Source: Oceanospirillum beijerinckii DSM 7166
GTDB taxonomy: Bacteria > Pseudomonadota > Gammaproteobacteria > Pseudomonadales > Halomonadaceae
Assembly (NCBI RefSeq): GCF_000422425.1
Contig: NZ_KE383834.1
Span: 6,298 to 60,575, forward strand
Direction: 5' to 3'
Length of the DNA: 54,278 nucleotides
Below the pieces are notes generated by a model, which was not told the DNA's origin, did no database searches, and was given only the letters and a program-made list of their open reading frames with translations. A program made the position numbers and the translations under genes. Of this stretch, positions 1 to 54,278 are shown piece by piece (the stretch's first letter is position 1; the number at the start of each line of letters is the position of its first letter).

Positions 1-59
1 ATTGTTTCTACTGCCTTAACGGCAAACACTGCTGCAACAGTGCCTTCTGCAACCCGCAT
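1..59 (-). CDS. possible start of a leftward gene (partial, uncertain)
   Basis: An ATG at 57-59 on the minus strand opens a frame that runs off the window (begins MRVAEGTVAAVFAVKAVE), with a GAAGG-like ribosome binding sequence about seven bases upstream. The plus strand is also open here, up to a TAG at 103-105, followed by a weak hairpin and T-run near 90-115. The fragment is too short to tell which strand is coding, and no product is proposed. Confidence 0.2.
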   Translation of the reverse strand, partial: MRVAEGTVAAVFAVKAVET

Positions 60-105
60 TCCAGAGCCTTCCCTGAGGCCAAAAAGGCGACCCTGTAAAG
101 TGTAG

Positions 106-357
106 GGTTATTTTTTGGCTTAAATTGCCAATTTTCGCACTTTTTGGAGCGTTGCATTCAGCTAACTTATTGATTTTAAAGAGCTGGTGAACCTTATGAT
201 CTATTGTTTAGCTAACCGGCTGTTTTTCATAATAAAATGATTTTTCGCTCGATTAGAGTAAAAGGCCTACCAAACTAGTCAATCCGTTCGGGAGTCATAT
301 TACTTAACCTTGTATTACGGATCAACAATAAAGCAGTCACAATTGGATCACCCACCT
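106..357. other. non-coding stretch at prophage left side
   Basis: No convincing gene is seen. The sequence is AT-rich and lies downstream of the antirepressor-like gene. There are stops in all frames and no phage structural gene fragment that I can recognise. A T-run after a short hairpin near 90-115 could act as a plus-strand terminator. Confidence 0.4.
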
Positions 358-780
358 TTATCCACAGGAGCTGGCTTGCTGTTTGGCTTGTTCCAGTTCT
401 TTCTGGGCTTTTATATATCGGAGCTTGGCGTTTTCTGTGCCATTGTGGAAGTCTTCCAGTAAGTCCAGCACCCAACGGCGGAAGGCTTTGGCTTTTTCGG
501 TACGGGCAAACATGGCGATCAGGTGGGCACCGCGAAGGGAGAATACACGCACTTCACGTATCTGACCTGCGCCCCCAATTTGGGGGTGCAGGTCTGGGAG
601 CTTCATCAGTGTTGTCATAGATTCCGTGAATTCATCCTTATTACGTTCATAGAGTTTGCTCATTGCCTTGTATGAGTTCTCATAATCCAAAGCATCACCG
701 ATTTGCGTACCCCTTACCCAAATCTGATTATCAATACGAAGAAACTCAATATCGGTATTTTCAAAAGCCATTTTTTCCAT
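358..780 (-). CDS. BRO-N domain phage antirepressor-like protein
   Basis: A 140-residue protein. Its N-terminal part matches the BRO/antirepressor N domain of phage and virus proteins: an IWVRGTQIGDAL stretch near residues 20-31 and the SLRGAHLIAMFART...FRRWVLDLL signature near residues 85-110. The C-terminal end is a short charged helix. The start at 780 is chosen over an upstream one because GAGGA lies about nine bases before this ATG. BRO-N proteins bind DNA and often counter the phage repressor. It lies beyond the terminator at 896-913, so it is probably transcribed from its own promoter, and it takes the place where a lambda-type phage has its protease and capsid genes. Confidence 0.75.
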   Translation of the reverse strand: MEKMAFENTDIEFLRIDNQIWVRGTQIGDALDYENSYKAMSKLYERNKDEFTESMTTLMKLPDLHPQIGGAGQIREVRVFSLRGAHLIAMFARTEKAKAFRRWVLDLLEDFHNGTENAKLRYIKAQKELEQAKQQASSCG

Positions 781-890
781 AACAACATTCCTCGTGGTTT
801 CAAAATAAAGGATGCCGCCGGGCCGTTGGAAAACACCGAGCACCGGCCTTTCGGGAGCTACCCTAGGCTGCATACAAAACCCGCAGGCAT

Positions 891-913
891 AAAAAAACCG
901 CCGGTTGGCGGTT
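891..913 (-). terminator. rho-independent terminator after portal gene
   Basis: Read on the minus strand, a perfect 7-bp stem (AACCGCC/GGCGGTT) with a 4-base loop is followed by seven T residues. It lies some 30 bases after the portal stop codon and so closes the packaging operon. Confidence 0.8.
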
Positions 914-945
914 ATCTCTTATCACTGCTTTTATCTATAAAGCCT

Positions 946-2550
946 TTACGCTGCCTCTTGATCTGAGTGCATCTCCCCCATAATTTTGGCGGCATTCAGG
1001 CTAATCAGGTCAATTGGTAGGTCTTTCTCTTTACGCTCTGCAATCTCCCGCGCCTGCTGATCGAACACTTCCTGATAGTCTTTACCCATGATGGCCATTT
1101 CGTCTTCATAGGTGCTCAGGCCAGATTCAATCTTGAGAATGGCTTCTTTGGTTTCTTTTAGGCCGTCGATAGCTAGGCGGCCTGTGCCGATCCAGCGGCA
1201 GCGGGTCCAGGCACCGATCCCTTGATAGAAGTCTCGGGTTGCGCCTTTGGGCAGTGAGACGAGATTACGAAACAGCATCTCTTCCAGTACGCAACGGAAG
1301 ATAATGGTGGCTTTGCGCTCGGCAATAATCTTGCGTCGCCCCATAAAGTAGCGCCAGTTTTCACCCAGCGAGGCTTTAACTGTGCTGTAGGACATCTGCT
1401 TGAAGTTTTTGCTGAGCGTTTCGTAGGGCAGGTTAAGACCTGCTGCCAGCCAGCGCAGTACGGAGCTTTCAAAGTCCACATAGCCGTTATCGACGTTGCC
1501 GGGTGATTGTACGTTTAAGCGTTCGCCACTCATCAGGTGCGGCACCCGCGCGCCGTTGAGCTTGAGCCCCAGGTTACTGTGATAGGCTTCAGCGGTGTTC
1601 ATGTGGTTGAGTAGCGCCTGACTGGAGATGTTGCCACCGCCCAGAATCTCTGCGACCACATCCGGCGGCATATCGCTTTCAATGGTGGCGGCAAACATGG
1701 CACTGACTACGGCATTCTGCAGGCGGGTGTGGTGCATTTTTGGCAGCATCTGCATCTGTTCCAGTACGGTCAGAAACTGGTTAGCGCCTCGGGTTTGGCC
1801 GTCTTCTACTGGCTCAAAAATATGGGCAAATTTGGGGCGACCATGACGGGTTTCACGGCTGACATAGCGCCATTCGTTACCCATGCCGTGACCCAGGCTA
1901 TAGCCATCGGATTGGCCGCTACGCACATGGTAGCCAATTGCGGCACCGTGACGATTAATCGCTACACCGGCTTTCAGGCCGTTACCATCCATCAGGCCGC
2001 CGGGGTTGCTGACCCGTTTCGGTGCTACGGATTTAATGGCGGTTGAGATGTAGGCACCTGTGCGGGGAATCCACTCTATGGCAAACATATCTTCCCCGGC
2101 CTTGGTGTGCATTCCGACGCCTTCGCGGATCATCATGGTGAAGGTGCGTTTGCGCTCTGCATCCAGATAGCAACTGGTGGGATCTTCTGCGATCTCTTGC
2201 CAGGCTACTTCTACATCTCGGGCAAAGGCTCTGGCATCTTCCTGACTGATCCCTAAGGCAAGGTGATTCGGTTTGTAGCTGAGCCGGAACAGTTCACCGA
2301 CGATATTGTCAATGTGCAGCTGTACGCCGTTGCTGGCAAAGGCGTTATTGCGCACCACGTCTTCAGCACGGGCGTTACCCATATTCAGGTTAGGCAGCAG
2401 GGCGGCATCCATGGTTTTAAGGCCGGGATACCAGTCACCCAGCTGACCACCAAAACCGGCACCGGCACCCTGATAACTCATTTGCCGCAGGGGCTGACCA
2501 CTCAGGTCAACCAGTTGCGGTGATTGTGTCGATGCGATTGGTGCGTTCAT
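946..2550 (-). CDS. phage portal protein (lambda gpB family)
   Basis: A 534-residue protein, almost the length of lambda gpB (533). It forms the dodecameric ring at the capsid vertex through which DNA enters and leaves. Family features include the N-terminal MDAALLPNLNMGNARAEDVV stretch, where portals of this family start their conserved domain, and the RYFMGRRK segment near residue 400, which follows a Ser/Lys-rich helix. It follows the gpW gene by seven bases and the terminase, the usual order. In lambda the protease/scaffold gene comes next; here a terminator does, so the operon appears cut short at this point. Confidence 0.93.
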   Translation of the reverse strand: MNAPIASTQSPQLVDLSGQPLRQMSYQGAGAGFGGQLGDWYPGLKTMDAALLPNLNMGNARAEDVVRNNAFASNGVQLHIDNIVGELFRLSYKPNHLALGISQEDARAFARDVEVAWQEIAEDPTSCYLDAERKRTFTMMIREGVGMHTKAGEDMFAIEWIPRTGAYISTAIKSVAPKRVSNPGGLMDGNGLKAGVAINRHGAAIGYHVRSGQSDGYSLGHGMGNEWRYVSRETRHGRPKFAHIFEPVEDGQTRGANQFLTVLEQMQMLPKMHHTRLQNAVVSAMFAATIESDMPPDVVAEILGGGNISSQALLNHMNTAEAYHSNLGLKLNGARVPHLMSGERLNVQSPGNVDNGYVDFESSVLRWLAAGLNLPYETLSKNFKQMSYSTVKASLGENWRYFMGRRKIIAERKATIIFRCVLEEMLFRNLVSLPKGATRDFYQGIGAWTRCRWIGTGRLAIDGLKETKEAILKIESGLSTYEDEMAIMGKDYQEVFDQQAREIAERKEKDLPIDLISLNAAKIMGEMHSDQEAA

Positions 2551-2557
2551 AACTACC

Positions 2558-2758
2558 TCAGAAAACTCTAAATGCCCGGCGACGTTGGCTGGATGCCAAT
2601 ACGGATTCCAGCTCTCGAATATAAGCCCTTAAACTGCCAACATTGGCGGGGGTGTAATCAACCTTGCGGCCATCCTTTTGGATGCTGGCGACGCCTTTAC
2701 CAATACTGAGCGCGTGAAGTGCCGCCCTTGCTTCATCTAACTGCGCTTGTGTTGCCAT
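2558..2758 (-). CDS. head-to-tail joining protein (gpW family)
   Basis: A 66-residue protein (lambda gpW is 68). It has the AQLDEARAALHAL start and the RAYIRELESVL helix typical of the gpW fold. In the family it binds the portal ring after DNA packaging and forms part of the adaptor to the tail. It sits between the terminase large subunit (15-base gap) and the portal gene, the lambda arrangement. Its presence implies that the ancestor had a tailed virion although no tail genes are seen in the window. Confidence 0.9.
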   Translation of the reverse strand: MATQAQLDEARAALHALSIGKGVASIQKDGRKVDYTPANVGSLRAYIRELESVLASSQRRRAFRVF

Positions 2759-2772
2759 CAGCTTTCCTGTTG

Positions 2773-4983
2773 TTAACCGCCCATTCTGCGCCCCAGTTCG
2801 GCTATTTGGTCAGCCACGCTTTTACCCGCTGCAGTGGGCGGCGGGTTTGGCCGATCCGTTTGGTGCCGGGTACTGGTCTGGGGTTTGAAGGTGCGGGTTT
2901 TGGGTTTATGGGGTTGGGGTTGTTGGGACTGGGGTTGTTTGGGTTCAGGCTCAGATAGCTCCGGCCTATCCATCTCGACTTCTAATTTCTCAATGGGTAC
3001 AACCGAGGTTTCCGGTAGGTCTTCAGGATGCTCATCAATGTAGGTAATAAAATCATCATCCTCAAAACTACCACCCAGCAGATCCCCTTGACTCAATTCA
3101 GCTTCCCGAGCATCCCAGTCATATTTAGGGAGATTGATGCGCAAAACCCTGGCCGAATGCGTGGCATAACCCATGCTATCCCAAGCTTCTACAGAAGCCC
3201 CGGATTTGGCAGTCCAAACCAATTTGCCACCGTGCTTACGCGATGGGATTTTGCTTTCACCTGTGATCTGCTTATAAAAGTCTGATCGAATACCGACCGG
3301 CCAGTGGATACGACCAGGGCCACTGCCCTCTAATCTCAATCGACCCGAGATCAAATCTTTAAGTTTGTTTACACCGACAACCCATATCTGTAGGCCCCAT
3401 TTAGCCGCTTTGGTCGTAGCACTCACATCAATTGGCTTAGGGAGTTTTAGGATTTCGGCATCGATCTCAGAAGAGCCTTTAATAGCCATTAACTTTGGAC
3501 CGATACCGGCTTTACGGCTACGCACATAGTGATAAACCGCATCGTTGGTATTACCGTCACCCGAGTCGATACCCGCGGCGGCTATACGCATCGGTGCACC
3601 ACTTTCATGTCGATAAACACCGCTCAAAACACGATCCAGCTCGTACCAACAGGGATCATTCAGATCATTTACCGACGTAACCGCATGAATCTCACCCCAG
3701 TAAACAATCCAGGATTCTTCACCTCGACCCCACGCCATCAGCACAACTGCCAGTCGATCCGGCTGCACATCGATGCCCGCAGTCATAAGCAATGATCGTT
3801 GTGGCGGAATCAGTACAGAATAGTTCTCCGCTTTCGCTTCTAGCGTTTCAGCATCCGGGGAACCGTCTTTATATTCGTATGCCTCACCTAATGTTGTGTT
3901 GGTGAAGTGAATCATCTTGCCCTCATCACCCTGCTTTAGGTGCTGCTGAGCAACCAGAAACTTATCGGCCAGTGCAGCCAGCTTGGAACCGGGAAACGGT
4001 GAGTAGAGTTCGTTGATTTTGAACCCGGCCACACCTTTGGTTTCTGCCTCTGCCCGCCACTCTGCTTTCTTAACGTTCAGGTTTTTCTGCCGGTCATCCC
4101 AAATACAACCATTATGCGGACAGACGTAATAGGCTTGCTCCGGTTGAAACCTGCCATAAACCTCATGATTCACCGATGGGTCTTCAGGGATAATGACGTT
4201 GTCCCAATGCAAAACATGGTATTCACCGCACTCGTGACAAGGTACCCAGAATTGGCGACGGTCACTTTTCTTATAGGCCTCTTCCACGCGAGAGAAACCT
4301 TTAATGGTGGGTGTACCTCCAAAAATCAGCTTGCTGTCTTCAAAGGTTTTAAGACGATCCCGCAGGTGCTCCACTGAGTCACCCTGACCCTGAACATCAC
4401 CAGAGCAATCATCTGGCTCTTCAACACAGCCCACCGGCACTGACCAACTCTTAACGTTATCTGGTGAACCAGAACCCACCAAAGCGAGAAAGCCACCGCC
4501 AGGAAACTCTTTATAATCTTTCGTGTTGTCTGATGACCGAGACACCCCTAAGTTAATCAGCTCATTCAAAACCGGCGTAGCCGTCACCATGGGGTTAAAT
4601 TTTGTTCTTAGGTATTTGTTGATGGACGTTTCTTTCGGCATCAACATCAAGATGCCGCACGGGTCTTGGTGCATTCGACGACCTAGGTAGTTATTCCAGG
4701 CACCATCCGTCCACGCTACCTGAGACGATTTGGTACAAACCACCTCTCTGATCTCTGGATCATCCAGAGCATCCAACATCCCCTTAACCCAGGGCGTGTA
4801 ATCTGAACTGTATTTACCCGCTTTTGCCGTGGTGCCTTTTGCCAGCCACCGATATTTATTGGCCCAATTATTTGTCGACATCTGCGGTGGAGGAATAAAG
4901 CTCATCAAAGCCCGGCTGATCACACCCGCTCTGTTCGCTCTCAATTTTTGATAGAGCGGTGAGAATGTTTCGAGAATGGTCAT
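2773..4983 (-). CDS. terminase large subunit (gpA family)
   Basis: A 736-residue packaging ATPase and nuclease. Visible features: a Walker A-like segment around residues 84-92 (TKSSQVAWT, corresponding to the divergent P-loop of lambda gpA), an acidic Walker B-like EEPDD at 188-192, two Cys pairs at 249/252 and 288/293 likely to bind zinc, and Asp-containing nuclease segments (AGIDVQPDR and AGIDSGDG). It is longer than lambda gpA (641 residues); the excess is a Pro/Gln-rich C-terminal tail. The chosen start overlaps the small-subunit gene by 116 bases; a later Met (residue 27) would shorten the overlap. Confidence 0.93.
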   Translation of the reverse strand: MTILETFSPLYQKLRANRAGVISRALMSFIPPPQMSTNNWANKYRWLAKGTTAKAGKYSSDYTPWVKGMLDALDDPEIREVVCTKSSQVAWTDGAWNNYLGRRMHQDPCGILMLMPKETSINKYLRTKFNPMVTATPVLNELINLGVSRSSDNTKDYKEFPGGGFLALVGSGSPDNVKSWSVPVGCVEEPDDCSGDVQGQGDSVEHLRDRLKTFEDSKLIFGGTPTIKGFSRVEEAYKKSDRRQFWVPCHECGEYHVLHWDNVIIPEDPSVNHEVYGRFQPEQAYYVCPHNGCIWDDRQKNLNVKKAEWRAEAETKGVAGFKINELYSPFPGSKLAALADKFLVAQQHLKQGDEGKMIHFTNTTLGEAYEYKDGSPDAETLEAKAENYSVLIPPQRSLLMTAGIDVQPDRLAVVLMAWGRGEESWIVYWGEIHAVTSVNDLNDPCWYELDRVLSGVYRHESGAPMRIAAAGIDSGDGNTNDAVYHYVRSRKAGIGPKLMAIKGSSEIDAEILKLPKPIDVSATTKAAKWGLQIWVVGVNKLKDLISGRLRLEGSGPGRIHWPVGIRSDFYKQITGESKIPSRKHGGKLVWTAKSGASVEAWDSMGYATHSARVLRINLPKYDWDAREAELSQGDLLGGSFEDDDFITYIDEHPEDLPETSVVPIEKLEVEMDRPELSEPEPKQPQSQQPQPHKPKTRTFKPQTSTRHQTDRPNPPPTAAGKSVADQIAELGRRMGG

Positions 4984-5380
4984 CCAAAATACCCAGGTCT
5001 AAATCTATGCCGTATGCCGCATCGATATCCGTTTTCAACGAGCGATTACCACCCATCATGGTTGAGCGAATCGTAACCGCCATATTGGTCAACAACTCTT
5101 CCAGATCATCAGCAGGAATCAGCTGTTCAACCTCTCGCGCAATGGCGATTTCTTCCTTATCACCACGCAACCTATCAAGCCTGTCTTTGGGAGACTCAGA
5201 GGTTTTACCCATCTCCCGACGCACCAACCAGGCAAATACCTTTTTGGTGTCATATACATTCCCTTTACCACGGCCTCCACGCTCCTCTATAGGGAACGTT
5301 GGGTCCTTTTGAAATTCGGTAAAAGTTTTCTCGGACCATGGAAAAACGTCTGCTAGCTGCTTCTTATTAACCAGAGCCAT
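4868..5380 (-). CDS. terminase small subunit (Nu1-like)
   Basis: A 170-residue protein, close to lambda Nu1 (181). The N-terminal 60 residues look like the Nu1 winged-helix DNA-binding domain (KKQLADVFPWSEKTFTEFQ, then a basic GGRGKGN wing). A helical middle part (RLDRLRGDKEEIAIAREVEQLI) fits the segment used for self-assembly and contact with the large subunit. The role is recognition of cos in concatemeric DNA. It is the first gene after the non-coding stretch that should contain cos, and it overlaps the large-subunit gene. Confidence 0.85.
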   Translation of the reverse strand: MALVNKKQLADVFPWSEKTFTEFQKDPTFPIEERGGRGKGNVYDTKKVFAWLVRREMGKTSESPKDRLDRLRGDKEEIAIAREVEQLIPADDLEELLTNMAVTIRSTMMGGNRSLKTDIDAAYGIDLDLGILDDHSRNILTALSKIESEQSGCDQPGFDELYSSTADVDK

Positions 5381-5664
5381 ACCGTTTTAACCTATTGATT
5401 ACCAAGATAAATAAAGGAAGGAAGTCCCACAAAAATCCTATGTCTGGGCAAACTCCGCGACTCTGTGACCCGTACACTAAAAAGCCGCCAGAAGGACCCG
5501 CAGTTTTCAGAGGGTTACAGCCGATCCGGCCAGAAAGCCGAATCAAAAAAGAAAAAGGGCAGTGACTGAAACAATCGGATAAGTTCATCTGTTTCTGATT
5601 TTCAGTATGCCCTAAAGCCAGGTAACGCCTGGCACGTTTACGGAGAAGGTTTAATCACTGGCCG
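5381..5664. other. probable cos region
   Basis: A 284-base gene-free stretch between the lysis genes and the small terminase gene, the place of cos in lambda. It holds short inverted repeats, among them GCCAGG/CCTGGC at 5618-5634, and GC-rich blocks around 5450-5550. No exact cosN can be named from sequence alone. The assignment rests on position only. Confidence 0.4.
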
Positions 5665-5919
5665 CTATAGCTTCAGATGATCAATGGCCTGTTCCAGCAG
5701 AGTACGCAATGACGATTCCGTCTCACGTTCTAACGCCTTGCCGCCTACTGAGCGAACATGCTTCAGGGCCTCTTGCATCTTGGCTTCACCCTTTAGATCG
5801 GAACGCTCAGCCAGTTGAACTGACTCAAACACCGCACGGCGCAAGTGTTTATCCATTGCAGCCCGTAACAGCACACGCCCCGCGAATTGCAAAAGGCCGA
5901 ATAGAAATTGTTGAATCAT
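5665..5919 (-). CDS. small phage protein in lysis cluster, unknown function
   Basis: An 84-residue protein with an amphipathic to hydrophobic N-terminus (FLFGLLQFAGRVLLRAAM) followed by a charged helical part. It overlaps the preceding peptidase-like gene by four bases (ATGA), which suggests translational coupling. Position after holin-like and peptidase-like genes is where lambda has Rz, but there is no clear transmembrane-plus-coiled-coil Rz layout, so no spanin call is made. Confidence 0.6.
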   Translation of the reverse strand: MIQQFLFGLLQFAGRVLLRAAMDKHLRRAVFESVQLAERSDLKGEAKMQEALKHVRSVGGKALERETESSLRTLLEQAIDHLKL

Positions 5920-6479
5920 GCGGCTTGCTCCTGTCGTTCAGGTTGCGGCTCTGGGTTTGGCTCTGGCTGACTGACCTCAGCCAGTCGCTGCCAGAACTCA
6001 TTACGCTCAGCCGTTGACCGGACCGGATAGATATAGCGCCCTTCGTAGCGCATCCAGACCGTCTTAGGCAGATTGATTCGAAGATCCAAATGCAGCATCG
6101 GCTCAGGTTTGCCCGATGGCCCCGTGGTATCCAGATAGACACCGATCCCGCCCCACCACACACAGCTCATCGCCACCAGAAAGGCATGGCGGATATCACA
6201 CTGCGGGAACACACCCCCGCCATCACTCAAACGATTAAACGCATAGTGACGACTGGTGGGTGAGCCATCCTTACGAAACCAGCCACCCGGCAAAGGTGAC
6301 GGAATCACCGGATAGCCCAGCAGATCCCGATAGCCCTCCAGCGATAACACCAGCTCAGCTTCCACATGTTCCAGCACACCTTCAGGAAACTCATCAGGGC
6401 TGAACCAGTTGATATCCTTCCAATCCATCTGAGCTGCAGAATCAGCGATTATCCTGCGTTCAGTCGTTTGCTCGGTCAT
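5916..6479 (-). CDS. M15-like peptidase, probable endolysin
   Basis: A 187-residue protein. The spacing of His78 (SRHYAF), Asp95 (FPQCDIRH) and His130 (MLHLDL) resembles the zinc triad of M15/VanY-type D,D-peptidases, in which SxHxxG...D and a later HxD motif bind zinc. Such enzymes cut peptidoglycan cross-bridges. The C-terminal 25 residues are Pro/Glu/Gln-rich. No signal peptide is visible, in line with export through a holin; the gene overlaps the upstream holin-like gene by 20 bases. Function is inferred from the motif and the position. Confidence 0.6.
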   Translation of the reverse strand: MTEQTTERRIIADSAAQMDWKDINWFSPDEFPEGVLEHVEAELVLSLEGYRDLLGYPVIPSPLPGGWFRKDGSPTSRHYAFNRLSDGGGVFPQCDIRHAFLVAMSCVWWGGIGVYLDTTGPSGKPEPMLHLDLRINLPKTVWMRYEGRYIYPVRSTAERNEFWQRLAEVSQPEPNPEPQPERQEQAA

Positions 6480-6735
6480 AGCGATCCTCCAGCCGTCGCT
6501 CCAAGGACTGGACTCGAATATCCAGCCGCTGCAGTTTGCTTTCAGTACCGCCCAGCCGATCCAACCCGACCTTCAGCACCTCCACACGCTCCTCCAGTCG
6601 GGTTAGCGTCTCCAACCCATCTGAAGCCTTGTTGCCTGCCCAGCCCAGCATCGCCACCACCGCCATCACCAACACCGTTTGCAGATGTCGCTCAAAGCCA
6701 CTGACCCGGCCACCACTCTTGTCTGTCATATCCAT
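6460..6735 (-). CDS. putative holin or lysis membrane protein
   Basis: A 91-residue protein with one transmembrane segment at about residues 19-37 (LQTVLVMAVVAMLGWAG) followed by a C-terminal heptad-like coiled coil (residues 40-88, rich in Leu, Arg and Glu). It opens the lysis cluster right after two terminators and is followed by the peptidase-like gene. This layout fits a small holin or accessory lysis protein; the family was not recognised. Confidence 0.55.
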   Translation of the reverse strand: MDMTDKSGGRVSGFERHLQTVLVMAVVAMLGWAGNKASDGLETLTRLEERVEVLKVGLDRLGGTESKLQRLDIRVQSLERRLEDRYDRAND

Positions 6736-6761
6736 TAAGCCCCCAACTTGCAGACATAAAA

Positions 6762-6787
6762 AAACCCGGCCAGAAGACTGACCGGGT
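6762..6787 (-). terminator. terminator upstream of lysis genes (second of tandem)
   Basis: On the minus strand, AACCCGG and CCGGGTT arms with an inner CAG/CTG extension are followed by seven T residues. It lies between the Q-like gene and the holin-like gene, where lambda has tR'. Confidence 0.75.
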
Positions 6788-6838
6788 TAAGACTTTCAAT
6801 GCAAAACCGCCGATAAAACACAAATTGCAGGCACAAAA

Positions 6839-6865
6839 AAACCCGAAGGGGGTGCCTTCGGGTTT
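6839..6865 (-). terminator. terminator after Q-like gene (first of tandem)
   Basis: On the minus strand, an 11-bp stem (AAACCCGAAGG/CCTTCGGGTTT) is followed by a run of T. Together with the next one it would block transcription into the late genes unless it is antiterminated. Confidence 0.8.
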
Positions 6866-6958
6866 TCATGGTTACACGTCTACGACGGTGCCTGAAAGAT
6901 AATAGTCGAGTACCACATGTGTCAAACTGATTTTTCACACACATGACTCGAAAATGCT

Positions 6959-7462
6959 CTATACACCCCCTAACTGATTGTTTTTAGGACTTTTTAACAA
7001 GAAAAGAATTTTTTGGTGAGCATCTGCCAAACGTCTGTAAAACGTCATTGGCGCACAACCACACTTGCTAGCCTTCTCTTGTTTTGTTGAAATCCCATCC
7101 AAGTACTGAACCTCAACCACCATACGCAGCTTCATATCAAGCCGCTGCACCGCCCGGTCCGTATCAAAGATATCGTCCGGCATGGAACCGGCACAGGGAT
7201 TAGCACCCCGGATCACCTCGCCACCCCCGGCCATCAGCGCCCCCAACACGCTGCCGGAAGAGGTTTGAATCCGCCCCCTGTCATCGTTCGCCAATCGCCA
7301 CCTTGCCCAGGTATCCAAGCGCTGATCGATGACAGGGATCTTCCCCTTACGCTCAGGCCCAAGCCGTTTAGCAGACCCTGCTGATTTATCAGATTTAGCC
7401 CCCTCACCTTCCATCACCGTAGCACCCACGGCCTGATCATCCAGATCCTCCCTTACTCCCAC
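6959..7462 (-). CDS. phage late antitermination (Q-like) protein
   Basis: A 167-residue protein. The last 70 residues look like a sigma-region-4-like helix-turn-helix (VVEVQYLDGISTKQEKA, then APMTFYRRLADAHQKIL), as in small antitermination or transcription regulators at this position of lambdoid phages. The likely start is the GTG at 7462, with GGAGG five bases upstream; this lies directly after the stop of the P-like gene. It is the last gene before tandem terminators and the lysis/packaging genes, which strongly suggests a late-gene activator. The exact family was not identified. Confidence 0.6.
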   Translation of the reverse strand: MGVREDLDDQAVGATVMEGEGAKSDKSAGSAKRLGPERKGKIPVIDQRLDTWARWRLANDDRGRIQTSSGSVLGALMAGGGEVIRGANPCAGSMPDDIFDTDRAVQRLDMKLRMVVEVQYLDGISTKQEKASKCGCAPMTFYRRLADAHQKILFLLKSPKNNQLGGV

Positions 7463-7463
7463 C

Positions 7464-8192
7464 TCAACCTCCTAACGCCTGTTTCATTTGGCCCAGCCAA
7501 TGCTGAGCGGTTTGTTTTTGCTGAACCGTTCGCACCTCCTGACCGTTTCTGTGCTGAGTCAGTGACCGACCATCACAACGCTGCAGCTCGAATTGTTCCC
7601 CCGCCATAGCCCGCTGGCACAGCTGCTGATAAACCTTGCCAAACCGCTTTTCAGTACCGCCTTCAGAGCGCTCTAAATCAAACCACCCCACCTGCCGACC
7701 CGTGTGATAAACCACCGCATGAGACCACTTCGCAGCCCCCGGAGCATGAGCCGCCCGACAAGCCTCACGGTAAGCAAACTCAACATCCGGCAGACCAAAC
7801 TCAGCCGGATCAGGCTTGCAGCACTCCATGAACTCAGGCAGCGTCGGCGGCATCGAATGGCGCTCAAAGCAGCGCTCAAAACCCCGCAAAATCTGATCCC
7901 GAGTAAACACCGACAGCGCCTTAGCCCACTCAGACTTACCCGCCTCCGTCATCTCAGGCGCAGGCAACCGACTGGCCCACAAACCACCGTAAGCGGCCTG
8001 CATTTTCACAAACACCTGATCAATCCAACGGCCACCCGTTTGAATCGAAGGTCTGCCCACCTGCGCCGTAGGCGGCATACTCACCACCTGCCCCTGCGGA
8101 TTGATCGACTGCACCGGAGAATGCCCCCGCACAGGACTCTGCGAGGATGGCGGAAGCAGATTTTCGACTTGAAACCCTTGATTGTGCTGCAT
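7464..8192 (-). CDS. phage replication protein P-like (helicase loader)
   Basis: A 242-residue protein counted from the ATG at 8192, which has AAGGAG at a good distance. It lies directly after the initiator gene as lambda P does. Residues from about 70 on carry the conserved WIDQVFVKMQAAYG and TRDQILRGFERC...PPTLPEF features seen in P-like proteins, which load DnaB helicase at the origin. The first 173 bases overlap the end of the initiator gene in another reading frame, an unusually long overlap. Confidence 0.7.
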   Translation of the reverse strand: MQHNQGFQVENLLPPSSQSPVRGHSPVQSINPQGQVVSMPPTAQVGRPSIQTGGRWIDQVFVKMQAAYGGLWASRLPAPEMTEAGKSEWAKALSVFTRDQILRGFERCFERHSMPPTLPEFMECCKPDPAEFGLPDVEFAYREACRAAHAPGAAKWSHAVVYHTGRQVGWFDLERSEGGTEKRFGKVYQQLCQRAMAGEQFELQRCDGRSLTQHRNGQEVRTVQQKQTAQHWLGQMKQALGG

Positions 8193-9135
8193 GACTAAAC
8201 TCCTTGCTTGGTTGACCCATCGCCCCGGATCGCCCATCACGAACCACCCTCATCACACGCTGAACCAGCTTGTTCTCCCACTCGCCTTGCGTAATGGGCT
8301 GATGAGGTCGGGTATTCCAGTAGCAACAGAATTCCGACAGCAGATCCAAGTACGACTGCTGATCGAAAAGTTTGGGAAGGTCTAACCCCCGGCGTTTGCA
8401 CAGCGCCATAAAATTTTCTGACGGCTGCCAGCCATCCAGGGGCATGGTAAATCTCGGTCGAGTATCAACCGGAGGGGAAAACGGATCAGCGACTTCACGC
8501 GCGTTGTCGCCGACGTTCGTAATCTCTGAAGTATTCTCTGTAGTAATCTCTGTATATAGTTTGCAGGATTCTGCAAACTGGGATGCAGAATCCTGCATAC
8601 TAAATGCTGAATCCTGCAAACTGTGGATTTCATTAGCTTTTTCCGGCAAATCCGGGCTTTTAGCGGGTTCAGGCTGCGCGTAGTTTGCAGAATCCTGCAT
8701 ACTGTTGATTTTATTGGCTTTTTCCTCAGAACCCGCCAAGATTGCAGAATCCTGCAAACTGGTGTTTTTCTTAGGTTTTTTCAGCGCCGGTTTACCCTGC
8801 GCAAACTCCAGAATCAGCTCAAATAACCGATCCAGATTCAGCCGGAAAAACAGCTTAGCCGGACGGCCCTGACGCCTCTCCTCCAGCAGACCCACCGCCT
8901 TCAGATCACGCCGGGCACGCTCCTGCTCAGACCGTGACAAGCGTGTTTCTTCCGTCCACTGTGTACCCGTCTTGTAGAACCAACCCGCCCGCTCAGCCGC
9001 GATACGGCCACCCGTAGACCAGTAGTAAGCCTGGCTCAAAAACACACCACCCACAGTGCTACCCGCCACATCGCGGAACACCGGATGAAACGCAATCGTG
9101 CGCTCAAGCAACGTCGTAATCAGCGCAATACTCAT
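8020..9135 (-). CDS. phage replication initiator, DnaT-domain O-like protein
   Basis: A 371-residue protein. Residues 1-110 are a winged-helix-like domain (AYYWSTGG, then TRLSRSEQERARRDL and VGLLEERRQG). A middle low-complexity part repeats S(L/M)QDSA; these residues are encoded by DNA iterons. A C-terminal DnaT-like segment follows (FTMPLDGWQPS...EFCCYWNTRP...WENKLVQRV). The ATG at 9135 is preferred because AAGGAGG precedes it. By analogy with lambda O it binds its own gene's iterons and recruits the P-like loader and DnaB. The C-terminal 57 residues overlap the next gene. Confidence 0.75.
   Translation of the reverse strand: MSIALITTLLERTIAFHPVFRDVAGSTVGGVFLSQAYYWSTGGRIAAERAGWFYKTGTQWTEETRLSRSEQERARRDLKAVGLLEERRQGRPAKLFFRLNLDRLFELILEFAQGKPALKKPKKNTSLQDSAILAGSEEKANKINSMQDSANYAQPEPAKSPDLPEKANEIHSLQDSAFSMQDSASQFAESCKLYTEITTENTSEITNVGDNAREVADPFSPPVDTRPRFTMPLDGWQPSENFMALCKRRGLDLPKLFDQQSYLDLLSEFCCYWNTRPHQPITQGEWENKLVQRVMRVVRDGRSGAMGQPSKEFSHAAQSRVSSRKSASAILAESCAGAFSGAVDQSAGAGGEYAAYGAGGQTFDSNGWPLD
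8558..8760. repeat. iterons of the phage replication origin
   Basis: Five copies of a 22-bp near-palindrome, AGTTTGCAG-AATC-CTGCAAACT, start at 8558, 8580, 8601, 8682 and 8739. The first three are tandem with 21-22 bp spacing. The 8558 copy has perfect 9-bp arms; the others carry one to four changes, mostly in the left arm. They lie inside the initiator gene, as the lambda ori iterons lie inside gene O, so this is very likely the phage origin. Confidence 0.8.
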
Positions 9136-9326
9136 AACAAAACCCCTCCTTTCGGGCACACAAAAGCCCCCTGCAGCCCGAACGGCACAGTGAAAACAAA
9201 AGAAAATATGAAAAAGAAAAATTGGGCCGCTACGGGCCGGAACGGATATTCATAGGCATAACGCCTTCCATATTTATTAACCTGGGCTAATATGAAAATT
9301 CACACCTAAAGCAAAGGAATGATCGA

Positions 9327-9626
9327 ATGTCACAAACAGTACATTTCACACTACTCAAAGAAACAACTTTGATTAAAGAACTGGAAATAGAAAATGCACC
9401 TATACCCCGCGTAGGCGAGGTTATCCACGCCCCCGGAAGTGCTGCGAACGGCATGGACTGGTATATGACCTCTGACGTCCGTTACACAATGAACATCGAG
9501 AAACAAACCATGGAAGTAGAGGTCACAGCACATGCAGCCTCATCAGATGAGCACAGAGGCATAGATGACCACCGATTACGCCTAATGCACTCCACTGGAT
9601 GGGTTAGCACAGATATAGAAAACTAA
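9327..9626 (+). CDS. hypothetical phage protein
   Basis: A 99-residue protein read opposite to the surrounding early operon. It is acidic, with no transmembrane segment or recognised motif; the N-terminus looks like two beta strands (VHFTLLKETTLIKELEI). A GGAATG-like sequence precedes the ATG. It converges with the next minus-strand gene and overlaps it by four bases. It is possibly a late-acquired moron. Confidence 0.5.
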   Translation: MSQTVHFTLLKETTLIKELEIENAPIPRVGEVIHAPGSAANGMDWYMTSDVRYTMNIEKQTMEVEVTAHAASSDEHRGIDDHRLRLMHSTGWVSTDIEN

Positions 9627-9898
9627 AGCCTTGAGGTAATCACCGGCTCTGTCAGATCGTCTAGTTCAGACAGAGCTTCAGATATAACAAACAATCGTTT
9701 ATAAACCTCAGTCTCTTCAAGCTCCGGCCTTGCTACATTACTCGAACCAAAATACCCACCACGAATATCGACCATCGCCTTCAGAACACTGTCTTTAGCT
9801 TGTCGAACCTTCTTGTTAACCCCTCCGCATCCCACAACCGTTTTCAACTGATCTGCTTTAATAGCTGGAAACTCAACTTTTTTATCTACATCAGTCAT
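9623..9898 (-). CDS. hypothetical phage protein
   Basis: A 91-residue, mostly helical, charged protein with no recognised domain. It lies between the 9910-10371 gene and the initiator gene in the early operon. Lys-rich N-terminal half and acidic C-terminal half (EALSELDDLTEPV). Function unknown. Confidence 0.5.
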   Translation of the reverse strand: MTDVDKKVEFPAIKADQLKTVVGCGGVNKKVRQAKDSVLKAMVDIRGGYFGSSNVARPELEETEVYKRLFVISEALSELDDLTEPVITSRL

Positions 9899-9909
9899 AA
9901 CAACACTCC

Positions 9910-10371
9910 CTACTCCCCAACAACACTATCCAACTCAGGTTGATACCCCACCGATACCAGCTCAAGTCCCTCAAGTTTCTTGTACTGACGCACCAAAGAA
10001 GACGCCGACATAAACACAGCCTCATACCACACCTGAACATCATTAAGTCCAGGCAAAGCACTTTCAGCCTTTCGCTTACCAAACCGCTTAATCAGCTCCT
10101 GTTTCTTCTTTGGCGGATACATCGCACGGGTACGCTTACGCCAAAGCTTCTCAGTCACAGGCTTATAGTGAGGATTTGGGCCAGCGAGGTTTTTATGCCC
10201 CCAACCCGCACAGGTTGAGCCATCCAGGTATACCCGCAGAGCAAACGTACTCTCACTAACTGCAACCCGAACCACCTGAACCAGAATTCCCTCATACCGG
10301 AACTTCGCCTGAGCATATAAGCCCTCAAGCTCCCGCTGGACCTCAGCCCACTGCTTATTACTAATCGACAT
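9910..10371 (-). CDS. hypothetical phage early protein
   Basis: A 153-residue basic protein counted from the ATG at 10371, which has GGAGG at six bases and overlaps the stop of the CII-like gene. Residues 75-110 are rich in Lys and Arg (KLWRKRTRAMYPPKKKQELI), so nucleic-acid contact is possible, but no family is recognised. It is part of the early leftward operon. Confidence 0.55.
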   Translation of the reverse strand: MSISNKQWAEVQRELEGLYAQAKFRYEGILVQVVRVAVSESTFALRVYLDGSTCAGWGHKNLAGPNPHYKPVTEKLWRKRTRAMYPPKKKQELIKRFGKRKAESALPGLNDVQVWYEAVFMSASSLVRQYKKLEGLELVSVGYQPELDSVVGE

Positions 10372-10373
10372 CC

Positions 10374-10856
10374 TCAATCCTCCATAAACCTTTCAGCCAA
10401 CTGACCCAACACCGCCAACCGCCGCTGAGCCTCATGAACCATCGCATTGATCCGCCGCGCCTCAGTCGCATCAACCCGGCCATCTTCCAACGACCGAATC
10501 ACCTCCTGAATTGCCTGATTGGTCGCATCCATAGACGCCGCACCACCGGCCAACACATCCAGATCCCCCGGCGTATCCCGCACCTCAGACAACCAATGGA
10601 ACGTCGCACCCACCGGCTCACACAGCGCCGTCAAAATACGCGCATCCCGAGTGATCACAGCAATCTGCACAGCCTCATCCGCCGTCAGCAGATGACCCGA
10701 AACATTCCCGTTCAACTTATTCGCCAACGTCTTAGCCGTAACCCCCAACGAAGGGGCCACCGCTGCCACCTTGCCCGGATAGCCCCACACCGCGTGATAA
10801 CACGCCTGAGACAGCGACAACGTACCGCCGTCATGATCCCTCGCCTTAGCACCCAT
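10374..10856 (-). CDS. phage regulatory CII-like protein (CP76 family)
   Basis: A 160-residue protein from the ATG at 10856, with AAAGGAG upstream. Its N-terminal SLSQACYHAVWGYPGKV...LAPKTLANKLN-like helix-turn-helix region, followed by a helical tail, resembles the Phage_CP76/CII-like regulators that replace lambda CII in many phages. It follows cro by 20 bases. The likely role is control of the lysis-lysogeny choice or of integrase expression. The C-terminal helix (ARRINAMVHEAQRRLAVL) may serve for oligomerisation. Confidence 0.7.
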   Translation of the reverse strand: MGAKARDHDGGTLSLSQACYHAVWGYPGKVAAVAPSLGVTAKTLANKLNGNVSGHLLTADEAVQIAVITRDARILTALCEPVGATFHWLSEVRDTPGDLDVLAGGAASMDATNQAIQEVIRSLEDGRVDATEARRINAMVHEAQRRLAVLGQLAERFMED

Positions 10857-10875
10857 GTACCTGATCTCCTTTATG

Positions 10876-11136
10876 TCACGTTGATGAACCCGATATTGAA
10901 GGCAAACTGAGAGATAATTGTCCGGGAGGTGCGCCAAAGACGTCTGGCCTCAGTAAATAGCGACTAATTTCACCCTTTGTGGCTTCTTCTATCTTTACTG
11001 AGTAGATCGGCCCCACTTTGCACACCTCTCTAGCCCACTTAGAAACAGCAGCTTGAGAAACTCCGCATTTACTTGCCAGAGATGCCTGGGAACCGACTAA
11101 CTCAATAGCTCTTTTAACTAACTGGGATTGCTCCAT
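10876..11136 (-). CDS. Cro-like repressor (YdaS-type HTH)
   Basis: An 86-residue protein whose first 45 residues form a helix-turn-helix (GSQASLASKCGVSQAAVSKWA), the YdaS/Cro type. It is divergent from cI, and its promoter overlaps the three operators described at 11153-11214. By position it is the lytic switch protein. The Ser/Pro-rich tail is probably disordered. Confidence 0.8.
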   Translation of the reverse strand: MEQSQLVKRAIELVGSQASLASKCGVSQAAVSKWAREVCKVGPIYSVKIEEATKGEISRYLLRPDVFGAPPGQLSLSLPSISGSST

Positions 11137-11152
11137 GATTTATAACCAAAGA

Positions 11153-11218
11153 ATAACTAAAGTTGTAATTATTAATACCACTTTAGTTGTTTGTCAAGTC
11201 ACAACCTGAGTTATATGA
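11153..11218. promoter_or_regulatory. cI/cro switch: three operators, pR and pRM
   Basis: Three 14-bp sites fit AYAAC-N4-GTTRT: 11153-11166, 11177-11190 (one mismatch) and 11201-11214, each exactly 24 bp from the next. pR (minus strand) is TTGACA (11192-11197), 17 bp, TAATAA (11169-11174), so the middle operator lies between its -35 and -10. pRM (plus strand) is TTGTCA (11191-11196), 16 bp, TATGAT (11213-11218). The right operator covers the start of the pRM -10. The layout copies the logic of lambda oR. Confidence 0.8.
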
Positions 11219-11225
11219 TTCGCAG

Positions 11226-11885
11226 ATGAAAGAAATAGACACCCCATCTACATTTGCGGAACGACTAATCTACGCCCGAAAAGCAGCTGGATACTCACAG
11301 GCGCAAGTGGCAGAACATGTCGGAATGTCGCAGGCTGCATACTCAAAACTAGAGCGCGGCCAAAGCATGTCATCTAGGAAGACAGCCGAGTTGGCCAACT
11401 TTTTAAACGTGCACTCCAAATGGTTAGCCGACGGAGACCGACGTTTTTTTAACGAAGTGGACTCGAACGTTGAAGTAGCGCCACCAATAAAGAAAGGATG
11501 CCCTGAAATTAATTGGATTCAGGCTGGTCAATGGACAGAGATAGGAAACACCGCTATTGACCTATCAGAAGCCAATTATTACCCGTGCCCAGTAAACTGC
11601 TCAGATCAGACATTTGTTTTGAGGGTGGTAGGTGAAAGCATGATCCCTGATTATCACGAAGGGGAGCTTATTTTCGTAGACCCAGAACGATCCGCCGACA
11701 GTGGTGACGACGTTGTTGCAGTTCTCACTCACCAGAACAAAGCGACATTCAAGCGATTAGTGATAGAGCCGGACGGAACCCAGCTACTTAAAGCACTGAA
11801 TCCTACCTATCCAAATAGATACGTTCCGATTGATGACAGCTGTGAAATCATTGGGAAAGTAATTTTTTCGGGGAAAATTCGTTAA
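11226..11885 (+). CDS. CI-type repressor, LexA/S24 peptidase fold
   Basis: A 219-residue repressor. The N-terminal helix-turn-helix is QAQVAEHVGMSQAAYSKLE. The C-terminal S24 domain has the cleavage-type Ala100-Gly101 (WIQAGQW), nucleophile Ser138 (GESMIPDYHEGE) and a candidate Lys176 (FKRL), so RecA-stimulated self-cleavage is expected. The ATG at 11226 is chosen over a TTG at 11187 because the latter lies inside the operators. There is no Shine-Dalgarno, and the pRM -10 ends eight bases before the ATG, so the mRNA may be leaderless as for lambda cI made from pRM. Confidence 0.9.
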   Translation: MKEIDTPSTFAERLIYARKAAGYSQAQVAEHVGMSQAAYSKLERGQSMSSRKTAELANFLNVHSKWLADGDRRFFNEVDSNVEVAPPIKKGCPEINWIQAGQWTEIGNTAIDLSEANYYPCPVNCSDQTFVLRVVGESMIPDYHEGELIFVDPERSADSGDDVVAVLTHQNKATFKRLVIEPDGTQLLKALNPTYPNRYVPIDDSCEIIGKVIFSGKIR

Positions 11886-11917
11886 ACATCAAACAGATGC
11901 AACCAAATAAAAACCTA

Positions 11918-11942
11918 AACCGCCTTTCATGGCGGTTTTTTT
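11918..11942 (+). terminator. terminator of cI
   Basis: A 7-bp stem AACCGCC/GGCGGTT with a 6-base loop followed by a run of T, 32 bases after the cI stop codon. Confidence 0.85.
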
Positions 11943-11953
11943 ATGCCAAAAAT

Positions 11954-11995
11954 ATAACTAAAGATGTTGAAAACAAAAACAACCATAGTTATATT
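11954..11995 (+). promoter_or_regulatory. pL-like promoter with two CI operators
   Basis: A strong sigma-70 promoter, TTGAAA (11967-11972), 17 bp, TATATT (11990-11995), points rightward. One site identical to the operator consensus (11979-11992, ACAAC-N4-GTTAT) covers its spacer and -10. A one-mismatch site (11954-11967) touches the -35. Repression by CI and Cro is inferred. This would be the counterpart of lambda pL/oL, driving the arm that ends in xis and int. Confidence 0.7.
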
Positions 11996-12061
11996 TCAGT
12001 TGTCAGCGATACAACTGATTAGAACCAAAGCGCTGACAGCCTCACCAAATTGAGGCGGTAG

Positions 12062-12088
12062 CGCTCTTTAACAATGTAGGTAGACATT
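12062..12088 (+). promoter_or_regulatory. nut-like site: boxA and boxB-like hairpin
   Basis: CGCTCTTTAACA at 12062-12073 differs at one base from the E. coli rRNA boxA (TGCTCTTTAACA). It is followed at once by a small hairpin, AATGT-AGGTAG-ACATT (12073-12088), in the place of boxB. It lies some 60 bases downstream of the pL-like promoter start. No N-like protein gene is seen, so antitermination might use host Nus factors or an RNA. Confidence 0.6.
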
Positions 12089-12091
12089 AAA

Positions 12092-12121
12092 AACCCCGCC
12101 CGGAATTGGCCGGGTGGGGTT
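12092..12121 (-). terminator. strong hairpin, terminator on the minus strand
   Basis: AACCCCGCCCGG pairs with CCGGGTGGGGTT, with one wobble, around a 6-base loop. On the minus strand five T residues follow, making it a proper terminator; on the plus strand no T-run follows. No minus-strand gene ends here, so it may end an antisense or small RNA, or simply act as a roadblock. Confidence 0.6.
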
Positions 12122-12342
12122 AACACAAGTTATGCGCTCAAAACGTGGAGATAGCTTCCCACTAGGCTGCAGCTATGACACCCTCTATCAATTAGGTACG
12201 GAGAATTAGCTAAAGGCGACCCCAATGCTGGTGTAAGGCCCAGTGCGAGCGCGTTCTAAAACAATTCAATCATTAATAGGACAGCGCCATGCTACCATGC
12301 TAGTATCCGCTGTTTTTCGAACTATCTTTATAAGGGATTTTC
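12122..12342. other. gene-free stretch, possible structured RNA
   Basis: No open frame of note. There are several inverted repeats, for example ATAGCT/AGCTAT at 12151-12176 and CTGG/CCAG arms near 12230. Transcription from the pL-like promoter would make it the leader of the methylase mRNA; read on the minus strand it would end at the terminator at 12092-12121. A small RNA or antitermination leader is possible but not shown. Confidence 0.35.
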
Positions 12343-13161
12343 ATGGACTCCACTAATCTACATACTGTGCCATTTCTAAAGTGGGCCGGTGGTAAAAGAT
12401 GGTTTACGGAGCACACAAAGGATTTTATCCCAGAGTTCAATGGCACCTATATAGAACCGTTTCTGGGAAGTGGCGCTGTGTTCTTTCATCTTCAGCCTGA
12501 ACAAGCTATTCTCTCTGATAAAAATGATGCCCTAATCAATACCTATAAAGCGATAAGAGATGGTTGGAGGCGGGTATCTTATCTGCTAAAAGAGCACCAA
12601 GCCCTTCATAGCAAAGAGTATTACTATGAGGTTCGTGAAAGTATTCCTACCAATAGGTACGAGCTTGCCGCACGGTTCATCTATTTGAATCGCACTTGTT
12701 GGAATGGACTATACAGAGTAAACCTGCAAGGAAAATTCAATGTCCCCATTGGGACGAAAAGCAATGTGATCCTTGAGACAGATGACTTCCAGGCTCTCTC
12801 AAAGAGACTGAAACAAACGACCCTTTTGACTGATGACTTTGAAGCGATTATCCGGCAGGCAGGCGATGGGGACTTTATTTTTATAGACCCCCCCTACACC
12901 GTAAAACACAACCAGAATGGCTTTATTAAATACAACGAAACTCTTTTCTCATGGCAAGACCAAGAGCGACTGGCAGATGCAGTCAAATCTGCCGTGAAAA
13001 GAGGTGCAAAAGCATTGGTCACGAACGCTGCCCACGAATCGATTTCAGAGCTGTATGCCGAGTTTCAGCAAACAACTCTTAATCGTAAAAATGTGCTTTC
13101 AGGGAAACCTGAGTTCAGAGGTAAATATGAAGAGTTGATTATTAAGTGCTGGCATCAGTAG
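12343..13161 (+). CDS. D12-class N6-adenine DNA methyltransferase (Dam-like)
   Basis: A 272-residue enzyme with the D12 hallmarks: the SAM-binding FLKWAGGK at residues 11-18, the PFLGSGAVF motif near 39-47 and catalytic DPPY at 182-185. It transfers a methyl group to adenine N6; the target is probably GATC-like in this family but cannot be read from sequence alone. It is the first gene of the pL-like arm. No partner restriction enzyme is seen. The last seven bases overlap the convergent DGQHR gene. Orphan phage methylases protect DNA from host restriction or regulate genes. Confidence 0.9.
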   Translation: MDSTNLHTVPFLKWAGGKRWFTEHTKDFIPEFNGTYIEPFLGSGAVFFHLQPEQAILSDKNDALINTYKAIRDGWRRVSYLLKEHQALHSKEYYYEVRESIPTNRYELAARFIYLNRTCWNGLYRVNLQGKFNVPIGTKSNVILETDDFQALSKRLKQTTLLTDDFEAIIRQAGDGDFIFIDPPYTVKHNQNGFIKYNETLFSWQDQERLADAVKSAVKRGAKALVTNAAHESISELYAEFQQTTLNRKNVLSGKPEFRGKYEELIIKCWHQ

Positions 13162-14309
13162 CCAGCACAGTCTTTGAATCGTCGATACAAAGCACCTTCA
13201 CCACTAGAACCCGGCTTGTAATTATCTACAGTAAACTCTTCATCATCAATATCAAATTGAGAGAATATCGCTAAAAACTCTTCTTCAGAGATAACTTCAC
13301 CCAAGCGACCTCTATTAAGATAGATATCTTTAATGAATCTCATACACGCCATAAAGCCATTGGTTTTACTAAGCATATACCCTTGCTCAGCGCTATCCCA
13401 AGCCTTAGGCCAACGCTGCCTTATTGCGGAAAAATAATTCCATATAATATCTACCAACTCGTAATCTCGATCATCAATCATAAATGATCTGAAAATCAGT
13501 TTATCGAGATCTGCTTTGTCTAATAAAGGTATTTTTCCACGCTTATATATATCTCTATCCTTTATCTCTTCTCTGGATATATGCTTCATTAACGCCTGTA
13601 CAAATGCGGCCTGTGTGATACCCATTTTCCCGCTTGGATTTTCTGCAGTGCCAAGCCTCTTGATACGGCCATAAAACGGGCTATCTTCTCTACTAGTCAA
13701 GACTACGGCTATGTTGTGACATAATTTCTGAGGACTTCTTGCCTTAGCAAGATCATATAAATCATACACAAGGCTTTTATTAACCTTTGTTTGCGCCAAG
13801 TTCACTGTCGAAAATATATAACCCTCAGATGCCACATCGAGATCAATAAAAATACTCACATTAATATCAAAACTATCTCCTTGGTAACCCTTAAGCCCTT
13901 CTATCCGATGCTGGCCATCAAGAACTTTGGCTATATTTTCATACGTCACCTCATCATATTCACCATCTCCCTCAAAGGCAGAGAGTGTCATAACTCCAGT
14001 TTTCTCGTCATATGACGCACATGAGCTAGGTATAGAAAGAATTACAGACGTAGGAAAGCTTGCATCCACTGTATTAGTATAATCTGCAATCTTCTTAGAG
14101 CGCTTTTTATCTAAGGGTCTCTGGATTCCTAAATAGCTTTCAAATTCTCGTTCACCATTAATTCGTCTTACATCAGAATAAGTAATATCGATTAGGTCTT
14201 TATATTCAACCGAACCAATATAAAAACAACCAATTGGCTGCTTAATTTCAATACATTTAAAGCTAACAAAACTCTTTCCAGAAGTTAGAGGCATATCCAC
14301 AGTACTCAT
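13155..14309 (-). CDS. DGQHR-domain protein (DndB-like family)
   Basis: A 384-residue protein with the signature DGQHR at residues 131-135 (VLDGQHRIEGL), which defines a ParB/Srx-like family including DndB of phosphorothioate DNA modification and DpdB-type proteins. Other features typical of the family: an early QRPLDKKRSKKIADY segment and FSTVNLAQTKVNKSLVYDLYDL after the core. Base composition is clearly more AT-rich than in its neighbours. It is cotranscribed with the upstream membrane-protein gene (4-base overlap) and faces the methylase. No dnd or dpd genes are present, so its role here is unknown; defence or DNA-modification control is inferred. Confidence 0.8.
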   Translation of the reverse strand: MSTVDMPLTSGKSFVSFKCIEIKQPIGCFYIGSVEYKDLIDITYSDVRRINGEREFESYLGIQRPLDKKRSKKIADYTNTVDASFPTSVILSIPSSCASYDEKTGVMTLSAFEGDGEYDEVTYENIAKVLDGQHRIEGLKGYQGDSFDINVSIFIDLDVASEGYIFSTVNLAQTKVNKSLVYDLYDLAKARSPQKLCHNIAVVLTSREDSPFYGRIKRLGTAENPSGKMGITQAAFVQALMKHISREEIKDRDIYKRGKIPLLDKADLDKLIFRSFMIDDRDYELVDIIWNYFSAIRQRWPKAWDSAEQGYMLSKTNGFMACMRFIKDIYLNRGRLGEVISEEEFLAIFSQFDIDDEEFTVDNYKPGSSGEGALYRRFKDCAGY

Positions 14310-14899
14310 AACCGCCCTCTCCTCTCACTATTTCTTTGATAGTTTTTATCAAAATCATGTTCTTGATTGGCAAACTCTTTGGCTGGATCAACGATATTAT
14401 TACGATAAGCTTGTGCAATCAGAAGAATAAATATAGATAAACCAAAAATAATAGATGAAAAAAACTGGATTCCGGCTTTTCCTTCACCTGCGCCAAGCAA
14501 TACCTTAGCGTAAAATCCAGCCGATATAACCAAGATCATAAAAACGCAAACGAAGTGCGATGTTTTTGAGGGAAATCTTGTTTTATTAGGCTTATCCCAG
14601 AACAATATCCATATAACGGGAGCTAGCAAGGAAGAGGCATATAAAATAAGCTCACCTTTTCTTGTTAGCGTATCCAACCCTAACCAGTAGCCATTAAAAG
14701 ATATGTCTTGCTCAACCATAACAAGAAATGCACCAAGCCATATCGGCATTGTAGAAATCAAAACCGTTACAACTGTTTCGTTTACAGAAGTCATGAAATC
14801 TTCCCACCGAATATCTGGCAGCCCAGAGATTATTGGTATAGACCTTATAAGCATTAAAAGAATGCTTTTACATTTATTAATAATCCTAATAAACCACAT
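14306..14899 (-). CDS. four-helix membrane protein paired with DGQHR gene
   Basis: A 197-residue protein from the ATG at 14899, chosen because AAAGGGAG precedes it. Hydrophobic segments lie at about residues 45-65 (VVTVLISTMPIWLGAFLVM), 85-105, 115-135 and 145-165, followed by a charged cytoplasmic-like tail with NYQRNSERRGRL at the end. No family is recognised. The overlap with the DGQHR gene suggests that the two proteins work together, perhaps as sensor and membrane effector, but that is inference. Confidence 0.65.
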   Translation of the reverse strand: MWFIRIINKCKSILLMLIRSIPIISGLPDIRWEDFMTSVNETVVTVLISTMPIWLGAFLVMVEQDISFNGYWLGLDTLTRKGELILYASSLLAPVIWILFWDKPNKTRFPSKTSHFVCVFMILVISAGFYAKVLLGAGEGKAGIQFFSSIIFGLSIFILLIAQAYRNNIVDPAKEFANQEHDFDKNYQRNSERRGRL

Positions 14900-15410
14900 G
14901 CAAGCTCCCTTTAAGCAGTTATAGCACATAGAACATCCAGCGTAGTTAAAACCTACAATTATCACTCCCATCAATTATTTTAGCTAATCATTCTTTAGTT
15001 TCACACAAATAGCTGATGGGAAAAATGTGACGCCCATTAATCTGCCTCAGATTATCGACACGTTAAGTAGCCTTAGCAATGCCTGATTATTCGATGCAGA
15101 TGGGCGGTTATTCTGACTATTTTGGCGGGAGTTACCGTACTTTGTGGTATAGCGGGGAGATGGTGACTGTATATGTCGGAGTAAGAAAGGTGTTGGTTTT
15201 TGTTACTTTGAGCTGTGCAGAACGAAATACCGATGGTTTAGCGCCACTTACAGTTCACCTGTATGGCCGTTCCTTTGTCTTTTATGGGTATCCCTTCAGA
15301 ACATGGCTGTAGCCCTAACTTGGGCAAACTACACACTTCCGAATAACCGCTTTACCAACCTAAGACCAATAACGCCAAAAACTTTGGCGCTTTATTTTAA
15401 GGAGACCATT
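14900..15410. other. intergenic stretch with promoter region and hairpin
   Basis: This holds the promoter side of the membrane/DGQHR operon. An open frame of 77 codons at 15079-15312 (plus) lacks a ribosome binding site and has odd, Tyr-rich composition, so I do not call it a gene. A hairpin CGCCAAA/TTTGGCG at 15373-15389, followed by a T-rich run, lies just before the next gene and could be an attenuator. Confidence 0.4.
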
Positions 15411-15782
15411 ATGAAGAACACGACCACTGTTTCAGAATTCAGCCCACCCCACGCTGTTATCATTATAGGGGCGGGGATCGGCACATGGCTTGATAATGAA
15501 TTCTTACAACTTCTCGCGATGATTTATCTGGTATTTTTCGCTGCACTGGCCCTGATAGCCCTAATCACCCCGATCCGATACATACATACCCATCTCGACA
15601 AAGCAGAGACACAAGGAGACCGGGGCGACTGGAATATGCTAACTATCGTTATTCTGACAATGCTGGAGTGGTATATCGGAACAGGTATTATGATTTTTGC
15701 CACTATAGCCAGTCTGGTGGTAAAGAAGCAGTGGCAAAAATACAAGCAGCCAAGCCTTAATACCAATATGGGACATCCATAA
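15411..15782 (+). CDS. small phage membrane protein
   Basis: A 123-residue protein with AAGGAG upstream of the ATG at 15411. There are about three hydrophobic segments: residues 14-24 (AVIIIGAGIGTWL), 30-52 (LLAMIYLVFFAALALIALI) and 83-105 (IGTGIMIFATIASLVV). No family is recognised. It lies in the arm leading to xis and int; such small membrane proteins in prophages often act in superinfection exclusion, but nothing in the sequence proves this. Confidence 0.6.
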   Translation: MKNTTTVSEFSPPHAVIIIGAGIGTWLDNEFLQLLAMIYLVFFAALALIALITPIRYIHTHLDKAETQGDRGDWNMLTIVILTMLEWYIGTGIMIFATIASLVVKKQWQKYKQPSLNTNMGHP

Positions 15783-15847
15783 AATTATCCCTGATTATCA
15801 ACGCCAAACCTGCTCAGGTTGTTAACTTCCCCAAGCGTTAATCCAAA

Positions 15848-15893
15848 GCCCTGTTCCCCTGCACTACCCCAGGCTCTAACAGGGCATTTTTTT
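15848..15893 (+). terminator. rho-independent terminator
   Basis: GCCCTGTT pairs with AACAGGGC around a 22-base loop, then a run of seven T. It follows the membrane-protein gene by about 65 bases. Confidence 0.7.
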
Positions 15894-16002
15894 GCCTGAA
15901 ACAAATATACTGTATAAATATCCATTATATTGAAATATCATAACCGGACTACTCAAATCCGGTTAATCCCCCACACCCTAACCCATCTACTCAACTTGCC
16001 CT

Positions 16003-16035
16003 GCCACCCGCACCCTGCGGTGGCCGGGCTTTTTT
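16003..16035 (+). terminator. terminator or attenuator before the xis/int operon
   Basis: GCCACCCGC pairs with GCGGTGGC (one bulge) and is followed five bases later by six T residues. It sits 24 bases before the start codon of the next gene, so it may attenuate that operon. An AT-rich promoter-like stretch (TATAAA near 15915) precedes it. Confidence 0.5.
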
Positions 16036-16058
16036 ATGTCTTTAGAAAGGAAACCGCT

Positions 16059-16856
16059 ATGACTATCCAAGCATCCCCCGTTAACCGTGATGCCAATGGC
16101 TACTGGACACACCCAGACTATCTATACCGGGATGAATCCACCTCTGACGAAACCGTTAAACAATGGGAGCAAGACAACAAAATTACAACTACCGTCATCC
16201 ACTTTGAAGATGATGCGCCAGAAGAACTACTGGAAAGCGACAACTCTCATCATGCAATCAGGTTCTGGCAACCAGCCATGCCACCCGGCAGCTTCTTACT
16301 ATCAATACACGACACAGAAGACTGGGGGGCAGTTGCAATAATCGCCCACCCAGACGACTACATAGCCGAGCGCATCGCCACAACAACACTTAAAGAGATC
16401 AATAAGCTACCCGCCACACTGGTAAGCGCATCCCTAAGCCAAGAGAAAGATTGCTTCGCAGAGCAGTACGCAGAAGAAGAGTGCCCACACCGAGCAATGA
16501 ACCTTATGTGCTTAATAGGACTGATTAACGGCCATATGGACAAGCTTGATAAAAACCCAGGCTACATAGGAACACTCGACGACAATGAAGCCTTCGAATT
16601 CGAAGAACTGATCCAGCACCTCTGCGAAACCGACGACGGACAGCATAAACGATTCAGCCCAGATGAACTGATACTGCGCAAATACGGCGTCACAGTTGAG
16701 CAATTCCACATGATTACCAAAGACCTTTTAGCACTCACTCCGCTAATCAAAACCGCAATAGACAACCAACACTATCACGCTTTTGTCGACCACCAAGACA
16801 AAACCAGCATTATGCGACAAAGGCCAAACCAACAGATCCTGGAGAGCATCGCATGA
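16059..16856 (+). CDS. hypothetical phage protein, paralogue of next gene
   Basis: A 265-residue acidic protein from the ATG at 16059, with GAAAGGA upstream. The first 100 residues resemble the neighbouring 112-residue protein: both start MTIQ, then P-x-x-RDA-x-G-W-HPD, an EST-S-E stretch and a P-x-G-F-L segment. The remaining C-terminal domain (from about residue 105) is helical, with Cys and His but no known motif. First gene of an overlapping run that ends in xis and int. Confidence 0.55.
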   Translation: MTIQASPVNRDANGYWTHPDYLYRDESTSDETVKQWEQDNKITTTVIHFEDDAPEELLESDNSHHAIRFWQPAMPPGSFLLSIHDTEDWGAVAIIAHPDDYIAERIATTTLKEINKLPATLVSASLSQEKDCFAEQYAEEECPHRAMNLMCLIGLINGHMDKLDKNPGYIGTLDDNEAFEFEELIQHLCETDDGQHKRFSPDELILRKYGVTVEQFHMITKDLLALTPLIKTAIDNQHYHAFVDHQDKTSIMRQRPNQQILESIA

Positions 16857-17191
16857 CGATACAACCCTATCCCATTACCCGTGATGCCGACGGCAACTGG
16901 CAACATCCAGACTTACCGGACTGGTCAGAGAGCACACCCAGCACCGAGATGGATTACTGGGCGAAGCAACAAGGTTTGCACACCAAGGTTCTGCACATTG
17001 GTCAGCGTATCGATCCTGATGTGGTGGATCGTTGGCTGGCTGGTGAGACAGGTCACTCTGATGACTGGCCTGAGGACTATCAGCAAAAGGGCTATTTCGT
17101 GCTGGCGGTCAGCCAAAGCGAGGAAGATATTTTTGTCTGGTTAGCCAGACCACAGGGAGGAATACACCATGAAGTTCACACCGCAGCTTGA
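16853..17191 (+). CDS. hypothetical phage protein, short paralogue
   Basis: A 112-residue acidic protein that overlaps the previous gene by four bases (ATGA). It corresponds to the N-terminal domain of that protein, which suggests a duplication. Contains PDLPDWSESTPSTEMDYW and WLAGETGHSDDWPEDY. Function unknown. Confidence 0.55.
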   Translation: MTIQPYPITRDADGNWQHPDLPDWSESTPSTEMDYWAKQQGLHTKVLHIGQRIDPDVVDRWLAGETGHSDDWPEDYQQKGYFVLAVSQSEEDIFVWLARPQGGIHHEVHTAA

Positions 17192-17351
17192 TGCCAACGG
17201 CCAGGTTTACTGGCTGGTAGAGATCCGGGTTAGGGGCCGTATGCTGATGGCTGAGGGTAATACCTTCAGTGAGGCGGTCAGTAATGCCATTGATCTACTG
17301 TGCGACGCTAACAACCTCACCTTACCCCATGTAGGAGTCAGCCATGTTTAA
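17169..17351 (+). CDS. hypothetical small phage protein
   Basis: A 60-residue protein with GGGAGGA before the ATG and a 23-base overlap with the preceding gene. The pattern YWLVEIRVRGRMLMAEGNTF looks like a beta-hairpin followed by a helix. No family recognised. Confidence 0.55.
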   Translation: MKFTPQLDANGQVYWLVEIRVRGRMLMAEGNTFSEAVSNAIDLLCDANNLTLPHVGVSHV

Positions 17352-17580
17352 GATGCCAGACGATCAATATATCCGCTCCAAACACAAACCCCGTCACTAC
17401 GCCGCTACTGAGCAACAACTGGAGCAACACCATATCGAAGTGGGTAAGGCGACCATCAAAGCCAAGCGCGACCCAAACAACCATGTGTACTGGGTGTTAC
17501 CGGGCAGCCGTACCACTTACCACAAACCCACGGCATTAGCGGTGGCCAAGAACACCAACAAGTTAATCGGAGGGCACTGA
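17344..17580 (+). CDS. hypothetical small phage protein
   Basis: A 78-residue basic protein with TAGGAG upstream, overlapping the preceding gene by eight bases. It is rich in Lys, His and Arg, so nucleic-acid contact is conceivable. No motif recognised. The stop codon overlaps the next start (TGATG). Confidence 0.55.
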   Translation: MFKMPDDQYIRSKHKPRHYAATEQQLEQHHIEVGKATIKAKRDPNNHVYWVLPGSRTTYHKPTALAVAKNTNKLIGGH

Positions 17581-17873
17581 TGGCAACCCTATCTGTTGAA
17601 GAGGCCGCTAAGAAGCTGAGCTTCCCCGGTGGCCGCAACGCTTTGTATCAGTTTCTGCGGGATCACGCCGGATTCCAGGGCACGATCCCACCCTATCACC
17701 TGTGCCATCTGCATGGCTTTTTTGCGGTGATCGACGGCCAGTATGAACAGGGCCGCCGCACGATTTACACCCAGACCACTAAGGTCACGACTAAGGGGCT
17801 GACGTTTATTGCTCAGCTGATGAGTGAGCACTTGGAGAGAAGTGACCACAACCTTTCAGGAGAATCATCATGA
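17580..17873 (+). CDS. KilAC-like (antirepressor C-terminal domain) protein
   Basis: A 97-residue protein that resembles the C-terminal KilAC/ANT domain of phage antirepressors. It begins with a SVEEAAKKLSF...NALYQFLRDHAGF helix-turn-helix-like part and ends with TTKVTTKGLTFIAQLM, matching the family's T-x-x-V-T-x-K-G-L-x-x-I pattern. GGAGG precedes the ATG. It lies just before xis, so it may act in prophage induction or excision control; this is inferred. Confidence 0.6.
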   Translation: MATLSVEEAAKKLSFPGGRNALYQFLRDHAGFQGTIPPYHLCHLHGFFAVIDGQYEQGRRTIYTQTTKVTTKGLTFIAQLMSEHLERSDHNLSGESS

Positions 17874-18076
17874 TGAAAACCAACAAGCTAATGTCTATCG
17901 AAGAATGGCGTAAACGCCGCTTTCTTGGTGAAGCCCCTGCACCGGTCACCGTCCGTAAATGGTGCGCCAATGGGGAGATACCCGCCAAAAAGATTGGTGG
18001 TAACTGGTATATCGACGTTGATGCAGAGGCCAACGTCACAGGAAAACCTTTAGTTGATATGGTATTAAACGGGTGA
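17870..18076 (+). CDS. xis: excisionase (Xis-like)
   Basis: A 68-residue protein with the winged-helix excisionase core: MSIEEWRKRRF near the start, then TVRKWCANGEIPAKKIGGNW and YIDVDAEA. Such proteins bend DNA at attR/attL and steer the integrase to excision. It overlaps the KilAC-like gene by four bases and ends four bases before the integrase gene. Confidence 0.8.
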   Translation: MMKTNKLMSIEEWRKRRFLGEAPAPVTVRKWCANGEIPAKKIGGNWYIDVDAEANVTGKPLVDMVLNG

Positions 18077-18080
18077 CGAT

Positions 18081-19202
18081 ATGGCAGCAAGGCCCCGCAA
18101 GAGAAAGCATAAAGGACTGGTCACTAACCTTTACTTGAGAAAAGGCATTTACTACTACCGCCGCCCGGATAATGGCAAAGAGTTTTCTATGGGCCGCAAC
18201 CTGAAAATGGCAAAAGAGGCGGCAATTGAACTCAACAACCGCCTGATGCCTTCGGCTGATCTGGTTGCCACTGTGATGGGCCTTGCTGATATCTCTATCA
18301 ATGACGCTTGCGATGAATTCCAGCAGGTGCGCATTGATGACGATCCCCGCCTGGCACCATCCACTAAAAAGGAGAAAACCTACCGACTCAACCGCATCAG
18401 AAAAGACCTGGGTCATTATGATATTACCAAGTTCACCACCGCTGACGTGGCAAACTGGCTGGAGAATATCAAAGGCGATGCCTACCGCCAGCACAGAACC
18501 ACGCTGTCACAGGTTATGGACTTTGCTCAAACCAGGGGCTGGATTCATAAAAATGTGGTCAGCCCTACCCTTTCTCACGATGTTCATTATAAAAAAGTGC
18601 GTAAGCGCCTAACGGTTGAACAATACCAGGCTGTAAGAGGGTTTGCGGAACCCTGGCTGCAGGTAGCAATGGATCTGGCCTTGCTCACCTGCCAGGGCAG
18701 AACGGAAATCGTGAATATGGCCTTTGATCATATCGAAGATGATACCCTTTATGTCGTTCGCCAGAAAACCTACCGCAAAACCGAAACAGCCTATATCGCC
18801 ATTAGCATCACCCCCACTCTGGCTAAGGTAATTGAGCGTAGCCGACAACTACCACCCGCATCACCACTCATGGTGCATCGTCGCCCGGAACGTATGCAGA
18901 AAAGTACCCGCCACGGTAACTGGTCAGTAACCGCCAGCTATCTCTCTAAGGCCTTCCAAAAGGCACGGGATCAGGTCAGCAGTATCGCCAGAATGCCAGA
19001 AGAGGAACGACCCACTTTCCATGAGATCCGCGCCCTTGGCGCACACCTAATGGAAAAAGCCGGGGTTAAAAAAGCAGAAGTACAGGCCCTACTCGGCCAC
19101 GCCGATGAAAGTATGACCGAGGTCTATTTAGCAGGGCATGATCAGAAATGGATCTCAGCCGTGGCAGGGGATTTTGAGGTGGGTGGCATCAATAAATATT
19201 GA
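18081..19202 (+). CDS. int: tyrosine site-specific integrase
   Basis: A 373-residue lambda-type integrase. It has an N-terminal arm-binding domain (GIYYYRRPDNGKEFSMGRN, residues 22-40), a core-binding SAM-like domain (about 70-165) and a C-terminal catalytic domain with Arg207 (CQGRTEI), a His-x-x-Arg box at 314-317 (HEIR), His340 (LLGHADESM) and nucleophile Tyr349. It faces the tRNA-Val remnant at 19944, so it most likely recombines inside the tRNA-Val(GAC) gene. Confidence 0.95.
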   Translation: MAARPRKRKHKGLVTNLYLRKGIYYYRRPDNGKEFSMGRNLKMAKEAAIELNNRLMPSADLVATVMGLADISINDACDEFQQVRIDDDPRLAPSTKKEKTYRLNRIRKDLGHYDITKFTTADVANWLENIKGDAYRQHRTTLSQVMDFAQTRGWIHKNVVSPTLSHDVHYKKVRKRLTVEQYQAVRGFAEPWLQVAMDLALLTCQGRTEIVNMAFDHIEDDTLYVVRQKTYRKTETAYIAISITPTLAKVIERSRQLPPASPLMVHRRPERMQKSTRHGNWSVTASYLSKAFQKARDQVSSIARMPEEERPTFHEIRALGAHLMEKAGVKKAEVQALLGHADESMTEVYLAGHDQKWISAVAGDFEVGGINKY

Positions 19203-19214
19203 TGCTATTACCCC

Positions 19215-19562
19215 TTATGCACTCAACAGCCAAAGATTAAATAGCATCAACCCAATAGCAATATAAAAGAGAGAATCTCCCTCAATTATGCGACGCACGA
19301 CATACCGCCAGGGCTGCTTAATCTCTAAAGCTGAACGCTCATTTTGAGCTTCTAATAACAGGGTTTCTGCGACCAGAACATTCCGGCTCAACTCACTATG
19401 CCGCTTTTGCAAATCTGCCGCTTGCACAGTGTAATCCTCATTGCTCAGCTGTTCATTCGCTAGCTGTTTCTCAAGCTCAAGCTGCTCTAACTCAGCCTTA
19501 TTTACAGCGAGCTTTTGATTCAGTACATCGAGTTTTAAAGCTGAGATTTTACGGCTAAACAT
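19215..19562 (-). CDS. coiled-coil membrane-anchored protein, unknown
   Basis: A 115-residue protein. Residues 8-85 are a long heptad-rich coiled coil (LEQLELEKQLANEQL and similar); the last 20 residues are a transmembrane anchor (FYIAIGLMLFNLWLLSA). It lies between int and the attachment site and converges on int. Position suggests a lysogenic-conversion gene. AGGAGGA precedes the ATG. No family recognised. Confidence 0.6.
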   Translation of the reverse strand: MFSRKISALKLDVLNQKLAVNKAELEQLELEKQLANEQLSNEDYTVQAADLQKRHSELSRNVLVAETLLLEAQNERSALEIKQPWRYVVRRIIEGDSLFYIAIGLMLFNLWLLSA

Positions 19563-19943
19563 TTCTTATCCTCCTTGGTTTATACAGATAGCTTTGCATG
19601 TCTTTTTCCAATCTGAGATTTACCTCTTCCGCATTCTTAGCTCACTGTCTCTTTACTCCATGAGTTAGCAATAATACCTATCCATACCGCAGGAGATTAA
19701 CATCTTTTTTCATGGTCATCCTCCCAGGGAGATTCCTAATCTGAATCGTATATTTGTTAGATAGCAACAAATAAGCTTGTGAAACTATTGTGAAAGAAAC
19801 AGCAAAATCAGTGACTCAAAACCTACAACGTAACCCATTGATTTATATAGCCCCATCAACAGCCAAAACCACTGTATAAAAAACCATAAAATAGAAGTAA
19901 AAAGACATGGAAATCAGTGTAATAGAATTATAATAATTCAAAA
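19563..19943. other. attachment-site arm region
   Basis: A gene-free AT-rich stretch between the last prophage gene and the tRNA remnant. It contains an 8-bp inverted repeat, TATTTGTT (19751-19758) and AACAAATA (19766-19773), and would hold the integrase arm and Xis sites. Exact sites cannot be assigned. Confidence 0.4.
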
Positions 19944-19988
19944 TTGACATGGTGGGGGTCGTTGGTTCGAATCCGATCACGTCTACCA
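19944..19988 (+). other. prophage attachment site: 3' half of tRNA-Val(GAC)
   Basis: The 45 bases run from the anticodon loop (TTGACAT, anticodon GAC) through a variable loop, a T-arm (GGTTCGAATCC) and an acceptor strand CACGTCT with A-CCA. Upstream sequence has no D-arm or 5' acceptor, so only the 3' half is present. This is what integration into a tRNA gene leaves at the far end. It is not a working tRNA. Confidence 0.85.
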
Positions 19989-19993
19989 AATTT

Positions 19994-20030
19994 AAAAGCC
20001 CGTAACTCACTGAGTTACGGGCTTTTTTGT
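19994..20030 (+). terminator. terminator of the original tRNA-Val transcript
   Basis: AAAAGCCCGTAACT pairs with AGTTACGGGCTTTT around CACTG, with a T-run. It now lies behind the truncated tRNA remnant. Confidence 0.8.
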
Positions 20031-20172
20031 TATACACCGAAAATATCCTGATTCACCACTTCTGCTATAGACTGGGGATCAAATGGTGTGGAATAAAACT
20101 CGAAAAGACTTAAGCAATGAGAGAGCAAATACTCCCTCTCATTAAACAAGTTTAAAGCCAATGATTGATGAG

Positions 20173-21861
20173 TTACATATTCGGATAGTTAGGCCCACCG
20201 GCACCTTCCGGTGTTACCCAGGTGATATTCTGGGATGGGTCTTTGATATCACAGGTTTTGCAATGCACACAGTTCTGTGAATTGATCTGAAAACGATCCA
20301 GACCGCTTGCCTCTTCCTTCACGACTTCGTAAACACCTGCTGGGCAGAAGCGCTGTGCCGGTTCAGCCCATTTTGGCAAGTTCACCCGTAGCGGCACGGT
20401 GTCATCAACTAGCTTCAGGTGACAGGGCTGGTCTTCTTCATGGTTAGTATTGGAGAGAAAGACCGAAGAGAGTTTATCAAAACTGATCACACCATCCGGT
20501 TTAGGATAGTGAATAACCGCTGAGTCATTAGCCAGTTTTAGCTGAGCGAAATCCGCTTGATCGTCATGCAGTGTCAGTGGGATATTAAACAGGTTCTGAT
20601 CGATAAAGTTAAACGCGCCCCCCAACATAGCACCAAACTTATGCATCGCCGGGCCAAAGTTGCGGCTGTGATACAACTCATCAAAGACCCAAGAGTTTTT
20701 CCAGCGCTCTGTAAACTCAACCAGATCCTTACCACCCTCACCATCGGAATGCGCTTTATCACCTTTCAGGGCAGCAAAAATTGTTTCCGCCGCGATCATA
20801 CCGGTCTTCATTGCCGTATGAGTGCCCTTGATCTTGGCAAAATTCAGTGTACCAGCATCACAGCCCACCAAAATGCCACCGGGGAAGGTCATCTTCGGCA
20901 AGCAGTTGAAGCCGCCTTTGGTAATCGCACGGGCACCGTAAGAGACCCGTTTACCCCCTTCCAGGTACTGCTTCAGCTCTGGATGATGCTTCATCCGCTG
21001 AAATTCATCAAACGGGCTCAGATACGGATTGTCGTAGTTCAGATCGGTAATCAGCCCCACCACCACCTGACAGTTTTCAGCGTGATACAGGAAGAAGCCG
21101 CCACTGGCACCGTTATCGCTCAATGGCCAACCCGAGCCATGTACGACAAGACCCGGTTTATGTTGATCAGCAGGAATATCCCATAGTTCCTTAATACCGA
21201 TACCATAGTGCTGAGGATCTTTGCCTTCATCCAGGCTGAACTGATGAATCAACTGTTTGCCTAAATGACCACGACTGCCTTCCGAGAAGATGGTGTACTT
21301 CGCACGCAGTTCCATACCCGGCATAAACATGCCCGGCTTCTCACTGCCATCTTCTGCAACGCCCATATCACCGGTGATGACACCTTTAACTACGCCCTCT
21401 TCAATCAAGAGTTCGGCTGCGGCAAAGCCAGGGAAAATTTCGACCCCCAACGCCTCTGCCTGCTCCGCCAACCAGCGACAAACATTGCCCAATGAGACAA
21501 TATAATTACTCTCCCCATTAGCAAAGTGATTGTGCATAGATTTGGGCACAATGGCATTAGGGAAGGTTTTGCTAGCGGTATCACTTTTCAGCATCACGAT
21601 CTGATCTTCGGTCACCGCAGTCGTCAAGGGTGCACCTTTTTCCTTCCAATCGGGGATCAGTTCATTCAGTGCCGTAGGTTCAATCACCGCACCAGAGAGA
21701 ATATGGGCTCCAGCCTCAGAGCCTTTCTCAACCACACATACCGTCAGTTCCTGACCGGTTTCATTGGCTTGTTGCATCAGACTAATGGCAGCAGACAGGC
21801 CCGAAGGACCCGCCCCAACAATAACGACATCAAATTCCATCGCATCACGCATGATCAGCAC
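20173..21861 (-). CDS. electron-transfer flavoprotein:ubiquinone oxidoreductase
   Basis: A protein of up to 562 residues (GTG at 21861, or ATG at 21852 or 21840). It has the N-terminal FAD-binding [13 protein letters not shown] and a C-terminal 4Fe-4S cluster region with CPAGVYEV and [17 protein letters not shown]. It takes electrons from acyl-CoA dehydrogenases via ETF and passes them to ubiquinone at the inner membrane. Being at the end of an operon with thiolase, MaoC and SDR genes, and near six acyl-CoA dehydrogenases, it is probably a pathway-dedicated copy. No etfAB genes are in the window. Confidence 0.93.
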
Positions 21862-23057
21862 ACCTCAAACAAACCTGCGGCGCCCATACCGCCGCCAATG
21901 CACATGGATACCACCACATATTTGACGCCACGGCGCTTACCCTCCAGCAACGCATGGCCCACCATACGAGCACCGGACATACCAAATGAATGGCCAATGG
22001 AAATCGCACCACCATTCACATTCAGCTTATCGTTAGGGATACCCAAGGCATCACGGCAGTGCAGAACCTGACTGGCAAAAGCTTCGTTAATCTCCCACAG
22101 ACCAATATCACTCACGGTCAGGTTAAAACGCTCCAGCAGTTTAGGAATAGCGTAAACGGGACCAATACCCATCTCTTCCGGTGCGCAACCGGCAACGGCG
22201 ATACCGCGGTAGATCCCCAGCGGTTCAATCCCACGACGCTCCGCTTCATCGCGACTCATCACCAGAGTTGCAGCGGCACCATCGGAAAACTGAGAGGCGT
22301 TACCGGCGGTGACATGTTCACCCTGCTCAACCCACTGACCATCTTTCCAGACCGGCTTTAAGCCCGCTAGGCTTTCCAGTGTGGTTTGCGGACGGTTACA
22401 CTCGTCTTTATCGGCCACAACCGCTTTATGACCGGCAGGTTTACGCTCTTCATCAAATACCAGCTGCTGAGCCGTTAATGGCACGATCTCATCATCAAAC
22501 AGCCCTGCTTCCTGAGCCGCGGCAGTACGCTGCTGACTTTGTAGCGAGTACTCATCCTGATCGGCACGGCTGATACCATAGCGATTAGCGACAATTTCGG
22601 CAGTTTCGATCATTGGAATATACGCGGAAGGGGCGATCTCTTTTACCGCTTCGGACTGGGCACGGTAAGTGTTTTTATGTTTGGTTTGAGTCAGCGATAA
22701 CGACTCCACGCCACCTGCCACGGCTATCTTCATCTCACCGGCGATAATATTTTTTGCCGCAACGCCAATGGTCATCAGGCCAGAAGCGCACATACGATCC
22801 AGCGCCATACCCGGCACCGTATCCGGCAGACCCGCAGTATAGGCGCACAAACGACCAATATTATAGGCTTGAGTACCCTGTTGAACCGCGGCACCCATAA
22901 TCACATCTTCAACCGCTTCCGGCTCAATACCGGCACGTTCAACCACCGCACGCACCACATGGCCACCCAGCACCGGCGCTTCGGTATCGTTAAAAGAACC
23001 ACGGAAAGATTTAGTCAGCGCAGTACGCGCGGTAGAGACAATTACAGCTTCAGTCAT
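21855..23057 (-). CDS. thiolase (acetyl-CoA acyltransferase), FadA5/FadA6-like
   Basis: A 400-residue thiolase with nucleophile Cys90 (DRMCASGL), the NEAFA segment and the C-terminal CIGGGMG loop. The usual GHPxGxSG motif reads GHSFGMSG, with Ser for Pro. It cleaves a 3-ketoacyl-CoA with CoA. Neighbours (SDR, MaoC hydratase, ETF-QO) suggest a dedicated beta-oxidation set; in steroid degraders a thiolase of this kind removes acetyl-CoA from the side chain or the C/D-ring product. Overlaps the ETF-QO gene by seven bases. Confidence 0.85.
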
Positions 23058-23071
23058 TTAACGAATCCTCA

Positions 23072-23587
23072 TTACGCATTAAAGGTATAACGGCTGATGG
23101 TATCGATCACACAGCCCGGGCGATCACTGCCCTCAATTTCAACGGTGACACGAATAGTGGCCTGTACGGCTTGTTTGATCTGTTCCACCTGCACCACTTC
23201 ACCCCGACCACGAATACGACTGCCCACAGGCACCGGGCCAGGAAAACGGACTTTGTCACAACCGTAGTTCACCCCCATCTGCAGGTTCTGTACCTCAATC
23301 AACTGGGGCAGAAACAGATTCACCAACGACAGGGTCAGATAACCGTGGGCGATACAGCCACCAAAAGGGCCATTAGCCGCTCGTTCGGGGTCCACATGAA
23401 TCCACTGATGATCACCGGTCGCATCAGCAAACTGATTCACTCGTTCCTGAGTAATCTCCAGCCATTCGGTTACACCCAGGTCAGTACCCGCAGCGTTTAA
23501 TAATGCTTCAGCACTGGCAAAGGTTTGATTTGCATGTTCTTTCATATCGGCTAATTTCTCTCCATTGAGCATCTCTTTTCTCGGCAT
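23072..23587 (-). CDS. MaoC-family (R)-enoyl-CoA hydratase
   Basis: A protein of up to 171 residues (a Met at residue 15 is an alternative start) with the hot-dog hydratase motif FADATGDHQWIHVDPERAA, where Asp and His are catalytic, and GGCIAHGYLTLSL forming the central helix. It hydrates an enoyl-CoA. It lies 14 bases upstream of the thiolase gene and ten bases after the SDR gene, so the three probably act in one beta-oxidation-like cycle. Confidence 0.85.
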   Translation of the reverse strand: MPRKEMLNGEKLADMKEHANQTFASAEALLNAAGTDLGVTEWLEITQERVNQFADATGDHQWIHVDPERAANGPFGGCIAHGYLTLSLVNLFLPQLIEVQNLQMGVNYGCDKVRFPGPVPVGSRIRGRGEVVQVEQIKQAVQATIRVTVEIEGSDRPGCVIDTISRYTFNA

Positions 23588-23597
23588 TAAGCATCGA

Positions 23598-24383
23598 TCA
23601 GGCGTGCTGTGAGCTCACAGAAACCACTTCACCGGCCATATAGGAGGCATAATCGCTGGCCAGGAACATCATCACATTGGCAACTTCCCACACTTCAGCC
23701 GCACGACCAAAGGCTTCGCGACTGGCCAGTTGAGCCAACAGCTCTTCACTGGAGGCTTTTTTCAGGAAATCATGCAGGGCAATAGAAGGGGATACCGCAT
23801 TGATCCGCACACCATATTCGGCGGCTTCCAAAGCAGAACAACGGGTCAACGCCATCACACCGGCCTTAGCCGCAGCATAATGAGCCTGCTCTTTTTGAGC
23901 ACGCCAGCCCAGTACAGAGGCGTTATTAACGATGACTCCACGACCACGCGTCTGCATATGAGGCAACATGGCACGAGTCATACGAAAAGTACCTGTCAGG
24001 GTGATATCCAGTACGCGATGCCATTCATCATCGGTCATATCAACCACTTTGGTCTGACCGCCTAAGCCAGCGTTATTAATCAGCACATCCACACCGCCCA
24101 GCTGTTCTTCTGCAGTAGCAATAAGTGTCTGCACTTCGTCTTCAGAAGTTACATTACACAGCTGACCGTAGACCTCACCCAGGCCGGTTTCCTGCTTGAG
24201 TGTCGCGACCGCTTCTTCCAGACGACGGGGGTGAATATCCGAGATCATCAGGGCGCGACAGCCCTCTTCCGCAGCACGACGGGCGGCAGAAAAACCAATA
24301 CCTGCACCCGCAGCCGCTGTAATCAGTACCGACTTACCTTTAAGCAGGCCATGCCCACTCACATATTCAGGAACCTGTTGCAT
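23598..24383 (-). CDS. short-chain dehydrogenase (IpdF-like)
   Basis: A 261-residue SDR from the ATG at 24383, with GAGGAG upstream. It has a glycine-rich cofactor loop (ITAAAGAGIGFSAA), NNAG, and the catalytic Ser and Tyr-x-x-x-Lys (NNASVLGW...HYAAAKAG). The sequence recalls the actinobacterial enzyme IpdF, which oxidises a hydroxyl on the steroid C/D-ring acid, but the substrate is not shown by the sequence. First gene of the leftward SDR-MaoC-thiolase-ETF-QO operon. Confidence 0.8.
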   Translation of the reverse strand: MQQVPEYVSGHGLLKGKSVLITAAAGAGIGFSAARRAAEEGCRALMISDIHPRRLEEAVATLKQETGLGEVYGQLCNVTSEDEVQTLIATAEEQLGGVDVLINNAGLGGQTKVVDMTDDEWHRVLDITLTGTFRMTRAMLPHMQTRGRGVIVNNASVLGWRAQKEQAHYAAAKAGVMALTRCSALEAAEYGVRINAVSPSIALHDFLKKASSEELLAQLASREAFGRAAEVWEVANVMMFLASDYASYMAGEVVSVSSQHA

Positions 24384-24780
24384 ATTCACTCCTCGCACCT
24401 CAACGATTCTCTGGCGGCTGCTGGACCCTAAGGATCTGAATTTTTATTCATTCACAACAGGCCGCGCTCTGGTGAGCTATTACGCCGCGACAAGTCAATT
24501 ACCTCATCGTCAATGCGGACTAGAGCTGACCCCAAGCCTAAAAATGCCGAAATACCTAAACGCCAAAAAGTACCTGGAAAAACCTGAAGACGTTAAAAAT
24601 GAGAAATCAAAGCACAAAACGGCGCAATCAAAGCGATAAGTAGTCCCAATAGACGATTACAGTCGGCGGTAAAGACCAAACAATGGGAGCAGATCAATCC
24701 TACCCGAACACCACAAAACCCGGCGTCGTGTTCACCGATGCATACACCATCCGAGCAGCGACCAGACCAGGAGATACAAG
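24384..24780. promoter_or_regulatory. divergent intergenic region
   Basis: A 397-base gene-free region between the leftward SDR operon and the rightward DUF1329 gene. It must hold both promoters. I see no clear repressor palindrome (no perfect KstR-like site), no terminator and no RNA gene. It has several GACC/CCAA-rich stretches of unclear meaning. Confidence 0.4.
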
Positions 24781-26199
24781 ATGAAAAAAAGTCATCTGCT
24801 AACCCCTTCATTCCTTTCAGCCCCTTCATTTTTAGCCCCTTTTCTTGTCACCTCTCTGTTAGGCCATAGCTCAATAGCAGCAGCCAAGGCCTCACCGGAA
24901 CAGATTGCACAACTGGGTAATGAATTGACTTGTGTTGGCGCGCAGGCCGATGGTAATGCCGATGGTTCTATTCCACCGTTCAGTGGTAAATGGCAAGGTG
25001 TGCCAGAAGGTGTGCAATTTACACCTAATGTCGGTCAGCATCCGGTTGACCCTTACCCACAAGACCAAGCTCTGTTTACAATCACCGGCCAAAACTGGCA
25101 GCAGTACCAAGGCAAGCTGACTGAAGGTCAGAAAGCTATGTTTAAACGCTACCCCAAGACCTTCTCCATGCCCATTTACCCAGGTCGCCGTGATTTTCGC
25201 TACCCGGATTTTGTCTGTGATATCGCCAGGAAAAACGCTCAGGAAGCAGAGCTGATTGATCAGGGAATGGGCTTCACCGGCTATAAGGGCGCGATCCCCT
25301 TTCCGATTCCCGATGCCAGTCAACCGCTGCAGGTATTGCAGAATCATAATTTCCCATACCGGGCGTATACCTATCACACGGTACGGGATATTGCCGATGT
25401 CAATTCCAAGGGCTACATCACCTGGGGCCGCCAGAACTATCGCGGTTTGAACGTTACTAACGATCCTCAGGAGATCGGTAAACCCATGGAAGGTGTGATG
25501 GCTTACAGCCTGACCGCAACAGAACTACCGGCACGCTCAAAAGGCTCTGCGACTGTCACTTCAGAACCCGTGAACTTTGCCGAAGCCAACCGCTTGGCCT
25601 GGAACTACAATCCCGGTACCCGCCGCGTGCGCCAGCTGCCAGAATACGGCTTTGATACGCCGCTCAGTGGTACCGCAGGCAAGCTCACCATCGACTCAGA
25701 CCGTCTTATGAACGGTTCGCCGGAACGTTATGACTGGGTCGTACAGGGTAAAAAAGAGATCTATATCCCGGCGAATGCCTACCGGGTACATAGTTCAGAG
25801 GTGAAATACGATGACCTGCTGAAACTGGGTCACGCCAACCCCGACTATATGCGTTATGAGCTGCGCCGTGTCTGGGTGCTGGAAGCGAAACTAAAAGAGG
25901 GCTATCGCCATCGCTACGGCAAACGAGTGATGTATCTGGATGAAGATACCTGGCATGGTGTTATCGCCGATTACTACGACACCCGCGACACCTTGGTTCA
26001 GCACGCCTTTATTAACTACTTCTACGCCTTTGATATGAGTGCCTGGCAGGCGGGCAGCAGCTTCTATCACGACCTGACCTCAGGGGGCTACGTCGGTTAC
26101 AACCTATTCCAGGAACAGGAAAAAGCCCCGATACTGAACAAATACCAGTACACCAAAGATAACTTCTCGCCTGCGGCGCTGCGCCGGTTAAGTCACTAG
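24781..26199 (+). CDS. DUF1329 envelope protein (copy 1)
   Basis: A 472-residue protein with CAGGAG upstream. It has an N-terminal signal peptide (hydrophobic residues 10-30, cut probably after AAA-K-A near 36). The mature part carries the DUF1329 signatures: MFKRYPKTFSMPIYPGRRDF, FPYRAYTYHTVRDIADV, WNYNPGTRRVRQLPEYGFD and SFYHDLTSGGYVGYNLF. DUF1329 proteins have a LolB-like fold and occur with DUF1302 porin-like proteins in bacteria that use steroids and other hydrophobic compounds; transfer of lipophilic substrate across the periplasm is the current idea. A close paralogue is at 30963-32345. Confidence 0.85.
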   Translation: MKKSHLLTPSFLSAPSFLAPFLVTSLLGHSSIAAAKASPEQIAQLGNELTCVGAQADGNADGSIPPFSGKWQGVPEGVQFTPNVGQHPVDPYPQDQALFTITGQNWQQYQGKLTEGQKAMFKRYPKTFSMPIYPGRRDFRYPDFVCDIARKNAQEAELIDQGMGFTGYKGAIPFPIPDASQPLQVLQNHNFPYRAYTYHTVRDIADVNSKGYITWGRQNYRGLNVTNDPQEIGKPMEGVMAYSLTATELPARSKGSATVTSEPVNFAEANRLAWNYNPGTRRVRQLPEYGFDTPLSGTAGKLTIDSDRLMNGSPERYDWVVQGKKEIYIPANAYRVHSSEVKYDDLLKLGHANPDYMRYELRRVWVLEAKLKEGYRHRYGKRVMYLDEDTWHGVIADYYDTRDTLVQHAFINYFYAFDMSAWQAGSSFYHDLTSGGYVGYNLFQEQEKAPILNKYQYTKDNFSPAALRRLSH

Positions 26200-26241
26200 T
26201 AACAAGGGATATCTAGCAAAAGTGAGGAATCACTTTGTCAA

Positions 26242-26346
26242 AAATGAAGCCGCGCTTCATTTGCTAACTCTCTGGGTCTGGCGAGAAAACTAACGCATCA
26301 ACAGGCATAGGTTAGTTAATAGCTACTTCGGCGTATGCTATTAACT
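26242..26346 (+). promoter_or_regulatory. two perfect hairpins after the DUF1329 gene
   Basis: AAATGAAGC-CGC-GCTTCATTT at 26242-26262 and AGTTAATAGC/GCTATTAACT at 26314-26346 lie between the stop codon and the terminator. They may stabilise the mRNA 3' end or mark a repeat element. Confidence 0.35.
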
Positions 26347-26351
26347 CATTT

Positions 26352-26379
26352 ACCGGCTTCCCCTGAAGCCGGTTTTTTT
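26352..26379 (+). terminator. terminator of DUF1329 gene
   Basis: ACCGGCTTC/GAAGCCGGT with a 4-base loop and seven T residues. Confidence 0.85.
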
Positions 26380-26455
26380 CCTTTTTGATACAAGGGTTCA
26401 CCGATCAAGCTGCAGACAAAAGAGTCCACCCATCCTGATCAGCACTGGAAACAGA

Positions 26456-29005
26456 TCAATGATTCGCCATCCTCATATCGTTTACACATTTATTGTCGCG
26501 GTACCAATCAACCAGTGTATCCGGTGCCAGAGGTTTACTATAGAAGTAACCCTGAAAATAGTCGCAGTCCATCTGTTTCAACAGCTGGGCCTGTTCCTGC
26601 TTTTCAATGCCTTCAGCGGTCACAGATTTCTTCAGTGTGTGGGCCATGGCAATAATATTGCGTACTATCGCCTGATCCACTTCACTCTGCTCAATGGCCG
26701 AGATAAAGGAGCGATCAATCTTAATGTTATCCACTGGCAGCAAGCCTATGGCACTGTAGGATGAATACCCCGTACCAAAATCATCCAACGACCATTGCAG
26801 AAATTCATTATCGACTTTCGATATCACTGTGTTCAGAGCGTCATAGTCCATAAGCTCATAGGATTCAGTGACCTCCAGGGTGATCTTCTGACCTGCAGAA
26901 AAACCTGTCTTGAGTTCATGGGCCAAAAAATCGCTGAAGCCATCATCAAAGAACTGACTACGGGAGATATTGATGTTGATACGCAACTCTCCCAGCCCTT
27001 GTTCTGCCAGCATCTGGCTATCTTTGCTGACACAGCGGAAAATCGCTTTCCCCAATGAAAAAATCAAGCCATTGCGCTCGGCAATGGGAATAAACTTATC
27101 AGGGCCGATAAAACCTTTCACTGGATGCTGCCAACGCACCAGCGCTTCAACCCCCACTACCGTTTCACTGGCCGCATCTACAACAGGCTGATAGACCATA
27201 AAGATCTCATTTTCCCGAATGGCAACCCTCAGATCCCGACTGAGCTCATCCTGCTCTTTTGACGAGTCTAATAGCGATGAAGAGTAATGACAGATATGAC
27301 CTTGCTCTCCGTGGGCTTTAGCTGCATGTAGTGCAATTTCCGTCGATTGCAACAACTCATCCACTGTTGCGCCATCCTTCGGCCAGTAGGCGATGCCTAT
27401 ATTGAAAGAGACATACCTCAGCACTTCATTAATATGCAAAGGGGATTCAAACTGCTTTTCGACAACGGCTCCGACCGGATTCTTCTCTGCAATATTCGCT
27501 TCACGTTTCAGTGCAACCAAGAACAGATCTGCCGCAAAACGGCCGATCAGCAAGGCATCAGGAAAAGCCTGGGATAGACGCTCAGCAACAGCGATAAGCA
27601 ATTGATCACCCGTTTTCTTACCATAGCTGTCATTAACGACTTTGAAGTGCTGAATATCAAAAAGCATTAAAGCGACAGAATCCGACGAAGCATCCAGTAA
27701 GTTCAGATTATCCGCTAACAGGTTCTTGGAATAATTGATATTTGGCAGTTCTGTCAAATCATCAATGTTGGCCTGATGCCAGATGACAGCCTGATTTTGC
27801 TTATCCTTAGTAATATCCTGAATCGTACCAATCAGCTTCTGACTCAGCGGATCAAACTCGACCACCTCTCTGATCCAAATCAGACGGCTGCCGGTATTGA
27901 TCATATATTCAACACTCCGGTTACCTTTTGCCTGACTGGAACAAAAAGCCTCGAAACCGGCCTGATATTCAGGGGAGATCAGTCCCATATATCGGGTTAA
28001 ATCCTGTGTCGATTCATTCACCTGCAGTATATGCATGGCCTGATCGGACAGATAACGCACCCCAGTGTCCGGCGGCTTGTACCAACTGCCCAGCCTGGCC
28101 ACCCGTTGCGCCTGTTTAAGATTCACCTCACTCTGCTTTAGATCCGCCGTTCTTTCATCCACCAATAAACTGAGTTCATTACGATGCCGATACAGTTGTG
28201 AGGTTGAGTAAGCCAATGCACTGGCAAGCCAGGTAATCAGAATAGCCACCAGAATTTCGGCCCAACTGATATAGGATATCAGAGAGCTATCCGTTGATCT
28301 GATACCCAGTGTCCATATTTGATTGGCCACCTCTATATCCAATGAACGAATATCGGTCGCATCCGCGGGTATAGCTGAATCAAATAATGACTGTAACGGT
28401 TCGGATTCTGAATTTACCCAGATGTTAAAATCAAACCCTAGTGTTTTCAGCTCTTTCAACCGGATTCGTGTTAACAGATCATTAAGCCTGAACACCGCCG
28501 TGGCAAATCCCCAGAACTGCTCTTGCTGAAAGATAGGTAAGCGAACAACAATCCCCCTCCCTCCCTGATTTAACATGCGTGGGCCATCAATCAGAATCTG
28601 ACGTGAAGCGATCGCCGCTCTGGCGGAGTCTTTGGTGACAGGGTGTTCCAGCAACTTCTGCCCCCGAATACCCGATGAAAGATCATCGGGATACATAAAG
28701 GACACAACTCCATCAGGTGCCAGCTGCAGGGAGAGGATGCCATCTAACTGACTATAGAGAGCACCGGCCAGGTTTTGAAACTGATCATTTGAAAGGTCAT
28801 CTTCCCGTGATAAGACAGACAAGACTCTGACGCTGATCAGAGCCCGATCAAACTCCTTATTCAGATCAGAAGCATAGGCCTCAAGTAGCTGTGTTTCTTC
28901 TAGCTGACGAACCGCAACCCGCTCAGTATTGAGTAACCAAAGCACCAGCCAGCAAATTATCCCGGTCATCACTGCCGAACTTATTCTGAAAAATTGAGGA
29001 CTCAT
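26456..29005 (-). CDS. membrane sensor with PAS, degenerate GGDEF and EAL
   Basis: An 849-residue protein. Two transmembrane segments (about 10-26 and 245-268) flank a periplasmic CHASE-like sensor. Then follow a coiled coil (SLLVDERTADLKQ), a PAS/PAC domain (about 300-400), a GGDEF domain whose active site reads AADLF (IGRFAADLFLV), so it cannot work as a cyclase, and an EAL domain with the key motifs intact: EALVRW, NISRSQF, EVTES, DDFGTGYSS, KIDRSF and EGIE. The prediction is a c-di-GMP phosphodiesterase controlled by an extracytoplasmic signal. It lies between the two DUF1329 genes, so it may sense the substrate or its surface. Confidence 0.9.
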   Translation of the reverse strand: MSPQFFRISSAVMTGIICWLVLWLLNTERVAVRQLEETQLLEAYASDLNKEFDRALISVRVLSVLSREDDLSNDQFQNLAGALYSQLDGILSLQLAPDGVVSFMYPDDLSSGIRGQKLLEHPVTKDSARAAIASRQILIDGPRMLNQGGRGIVVRLPIFQQEQFWGFATAVFRLNDLLTRIRLKELKTLGFDFNIWVNSESEPLQSLFDSAIPADATDIRSLDIEVANQIWTLGIRSTDSSLISYISWAEILVAILITWLASALAYSTSQLYRHRNELSLLVDERTADLKQSEVNLKQAQRVARLGSWYKPPDTGVRYLSDQAMHILQVNESTQDLTRYMGLISPEYQAGFEAFCSSQAKGNRSVEYMINTGSRLIWIREVVEFDPLSQKLIGTIQDITKDKQNQAVIWHQANIDDLTELPNINYSKNLLADNLNLLDASSDSVALMLFDIQHFKVVNDSYGKKTGDQLLIAVAERLSQAFPDALLIGRFAADLFLVALKREANIAEKNPVGAVVEKQFESPLHINEVLRYVSFNIGIAYWPKDGATVDELLQSTEIALHAAKAHGEQGHICHYSSSLLDSSKEQDELSRDLRVAIRENEIFMVYQPVVDAASETVVGVEALVRWQHPVKGFIGPDKFIPIAERNGLIFSLGKAIFRCVSKDSQMLAEQGLGELRININISRSQFFDDGFSDFLAHELKTGFSAGQKITLEVTESYELMDYDALNTVISKVDNEFLQWSLDDFGTGYSSYSAIGLLPVDNIKIDRSFISAIEQSEVDQAIVRNIIAMAHTLKKSVTAEGIEKQEQAQLLKQMDCDYFQGYFYSKPLAPDTLVDWYRDNKCVNDMRMANH

Positions 29006-29190
29006 AAACTCACTTCACGTTCCAGAAAATATATCTACACCATAGGCCAATGATCCCAGGGCTGCTAAATCTTTCTGCTGAAAACCCTGTTATAAATCAA
29101 TAAGCAACCGGCTTATTCAGCCTTCGGTCTAGCGCCATTAAGAGGTTATCGACCTGTAAGATAGTTTAAAGGTGACCGACAAAAGGACAC

Positions 29191-29219
29191 AAAAAAACCG
29201 GCTTCCTGGGAAGCCGGTT
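29191..29219 (-). terminator. terminator of DUF1329-DUF1302 operon
   Basis: On the minus strand, a perfect 11-bp stem AACCGGCTTCC/GGAAGCCGGTT with a 2-base loop and seven T residues. Confidence 0.88.
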
Positions 29220-29349
29220 GAAGGGTTAATACTATATTACTGTTCAACAGATCCGAACGGGCTTGCTGTTAAACAGGGCCGAACCGATAGTGATTAACCG
29301 ACCTTATTGCGATTGTTACAATATTCAATTGAGCCGTCTTCTTACCCCT

Positions 29350-30876
29350 TTAGAACGCATACTTCGCGGTGAAAGAGATATTGTCGCGGTCACTCAGGGT
29401 GCGTTCCCTATGTGGCTCGTCCACATCCGGGTTACCCATGTAGGTCAGATATTTAACTCCCAGTTGCAGACCAGAACGCGGGTGAGTCAAGTCTGCCCCT
29501 ATGCTGAAGCGCTGATCACCTTCACCACCGACACCGCCAGTGATGGCACGGCCACTCAACTGATTGGAGTAACTGATCGGTACACTCAGATCCCAGCTTT
29601 CTGTTATACCGGGATAAGCCAGACTCAGAGACGCGGCCAGCGCCAGGCTATGATTGGAATAGTACAGCTTGTCGGTTTCACTTCCGGCGACACCACTGAT
29701 ACCACGGCTTTCCACATCAAGAATATCCACGTAAGCAATTTCCGTAGTCAGGTTGGTACTCTCTGACAGTGGCGTACTACCCAGGTTGATAATGGCATTC
29801 AGGTTAGTCTGCAGAATCTCACCACGGGTCGCCGTCGGCAGGGATGAACCATAGAACTCGGTAGCCAGCAGCACTGGAGCACCGTCTTTATAGGACATTT
29901 CAGCCGCAATGGAAGCCATGCCCACGGTTGTCGAGTAGGTGGCACCGATCAGGTCAATATCATCGAAGTAACGTACACGATATGTGCCCTGGAAATTGTT
30001 ATCCAATGGTGAAATTTCAGTCATTGGGATACGGTCCTGATAGTTCAGGTAGTAAAAACCGATCTCTGTCGTCTCACTGACACGGTAACGCGTCCCCACA
30101 CCCCACTGGCCGTTGTCATCCGGCTGAATATCATCCCCCCGAACACCAAAGGCACAGGCTCCGTTTGGCAGGGCATTCAGACAGTAAGCCCCTTTACCCA
30201 CGGCTTCACTGGTGCTCAGATAGGAACCCGGCTCAGGCACCAGGGTTTCATGCCAGTCGTACTGATAGTGGGCCATTACGGACAGCTCAGGGGTAATCTC
30301 CAGCTGCATGGACACCTGATCTTCCGGTAACAGAATATCTTTTACTTCCGTACCCGGAATACCGCTTTTAATGGCATCCGATGGGCCTTGTGCCAGAGAG
30401 ATGCCCGGGAAGAACAAGCCTTCACCCCAGGCAACCACGTGTTTACCAACACGAATATTCGCATAACCACTTTCACCAAAAGCAAAAGCGGTATAGCCGT
30501 AGAAATCCAGCAAGCGGGAATAGCCGCCATGATACTTTTCGGCATCGTCGCTGAATTTATCATCCTGATAAACACTGTCGTAGAAGGTGCTGGCCGACAT
30601 CACCAGGCCGAAGTTGTCTTTTGCCAGATGGGCTTCCATCAGCAGCGACAGGGCATTGGAGGTCATATCGCCTTCATCGAAATTTTTGTTACCGGAGCTG
30701 GTCAGCTCATCGGCCTGATCTTCGGTACGCACAGCGGCGGAATAGGTCAGGGTACCTTTCCAGTCCAGCGTGGTGCCATTACCCAGTTCCAGGGTGTCCC
30801 CTGCCATCGCCGGAGTAGACATTGCGGCGGCCAGAATTGCAGCCGACAGGGTGTGACGTTTAAAAACTTTGTTCAT
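29350..30876 (-). CDS. DUF1302 outer-membrane protein
   Basis: A 508-residue protein from the ATG at 30876. It has a cleavable signal peptide (AAILAAAMSTPAMA, cut before GDTLE) and ends in an aromatic residue (SFTAKYAF), the usual C-terminal signature of outer-membrane beta-barrels. Alternating strands run throughout, and the IRVGKHVVAWGEGLFFPGI segment is typical of DUF1302. Proteins of this family are thought to be pores for hydrophobic compounds. The gene follows the second DUF1329 gene by 86 bases and ends with a terminator at 29191-29219. Confidence 0.85.
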   Translation of the reverse strand: MNKVFKRHTLSAAILAAAMSTPAMAGDTLELGNGTTLDWKGTLTYSAAVRTEDQADELTSSGNKNFDEGDMTSNALSLLMEAHLAKDNFGLVMSASTFYDSVYQDDKFSDDAEKYHGGYSRLLDFYGYTAFAFGESGYANIRVGKHVVAWGEGLFFPGISLAQGPSDAIKSGIPGTEVKDILLPEDQVSMQLEITPELSVMAHYQYDWHETLVPEPGSYLSTSEAVGKGAYCLNALPNGACAFGVRGDDIQPDDNGQWGVGTRYRVSETTEIGFYYLNYQDRIPMTEISPLDNNFQGTYRVRYFDDIDLIGATYSTTVGMASIAAEMSYKDGAPVLLATEFYGSSLPTATRGEILQTNLNAIINLGSTPLSESTNLTTEIAYVDILDVESRGISGVAGSETDKLYYSNHSLALAASLSLAYPGITESWDLSVPISYSNQLSGRAITGGVGGEGDQRFSIGADLTHPRSGLQLGVKYLTYMGNPDVDEPHRERTLSDRDNISFTAKYAF

Positions 30877-30962
30877 TGTTGCTCTCTTTACTACTGACTG
30901 ATCACTGACAGCACTGTGTTGAAACGCTTGCATGTCGCTTATCTCCTTCAGATCGCTGTGAT

Positions 30963-32345
30963 TTAGTGACTCAGTCGACGCAATGCAGCAGGTGTAAAGT
31001 TATCTTTGCTGTATTCGCCGGTATTCAGAATCGGACCCTTCTCACGCTCCTGGAACAGGTTGTAGCCCACATAGCCGCCCGTCGTCAGGTCATGGTAAAA
31101 GCTGCTGCCCGCCTGCCAGGCGTTCATATCAAAGGCGTAGTAGTAATTGATATAAGCGTGCTGAACCAGAGTGCCACGGGTGTCGTAGTAATCAGATATC
31201 ACGCCGTGCCAGGTATCCTCGTCGATATACATCACACGCTTACCGTAACGGTGGCGGTATTCCTCTTTAAGATCACCTTCAAGTACCCAGATGCGGCGTA
31301 ACTCATAACGCATATAATCCGGGTTGGCGTGACCGATCTGCAGCAGATCATCGTAGGTCACATCTGAGCCGTGAATCTTATAGGTGTTGGCCGGAATAAA
31401 GATCTCCTGTTTACCCGTCACCTTCCAGGTATAGCGTTCAGGTGAGCCATTCATCAGACGGTCGGTGTCGATTGTCAGCTTACCGGAGGTGCCTGCCAGC
31501 GGTGTGTCAAAACCGTATTCCGGCAACTGACGTACACGACGGGTTCCAGGGTTGTAGTTCCAGGCCAGACGCTTACCCCGGGCAAAGTTCACCGGCTCAG
31601 AAGTCACCGTGGCCGATCCTTTTTTACGTACCGGACGTTCCGTTTCCACCAGGCTATAGGCCATCACCCCTTCCATCGGCTTACCGATCTCATCCGGGTG
31701 GTTGGTGATATTAAGACCCGCATTCACCGTGCGCCCCCAGGAGATATCCCCTGTTGAGCTGACATCCGCCACATCACGACGGGTGTAATAGGTGTAAGCC
31801 CGGTATGGGAAGTTATGGTTTGCCAAAACTTCCAGTGGCTTATTGATATCGGGAATAGGGAAAGGCACAGCGCCCTTGTAGCCGGTAAAGCCAAAACCAT
31901 CATCAATCAATTCAGATTCAGTGGCATTACGCTTAGCGATATCGCAAATTTCGTCAGGGTAACGAAAATCACGACGTCCCGGATATACAGGCATTTCAAA
32001 CGTATCAGGATAGCGCTCAAACATCGCCTTCTGCCCCTCGGTCAGAAACTGACTGTATTGCTGCCAATTCTGACGGGTGATGACATAAAGGGGTTTGTCA
32101 TCAGCATAAGGGTCAACTGGGTGCCGGCCTGCATGGGGGGTATACTCAACCCCTTCAGGTGTACCCAGCCACTTTCCGGTAAACTCAGGAATCGTACCTG
32201 CTGCATTACCGGCAATCTCGCCCCCCATACAGTTCAGTTCGGTGCCCAGCTTACTGGCTTCATCAGCAGAAACCTTGGCCAAGGTCCCGGCACTGTGAGC
32301 CATAACGATAGCGGCAACGAGGGGTTTTATTATGTTTCTTTTCAT
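30963..32345 (-). CDS. DUF1329 envelope protein (copy 2)
   Basis: A 460-residue protein from the ATG at 32345 (GGAGG upstream). It has a signal peptide (IIKPLVAAIVMAHSAGTLA) and the same motifs as copy 1, with high identity along the whole mature part (for example WNYNPGTRRVRQLPEYGFD and the shared DNF-PAALRRLSH ending). It is cotranscribed with the DUF1302 gene and divergent from an acyl-CoA dehydrogenase pair. Likely role: periplasmic or outer-membrane transfer of a lipophilic substrate. Confidence 0.85.
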   Translation of the reverse strand: MKRNIIKPLVAAIVMAHSAGTLAKVSADEASKLGTELNCMGGEIAGNAAGTIPEFTGKWLGTPEGVEYTPHAGRHPVDPYADDKPLYVITRQNWQQYSQFLTEGQKAMFERYPDTFEMPVYPGRRDFRYPDEICDIAKRNATESELIDDGFGFTGYKGAVPFPIPDINKPLEVLANHNFPYRAYTYYTRRDVADVSSTGDISWGRTVNAGLNITNHPDEIGKPMEGVMAYSLVETERPVRKKGSATVTSEPVNFARGKRLAWNYNPGTRRVRQLPEYGFDTPLAGTSGKLTIDTDRLMNGSPERYTWKVTGKQEIFIPANTYKIHGSDVTYDDLLQIGHANPDYMRYELRRIWVLEGDLKEEYRHRYGKRVMYIDEDTWHGVISDYYDTRGTLVQHAYINYYYAFDMNAWQAGSSFYHDLTTGGYVGYNLFQEREKGPILNTGEYSKDNFTPAALRRLSH

Positions 32346-32628
32346 CCATACCTCCAGCTCTGGCATGTACGCCGGTGCCTGAAGTGGCCCATGACGTACC
32401 CTGCAGATTCGTTTTGTTGTTATTAGAGATTTCATTATTTTGGATCGACCGGAGGGCTAAATCGTCTGTTAAGACTAGTCTGAAAAGTTCGCACGACCTG
32501 CTCCTGTCAAAGCCAACAGGGCCTAGTCCAAATAAGGGATTCGCAGCACAGACAGAATTCAGCAACCTAAGCGGTTACTGGGCAAAGACCCATTGTCTTT
32601 GCTGTCTCAAGCGGCTGAAGGGATCCCT

Positions 32629-33918
32629 ATGGAGTTTGTATTTACCCCGGAACAGCAGATGATTCAGGACACTGCCCGACAGTTTCTGGATGCCTGTTCC
32701 AATAGCGGACATGTGCGTGATGCCATGACTAAAACGACAGGTTATGACGCAGAACTCTGGCAAAAGATCTGCCATGAGATGTACTGGCAAGCCATTCATA
32801 TTCCCGAGCAATATGGCGGTCTGGGCCTGGGCTGTGTGGAAATGGCTATCCTCTTTGAACAGATGGGACGGCGCTTACTCTGTTCGCCCTATTTTTCGAC
32901 CGTGGCACTGGCAACCAATGCCCTGCTGGTGGCCGGAACAGAGGCACAAAAACAGCACTATCTGCCCCGGATTGCAGATGGCAGCCTGACCGCCACACTG
33001 GCCTATATCGGTCACGCCTCCCACGGTGATAACAACAGCAAAGACCGCTATCACAACGGCTGGCATACCGATTCAGTTACTGTAACGGCGTTACCCCAGT
33101 TCAATCAGCATACCGTTATAACGGGCTATACATTGAGCGGCACACTGCACTACGTCCCTCACGGCCATACGGCTGATCTATTGGTTATCGCCGCCCGTCT
33201 GCCTGACAGCTCAGGTGAAGAGGGGGTCAGCCTGTTTTTGCTGCCCAGCCATCTTCAGGGCGTAGAAGTCCAATGGACACCTTCCATGGATCAAACCCGG
33301 CCTTTGGCACAGATCACGCTCAATAACGTCATAATTCCAGCGGATAACGTGATGTTACAGTCAGAATATGCCTGGCCACTGTTGGAAAAGACATTGCAAC
33401 TGGCCTGTGTCGCACTGGCTGCGGAGCAGATGGGCGGCGCACAACAGGCCTTGGATCTCACCCTGGAATACACTAAAGAGCGCAAACAGTTTGGTCGCGC
33501 TATCGCCAGCTTCCAGGCCATTAAACACCGTATGGCCGATATGATGTTACAGGTGGAAAGCGCCCGCTCAGCGGTCTACTACGCCGCCTGTATTGCCGAT
33601 GAAGCACTTCAGCATCATAACCCGGCAGCAGCCACCGATAACGTTTCTCAGAACGATCCGCTATCCCCCGGCAATGCCTGCCACAGTTCCCTCGACCATT
33701 CCCTGGCCGATGAACTACCTCTCGCCAGTTCACTGGCTAAAGCCTACTGCTCAGATGCCTACTTCCACTGCGCCGCCGAATCCATACAGCTCCACGGCGG
33801 CGTTGGCTTTACCTGGGAATACGACCCTCATCTCTACTTTAAACGCGCAAAATCCAGCGAAACCCTGCTCGGTAACGCCAGTTTTCACCGAGAAAAAATT
33901 GCTCAAATTATTCTCTAA
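32629..33918 (+). CDS. acyl-CoA dehydrogenase, pair A subunit 1
   Basis: A 429-residue protein from the ATG at 32629, with GAAGGGA upstream. It has the ACAD N-terminal helical domain (FTPEQQMIQDTARQFL), the PEQYGGLGLG segment and a C-terminal IQLHGGVGFTWEYDPHLYFKR, the usual FAD/tetramer region. A poorly conserved linker (about 335-365) is longer than usual. Together with the next gene it probably forms an alpha2beta2 dehydrogenase as found for steroid-CoA substrates. It is divergent from the DUF1329-DUF1302 operon. Confidence 0.85.
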   Translation: MEFVFTPEQQMIQDTARQFLDACSNSGHVRDAMTKTTGYDAELWQKICHEMYWQAIHIPEQYGGLGLGCVEMAILFEQMGRRLLCSPYFSTVALATNALLVAGTEAQKQHYLPRIADGSLTATLAYIGHASHGDNNSKDRYHNGWHTDSVTVTALPQFNQHTVITGYTLSGTLHYVPHGHTADLLVIAARLPDSSGEEGVSLFLLPSHLQGVEVQWTPSMDQTRPLAQITLNNVIIPADNVMLQSEYAWPLLEKTLQLACVALAAEQMGGAQQALDLTLEYTKERKQFGRAIASFQAIKHRMADMMLQVESARSAVYYAACIADEALQHHNPAAATDNVSQNDPLSPGNACHSSLDHSLADELPLASSLAKAYCSDAYFHCAAESIQLHGGVGFTWEYDPHLYFKRAKSSETLLGNASFHREKIAQIIL

Positions 33919-33935
33919 AAGTCAGGAGGTAGGTT

Positions 33936-35141
33936 ATGAAACTCAGCTTTAGTTCAGAAGACGAGCAGTTCCGTCAGGAGATCGCCACCTGGCTGCAAGA
34001 CAATCTATGCGGAAAATACGAACCACTGCGCTTTCGCGGCGGCCCCGGCGATGAGCATATGTTCCCCGAAGAGAGAAAACGCTGGGAACAACATATGGCG
34101 CAAGCGGGATGGCTCTGTGTCGGCTGGCCAAAAGAACACGGCGGACGGGCACTCAGCATCAACCAACAGGTGATCTTCTACGAAGAGTACGCCCGAGCCG
34201 GAGGCCCAGGCCTGGCCGGACATATCGGCGCAGGTCTCACAGGGCCAACACTGATCGCCTTTGGCACAGAAGAACAGAAACAACGCTTCTTACCGGGCAT
34301 CATCAACGGCACAGAATACTGGTGTCAGGGTTACTCCGAACCCTCCGCCGGTTCAGACCTCGCCAACGTCAGCACCAAAGCCGTGCTGGGAACAGCAGCC
34401 GACGGCCACACACAACAATGGCGCATTAACGGCCAGAAAGTCTGGACCTCCCTCGCCCATGAATCCGACTGGTGTTTTGTTATCGCCCGAACAGAACCCG
34501 GCAGCCAAGGCCATAAAGGCCTATCGTTTTTGCTAGTACCTATGGATCAACCGGGCATCGAAGTGCGCCCCATCGAACAGATCACAGGCACCTCAGAATT
34601 TAACGAAGTCTTCTTTGATGATGCCGTCACCGACGCCAACAATATCGTCGGCCAACCCGGCGACGGCTGGAAAATCGCCATGGCCCTACTTGGCTTTGAA
34701 CGCGGCGTCTCCACCCTGGGCCAACAAATGGCCTTCCAAAACGAACTGGATGAAATCATCCGCATCGCCAAAAATAACGGAGCCGCCGAAGAGCCCACCA
34801 TCCGCCAACGCATCGCCGACGCCTGGATGGGCCTGCGAATCATGCGCTACAACTCCCTACGCATGTTATCCGGCCCACAAGACGGCACCCTGCAAAAAGA
34901 AGCCATGATCTACAAACTCTTCTGGACAGATTGGCACTCCAACCTCGGCAAACTCGCAATGGATGTTTTAGGCCCAGAGTCTGAAATCATCGAAGAAGGT
35001 CAATACGGCCTCAGCCGCCTACAGTCCATGTATCTCTTTAGCCGCTCCGATACTATCTACGGCGGCACTAATGAGATTCAACGGAATATTATTGCCGAAC
35101 GGGCACTGGGTATGCCAAAAGAGCCTAAGGGGGCTGTTTAG
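33936..35141 (+). CDS. acyl-CoA dehydrogenase, pair A subunit 2
   Basis: A 401-residue protein with AGGAGG upstream and a 17-base gap to its partner. It has WPKEHGG, the FAD-contacting WCQGYSEPSAGSDLA and VWTS motifs, a candidate catalytic Glu in GFERG and the C-terminal YGGTNEIQRNIIAERALGMP. This is probably the catalytic subunit of the pair. It introduces a double bond alpha-beta to a CoA thioester, passing electrons to ETF and then to ETF-QO. Confidence 0.87.
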   Translation: MKLSFSSEDEQFRQEIATWLQDNLCGKYEPLRFRGGPGDEHMFPEERKRWEQHMAQAGWLCVGWPKEHGGRALSINQQVIFYEEYARAGGPGLAGHIGAGLTGPTLIAFGTEEQKQRFLPGIINGTEYWCQGYSEPSAGSDLANVSTKAVLGTAADGHTQQWRINGQKVWTSLAHESDWCFVIARTEPGSQGHKGLSFLLVPMDQPGIEVRPIEQITGTSEFNEVFFDDAVTDANNIVGQPGDGWKIAMALLGFERGVSTLGQQMAFQNELDEIIRIAKNNGAAEEPTIRQRIADAWMGLRIMRYNSLRMLSGPQDGTLQKEAMIYKLFWTDWHSNLGKLAMDVLGPESEIIEEGQYGLSRLQSMYLFSRSDTIYGGTNEIQRNIIAERALGMPKEPKGAV

Positions 35142-35464
35142 CGTTTTGGGAGTGAAGTGCTGAGGCTGGAGGGGATCAGCGCTTGGGGTGGGATTGGCTT
35201 AACGCCGCCAGCAGAGGCGCAGCTTTGCTGCGTCCTTCTCACTGGCCTTGTTAACTATTTGCCGGTAGCAACCCATATTTTATAAAAATAGAAGACACCC
35301 ATGCCTAAAATTAGCGCAGCGCCTTAGGCGCTTAAGGTGGGTGTCCAAGTTGGTAGGCATTATAGGGCGCCGCCTACCTCCCATCGTGTGTGTGGCTAAG
35401 GTTTCCCAAAGCCCTTACAAACACCGAAGTGAATGCAGAAACCTACGGAGGCAGGCGACATAAA
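35142..35464. other. gene-free stretch with strong hairpins
   Basis: Lies between the pair A dehydrogenase and the end of the second RT gene. The 35294-35345 part folds into a long hairpin: GACACCCA (35294-35301) pairs with TGGGTGTC (35338-35345), and an inner palindrome GCGCCTTAGGCGC lies at 35319-35331. Next to it GGTAGGC (35352-35358) pairs with GCCTACC (35372-35378). Could be an interspersed repeat, a bidirectional terminator or an RNA linked to the RT system. Confidence 0.5.
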
Positions 35465-37408
35465 CTAGTTATAAGAGAAAATATAGCCTTTCTTCTCCAA
35501 GCTATTTTTCAAATATTCTGGATCACTCCAACTAACAATAAAGTCTTTATTAAGCACTATCTGACTTTGCTTATTCACATCAAATTGTACTAGATTTTGT
35601 TTGCTATTCAAGGTGATTTTTTTAACTTCTTCTATCATTTTTTTTCTCACTGCCTCATCGATATATAGGCAAGCCAGATAATCAAAATAGAACATAAAGT
35701 ATTCAGAAGATATAAACATATCATCGCTGTTCAGAAAGTAATCATCAGCTGCTTTAATCAGCTCATCTCGTAGCTTATTATATTCTGGCTTCCTCTTTAT
35801 ATATAGCATAAAGGTTATCCAGCGAAAATAGAAATCATTGGTCTCTGAATATTTCTCTAAGTTACCAAAATACTCTTTTAGTTTATTTTCATGTAGCTGA
35901 TATTTTGAGGGCAGCATTGTTAAGATAATCAAGAGATTTAATATCTCAAGCCCAACCATGTCATTTGCATGATTAATAAATATATTTATTGCCTGTTTAA
36001 TATGGTCGAAAATTTTCTTGTGAATTATTTCTTTATAGTTTTCCGGCCAATCTGAAGTCCTTTCAAGAAGATCATGAATTAACCGCGCCAGTCTATCTGT
36101 TGGCCTTATCCGAATATCCATTGCATGCACAAAAAACAGCACATCCAAATCAACTAACAGCCAATTTAAATGAAATTCTTCTTTTGAATTAACTTCTGAT
36201 ATTTTTGACAAGTACGAAAGCATTCGCTTTGTGATTGCACTGAACAAATAGTTAGAAATGGAATGATACTCAAACTTGTGATTAGCCAAGGCCATTTTTA
36301 TTTCAGCTATTGTCTTATTGGCTTTATAATTTGGCTTTCTTAATTGAACAATAAATTCTGAGTCCGTGTCTTTTTCCCTGTAACGTGAACTATAGTATTC
36401 ACAAACAGCATGGCTTAATGCGTGTTTAGCCAAAGATATGTCAGTTGCAAAAGGCCTAGAGGCTATTGTTGTTTTTGCCTCATTTAAGTACATCTTATAT
36501 TCCAAAAGACTTGACTCTAGTGCTTTTATGAAAGCTATTTTCACTTCTTCAGAGCGAAAGAAAACAAAATAATCATCAACATAGCGCCTAAAGTCATAGT
36601 GTTTCGAAATTTGGTACTCATTTTGCATCATTTTATCAGCAAAGTTTAAATCGATTTTCTGTAGAATAATTTCTGCAAAAATCCGACTTACTTCAGGTCC
36701 TATGATAATACCGTTAGTCTCACGATAGTTTGTGAGCTGCATTAAACTATCGAATTCCCCATCAAAACTTCCATGAACCCTTGGCTTAGCTTTAGCCAAG
36801 CGCTTATCTTTTACAGCCCATCCAATTGAATGCGTATAAATACTTGGAAAGCACTTGGAAACATCAACCTGAAGCATGCTGTGAAACTGCTTTTCCAGTT
36901 TGTGATACTCATAAGACTCGAAAAAACGATATAAAAAAGGGTACTTTTTGTATTTAAAATAGGAGCTTGAAACAATTCGCTCTTCGTCTGCACTTTCAAC
37001 ACCATCAGCTAGCTTTGATCCTTCTTGGGTTTTACCATAAAATTTGGTTGATTTTCTATAAGGGTGTCTCAAAGAGTAATTTGATTTTGTACAGTAATAT
37101 TCGATTAGATCATCGTATTCATTATAAAAATCACAAACTTTCAGCTGAGCTACCGGGTGCATGATTGATATTGCGCGTGGCGTACTGTTACCACCTCGAG
37201 ATACAAGGAAATCTAAAGGAATATAGACACCAGTTTCACTTTCGAAGTCCAGACCCGAAATAGTCTTATACGCATTAGCATGCGCTGACGTACTAAACCT
37301 TTGATACATTGTAAAATTAGAGAACCATAACGGTAGCTCATAGGGAAGAACATCGGTTAGCAACGTTCTTAACTTGTCATTAGTATCTACTTTAATAATG
37401 TCAGGCAT
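35465..37408 (-). CDS. reverse transcriptase, Drt3b-like (defence-associated)
   Basis: A 647-residue protein. RT motifs: Asp182 in LQVDVSKCFPSI (motif A), TNGIIIGPEVSRIFAEIIL (residues 231-249, motif B), RRYVDDYFVFF with YVDD at 276-279 (motif C), and YLNEAKTTI (motif D). The last ~350 residues are a helical domain with no nuclease or maturase signature. It overlaps the upstream 393-residue RT by eight bases. Two adjacent RTs of about 390 and 650 residues match the type 3 defence-associated RT systems (DRT3: UG3 plus UG8). Strongly AT-rich, unlike the flanking catabolic genes. Confidence 0.8.
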   Translation of the reverse strand: MPDIIKVDTNDKLRTLLTDVLPYELPLWFSNFTMYQRFSTSAHANAYKTISGLDFESETGVYIPLDFLVSRGGNSTPRAISIMHPVAQLKVCDFYNEYDDLIEYYCTKSNYSLRHPYRKSTKFYGKTQEGSKLADGVESADEERIVSSSYFKYKKYPFLYRFFESYEYHKLEKQFHSMLQVDVSKCFPSIYTHSIGWAVKDKRLAKAKPRVHGSFDGEFDSLMQLTNYRETNGIIIGPEVSRIFAEIILQKIDLNFADKMMQNEYQISKHYDFRRYVDDYFVFFRSEEVKIAFIKALESSLLEYKMYLNEAKTTIASRPFATDISLAKHALSHAVCEYYSSRYREKDTDSEFIVQLRKPNYKANKTIAEIKMALANHKFEYHSISNYLFSAITKRMLSYLSKISEVNSKEEFHLNWLLVDLDVLFFVHAMDIRIRPTDRLARLIHDLLERTSDWPENYKEIIHKKIFDHIKQAINIFINHANDMVGLEILNLLIILTMLPSKYQLHENKLKEYFGNLEKYSETNDFYFRWITFMLYIKRKPEYNKLRDELIKAADDYFLNSDDMFISSEYFMFYFDYLACLYIDEAVRKKMIEEVKKITLNSKQNLVQFDVNKQSQIVLNKDFIVSWSDPEYLKNSLEKKGYIFSYN

Positions 37409-38582
37409 TTTTCCAAACTCGCATTATTTGAGCTGTTTGCTTCTTGCTAAATTTCCCTACATTCCGCTTTCTTGCATTTCCATATATTGATATTTTATTA
37501 ATTTTGTTTTGTTCTTGTTGACTGAGACCAAACCGAGGGTTGACCAATTGTTGGCAGAGAAAACCATCAAGAGACTTCAAACACTCAAAATCATCAGTAA
37601 CATACTGATAGTTATGAGCAAGGCCTGCTAGCAAATCTCCATTTTTACCTTTTCGTACACTTTTCAGCATACAAATATATTCAAGCCTTCTTTTTAAAAG
37701 GGGTATATTATTTTGTTTTTTGTGATCACAAAAACTGATTGCTATCCGAGATTTAAGCTTATTTAACTTAGATTGAGATATTTTCAAAGTTACTTTGTTT
37801 GGATTATTCTTTATAGGTTCCACCTTGATGGAATAACCTAAGTAATCAAACTCTGCTGAGCATGAAGAGCCACTATAGTACTTATTAGTATTATTATTGA
37901 GATTAAGGTTCATTTCATTCATGAAGGCTTCAACATCAGTTTGTACGCTATTTTCCTTACCTGCTGGTGTAAGAATAATGATATCGTCAACATATCTTGC
38001 GCTATATATCACGTTAGGATGTGATGCTACCTTTTTATCTAACCTTTCTAAATAAAGCTCTGCAAGTGTAGGGCTTATTGACAGCCCTCTAGGTAAACCA
38101 TGCATGCCATGATTAGTCCAAGGGTCACTATGTATACTACTAAGTAACTTGATACACTCAGGGGCGAGGATCAGTTCATCTTTAAACTTATTGATTAGAT
38201 ATTCAAACTGTATGGTTTCATAACAATCTTTGATATCCAGTCGAAGGACATGATATTTGCCAGAGTCTTTTAATAGCGTTACTAGCTGTCTGACAATTCG
38301 ATTACGATCTGACTGCCTGACTTTATAAATTCTTCGAATAAACCGATCGAGTAGCTTGATTGCAAAAGCATCTTCCATATTCGCCGGGATAAAGACTGGT
38401 TTGCTCTTTACTGCCCTTGCCTCTAATGATGATAAGGTAAGGTTATGTGACTTCCAGTACTGAACCGTGTGATCTACGGCTGTTTCGACATCGCCATAAC
38501 TAGACAATAACCCCCATTGCCAAACATCTGACGATGAAAGCACTTTAGATAGTTGATCTTTATCAAAAACCTGTTTCAACAT
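37401..38582 (-). CDS. reverse transcriptase, Drt3a-like (defence-associated)
   Basis: A 393-residue RT: motif A LRLDIKDCYETI with Asp116, motif B GLPRGLSISPTLAELYLERL (162-181), motif C YVDD at 197-200 (SARYVDDIIIL), and a later FDYLGYSI. No maturase, HNH or transposon domain follows, which argues against a group II intron. It is first of the two RT genes; a stem-loop-rich non-coding region precedes it. In DRT3 the smaller RT works with an ncRNA and the larger RT to make DNA in response to phage. The assignment rests on gene pairing and size, not on a profile search. Confidence 0.8.
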   Translation of the reverse strand: MLKQVFDKDQLSKVLSSSDVWQWGLLSSYGDVETAVDHTVQYWKSHNLTLSSLEARAVKSKPVFIPANMEDAFAIKLLDRFIRRIYKVRQSDRNRIVRQLVTLLKDSGKYHVLRLDIKDCYETIQFEYLINKFKDELILAPECIKLLSSIHSDPWTNHGMHGLPRGLSISPTLAELYLERLDKKVASHPNVIYSARYVDDIIILTPAGKENSVQTDVEAFMNEMNLNLNNNTNKYYSGSSCSAEFDYLGYSIKVEPIKNNPNKVTLKISQSKLNKLKSRIAISFCDHKKQNNIPLLKRRLEYICMLKSVRKGKNGDLLAGLAHNYQYVTDDFECLKSLDGFLCQQLVNPRFGLSQQEQNKINKISIYGNARKRNVGKFSKKQTAQIMRVWKNA

Positions 38583-38760
38583 CGTTGCAGTCTATTACTT
38601 AGAGTTAACATTTTATTCATCCGCCCATGTAAGCTTCACAAGCTTGCATGGTTGGCTTACCTTGCAAGGTCGGCTTAAATTGTTGCAGAGATTACCAGCT
38701 TAAAACTGCCTACAAAAGTGCTTATTTGTACCTTTTATGTGCAGTTTTTTAAGCTTTTAT
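38583..38760 (-). ncRNA. candidate DRT3 non-coding RNA
   Basis: Directly upstream of the first RT gene, three strong stem-loops are packed in 130 bases: CCATG-x-AAGCTT pairing across 38625-38651, the palindrome ACCTTGCAAGGT at 38659-38670, and a 12-bp stem with a 2-base bulge (GCTTAAAACTGC, 38698-38709, with GCAGTTTTTTAAGC, 38741-38754) closing a 31-base loop. Type 3 DRT systems need an ncRNA; position and structure fit, but transcript ends are unknown. Confidence 0.5.
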
Positions 38761-38985
38761 ACGGAGATGACTGGTATATATAGGCCGCGGAATATTTCAT
38801 GACTCTATATGTCGGCTGGTATTTTTATCAGTTACCGCGCTGTATACGGCTGACAATTAGTAGATGCGTTTAGGGTTATCACGCTGTGGGGATGGATGAT
38901 ATTGGCCTATTATCAGGGAAGATACCGGTTAACCTTGGCGGTAGTATGGTGTGAAAGTTAACCGGGTCAAATCAGTCAGCAGATA
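38761..38985. other. gene-free stretch before the RT leader
   Basis: AT-rich, no convincing gene. It probably includes the promoter for the candidate ncRNA and RT genes on the minus strand. Short inverted repeats are present but none is striking. Confidence 0.35.
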
Positions 38986-39255
38986 TTATTGTTCGCCAAA
39001 CACATCATCCAGGCTTTTGGCATCAAAGATATTATCCGTCCACAAGATCAGCTCATCGGCTGAAGCCTGGTGTATTTTCTGGATAGTTTCACCCGATAAT
39101 TCACCAAATCGACGTGTTAGCTGGCGCTGTAAAACGTTAGCTTCGCCTTCTAAGCGTCCCTCTTCCCAGCCTTGTTGAAGGCCTTCCTCAATACCTTGCC
39201 GAAGTCCTTCCTGCTTCCATTCTTCTACCCAGGTTTTTACACGTTCGGCCAACAT
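38986..39255 (-). CDS. stand-alone C-terminal domain of an Rpn nuclease (RpnS-like or remnant)
   Basis: An 89-residue protein that aligns along its whole length with the last 88 residues of the Rpn protein encoded just upstream: both begin MLAERVKTW and end in a W-T-x-x-IFD...L-VFG-Q pattern. The homology continues about ten codons upstream of the ATG, into a stop, which marks it as a cut-down duplicate. A GGT-rich ribosome-binding-like sequence sits before the ATG. In Rpn families a short C-terminal product made from an internal start can block the full-length nuclease; this gene could supply such a product, or be a dead remnant. Confidence 0.6.
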   Translation of the reverse strand: MLAERVKTWVEEWKQEGLRQGIEEGLQQGWEEGRLEGEANVLQRQLTRRFGELSGETIQKIHQASADELILWTDNIFDAKSLDDVFGEQ

Positions 39256-39328
39256 GCTGTGTACCTTATGCAGATCAGTGATCTGTCAATTGTCTTAGTT
39301 TTATGCTTTTCAATAGCAAAGGATAGGA

Positions 39329-40399
39329 TTATTGCTTACCAAACACTTCTTCCAGACTTTCGATATCAAAAATAGCTTCCGTCCATTGATCAAGCTCTTC
39401 TGCTGTAGCCTGATTTAGACGCTGAATATTCTCTTCTGATAGCAGCCCAAAGCGTCGAGTAAGCAGCTTCTGCACTGTGACAGCTTTTCTTTGGCGTTCC
39501 TGCTCCCTTTCTTGTTCGATACCTTCCTGAACTCCCTGCTGAATCCCTTCCTGCTTCCATTCTTCTGTCCAGGTTTTTACGCGTTCGGCCAACATGCTGT
39601 GTACCTCATGCAAGTTATGAATCTGTTCAAATTGTACACCAGGAACTCGGGCTGGGAGTAATACTCGTTTTAGCCAGAGGGTGAAATTTCGCCTGAGCCC
39701 GGTTTGTTCCGGTTGTTTTAGCCATTCGATAAGGGCGGTGAGGATTCTTTGCATATCTGCGGGGGTGCGGCTGTTTTCCAGTGCAAAGAGTGCTGAGACG
39801 AGGTTTTTGACCTCAGGTAAAGACTCATCCTGATAGTGTTTTTCATCCAACAGGCAGTAGCGAAAGTGTGGTTGGTAGAGATGCAACCCGCCGGGGACAT
39901 TTTCAATCAGTTCGTTAAGCTCTAAAGGGGCCGTCCAGTTGCGTTCGCCGTTGTAGAGCACCAGTGGAAATACTGGCGGCAGTTTGCCATTGGGTGTCAG
40001 GCGTTTGGTTTTGCGTAGGTCATCCATTAGCAGGCTGCTGTAGATATTTAACCGCAATGGCATATAGCGGTCGACACTGGATTGAAACTCCAGCAAGAGA
40101 TAAATATATAGCCAGCCTTCGTTACTCTGCTTCTGTTCGGCTTGCGAGATTTTTGAGGTTTCGACTGAGCTTTTCCAGCGCACTCGCCAGATAATATCGT
40201 CTTCCCGATCTCTTAGATCATCACTGGTATAGCTGCCACTGACAGTTTCTAAGGTGCTGAGATCCAGCTGTTCAACCCAGGGTTCTTTGATATAGCCGGT
40301 AAGAAGGTCGGATACCATTTCTGGATGGCTAAAGAGCAGCTTGTAGCTATTATCGTGGGCGTTGTGGGGAGTATTGTGATAGGCATTATCGTTGGTCAT
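39329..40399 (-). CDS. Rpn-family PD-(D/E)XK nuclease
   Basis: A 356-residue protein. The N-terminal two thirds carry the Rpn/YhgA-type transposase-like nuclease domain (HDNSYKLLFSHPEMVSDLL, then DDIIWRV, and LLEFQSSVDRYMPLR, where the Glu-x-Gln belongs to the PD-(D/E)XK core). The C-terminal part is a charged coiled coil (EQEREQERQRK) plus a small helical domain. An internal ATG at 39595 (residue 269) has GAGG at a suitable distance, so a short C-terminal product is possible. Such proteins are DNA endonucleases linked to recombination and phage defence. Confidence 0.8.
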   Translation of the reverse strand: MTNDNAYHNTPHNAHDNSYKLLFSHPEMVSDLLTGYIKEPWVEQLDLSTLETVSGSYTSDDLRDREDDIIWRVRWKSSVETSKISQAEQKQSNEGWLYIYLLLEFQSSVDRYMPLRLNIYSSLLMDDLRKTKRLTPNGKLPPVFPLVLYNGERNWTAPLELNELIENVPGGLHLYQPHFRYCLLDEKHYQDESLPEVKNLVSALFALENSRTPADMQRILTALIEWLKQPEQTGLRRNFTLWLKRVLLPARVPGVQFEQIHNLHEVHSMLAERVKTWTEEWKQEGIQQGVQEGIEQEREQERQRKAVTVQKLLTRRFGLLSEENIQRLNQATAEELDQWTEAIFDIESLEEVFGKQ

Positions 40400-40544
40400 C
40401 GCTGCATCCTTGCAAGCTGATTGCGATTAGGTTTAATGCAATGTAGTTGAGCTGTTGCAAAATCGCCAATCCCATATCGATCTCGCCCCAAAGATAGGTC
40501 TTTATCGAGGTTATACCAATCCTGATAAGTTTCTTGATATCAAG

Positions 40545-40621
40545 GTTGGATAAGCGAAGCGCCATCCGACATTGGTTCCGGTATCTGATGATTGTCGGAA
40601 GGCGCCTACGGCTTTTCCGAC
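40545..40621. repeat. pair of REP-like palindromes
   Basis: Two imperfect palindromes in inverted arrangement: GTTGGAT/ATCCGAC at 40545-40570 with an AAGCGAAGCGCC middle, and GTCGGAA/TTCCGAC at 40594-40621. They resemble the REP/BIME elements scattered between genes in many gammaproteobacteria. They lie in the 260-base gap between the Rpn gene and the end of the AAA-ATPase gene, which holds nothing else I can identify. Confidence 0.55.
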
Positions 40622-40659
40622 CTACAACAACTTATCTTGTTTGGTATTGGTGTCTGGCT

Positions 40660-42273
40660 TTAGGCGTTCACCTCAACCCAATCCATCTGTACCAGATTTC
40701 GGGCATGGGTATTAAAAATCATGCCCACTTCAAAGATGTGTTTTCCTGCTTCTGCAGCCTGATTCGCGGTCAGGTACTTGGCGGAATACTGCCTACTCTG
40801 GATCTGCTCCAGTGCCGGATTAGGCATTTGGGGCTGGTATTCGTTGGAGGTATCGCGTTTAAACTCGATGACATAGATAAAGTCACCGAGAATAACCGTC
40901 ATATCCGCCTGGCCGTGACAGCTGATATCTTCGGGGATGATGGTGGCATTCAGACTGGCAAAAAACGCATATAGCACAGAGGCGTAATAGCCTTCGGAAT
41001 CCGGTAGGTCATTTTGATTAAAGTTACGCCAAGGGATACCAGCGAATAGCGCTTTTATTTGCTGCTGCAGCCTTGCAAGATCGCCGGTACTCAACAACCG
41101 AAAGATCTCTTGTCGCCACTGCATTGCTGCGGATTCGATCTCGGCATAAGCACCGATAAAGTGAGTGTTTAAAGCAGAGCGAACCTCACGATTGGGTACT
41201 TTCAACTGATAGACCAGTTCGCCAAAGTCTGTCTCATAACAGTTGTTCAGCGTCAGGTAACCAGCCTGAAACAGTAACGTAATGGGATTAATCCGCTCTA
41301 CATCAAAAGAATCCAGAATATCCTCACCGACCTCGATAGCTTCCAGATCAGGTAAAAAATACTGCCTTTGTTTAAACAGTTTCAGTAAAAAAGAGGGACT
41401 GCCGGTCTCAAACCAGTAGTTTTTAAACCTGCAACCACCATCAATAAACAGCAGGATATCGTAAGGGTTATAAACCGCCTGACCTGAGAACTGATAACCG
41501 TTGTACCACTCTTTTAGCTGTTCCCAATCGACACCTTGTAGATGTCCGGCAAATTCGGTTTTCAGATCCTGTTCGGTATAACCACAGATGGTGGCGTATT
41601 TAGTGTGCAGTGTCAGATCCTGAATCTGATTGATGCCACTAAACAAGCTGACTTTGGAAAACTTGGTTACTCCCGTCATAAAGACAAACTGAATATAGGC
41701 ATCCTGCCCCTTCATCACCGAATAGAGGTTTTTCAGGCCTTCGCGCATCTGCGCTGCTTGTTCAGGCTGTTCGATATTATCCAGAATAGGTTTGTCGTAT
41801 TCGTCGATCAGAATAACCACTTTCTGAGCATACTTTTTATGGCATGCAACGATCAGATCACGAAAACAACCGGGGATATCATTAGCCTGTTGTTGAGTGG
41901 AATAATGAATAGAGTGCGGAATGGAGACACCCAGTTGATCAGCGCAGTCCTGTAGCATCTTACGAATACGCAGGTCTAACGCTTCCCGGCTCTGCAGAGT
42001 GCCATCGGCAAAATCCAGTTTGATCACAGGATAGGTCTGAGACCAGTCCCATTTGTCCTCAATATAGAGTCCCTGAAAGAGTTTTCGGTTACCCTCAAAC
42101 AGCTCCTTAAAGGTATCCAGTAATAGACTTTTACCAAAACGACGGGGACGGGATAAAAAATTGGCCTTACTTCCCTGCAGCATATTATGCATATGCTCAG
42201 TTTTATCGACGTAAAGATGCTGATCATCACGAATTTCTGCAAAGGTCTGCACCGCTATGGGAAGCTTTTTCAT
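40660..42273 (-). CDS. AAA-ATPase-like protein with PD-(D/E)XK domain
   Basis: A 537-residue protein. The N-terminal AAA-ATPase-like domain has LPIAVQTFAEIRDD, YVDKTEHMHNML, the P-loop-like SRPRRFGKSLLLDTF and Walker B VVILIDEYDKPI. The C-terminal 100 residues contain the PD-(D/E)XK nuclease-like stretch (ADMTVILGDFIYVIEFKRD, Asp...Glu-x-Lys). This combination is a widespread family of unknown function, common in genomic islands. It is separated from the flanking catabolic operon by a terminator and a long hairpin. Confidence 0.85.
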   Translation of the reverse strand: MKKLPIAVQTFAEIRDDQHLYVDKTEHMHNMLQGSKANFLSRPRRFGKSLLLDTFKELFEGNRKLFQGLYIEDKWDWSQTYPVIKLDFADGTLQSREALDLRIRKMLQDCADQLGVSIPHSIHYSTQQQANDIPGCFRDLIVACHKKYAQKVVILIDEYDKPILDNIEQPEQAAQMREGLKNLYSVMKGQDAYIQFVFMTGVTKFSKVSLFSGINQIQDLTLHTKYATICGYTEQDLKTEFAGHLQGVDWEQLKEWYNGYQFSGQAVYNPYDILLFIDGGCRFKNYWFETGSPSFLLKLFKQRQYFLPDLEAIEVGEDILDSFDVERINPITLLFQAGYLTLNNCYETDFGELVYQLKVPNREVRSALNTHFIGAYAEIESAAMQWRQEIFRLLSTGDLARLQQQIKALFAGIPWRNFNQNDLPDSEGYYASVLYAFFASLNATIIPEDISCHGQADMTVILGDFIYVIEFKRDTSNEYQPQMPNPALEQIQSRQYSAKYLTANQAAEAGKHIFEVGMIFNTHARNLVQMDWVEVNA

Positions 42274-42329
42274 TCAAAGGCCTGATCTAGGGTTTGCTTA
42301 TGACTAATGATACTCTGGAACGAAGAAGA

Positions 42330-42364
42330 GCATAAGTGCTTGTTTCAAAGCCAAGCACTTATGC
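42330..42364. repeat. 13-bp perfect inverted repeat in the AAA-ATPase leader
   Basis: GCATAAGTGCTTG and CAAGCACTTATGC flank a 9-base spacer. It lies 57-91 bases upstream of the AAA-ATPase start. No T-run follows on either strand, so it is more likely an operator or RNA structure than a terminator. Confidence 0.6.
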
Positions 42365-42370
42365 CCTAAA

Positions 42371-42407
42371 CAAAAAAACGGCCCAACCTGTTTAAGATTG
42401 GACCGTT
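42371..42407 (-). terminator. terminator of the side-chain degradation operon
   Basis: On the minus strand AACGG-t-CCAA pairs with TTGG-g-CCGTT around an 11-base loop and is followed by seven T residues, shortly after the last gene of the operon. Confidence 0.8.
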
Positions 42408-42441
42408 TGGATAACGCAACAGCCAGCAATATTCAGAGAGA

Positions 42442-43608
42442 TTAAGCCGTTAATCGACCATAACGCTCCAGATGATAATCTGCATCACCCAGGCTGGCCT
42501 GTGCCACTCGAATGCGCTTCAGGTACAGACCCACATCCAGCTCATCGGTGACTCCGATACCGCCGTGCATCTGCACCGCTTCGCCGCTGATCTTGTCCGC
42601 CATCTGACCCACTTTCCATTTGGCTAAGCTGATCTGTGCGGCTGCATCATCTGCACCTTCGTCAACGGCTGCCATCGCCGCTATCAGGGTGCTACGGGCC
42701 AGTTCCAGCTCGACATAACACCAGGCTGCTCTATGTTGCAGCGCCTGGAAGGTGCCGATCTGAACATCAAACTGCACACGGGTTTTCAGATACTCCATGG
42801 TGGTGGCAAATAGGGTTTCTGCTGCGCCCATCATCTCTGCGGCCAGACATAAACGGCCAAGATCCAGTGCTTGTTCCAATGCTGGCAGGCCCTGATCCAG
42901 TTCACCGAGCAGATTTTCTGCCGGTACCACGACATCGTTTAACGACAGACGGGCGATATTACGGGAATCGATCAGTGACTGACGGCTTGTGCTGACACCG
43001 GCCATATCAGCAGTGACCAGAAACAGGCTAATGCCCTGCTCGTCACCCGTTTTTGATGAGGTATTAGCGCCCCCGCTTTTAGATAAAGAGCTACGCGCCG
43101 CAACCAACCAGCCATCGGCACCCAGCCCATCAAATACCATCACTTTATCGCCATTAAGACGATAACCATCCGACGTAGATTCAACCGATAGCTCAATGGC
43201 CATAGGATTATGACGTGGACCTTCATCCACCGCTAAGGCCAGACGCTTTTCACCGCTGATCAGCGCGGTTAGCCACTCCTGCTGTTGCGCTTCTGAACCT
43301 GCCGCTTGCAACAGACCACCGCTCAACACCACGGAAGACAGCATAGGAGAAGGACTCAGATGACGACCCAGTTCTTCAAAAACCGCACCCATGCCCTTAT
43401 AGCCAAATTCCAAGCCACCTAATGCTTCCGGGAAAGGAATAGCACTCCAACCCAATTCCAGCATCTCGTTCCACAGCTCAGGTTCGAAACCCAGCGCGTC
43501 GTTACGATCCCGTAGAGCACGCTGAGCCGAAACCGGACTGCGTGCAGACAGAAATTCCCGTGCGGTATCGACCAACATCTGTTGCTCTTCTGTATAGATC
43601 AGGCTCAT
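42442..43608 (-). CDS. acyl-CoA dehydrogenase, pair B small subunit
   Basis: A 388-residue ACAD-fold protein (YTEEQQMLVDTAREFL start, PEALGGLEFG, C-terminal QMHGGIGVTDELDVGLYLKR). Weak conservation of the substrate and FAD motifs suggests the non-catalytic or FAD-anchoring half of an alpha2beta2 enzyme. It overlaps its partner by four bases (ATGA). Last gene of the operon. Confidence 0.85.
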   Translation of the reverse strand: MSLIYTEEQQMLVDTAREFLSARSPVSAQRALRDRNDALGFEPELWNEMLELGWSAIPFPEALGGLEFGYKGMGAVFEELGRHLSPSPMLSSVVLSGGLLQAAGSEAQQQEWLTALISGEKRLALAVDEGPRHNPMAIELSVESTSDGYRLNGDKVMVFDGLGADGWLVAARSSLSKSGGANTSSKTGDEQGISLFLVTADMAGVSTSRQSLIDSRNIARLSLNDVVVPAENLLGELDQGLPALEQALDLGRLCLAAEMMGAAETLFATTMEYLKTRVQFDVQIGTFQALQHRAAWCYVELELARSTLIAAMAAVDEGADDAAAQISLAKWKVGQMADKISGEAVQMHGGIGVTDELDVGLYLKRIRVAQASLGDADYHLERYGRLTA

Positions 43609-44819
43609 GAGCGACCTCCTTTTTTACCGTCCGGCAGTTCCAGCACACGTTTGGCAATCACATTCAGCTGCACTTCAGAAGCACCACCGGCAATGGTTTG
43701 CGAGAAACTGTTTAACCAGGATTTGGTGATACGCAGTTCCTGTTCGCTAAACTCATCCCCTTCCCAACCCAGGGCTCGATACCCCATGGCATCCAGCAGC
43801 AGTTCAAACTTCACCTTCTCCTGCTCGGAGTGCACCAGCTTCATAATGGACATGACACCAGAAACATTTTTACCGGCACGGGCTTCTTCACCCATACGCT
43901 GCACGGTCAGGTTATAGGCTTGCTCATCCATCTCACAGGCCTGAGCACGGGCTTTCAGCGCGATCTCGGCTGGCGTAGTCGCTTCCGGCAGATAGTCACG
44001 GATCAGCGACATCAGATGAAAGTGTGTCGGCAGACTGAATTCACCAAACTTGGACATGGCACTACGCTCATGCTGCAGTAGCAGTTTTGCCAGCGGCCAG
44101 CCACCGTTCAGTTCACCAATCAGGTTCTCTTTCGGGACTTTGACGTCGTCAAAAAACACCTCACAGAAGGAGGATTTACCGGCGATCAGATCAATAGGCT
44201 GGGCTTTGACACCTTCCGCGTGCATATCCAGCACAATCAGACTGATACCGCCATGTTTTGACGCTTCATTGTCGGTACGCACCAAAGCGTACATCCAATC
44301 GGATTTATCGCCGTAAGAGGTCCAGATCTTGCCGCCATTGACAACAAAATGGTCACCCTCATCACGGGCACTGGTACGGATATTCGCCAGATCGGAACCC
44401 GCATTCGGCTCACTAAAGCCCTGACACCAGCGCACTTCGCCGCGGGTCATCGGGGTTAACAGGCGTTTTTTCTGCTCTTCTGTACCATGGGCCAGTACCA
44501 CAGGCCCCAGCATCCAGATACCCAGATTAATCTGCGGCGGACGACAGCGCAGACGACGCATCTCTTTCTCCAGAATAGCCAGCTCTTCCGGTGACAAACC
44601 ACCGCCGCCGTACTCTTTTGGCCAACCCGGACAGAACCAGCCCTTGTCGCGCATACGCTCAAACCACAGGCGCTGATCTTCTGTTGTAAACTCAACTTGA
44701 GAACCACCCCAGATCAGTTCTCCTTCCGGCGTCGGTGTACGCAAAGAGTGCGGACAATTCTCTTCCAGCCAGGCACGGGTTTCCTGACGGAAACCTTCAA
44801 GTGCGTTCAATTCGCTCAT
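43605..44819 (-). CDS. acyl-CoA dehydrogenase, pair B large subunit
   Basis: A 404-residue ACAD with WPKEYGG, VRWCQGFSEPNAGSDLA, IWTSYGDKSDW, a candidate catalytic Glu in LQHERS and the C-terminal IAGGASEVQLNVIAKRVLELP. Forms a likely heterotetramer with the 42442-43608 product. In steroid side-chain breakdown, different dehydrogenase pairs act on successively shorter side chains; which one this serves cannot be read from sequence. Confidence 0.87.
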   Translation of the reverse strand: MSELNALEGFRQETRAWLEENCPHSLRTPTPEGELIWGGSQVEFTTEDQRLWFERMRDKGWFCPGWPKEYGGGGLSPEELAILEKEMRRLRCRPPQINLGIWMLGPVVLAHGTEEQKKRLLTPMTRGEVRWCQGFSEPNAGSDLANIRTSARDEGDHFVVNGGKIWTSYGDKSDWMYALVRTDNEASKHGGISLIVLDMHAEGVKAQPIDLIAGKSSFCEVFFDDVKVPKENLIGELNGGWPLAKLLLQHERSAMSKFGEFSLPTHFHLMSLIRDYLPEATTPAEIALKARAQACEMDEQAYNLTVQRMGEEARAGKNVSGVMSIMKLVHSEQEKVKFELLLDAMGYRALGWEGDEFSEQELRITKSWLNSFSQTIAGGASEVQLNVIAKRVLELPDGKKGGRS

Positions 44820-44852
44820 TTTATTATTCTCCTTCAGCGCTTGATTTCAGCC

Positions 44853-46019
44853 CTAGCGTGAGCGGGGCATCCCCAAACCAAACTGAGCAATCAGCTCACG
44901 CTGAATTTCATTAGTACCACCACCAAAAGTCAGGGTGACCGATGCACGCACTTCATATTCCAGTTCGCCCATTAACAGAGCAGCGCTAGAGCCTTCGCGT
45001 ACCATGCCATTGGCACCGACAATATCCACCAGACGACGCAGAATCTCGATTGCCGACTCTGAACCATACACCTTAGTGGTGGATGCCAGCGCCACATCCA
45101 TCTGACCCTTTTCCAGATCAGAGGCGATACGGAAGTTAATCAGGCGCATCGCTTCCAGACGGGCATAACACTCAGCCAGTGCCGAACGTACCCAGGCTTT
45201 ATCCGTGGCACGACGACCATTTTCATCCGCCGTTTTAGCCCACTGATAGACGCGATTAAACAGCCCCACCACCTTATCGGACCAGGAGCCCAAACCCAGG
45301 CGCTCATGGTTAAGCTGAGACGTAATCAGCTTCCAACCACCATTCAGTTCGCCCACCAGCATCTCTTTAGGCACCTTAACATTATCGTAGTAGGTGGCCG
45401 CAGTTGGGTTAGAACAGGTGGGGATTACCGTATGGGAGAAACCTTCCTCTTTGGTATCCAGAATCATAATGGACACGCCCTTATGACGGGGCAGATCGGG
45501 ATCGGTTCGGGCCGCCAGCCAGATATAGTCGGCCGCCTCCGCACCTGAGGTCCACAGCTTGTTGCCGTTGACCACAAAATGATCCTCTTCTGCACGGGCG
45601 GTGGTTTTCAGCGTCGCCAGATCAGAACCCGCATTAGGTTCGGAATAACCGATAGCAAAGATCAGCTCACCTTTGGCAATACCCGGCAGAAACTTCTCTT
45701 TCTGCAGCTCAGTACCGTACTGCATCAACGCCGGACCAACCGTACTGATGGTGACAAACGGCAGTGGTGCACCGGCGATATTGGCTTCTTCAAAAAAGAT
45801 CAGCTGTTCGGTGGCCTGATAACCCTGACCACCGTGCTCCTTGGGCCAACCAACCGCTAACCAACCATCTTCGCCCATCTGACGAATCACCTGACGGTAT
45901 TCATCTCCACCCTCTTTACCACGCAGGGATTGGCGCAGTTCAGGGGTCATCAAATTAGTAAAATAGTCCCGAACCTTAATGCGCAACTTGCGCTGTTCCT
46001 GTGTCAGATCAACAAACAT
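44853..46019 (-). CDS. acyl-CoA dehydrogenase, ChsE2/FadE29-like
   Basis: A 388-residue protein that closely recalls mycobacterial ChsE2 (FadE29): MFVDLTQEQRKLR start, WLAVGWPKEHGGQGY, FAIGYSEPNAGSDLA, candidate base in LNHERL, and LTFGGGTNEIQRELIAQFGLGMPR end. With ChsE1 it makes a heterotetramer that dehydrogenates the 3-carbon side chain of a steroid propionyl-CoA. It lies beside the Ltp2-, ChsH1- and ChsE1-like genes, as in the actinobacterial igr locus. Confidence 0.85.
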   Translation of the reverse strand: MFVDLTQEQRKLRIKVRDYFTNLMTPELRQSLRGKEGGDEYRQVIRQMGEDGWLAVGWPKEHGGQGYQATEQLIFFEEANIAGAPLPFVTISTVGPALMQYGTELQKEKFLPGIAKGELIFAIGYSEPNAGSDLATLKTTARAEEDHFVVNGNKLWTSGAEAADYIWLAARTDPDLPRHKGVSIMILDTKEEGFSHTVIPTCSNPTAATYYDNVKVPKEMLVGELNGGWKLITSQLNHERLGLGSWSDKVVGLFNRVYQWAKTADENGRRATDKAWVRSALAECYARLEAMRLINFRIASDLEKGQMDVALASTTKVYGSESAIEILRRLVDIVGANGMVREGSSAALLMGELEYEVRASVTLTFGGGTNEIQRELIAQFGLGMPRSR

Positions 46020-46029
46020 CTTAACCTCC

Positions 46030-47205
46030 TCAGGCTGCGCTTAGAATCAGACCACTGGTCGGCACGCCGGTGCCTGCCGTGACCAGTACATTTTCAACAT
46101 CATCCACCTGATTCACCGATGAACCACGTACCTGACGCACCGCTTCAGCCACACCATTCATACCGTGAATGTAGGCTTCACCCAGCTGACCACCGTGGGT
46201 GTTGATCGGCAACTTACCGCCACGGGCATGATGACCGGCACGGATAAACTCTTTGGCTTCACCACGCTTGGCAAAACCAAACTCTTCCAGCTGCGGCAGC
46301 ACAAACGGCGTAAAGTGGTCATAGATCACTGCCGTTTGGAAATCATCTGGGCCCAGACCAGACTGGGCATACAGCTCTTTAGCCACCACGCCCATTTCCG
46401 GCAGATCGGTAATATCATCGCGGTAGTAGTTGGTCATAATCTGAGTACCATCAGCGATACCCTGAGCACCGGCCTTGATCACTACCGGCTTCTGCTTCAG
46501 ATCTTTCGCGCGATCAACACTGGTGATCACCATGGCCACCGCACCATCAGACTCCTGACAGCAATCCAGCAGATGCAGCGGTTCACAGATCCAGCGCGAT
46601 GCCTGGTGCTCTTCCAATGTAATCGGCTTGTCATAGAAGAAGGCGTTCGGGTTAGTCGCCGCAAAATCACGGGCCGCCACCGCAATACGACCAAAATCTT
46701 CCGAAGTCGCGCCATAGGTGTGCATATAACGCTGAGCGAACATACCGACCCAGGCCGCTGGCGTATGGAAACCATGGGGCATATACCAGCCATAGTTCAC
46801 GTTCTCAAAGATCGGCGAATCGGCAAAACCGTAACTGCCGGTACCGAAGCGATACCAGGAGCGCTCATTCATGGCACGATAAACCACCACGGTTTTTGCG
46901 ACACCGGTCGCCACCGCCATCGCCGCATGCATAATGGGCGCACACGCCGCACCACCACCATGAGGAATCTGCGAGAAGAATTTCACCTCTTTACAGCCCA
47001 GCAGGCGGGCAATTTCGTACTCAGGTACTTTATCGACCGAGTAACTGCTGAAACCGTCCACCTCGGATGGATCAATTCCAGCGTCTTCCAGCGCCGCCAA
47101 GGTCGCTTCCATGGCTAAACGCAGCTCGGTACGACCGGAGTTTTTCGAAAATTCTGTCGCACCCAGACCGGCAATTGCCGCCTGACCACTGATTGATTGC
47201 TTCAT
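46030..47205 (-). CDS. thiolase-fold aldolase, Ltp2-like
   Basis: A 391-residue lipid-transfer-protein-type thiolase-fold protein (AAIAGLGATEFSK start, GGGAACAPIMHAAMAV, NTHGGQLGEAYIHGMNGVAEAV near residues 335-355). It lacks the usual nucleophile-Cys thiolase motif. Ltp2 works as a retro-aldolase that splits the hydroxylated steroid side chain into the 17-ketosteroid and propionyl-CoA, and needs the DUF35 domain of ChsH2 as partner. Both partners are in this operon (ten bases to the next gene). This is the best single indicator of steroid side-chain cleavage. Confidence 0.85.
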   Translation of the reverse strand: MKQSISGQAAIAGLGATEFSKNSGRTELRLAMEATLAALEDAGIDPSEVDGFSSYSVDKVPEYEIARLLGCKEVKFFSQIPHGGGAACAPIMHAAMAVATGVAKTVVVYRAMNERSWYRFGTGSYGFADSPIFENVNYGWYMPHGFHTPAAWVGMFAQRYMHTYGATSEDFGRIAVAARDFAATNPNAFFYDKPITLEEHQASRWICEPLHLLDCCQESDGAVAMVITSVDRAKDLKQKPVVIKAGAQGIADGTQIMTNYYRDDITDLPEMGVVAKELYAQSGLGPDDFQTAVIYDHFTPFVLPQLEEFGFAKRGEAKEFIRAGHHARGGKLPINTHGGQLGEAYIHGMNGVAEAVRQVRGSSVNQVDDVENVLVTAGTGVPTSGLILSAA

Positions 47206-47222
47206 TACATCGCTCCTCCGGC

Positions 47223-47642
47223 TTACGGCAGTACCACGGCCACACTACCTGTGACGTGATTACCCATGGAATTTTTACCTTTCAGACTCACTACAGCGGT
47301 GCGCGTCTCGGCATCCAGTTCGGTGACTTCCCCGGTGAAGGTCATGTGATCGCCCGGGTAATTTGGGACACCCAGCTTGATTTTCAGGTTTTGCAGCCGA
47401 CCCGTTGGGCCACACCACTGACCGACAAAACGCTCAACCAGACCGTTTGTGGTCAGAATATTCATAAAGACATGGGGCGAACCCAGCTCGTTGGCGGCAT
47501 CTTTATCATGGTGACCGGGGAAATAATCCCGTGTGGCAATGGCACCACCGGTAATCAGCGCCACGGTAATCGGGATATTCAGCTCTGGCAACGTTTCGCC
47601 CAGGCTGACGTCATTAAATTGCTTGGTGTTCATCGCGGTCAT
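47223..47642 (-). CDS. MaoC-like hydratase subunit, ChsH1-like
   Basis: A 139-residue hot-dog protein from the ATG at 47642 (a second ATG lies at 47633), overlapping the ChsE1-like gene by about 29 bases. It carries the hydratase-like ATRDYFPGHHDKDAANELG with Asp/His and FMNILTTNGLVERF. ChsH1 pairs with the MaoC part of ChsH2 to hydrate the steroid enoyl-CoA. Confidence 0.8.
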   Translation of the reverse strand: MTAMNTKQFNDVSLGETLPELNIPITVALITGGAIATRDYFPGHHDKDAANELGSPHVFMNILTTNGLVERFVGQWCGPTGRLQNLKIKLGVPNYPGDHMTFTGEVTELDAETRTAVVSLKGKNSMGNHVTGSVAVVLP

Positions 47643-48747
47643 ACTTCCATCCCAGATTATCGTTAATAGCCAGCCAGTCGCCCAGCCGCTCAAGATTTGC
47701 TTTACTGCCACCCAAGCCCAGACTCAGGCCACGGCTCCAGTACAGGAAACGGTGCATTGGGTAGGTCAGATCAACACCAAAACCACCGTGCACATGCTGT
47801 GCTTTATGACCGATAACATGACCGGCCTCACAGGCCAGCCAGGCCACGGCCAGGGCTTCGGAAGGTGCAGGCAGATTATTGTCCAGGCGATAACACAGCT
47901 GCCACAGCGTTGAACGCAGGGCTTCCAGAGCGATCTGACAATCCGCCATTGTCATCTGTACCGCCTGGAAGGTGGCGATCTGACGATCAAACTGACGACG
48001 CTCGGTAATATATTCCACGGTACGACGCAGCTGCTCTTCACTAACACCCAGTTGCAAGGACGCCTGCGCGGCAATGCTGCGCACCTCCAGCCACTCGGTA
48101 GCGGCGGCAGGCAGCAGATGACTGGCAGGAAGCACTACCTGATCCAGAATCAGATCCGATACCGCTTCACCCTGAGTCAACACACCATCAATACGGGTGA
48201 TGCCTTCAGCACTTAGGTTCAGCAGTACCGGCTGTACGCCCTCAGGGCCCTCGGCTAATACCAGGGCACCCTGGGCATTAGGGCCTTCAGGCAATGCTTC
48301 AATACGACCACTCAGCACCACGCCATCACTGTTAGTTTGCGCCTGCAGTTTTATGCCCAGACTATGGCTCTGATCGCCTTGAGACAGGGTCAGCAGATAG
48401 CCATCTTCGGCAGCGGCTTGGGCAATCGACTTCAGTTCATCAGTGCCAAATTCCACTAAAGCAGCCGCAGCGATCTGATGACGCCATAGCGGCACCTGAC
48501 CCAGACCACGGCCCTGAGCTTGTAATACAGTCATCAGGTCTGTGATGCCCAGACCACTACCACCGACGGATTCAGGGATATAGAGCGCGTGCAGACCAGT
48601 TTCCCGACAGGTCTGCCACAGATCATCCATGGTAGTTTCGTTATTCTCCACCGCTTCGCGCAGACGATCATCGGTACAGATATCGGAAAACAGGCTGCCA
48701 GCCATCTCGGCAATGGCACGCTGATCTTCTGTTAAAGAAAAGTCCAT
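47614..48747 (-). CDS. acyl-CoA dehydrogenase, ChsE1/FadE28-like
   Basis: A 377-residue ACAD-fold protein with FSLTEDQRAIAEMAGSLF, PESVGGSGLG and the C-terminal QHVHGGFGVDLTYPMHRFLYW. The substrate and FAD loop is poorly conserved, as in the smaller partner of the ChsE1-ChsE2 enzyme. It lies nine bases after the ChsH2-like gene. Confidence 0.82.
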   Translation of the reverse strand: MDFSLTEDQRAIAEMAGSLFSDICTDDRLREAVENNETTMDDLWQTCRETGLHALYIPESVGGSGLGITDLMTVLQAQGRGLGQVPLWRHQIAAAALVEFGTDELKSIAQAAAEDGYLLTLSQGDQSHSLGIKLQAQTNSDGVVLSGRIEALPEGPNAQGALVLAEGPEGVQPVLLNLSAEGITRIDGVLTQGEAVSDLILDQVVLPASHLLPAAATEWLEVRSIAAQASLQLGVSEEQLRRTVEYITERRQFDRQIATFQAVQMTMADCQIALEALRSTLWQLCYRLDNNLPAPSEALAVAWLACEAGHVIGHKAQHVHGGFGVDLTYPMHRFLYWSRGLSLGLGGSKANLERLGDWLAINDNLGWKYDRDEHQAI

Positions 48748-48755
48748 AATACCTC

Positions 48756-49787
48756 CTACGCGTCAACCGGCCGGAACAGCGGCAGGGTCAGTTCATCATC
48801 AAAGGTTTGGAATTCCACCTGCATACGCTGACCGATTTTGACCTCGCCGTTTTGCAAGGCTTCTGGATCAACCCCTGTCAGCCCCACAGGCATGCGAACA
48901 CCTTCATCCAACTGGATCAGACCAATGGGGTTCGGATGCTCAAAAGGAGGCACCACGGGATAGTGCATCACGACAAAGGAGTACAACTCGCCTTTACCGC
49001 TGGCGACTTTATAATCCAGCTCAAAAGACTGACAGTGCACACAAACCGGGGCTGGAGGATGCTGTAACTTGTCGCAGCACTTACAGTGTTGCACACGCAG
49101 TTCACCTGCTTCACAACCGTCCCAGAAGAAACGGGTATCGTCGCTGATACCGGGCTTAGGACGCTTAATCGCCGGTTTTTCGGCTTTCTTTTCTTCCTGG
49201 CCTTGATCGTCTTTCTTTGCTTCAGACTTAGGACGCTGTGCCGGTTTAAACTTAAATACCCGGAACAGCAGCTCACCGACCTTTTCGTCTTCTTTACCCT
49301 TCAGTCTCTCTTTATCAGGAGCTTCGGAGTAGAAAGTCTGAATTAAAGTTACGAAGAAACCAGCCCCCAGACCCGTCGTCTTCTCTTCACCCATATCGGC
49401 AAAACGGGTGGTGTAGTACAGGCGTTCGCCCATCTTCACATAGCGATCAAAACTCAGCTCAGAGTTCACCGCCACCACCGCCGGATACCCCTGAGCTTCG
49501 ATCAGTTTCAGCACTCCATAAGGATTTTCATCGGTGGAGCCTGGTGGGTAGTTGTTCATATGCAACCCTTCCAGACACCACGCCTGCAACATCGCTGGCG
49601 GCGCAACCATACCCTCAAACTCGGTCTGAACAGCATATTCAGGATCGGTGTAAAGCGGGTTTTCAACACCCATCACTTCACACCACTGTCGGACCATCGC
49701 TGGATTTACTTCATCCCATGCGTAGATACGGCCATACTCCCGACCTACCATGGAACGCACTTCGGACAACCACTCGTTATTAGCCAA
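48756..49787 (-). CDS. MaoC-DUF35 fusion, ChsH2-like
   Basis: A 343-residue two-domain protein. Residues 1-165 are a MaoC-like hot-dog (MVRQWCEVMGVENPLYTD...FEGMVAPPAMLQAW). A charged Lys/Glu linker follows (about 180-210). Residues 215-343 are a DUF35/OB-fold zinc domain (DTRFFWDGCEAGELRVQHC, then CKCC and CVHC pairs around a Pro-Pro). This is the layout of ChsH2, whose MaoC domain binds ChsH1 for hydration and whose DUF35 domain activates the aldolase Ltp2. First gene of the seven-gene operon. Confidence 0.87.
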   Translation of the reverse strand: MANNEWLSEVRSMVGREYGRIYAWDEVNPAMVRQWCEVMGVENPLYTDPEYAVQTEFEGMVAPPAMLQAWCLEGLHMNNYPPGSTDENPYGVLKLIEAQGYPAVVAVNSELSFDRYVKMGERLYYTTRFADMGEEKTTGLGAGFFVTLIQTFYSEAPDKERLKGKEDEKVGELLFRVFKFKPAQRPKSEAKKDDQGQEEKKAEKPAIKRPKPGISDDTRFFWDGCEAGELRVQHCKCCDKLQHPPAPVCVHCQSFELDYKVASGKGELYSFVVMHYPVVPPFEHPNPIGLIQLDEGVRMPVGLTGVDPEALQNGEVKIGQRMQVEFQTFDDELTLPLFRPVDA

Positions 49788-49881
49788 GTTCTGTCTCCTG
49801 CATCTCTTACGGCTCGTCTGATCAGACGCTGCCGGTGTTATGTTTAAATCGCGGTTTTCTGCCCACTCGTTGGCCCGCTGA

Positions 49882-50673
49882 TCAGTTTGTATCGCCCGCC
49901 GCTAAAAAGGCCGGACGTTCACCGCCGCCATTCAGCAGCAGATTGCAACCACTGGCATAACTGGCCAGAGGAGAAGCCATATACAGGCAGGCATTACCAA
50001 TATCTTCAGGGTCAGCCATACGACCCGCAGGAATGGTGGCACTCACAGCAGCAATCCCTTCATCATCGCCATAGTGCAGATGGGATTGCTCGGTTTTTAC
50101 CAGACCAGGACTCACCGCGGTCACACGTACTTTAGGCGCCCACTCAACTCCCAGGGATTGCACCAGAGACAGCACACCGGCTTTAGCCGCGCCATAGGCC
50201 GCCGTACCCGGAGAAGCACGTAGTGCACTGATACTGCCGATAAAGATAATGCGACCACCGCTTTCCTGGGCCTGCATCAGCTCATTGGCTTTTTGCGCCA
50301 CGTTTAATGGGGCAATCAGATTGAGGCGTAAAATACTCTCGTGGAAACGGGGCGATGCCCGATCCGCCAGAGCAAAAGGACTGCCACCGGCATTGTTGAT
50401 CACCACATCCAAACGGCCGTATTCCGCTTTAATGGTGTCAAACAGCGCGTTGATCGAATCCAGATCACGCAGATCTGCCGCGATAAAATCCGCACTGTTT
50501 ACGCCTTCAGGGCCGTCAGCCTCTGGCAGCTTTTCTGCCGTATTACGACCACAGACAATCACCTTGGCACCCGCCTGTAAAAAGCTGCAGGCAATGCCTG
50601 CGCCGATCCCTTTTGTTCCGCCTGTTACCAGCACCACCTGGCCCTGATAATCAAAACCTGCTGTCTGTTTCAT
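49882..50673 (-). CDS. short-chain dehydrogenase/reductase
   Basis: A 263-residue SDR from the ATG at 50673 (GGAGAAACG upstream). It has the cofactor loop VTGGTKGIG, NNAGG, and catalytic Ser and Tyr-x-x-x-Lys (GSISALRASPG...AYGAAKAG). Probably NAD(P)-dependent oxidation or reduction of a hydroxy/keto group in the same pathway; substrate not determined. It precedes the ChsH2-like gene by 94 bases and is divergent from the enoyl-CoA hydratase gene. Confidence 0.82.
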   Translation of the reverse strand: MKQTAGFDYQGQVVLVTGGTKGIGAGIACSFLQAGAKVIVCGRNTAEKLPEADGPEGVNSADFIAADLRDLDSINALFDTIKAEYGRLDVVINNAGGSPFALADRASPRFHESILRLNLIAPLNVAQKANELMQAQESGGRIIFIGSISALRASPGTAAYGAAKAGVLSLVQSLGVEWAPKVRVTAVSPGLVKTEQSHLHYGDDEGIAAVSATIPAGRMADPEDIGNACLYMASPLASYASGCNLLLNGGGERPAFLAAGDTN

Positions 50674-50833
50674 TCGTTTCTCCGTTAACAAGCTTTGTCT
50701 CATCTAACCAAATGCACTGAAATGGAGCTTCGTCTGAATGGACGATGCTGTCTGTGACAAGCCTGTGCACAATGCGCAACTATCAATATTTGCTTGAGAA
50801 ATACAGAAATTGACCTGTAAGAGGACGCGTTCC

Positions 50834-51658
50834 ATGACTGAACGGACAGCCATCTCTAACGCTGACAAGAAGCCAGTGGCTAATGAAGAGAATCCAGTAT
50901 TACTGGAACGCCCGGAAGAAGGCATTGCCCGCCTGCGTTTAAACCGACCTCATGCCACCAACGCATTGAGTCTGGAACTGCAGCAACAGCTATCCAACTA
51001 CTTTACCGAGCTGGCAGAAGATGACAGCGTGCGCTGCATTATCCTGACGGGTGGCGATAAGGTGTTTGCCGCTGGCGGTGATATCACCAGCATGATTGAT
51101 GCGGACCCGATTGAGATTTATAAGCGCCATACAGAACGCTTGTGGGCACCGATTCAACACTGCCCTAAACCGGTAGTGGCTGCTGTGAACGGTTATGCCT
51201 TTGGCGGTGGCTGCGAACTGGCGATGCTGGCGGACATTATTATCGCCGGTGAAGGGGCCAGCTTCTGCCAGCCAGAGATCCGTATCGGCATTATGCCCGG
51301 TGTTGGCGGTACACAGCGCCTGGTACGTGCGGTCGGTAAAGCCAAAGCGATGCAGATGGCACTGACCGGCAAACCGATTACCGCTCAGGAAGCCTGGATC
51401 GCTGGTTTAGTCAGTGAAATCTGTGCCAATGAAGAAGTACAAGACAAAGCCCTGAGCACCGCCCGTAGTATCGCCCGTATGCCGCCACTGGCTGCGGAAC
51501 AGGTGAAAGAAGTGATTATCGCCGGTATGGATGCGTCATTAGACAGTGCCCTGGCACTGGAACGCCGCGCTAATGCCCTGCTGTTTGCCTCACGGGATCA
51601 ACGGGAAGGCATGCAGGCCTTTCTGGAGAAGCGCCACCCGGTCTTTACCGGGGAATAG
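50834..51658 (+). CDS. enoyl-CoA hydratase (crotonase family)
   Basis: A 274-residue protein from the ATG at 50834, with AAGAGGA upstream. It has the oxyanion-hole and active-site stretch AAGGDI, GYAFGGGCELAMLADI with the first catalytic Glu, and PEIRIGIMPGVGGTQRL with the second. Both glutamates are kept, so hydratase activity is expected. Divergent from the SDR; likely part of the same regulon. Confidence 0.87.
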   Translation: MTERTAISNADKKPVANEENPVLLERPEEGIARLRLNRPHATNALSLELQQQLSNYFTELAEDDSVRCIILTGGDKVFAAGGDITSMIDADPIEIYKRHTERLWAPIQHCPKPVVAAVNGYAFGGGCELAMLADIIIAGEGASFCQPEIRIGIMPGVGGTQRLVRAVGKAKAMQMALTGKPITAQEAWIAGLVSEICANEEVQDKALSTARSIARMPPLAAEQVKEVIIAGMDASLDSALALERRANALLFASRDQREGMQAFLEKRHPVFTGE

Positions 51659-51753
51659 TCCTGTCTTTACAGGTGAATTGTTATAGCTTGTCAGACGACT
51701 GAAAAACGCCTTTTGCTGTTCGACATCTTGTTGTGTATTGATGTTGTGCATTG

Positions 51754-51790
51754 GGTCTCCGGTAGCGTCGCCCTCCGGAGACCATTTTTT
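51754..51790 (+). terminator. terminator of the enoyl-CoA hydratase gene
   Basis: A 9-bp stem GGTCTCCGG/CCGGAGACC with a 12-base loop and six T residues, about 95 bases after the stop. Confidence 0.75.
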
Positions 51791-51873
51791 GAATATTGAA
51801 CGCTTCTTGAATATTAGAAACGCACTACTCAACCCTTGACATGTCCTGTCTTTGCTTCACCTTGTCAAGCTTA

Positions 51874-51907
51874 CCCCCGGTACTGAAAAGTCCGGGGGAT
51901 TTTTTTG
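51874..51907 (+). terminator. second strong terminator
   Basis: CCCCCGG/CCGGGGG with an 11-base loop and seven T residues. No gene lies between it and the preceding terminator, so it is either a backup or ends an unrecognised short transcript. Confidence 0.8.
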
Positions 51908-52139
51908 TCTGAGCCAACAGGAGTTCGTCACAAGCCGCCTAAACCTGCTAATCCGCTTTGAGACTGAGCAAGATTTATTCTGCGCTAAAAAGCGATGAGA
52001 TAGCCGAAGCGGTGGTTTTCAAGAGAATCACCAAATAGCATAAGAAATCTGGTGAACTAAAACTGACCCTCACCCTCAAAACGGATCTGCCATTTAAAAG
52101 CAGATATCAGAGAATCTTATAACCTATCCAGGACCTATT
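51908..52139. other. gene-free stretch
   Basis: Nothing recognised except a probable promoter for the following two-gene unit. Confidence 0.35.
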
Positions 52140-52295
52140 ATGGCGCAACACCCCGTGCAACAGACTGATCCACAAGCCAATTTCTCAGCCCCACCGCCTT
52201 TTTATAATCTGATGGTTTTCGCTAAATTACTGCTACCACCCGTGCTGGGCTTTGGTGTACTGGCTATGGTTTTACGTTATGTCGTGGGAGGCTAA
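52140..52295 (+). CDS. small membrane protein
   Basis: A 51-residue protein (MAQHPVQQTDPQANF start) with one hydrophobic segment near residues 25-48 (MVFAKLLLPPVLGFGVLAMVL) and a Gln/Pro-rich N-terminus. Its stop is two bases before the next ATG, and CCAGGA lies before its start, so the two genes are probably co-translated. Unknown function. Confidence 0.55.
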   Translation: MAQHPVQQTDPQANFSAPPPFYNLMVFAKLLLPPVLGFGVLAMVLRYVVGG

Positions 52296-52297
52296 AC

Positions 52298-52750
52298 ATG
52301 AATCAAAAAACAATACTTTTTAAGAACAATCTGATTATATCCTACGTTATGGGCGGTTTTGTTTTGGCGATTGTTGGCCTTAATGGCTACTTTTTGCATA
52401 GAAATGATTTCCCTATCCTGGCCTGGGTTCTGTTAGCCACACTGGGTTATCTATTGTTTTTTATCCGCCACGAGGTTTATCTGGATCACGCCAATAATCA
52501 GCTGGTACGCCGGTTAAAGTGTATCTTTCTGATCAAAGAGATGATCATTCCCCTGGATGCCGTTGAACGGATCGAACTGGCTCAGGATAAGCTGCAACCC
52601 CGTAAGAAGGGGAAGGTAAATCTGGTATTTTCGGATGGTGAGGCGTTTAACTTAAGCGGGACTCAGCCCCTGTACAAAGTCGGCCGGGCAGTAGAGCTAC
52701 TGGGAGAGCTCGCAGGAAAACCGACAAAGATGCTCAGGCCTCAGGAATGA
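52298..52750 (+). CDS. two-helix membrane protein with PH-like C-terminal part
   Basis: A 150-residue protein. Two transmembrane segments lie at about residues 12-30 (IISYVMGGFVLAIVGL) and 40-55 (LAWVLLATLGYLLFF), followed by a soluble beta-rich part (VYLDHANNQLVRRLKC...IPLDAVERIEL) resembling bacterial PH-like domains. GGGAGG lies before the ATG. Unknown function. Confidence 0.6.
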   Translation: MNQKTILFKNNLIISYVMGGFVLAIVGLNGYFLHRNDFPILAWVLLATLGYLLFFIRHEVYLDHANNQLVRRLKCIFLIKEMIIPLDAVERIELAQDKLQPRKKGKVNLVFSDGEAFNLSGTQPLYKVGRAVELLGELAGKPTKMLRPQE

Positions 52751-52871
52751 TGTCTGTGCCGCAAGACCGGTTTGAAAGAGCTCTGGACCAAATCATCAGT
52801 TATATGGACAAAATGTACCGCCGGGATTGCTATTAAGCGATCCCAACAGTACAACCCCAAACAGATCGTTA

Positions 52872-53087
52872 CTATTTTGGCACAAGTAATTTGGCCGTTA
52901 ACTGCTGAACCCTTGGGCCAAAAGTAATGGCAATCGTTGCAGCTACGGGCCAAGCCATCACAAACGCTTTACACCACGATGCCAGAAAATGTTCCACAAA
53001 GCCCAGATTAGACCAGGTCACCCAGAGAGTCATAACACTGGACAGCAGCAGCGACATTAACAGTCCGGAAACGATACGTTGTGCCAT
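52872..53087 (-). CDS. DUF2798-like small membrane protein
   Basis: A 71-residue protein from the ATG at 53087, with AAGGAGG six bases upstream. Two hydrophobic helices (GLLMSLLLSSVMTLWVTW and AFVMAWPVAATIAITFGP), ending in a basic LTAKLLV segment. The layout fits DUF2798. It follows the monooxygenase-like gene by ten bases, probably one operon. Confidence 0.65.
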   Translation of the reverse strand: MAQRIVSGLLMSLLLSSVMTLWVTWSNLGFVEHFLASWCKAFVMAWPVAATIAITFGPRVQQLTAKLLVPK

Positions 53088-53097
53088 AACAGCCTCC

Positions 53098-53388
53098 TTA
53101 TGCATTCATCGCTTCCAGCTTTTCGATATATGCCACCCGCGTCAGGTCTAACGCCAGATAGGCTTGGGTATGGGGAGCCTGAAAGTGGGCTTGTAAGGCT
53201 GCTTCATTGTCCCAGCATTCCCAAAGGGTGAATCGGCTTTCATCCTCTTTATGGGCCAACACCTCGAAATGCCTGCAACCTGGCTCCTTTATGGTTGCCT
53301 CTACCAACTCTGTCATCTGCTCTATCGCAAAAGTTCTGTCTGTACCTTCGGTTAAAACCAAACCGGCACTCACATATAAGGTTTTCAT
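53098..53388 (-). CDS. antibiotic-biosynthesis-monooxygenase-like protein
   Basis: A 96-residue protein of the ABM/dimeric alpha-beta barrel fold: VSAGLVLTEGT, EPGCRHFEVLAHKED, FTLWECWDNEAALQAHFQAPHTQAYL. Such proteins are cofactor-free quinol monooxygenases or related. The pairing with a DUF2798 protein and a divergent LysR regulator is common; the regulator here is truncated. Confidence 0.75.
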   Translation of the reverse strand: MKTLYVSAGLVLTEGTDRTFAIEQMTELVEATIKEPGCRHFEVLAHKEDESRFTLWECWDNEAALQAHFQAPHTQAYLALDLTRVAYIEKLEAMNA

Positions 53389-53500
53389 AATGGCTCTCTT
53401 TTACTCTTTCCAGGGAAGATCTAACGTGAGAAAAGAGTAGAAGATTTCCAAAAATGATAATATGGCTAAAAATTAAAGATTAAATTCCAAAAATGAAACC

Positions 53501-54001
53501 ATGTACGACGATATCGCACTCTTTATTCATATTGTCCAGGCCAGAGGGCTGGCGGGAGCAGCGCTACAGCTTAATATCCCACCGCCAACGGTCACACGCA
53601 GACTGAAAAAGTTAGAAGAGCAACTGGGCTGCCAGCTGATACATCGTTCAGCCAGACAGTTCAGACTCACAGCTGAAGGCGAGGTGTATTACGATACCTT
53701 TGCTGATCTGGTCAATGACTTTGATATCAAAAGCAAAGACCTAAGCCAGGAGATGCAATCCCTGCACGGGCCTTTAACCGTGCTTGCTCCCACCAATATC
53801 TCTATTGGCTATCTGCAGCCGATGTGGTCTGAATTTATCGCCCTCTATCCCGATATTCAGCTCAACCTGAAACTGAATAACGAAAATAAAGATATTATCT
53901 CAGAACAAGCCGATATTGCCCTGCGTATAGGCCCGCAAAAGGATTCCCGCCTCTATCAAACAGGACTAGTAGTCAGTCATCATGAAAACATAGAGTGCTA
54001 G
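53501..54001 (+). pseudogene. LysR-family regulator, truncated by an IS
   Basis: Only 166 codons of a gene normally about 300 long. The N-terminal HTH is intact (GLAGAALQLNIPPPTVTRRL...EEQLG) and the first half of the effector domain is present (LAPTNISIGYL, DIALRIGPQKDSRLY). The frame ends at a TAG inside the left end of the IS630-family element, a few codons after the probable TA target at 53991. It is divergent from the ABM-like gene and may have controlled it. The product would bind DNA but lack most of the sensor domain. Confidence 0.8.
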
Positions 54002-54278
54002 ACTTGTTCTCAAAAGGTGGAAGTCACCTGACCAGTTGAGGGCAATCTGAATGAAAAAGCGTTATGTAGTGAAGTTGACTGAAGAAGAACGTAATCACTT
54101 AATTGATCTGGTTACACGAGGCCGTGTAGCGGCTTATCGTCGACGTCATGCAGAAGTCTTACTGCTGGTTGACGAAGGTGAGCATGGCCCTTCTCTTACT
54201 GATCGTGACGCTGCCGAAAGAGTGAGATATAGCCGGCGTACTATTGAGCAAATCCGGGAACGCTGCGTGACAGAGGGC
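53991..54278 (+). mobile_element. IS630-family element, left part
   Basis: The LysR frame is broken at a TA dinucleotide (53991-53992), the usual IS630 target. About 60 bases of non-coding end (GAGTGCTAGACTTGTTCTC...) come before the transposase start. The right end is outside the window. Confidence 0.7.
54051..54278 (+). CDS. IS630-family transposase, N-terminal part
   Basis: The frame MKKRYVVKLTEEERNHL is open to the window end (76 codons). The HTH-like AAYRRRHAEVLLLVDEGEHG, TDRDAAERVRYSRRTIEQI stretch matches the start of IS630-type transposases. The catalytic DDE region lies outside the window. Confidence 0.8.
   Translation, partial: MKKRYVVKLTEEERNHLIDLVTRGRVAAYRRRHAEVLLLVDEGEHGPSLTDRDAAERVRYSRRTIEQIRERCVTEG

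Follow-up and report, generated by a model that had tools for sequence, protein, structure and literature searches.

A DRT3 reverse transcriptase unit in Oceanospirillum beijerinckii that looks like a single integron gene cassette

In a stretch of 54,278 nucleotides from Oceanospirillum beijerinckii DSM 7166 (contig NZ_KE383834.1, positions 6,298 to 60,575; hereafter the window), two reverse transcriptase (RT) genes lie side by side in a locus with acyl-CoA dehydrogenases among the flanking genes on both sides (Pfam). Which system do these genes form, where is its RNA, and how might it have come to lie there? The mechanism of type 3 defence-associated reverse transcriptases (DRT3) has been worked out on E. 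coli systems, in which the ncRNA follows drt3b and has an ACACAC template (PMC13174585).

Results

The Two Genes Form a DRT3 Pair with Close Relatives in Unrelated Contexts

Two minus-strand open reading frames of 393 and 647 codons overlap by 8 nt (Table 1). Judged from sequence, these two genes are real and form a DRT3 pair, in which a UG3-type Drt3a adjoins a UG8-type Drt3b, with RT catalytic motifs intact in both. YVDD is found once per protein (residue 197 of Drt3a, residues 276-279 of Drt3b), the motif A aspartate can be read in each, and RVT_1 is the sole Pfam domain of either protein, with no maturase or nuclease domain. The GC content of block 35203-38608 is 36.2%, while the adjoining 5 kb have 52.9% on one side and 47.5% on the other. 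These results agree with the first-pass annotation, which had described the overlapping genes, their motifs, the absence of such domains and the AT-richness. The extent that it gave, 35465-38760, does contain both genes, which end at 38582, but nearly all of 38583-38760 is flank outside the conserved unit, and the RNA below 35465 was missed.

Table 1. Features of the DRT3 unit (coordinates in the window)
Feature	Coordinates	Strand	Description
drt3a	37401..38582	-	UG3 reverse transcriptase, 393 aa; predicted RNA-templated poly(dTdG) maker
drt3b	35465..37408	-	UG8 reverse transcriptase, 647 aa; predicted protein-primed, protein-templated poly(dCdA) maker
DRT3 ncRNA	35365..35464	-	closing stem 35447-35459 / 35369-35381, three inner hairpins
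Template ACACACAC	35386..35393	-	CACACACAC with preceding C; directly 3' of last inner hairpin
Hairpin GACACCCA...TGGGTGTC, then T/A-rich sequence	35294..35345	-	inverted repeat I1; possible transcript 3' end
26-nt cassette leader	38583..38608	-	judged too short to hold a promoter
Integron attC-type site	35197..35256	-	R'' AGTTAAC, 5-nt spacer, L'', stem CGCAGC/GCTGCG, L', 5-nt spacer, R' GTTAAGC
Whole inferred gene cassette	35203..38608	-	3406 bp, from TTAACTCTAAG (after G at 38609) to G at 35203

That the pair would be an anti-phage DRT3 system in a catabolic locus had been proposed as well, with a search against RT family profiles as the check, and this stands at the sequence level. The best PADLOC matches are the Drt3a (UG3) profile PDLC02174 for the first protein (E=2.9e-128 over residues 1-392) and the Drt3b (UG8) profile PDLC02176 for the second (E=3.2e-197), and solved DRT3 chains are the top PDB matches for both, namely 9z6y_A (Drt3a) for Drt3a (E=1e-27, phmmer), and 26cz_A (E=5.3e-100) and 9z6y_H (E=1.6e-78) for Drt3b. 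That the enzymes might instead be ordinary group II intron, retron or diversity-generating reverse transcriptases has a negligible chance. Weak matches to maturase and retron-type RTs in profile and PDB searches speak for it; against it, the lead over the next-best family is about 300 bits for Drt3a (RT_UG17) and about 490 bits for Drt3b (Drt6), and Pfam finds no maturase domain. No Rfam family matched anywhere in the window at the gathering threshold.

Five full-length relatives were found, in Marinobacterium nitratireducens (L009), Methylomonas sp. WSC-7 (L010), a Methylococcaceae MAG (L011), Vreelandella zhaodongensis (L012) and an uncultured Shewanella (L013), together with a truncated homologue in Zobellella taiwanensis (L014). 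Drt3b identity to the full-length relatives is 80-88%; their ncRNA and template are the same as in the window, whereas their neighbours differ. The relatives lie in unrelated contexts, next to a BREX gene, conjugation genes (L010) or recD/recB. A class-level genome search gave 2 matches among 369 at E 1e-60, one being the window itself, and DNA searches gave none in plasmids, phages or E. coli genomes. In viral contigs, 44 stretches matched a pattern, none of which was confirmed.

For Eco Drt3b, E22, R71, D182, R241, D278 and Y666 are listed as gating, catalytic or priming residues (PMC13174585). Counted along the alignment with 26cz, the first five fall on E24, R78, D182, R242 and D278 here; we infer that 26cz is the Eco Drt3b of that paper since the numbering fits with an offset of 108. 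This alignment ends at residue 641, so that Y646 was equated with Y666 by its penultimate position. The dA gate (E24), the dC switch (R242) and, by position only, the C-terminal priming tyrosine (Y646) are all found, and E24, R78, D182, R242, YVDD 276-279 and Y646 are invariant in six aligned sequences (the window and the five full-length relatives).

The RNA of the System Lies Downstream of drt3b

By sequence and predicted fold, the RNA of the system is the 35365-35464 segment downstream of drt3b. This region aligns in all six close loci (the window and L009-L013), in each of which ACACACAC is invariant inside a conserved stem. Of 156 pair cells, 96.8% hold standard pairs vs 37.8-51.9% when the structure is slid along the alignment, and the downstream folds have z-scores of -2.4 to -4.3 in the window and all four relatives that were folded. 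No pair changed on both sides, and the covariation score was reached by 405 of 500 shuffles; covariation is not demonstrable because the six sequences are too alike, and support for the ncRNA comes solely from conservation, the slide control and folding energy. A covariance model run over 18 sources gave strong scores for its six training sequences alone and did not find distant DRT3 RNAs, its other matches being two antisense (17 bits) and one by chance (13 bits).

The AC run of the window, at 8 nt, is reached in 30 of 10,000 mononucleotide shuffles. In each of six distant plasmid DRT3 loci, taken from the eight DRT3-like ones at the top of the match list (H20 and H23 being left out), the 300 nt that follow drt3b contain an AC run of 6-8 nt. 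This count was made without shuffles for comparison, and 6-nt runs are not rare in random sequence of this length. A scan not anchored on the end of drt3b, and not counted here, found CACACAC in L006 and L008 and no run above 4 nt in L005, L007 and L058. L010 has a sequence related to the hairpin that follows the ncRNA, and L011 has one in inverted orientation; a consensus scan did not call the hairpin a terminator.

The first-pass annotation had taken a hairpin-rich leader upstream of drt3a for the system's RNA. Inverted repeats do exist there, at 38625-38651 (12 nt, 92%), 38643-38668 (10 nt, 90%) and 38702-38748 (17 nt, 82%), but as RNA the leader 38583-38720 folds at shuffle level (z -0.43; 58 of 200 shuffles at least equally good). 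Lack of conservation of these hairpins among relatives had been named beforehand as a refuting result, and they are not conserved: the window upstream of 38610 has a blastn match in none of six relatives. With the published RNA downstream, and likewise a conserved one here, we rejected the leader, whose chance of being the RNA is very slight. The consensus scan found no promoter-like match within the 26 nt that precede drt3a in the conserved unit.

A decayed or functionally changed DRT3, making no product or a different repeat, seems improbable. The unit is a solitary insertion without a promoter-length leader of its own, which would fit decay, but both frames are open, and neither the key residues nor the template vary between the window and its five full-length relatives. 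Such invariance at 80-88% Drt3b identity suggests purifying selection.

The Unit Has Boundaries like Those of a Gene Cassette

The homology block shared with the relatives begins at G|TT, in the sequence G|TTAAC, 26 nt before drt3a, in four of seven loci (the window, L009, L010 and L011); L012, L013 and L014 are without this start. Across this 5' boundary, L009, L010 and L011 are identical to the window at 21-23 of 27 positions inside vs 8-14 of 33 outside. At the other end stands an attC-type site, for which the consensus is R'' RYYYAAC and R' GTTRRRY (PMC12901181). In a home-made scan, not IntegronFinder, the R'' of the window has one mismatch to this consensus, R' is perfect, and the paired L boxes have bulged bases. 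The site is the only one of its kind in the 54 kb, arises in 4 of 2,000 dinucleotide shuffles of the 323-nt region, and folds into an attC-type hairpin on the strand with GCTTAAC (z -3.31; opposite strand, z -2.82). Its left core, R'', matches the reverse complement of G plus the block's first six bases at all seven positions, in the window as in Methylomonas (L010); this complementarity is 5/7 in L011 and does not hold in L012, L013 and L014. In a cassette's circular form, such first bases would complete the R' box. Among the five full-length relatives, a clear attC-like tail is found in L010, while that of L011 is inverted and degenerate, that of L012 looks decayed, and L009 and L013 have none; a recognisable attC is kept by L010 alone (and, inverted, by L011). 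Since the block has G|TT at its start and, at its other end, an attC with a left core complementary to that start, drt3a-drt3b-ncRNA looks like an integron gene cassette of 3,406 bp, one inserted alone and not within an integron.

How specific is the scan, given that we had already spotted the site by eye when we designed it? With a 45-90 nt range, 289,880 bp of control loci yielded one site (L052), a count that leaves out L001, L004, L010, L011, L015, L024, L037, L038 and L057. With the range set to 45-130 nt, L041 and L052 came up among 95,791 bp of other loci, L054 had one site, and L057, the Zobellella integron locus, had three. The sensitivity of the scan is limited: it reported neither the shorter L010 site nor two sites in L054 beside the Shewanella integrase. 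Across seven genomes the pattern is not enriched overall (38 matches vs 34 in the reversed control; above control in only three), and likely attC sites among its matches are singled out by folding only. Ten distinct sites were folded, from 10 of 30 pattern-match loci chosen by eye, and 7 look like attC hairpins and 3 do not, again judged by eye. Sites of the window's layout occur in the Shewanella and Marinobacterium genomes, including one, elsewhere in the Shewanella genome that carries a close DRT3, that shares the layout and 19 of 20 core bases (GGACGCTGCAAAGCTGCGCC).

Near the window there is neither an intact integron integrase nor a cassette array, and the unit is solitary. Its own genome has no integron integrase over the cut-off; all that it has is a fragment covering positions 1-139 of 315, on a different contig and below the cut-off, and such matches mean little because all 14 control genomes also have them. 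Over the cut-off, the integrase profile matches in two of six relatives' genomes, the Shewanella one being in two pieces.

No empty insertion site was found in sister species or in Methylomonas and Vreelandella genomes. The neighbouring acyl-CoA dehydrogenase is unmatched at E 1e-100 in five of five sister species. A 405-bp right-flank query matches 22 of 37 Methylomonas genomes, one being that of L010 itself; G096 has a 36-bp match just past the crossover in another context, and the rest match only from base 143, in the conjugation-gene part. In Vreelandella, the recD end is matched in 59 of 61 genomes, and of 30 loci retrieved, one that of L012 itself, none of the other 29 shares the left flank of L012 or the sequence before the recD end. 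The scan gives an attC-like site in three of these 29 (L066, which resembles chance, L080 and L091). A further attC-like site was seen by eye in L069, another Vreelandella recD locus.

The strongest alternative is that DRT3 spread by a non-integron route (transposon, conjugative element or natural transformation) and that the attC-like site is chance or a relic. We consider this unlikely. In its favour, an integrase is absent nearby, L010 adjoins conjugation genes, three of five full-length relatives are without a clear attC, the pattern is unenriched vs the reversed control, and 3406 bp is large for a gene cassette. Against it stand the exact complementarity of R'' and block start in two loci with the G|TT start in four of seven, a single attC-like site that in 54 kb falls at the unit's very end and seldom arises in shuffles, and a near-identical site core in the genome of a relative (Shewanella).

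Discussion

From the family, residues, ncRNA position and conservation, attC anatomy and boundaries observed here, we think it quite probable that a complete DRT3 anti-phage system is carried as a single integron gene cassette. It is also fairly likely that DRT3 travels as a self-contained, promoter-poor cassette (two RTs, ncRNA and attC), dropped singly at non-integron sites across bacterial orders. Loot 2024 is said to describe cassettes outside integrons at attG sites.

Expression, products, phage resistance and recombination are predicted as follows. By homology, Drt3a would copy the ACACACAC loop of the downstream ncRNA repeatedly into poly(dTdG), and Drt3b would make poly(dCdA) template-free, with its own penultimate tyrosine, Y646, as primer and with E24 and R242 guiding synthesis. 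The two strands could then anneal into double-stranded DNA. A host nuclease would normally clear this DNA; once a phage blocks that enzyme, the DNA would lead to abortive infection. Since only 26 nt precede drt3a and the unit ends in attC, integron integrases acting on the folded single-stranded attC hairpin most likely spread it; it would have been inserted at a lone G|TTAAGCC site downstream of an acyl-CoA dehydrogenase gene, and expression would have to rely on a promoter outside the cassette.

Compared with E. coli DRT3 (PMC13174585; PDB 9z6y and, by inference, 26cz), the window has the same gene order drt3a-drt3b-ncRNA, both catalytic sites, the E/R gating residues, the penultimate tyrosine and an AC-repeat template adjoining a stem-loop. 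In contrast, the proteins are far apart (Drt3a vs 9z6y_A, E 1e-27), the template run is 8-9 nt vs the 6-nt ACACAC reported for E. coli, and the unit, unlike E. coli DRT3, has an attC-type site at its end; our ncRNA model, moreover, misses distant DRT3 loci. The DRT3 family itself was already known; what is new here is the cassette-like boundaries and the attC-type site of a DRT3 unit, and our literature search found no paper on a DRT3 cassette. Anti-phage defence genes have reportedly been described as integron cassettes (Darracq 2025, Getz 2025, Kieffer 2025). Set against those cassettes, as described in the texts that cite them, the present unit is a two-RT system plus RNA of about 3.4 kb, alone and outside an array.

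The locus is a distant, complete example of DRT3 in environmental gammaproteobacteria, with key residues and template kept. Packing as a mobile cassette would explain closely similar copies in distantly related bacteria. If the unit is a cassette, the cargo of integrons can extend beyond small defence genes to a whole ribonucleoprotein polymerase system, and the missing internal promoter leads to the prediction that whether the defence is on or off would be set by where the cassette lands.

DRT3 Gene Pair and Key Residues

The two overlapping reverse transcriptase (RT) genes of 393 and 647 codons in the first-pass annotation are minus-strand ORFs that overlap by 8 nt, with one YVDD per protein and RVT_1 as the sole Pfam domain in each; neither has a maturase or nuclease domain. 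The block is AT-rich, its GC content being 36.2% against flanking 5-kb stretches at 52.9% and 47.5%. Its assignment to DRT3 held up in a profile search, with PADLOC E values of 2.9e-128 for Drt3a and 3.2e-197 for Drt3b, the runner-up families being RT_UG17 (1.7e-37, Drt3a ORF) and Drt6 (4.3e-48, Drt3b ORF). When the PDB was searched, the best solved chain for the Drt3a ORF was 9z6y_A, named Drt3a (E 1e-27), and the best for the Drt3b ORF were 26cz_A (E 5.3e-100) and 9z6y_H, named Drt3b (E 1.6e-78). We file the pair as a new DRT3 member, the point of novelty being its apparent packaging as a cassette.

A preprint by Wang et al. (PMC13174585) assigns E22 (dA gate), R241 (dC switch), R71 (helper), metal-binding D182 and D278, and primer Y666 (penultimate of 667) to E. 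coli DRT3b, a mechanism that a review (PMC13314766) also gives. Counted along the 26cz alignment with an offset of 108, the value at which all residues fit, the first five correspond to E24, R242, R78, D182, and D278 in the window Drt3b. Y646, penultimate of 647, was matched by position because the alignment stops short of it. All six are invariant among the six Drt3b sequences compared.

Features in the window
Feature	Position	Strand	Description
attC-type site	35197-35256	-	AGTTAAC, 5-nt spacer, L'', CGCAGC-AAA-GCTGCG, L', 5-nt spacer, GTTAAGC; downstream of ncRNA
Putative cassette	35203-38608	-	drt3a-drt3b-ncRNA-attC, 3406 bp
ncRNA	35365-35464	-	downstream of drt3b
AC run	35386-35393	-	ACACACAC
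drt3b	35465-37408	-	647 codons
Gene overlap	37401-37408	-	8 nt
drt3a	37401-38582	-	393 codons
DUF4351 fragment	38986-39255	-	beside the full gene
YhgA-like/DUF4351 gene	39329-40399	-	full
AAA-ATPase gene	40660-42273	-	predicted; PDDEXK_9 nuclease domain

The Conserved RNA Lies Downstream of drt3b

The hairpins upstream of drt3a had been taken for the system's RNA. Inverted repeats are indeed present there, but their folding energy does not stand out from that of shuffled sequences (z -0.43), and they fall outside the conserved unit, whereas the conserved ncRNA sits downstream of drt3b. Nor are they conserved: blastn of 38550-39300 against the relatives gave no match upstream of 38610. Over the last 27 positions before drt3a, Marinobacterium nitratireducens (L009), Methylomonas sp. 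WSC-7 (L010), and a Methylococcaceae MAG (L011) share 21, 23, and 21 with the window, and over the next 33 upstream, 14, 8, and 9. Because of this drop and the blastn result, we place the start of the unit ~27 nt before drt3a, which excludes the hairpins. Vreelandella zhaodongensis (L012), an uncultured Shewanella (L013), and Zobellella taiwanensis (L014) match at 14, 7, and 10 of the 27, so this start is not clearly common to them.

The preprint places the DRT3 ncRNA downstream of DRT3b, with the template 5'-ACACAC-3' (PMC13174585); the downstream stretch here contains ACACACAC. Scanning genome contigs yielded six relatives, five with full-length genes (Drt3b identity 80-88%) and one, Zobellella, in which unrelated sequence interrupts drt3b about 155 residues in (L014, about 6450 onward). 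In the window and the five full-length relatives, the RNA region can be aligned over its whole length, with CACACACAC invariant (6/6). AC runs of 6 to 8 nt also occur within 300 nt downstream of drt3b in all six distant plasmid loci examined, out of eight DRT3-like among the best matches listed. The predicted RNA has a 13-bp closing stem and three inner hairpins, one hairpin region being ~30 nt longer in Shewanella, and the template lies directly 3' of a hairpin, as at stem-loop 4 of the preprint's RNA. Standard pairs fill 96.8% of 156 pair cells in six sequences vs. 37.8-51.9% with slid partners, and five folds (window and four relatives, L011 left out) have z between -2.4 and -4.3. Since no pair is altered on both sides among the aligned loci, covariation is not demonstrated.

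An attC-Type Site Ends the Unit

Homology begins at GTTAAC in the window, L009, L010, and L011. Integron integrase cuts R' (GTTRRRY) after its first base, R'' being RYYYAAC (PMC12901181). In the window and L010, R'' of the attC-type site (AGTTAAC) matches the reverse complement of the unit's first six bases with the preceding G at all seven positions; in L011, it does so at 5/7. With DNA parameters, the predicted fold of the GCTTAAC strand is an attC-type hairpin containing bulged bases (z -3.31, 1/200 shuffles as good), and the opposite strand gives z -2.82 (2/200). From the GTTAAC start, the R''/start complementarity, and this fold, we read the drt3a-drt3b-ncRNA unit as what looks like an integron cassette lying alone; its L010 counterpart measures 3399 bp. 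No attC body was seen left of the unit's G|TTAAGCC site in the window. Insertion at attG sites such as G|TTAAGCC was described by Loot 2024, as related in the citing papers. In L011 (8048-8223), the unit's tail (hairpin and attC-like site) has the opposite orientation to that in L010.

A home-made scan, designed after the site had been spotted by eye, matched nothing else in 54 kb; control loci totalling 290 kb yielded a single site, and 4/2000 dinucleotide shuffles of the 323-nt stretch gave a match. The scan's sensitivity is limited, as it missed the L010 site and two beside the Shewanella integrase. Across seven genomes, a pattern search gave 38 matches vs. 34 for the reversed pattern, with an excess in just three (own genome 5 vs. 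1, Shewanella 18 vs. 9, Vreelandella 7 vs. 4), and therefore the pattern alone proves nothing. Among 10 distinct folded sites picked by eye from the matches, seven were judged attC-like hairpins. These include one from the own genome, two adjoining the Shewanella integrase, and a Shewanella site with 19/20 core bases common to the window site (GGACGCTGCAAAGCTGCGCC). A second solitary attC-type site of the own genome (contig C12, L100, about 123770-123818) directly follows a small nucleotidyltransferase-like ORF, named from its sequence, and a near-same site occurs in Vreelandella (L114).

Among the relatives' genomes and the window's own, the integron integrase profile exceeded its cut-off in Zobellella and, as two pieces, in Shewanella. 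Vreelandella has fragments, and a weaker one occurs in the own genome. The latter lies near a contig end (G000 contig C55, 20533-20947, L034), below the family cut-off.

Context and Spread

Within the window, the DUF4351 fragment looks like a partial tandem copy of the adjoining gene. The AAA-ATPase gene, near the DRT3 unit, adjoins acyl-CoA dehydrogenase genes.

Among the titles, abstract openings, and passages compared on DRT, RTs, or phage defence with integrons, we found no report of a DRT3 cassette; a prior one may exist.

The relatives belong to Oceanospirillales and Methylococcales, plus Shewanella and Zobellella. In L009 the unit has a BREX gene next to it, along with one for a helicase; in L010 it adjoins an NYN gene plus genes for conjugation, in L011 genes of integrase-like and restriction-like type, and in L012 recD/recB, those of L011 and L012 being named from their translations. 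In L012 (8207-13890), the unit lies directly against the stop codon of recD, where other Vreelandella (L066-L094) carry different sequence or attC-like sites. The recD/recB adjacency is curious because RecBCD is a published restrainer of DRT3. In a genome of the same genus, another DRT3 is represented just by fragments, 37% and 25% identical. Since taxa and neighbours differ and the same-genus DRT3 is another one, these comparisons of sequence point to horizontal transfer of the unit.
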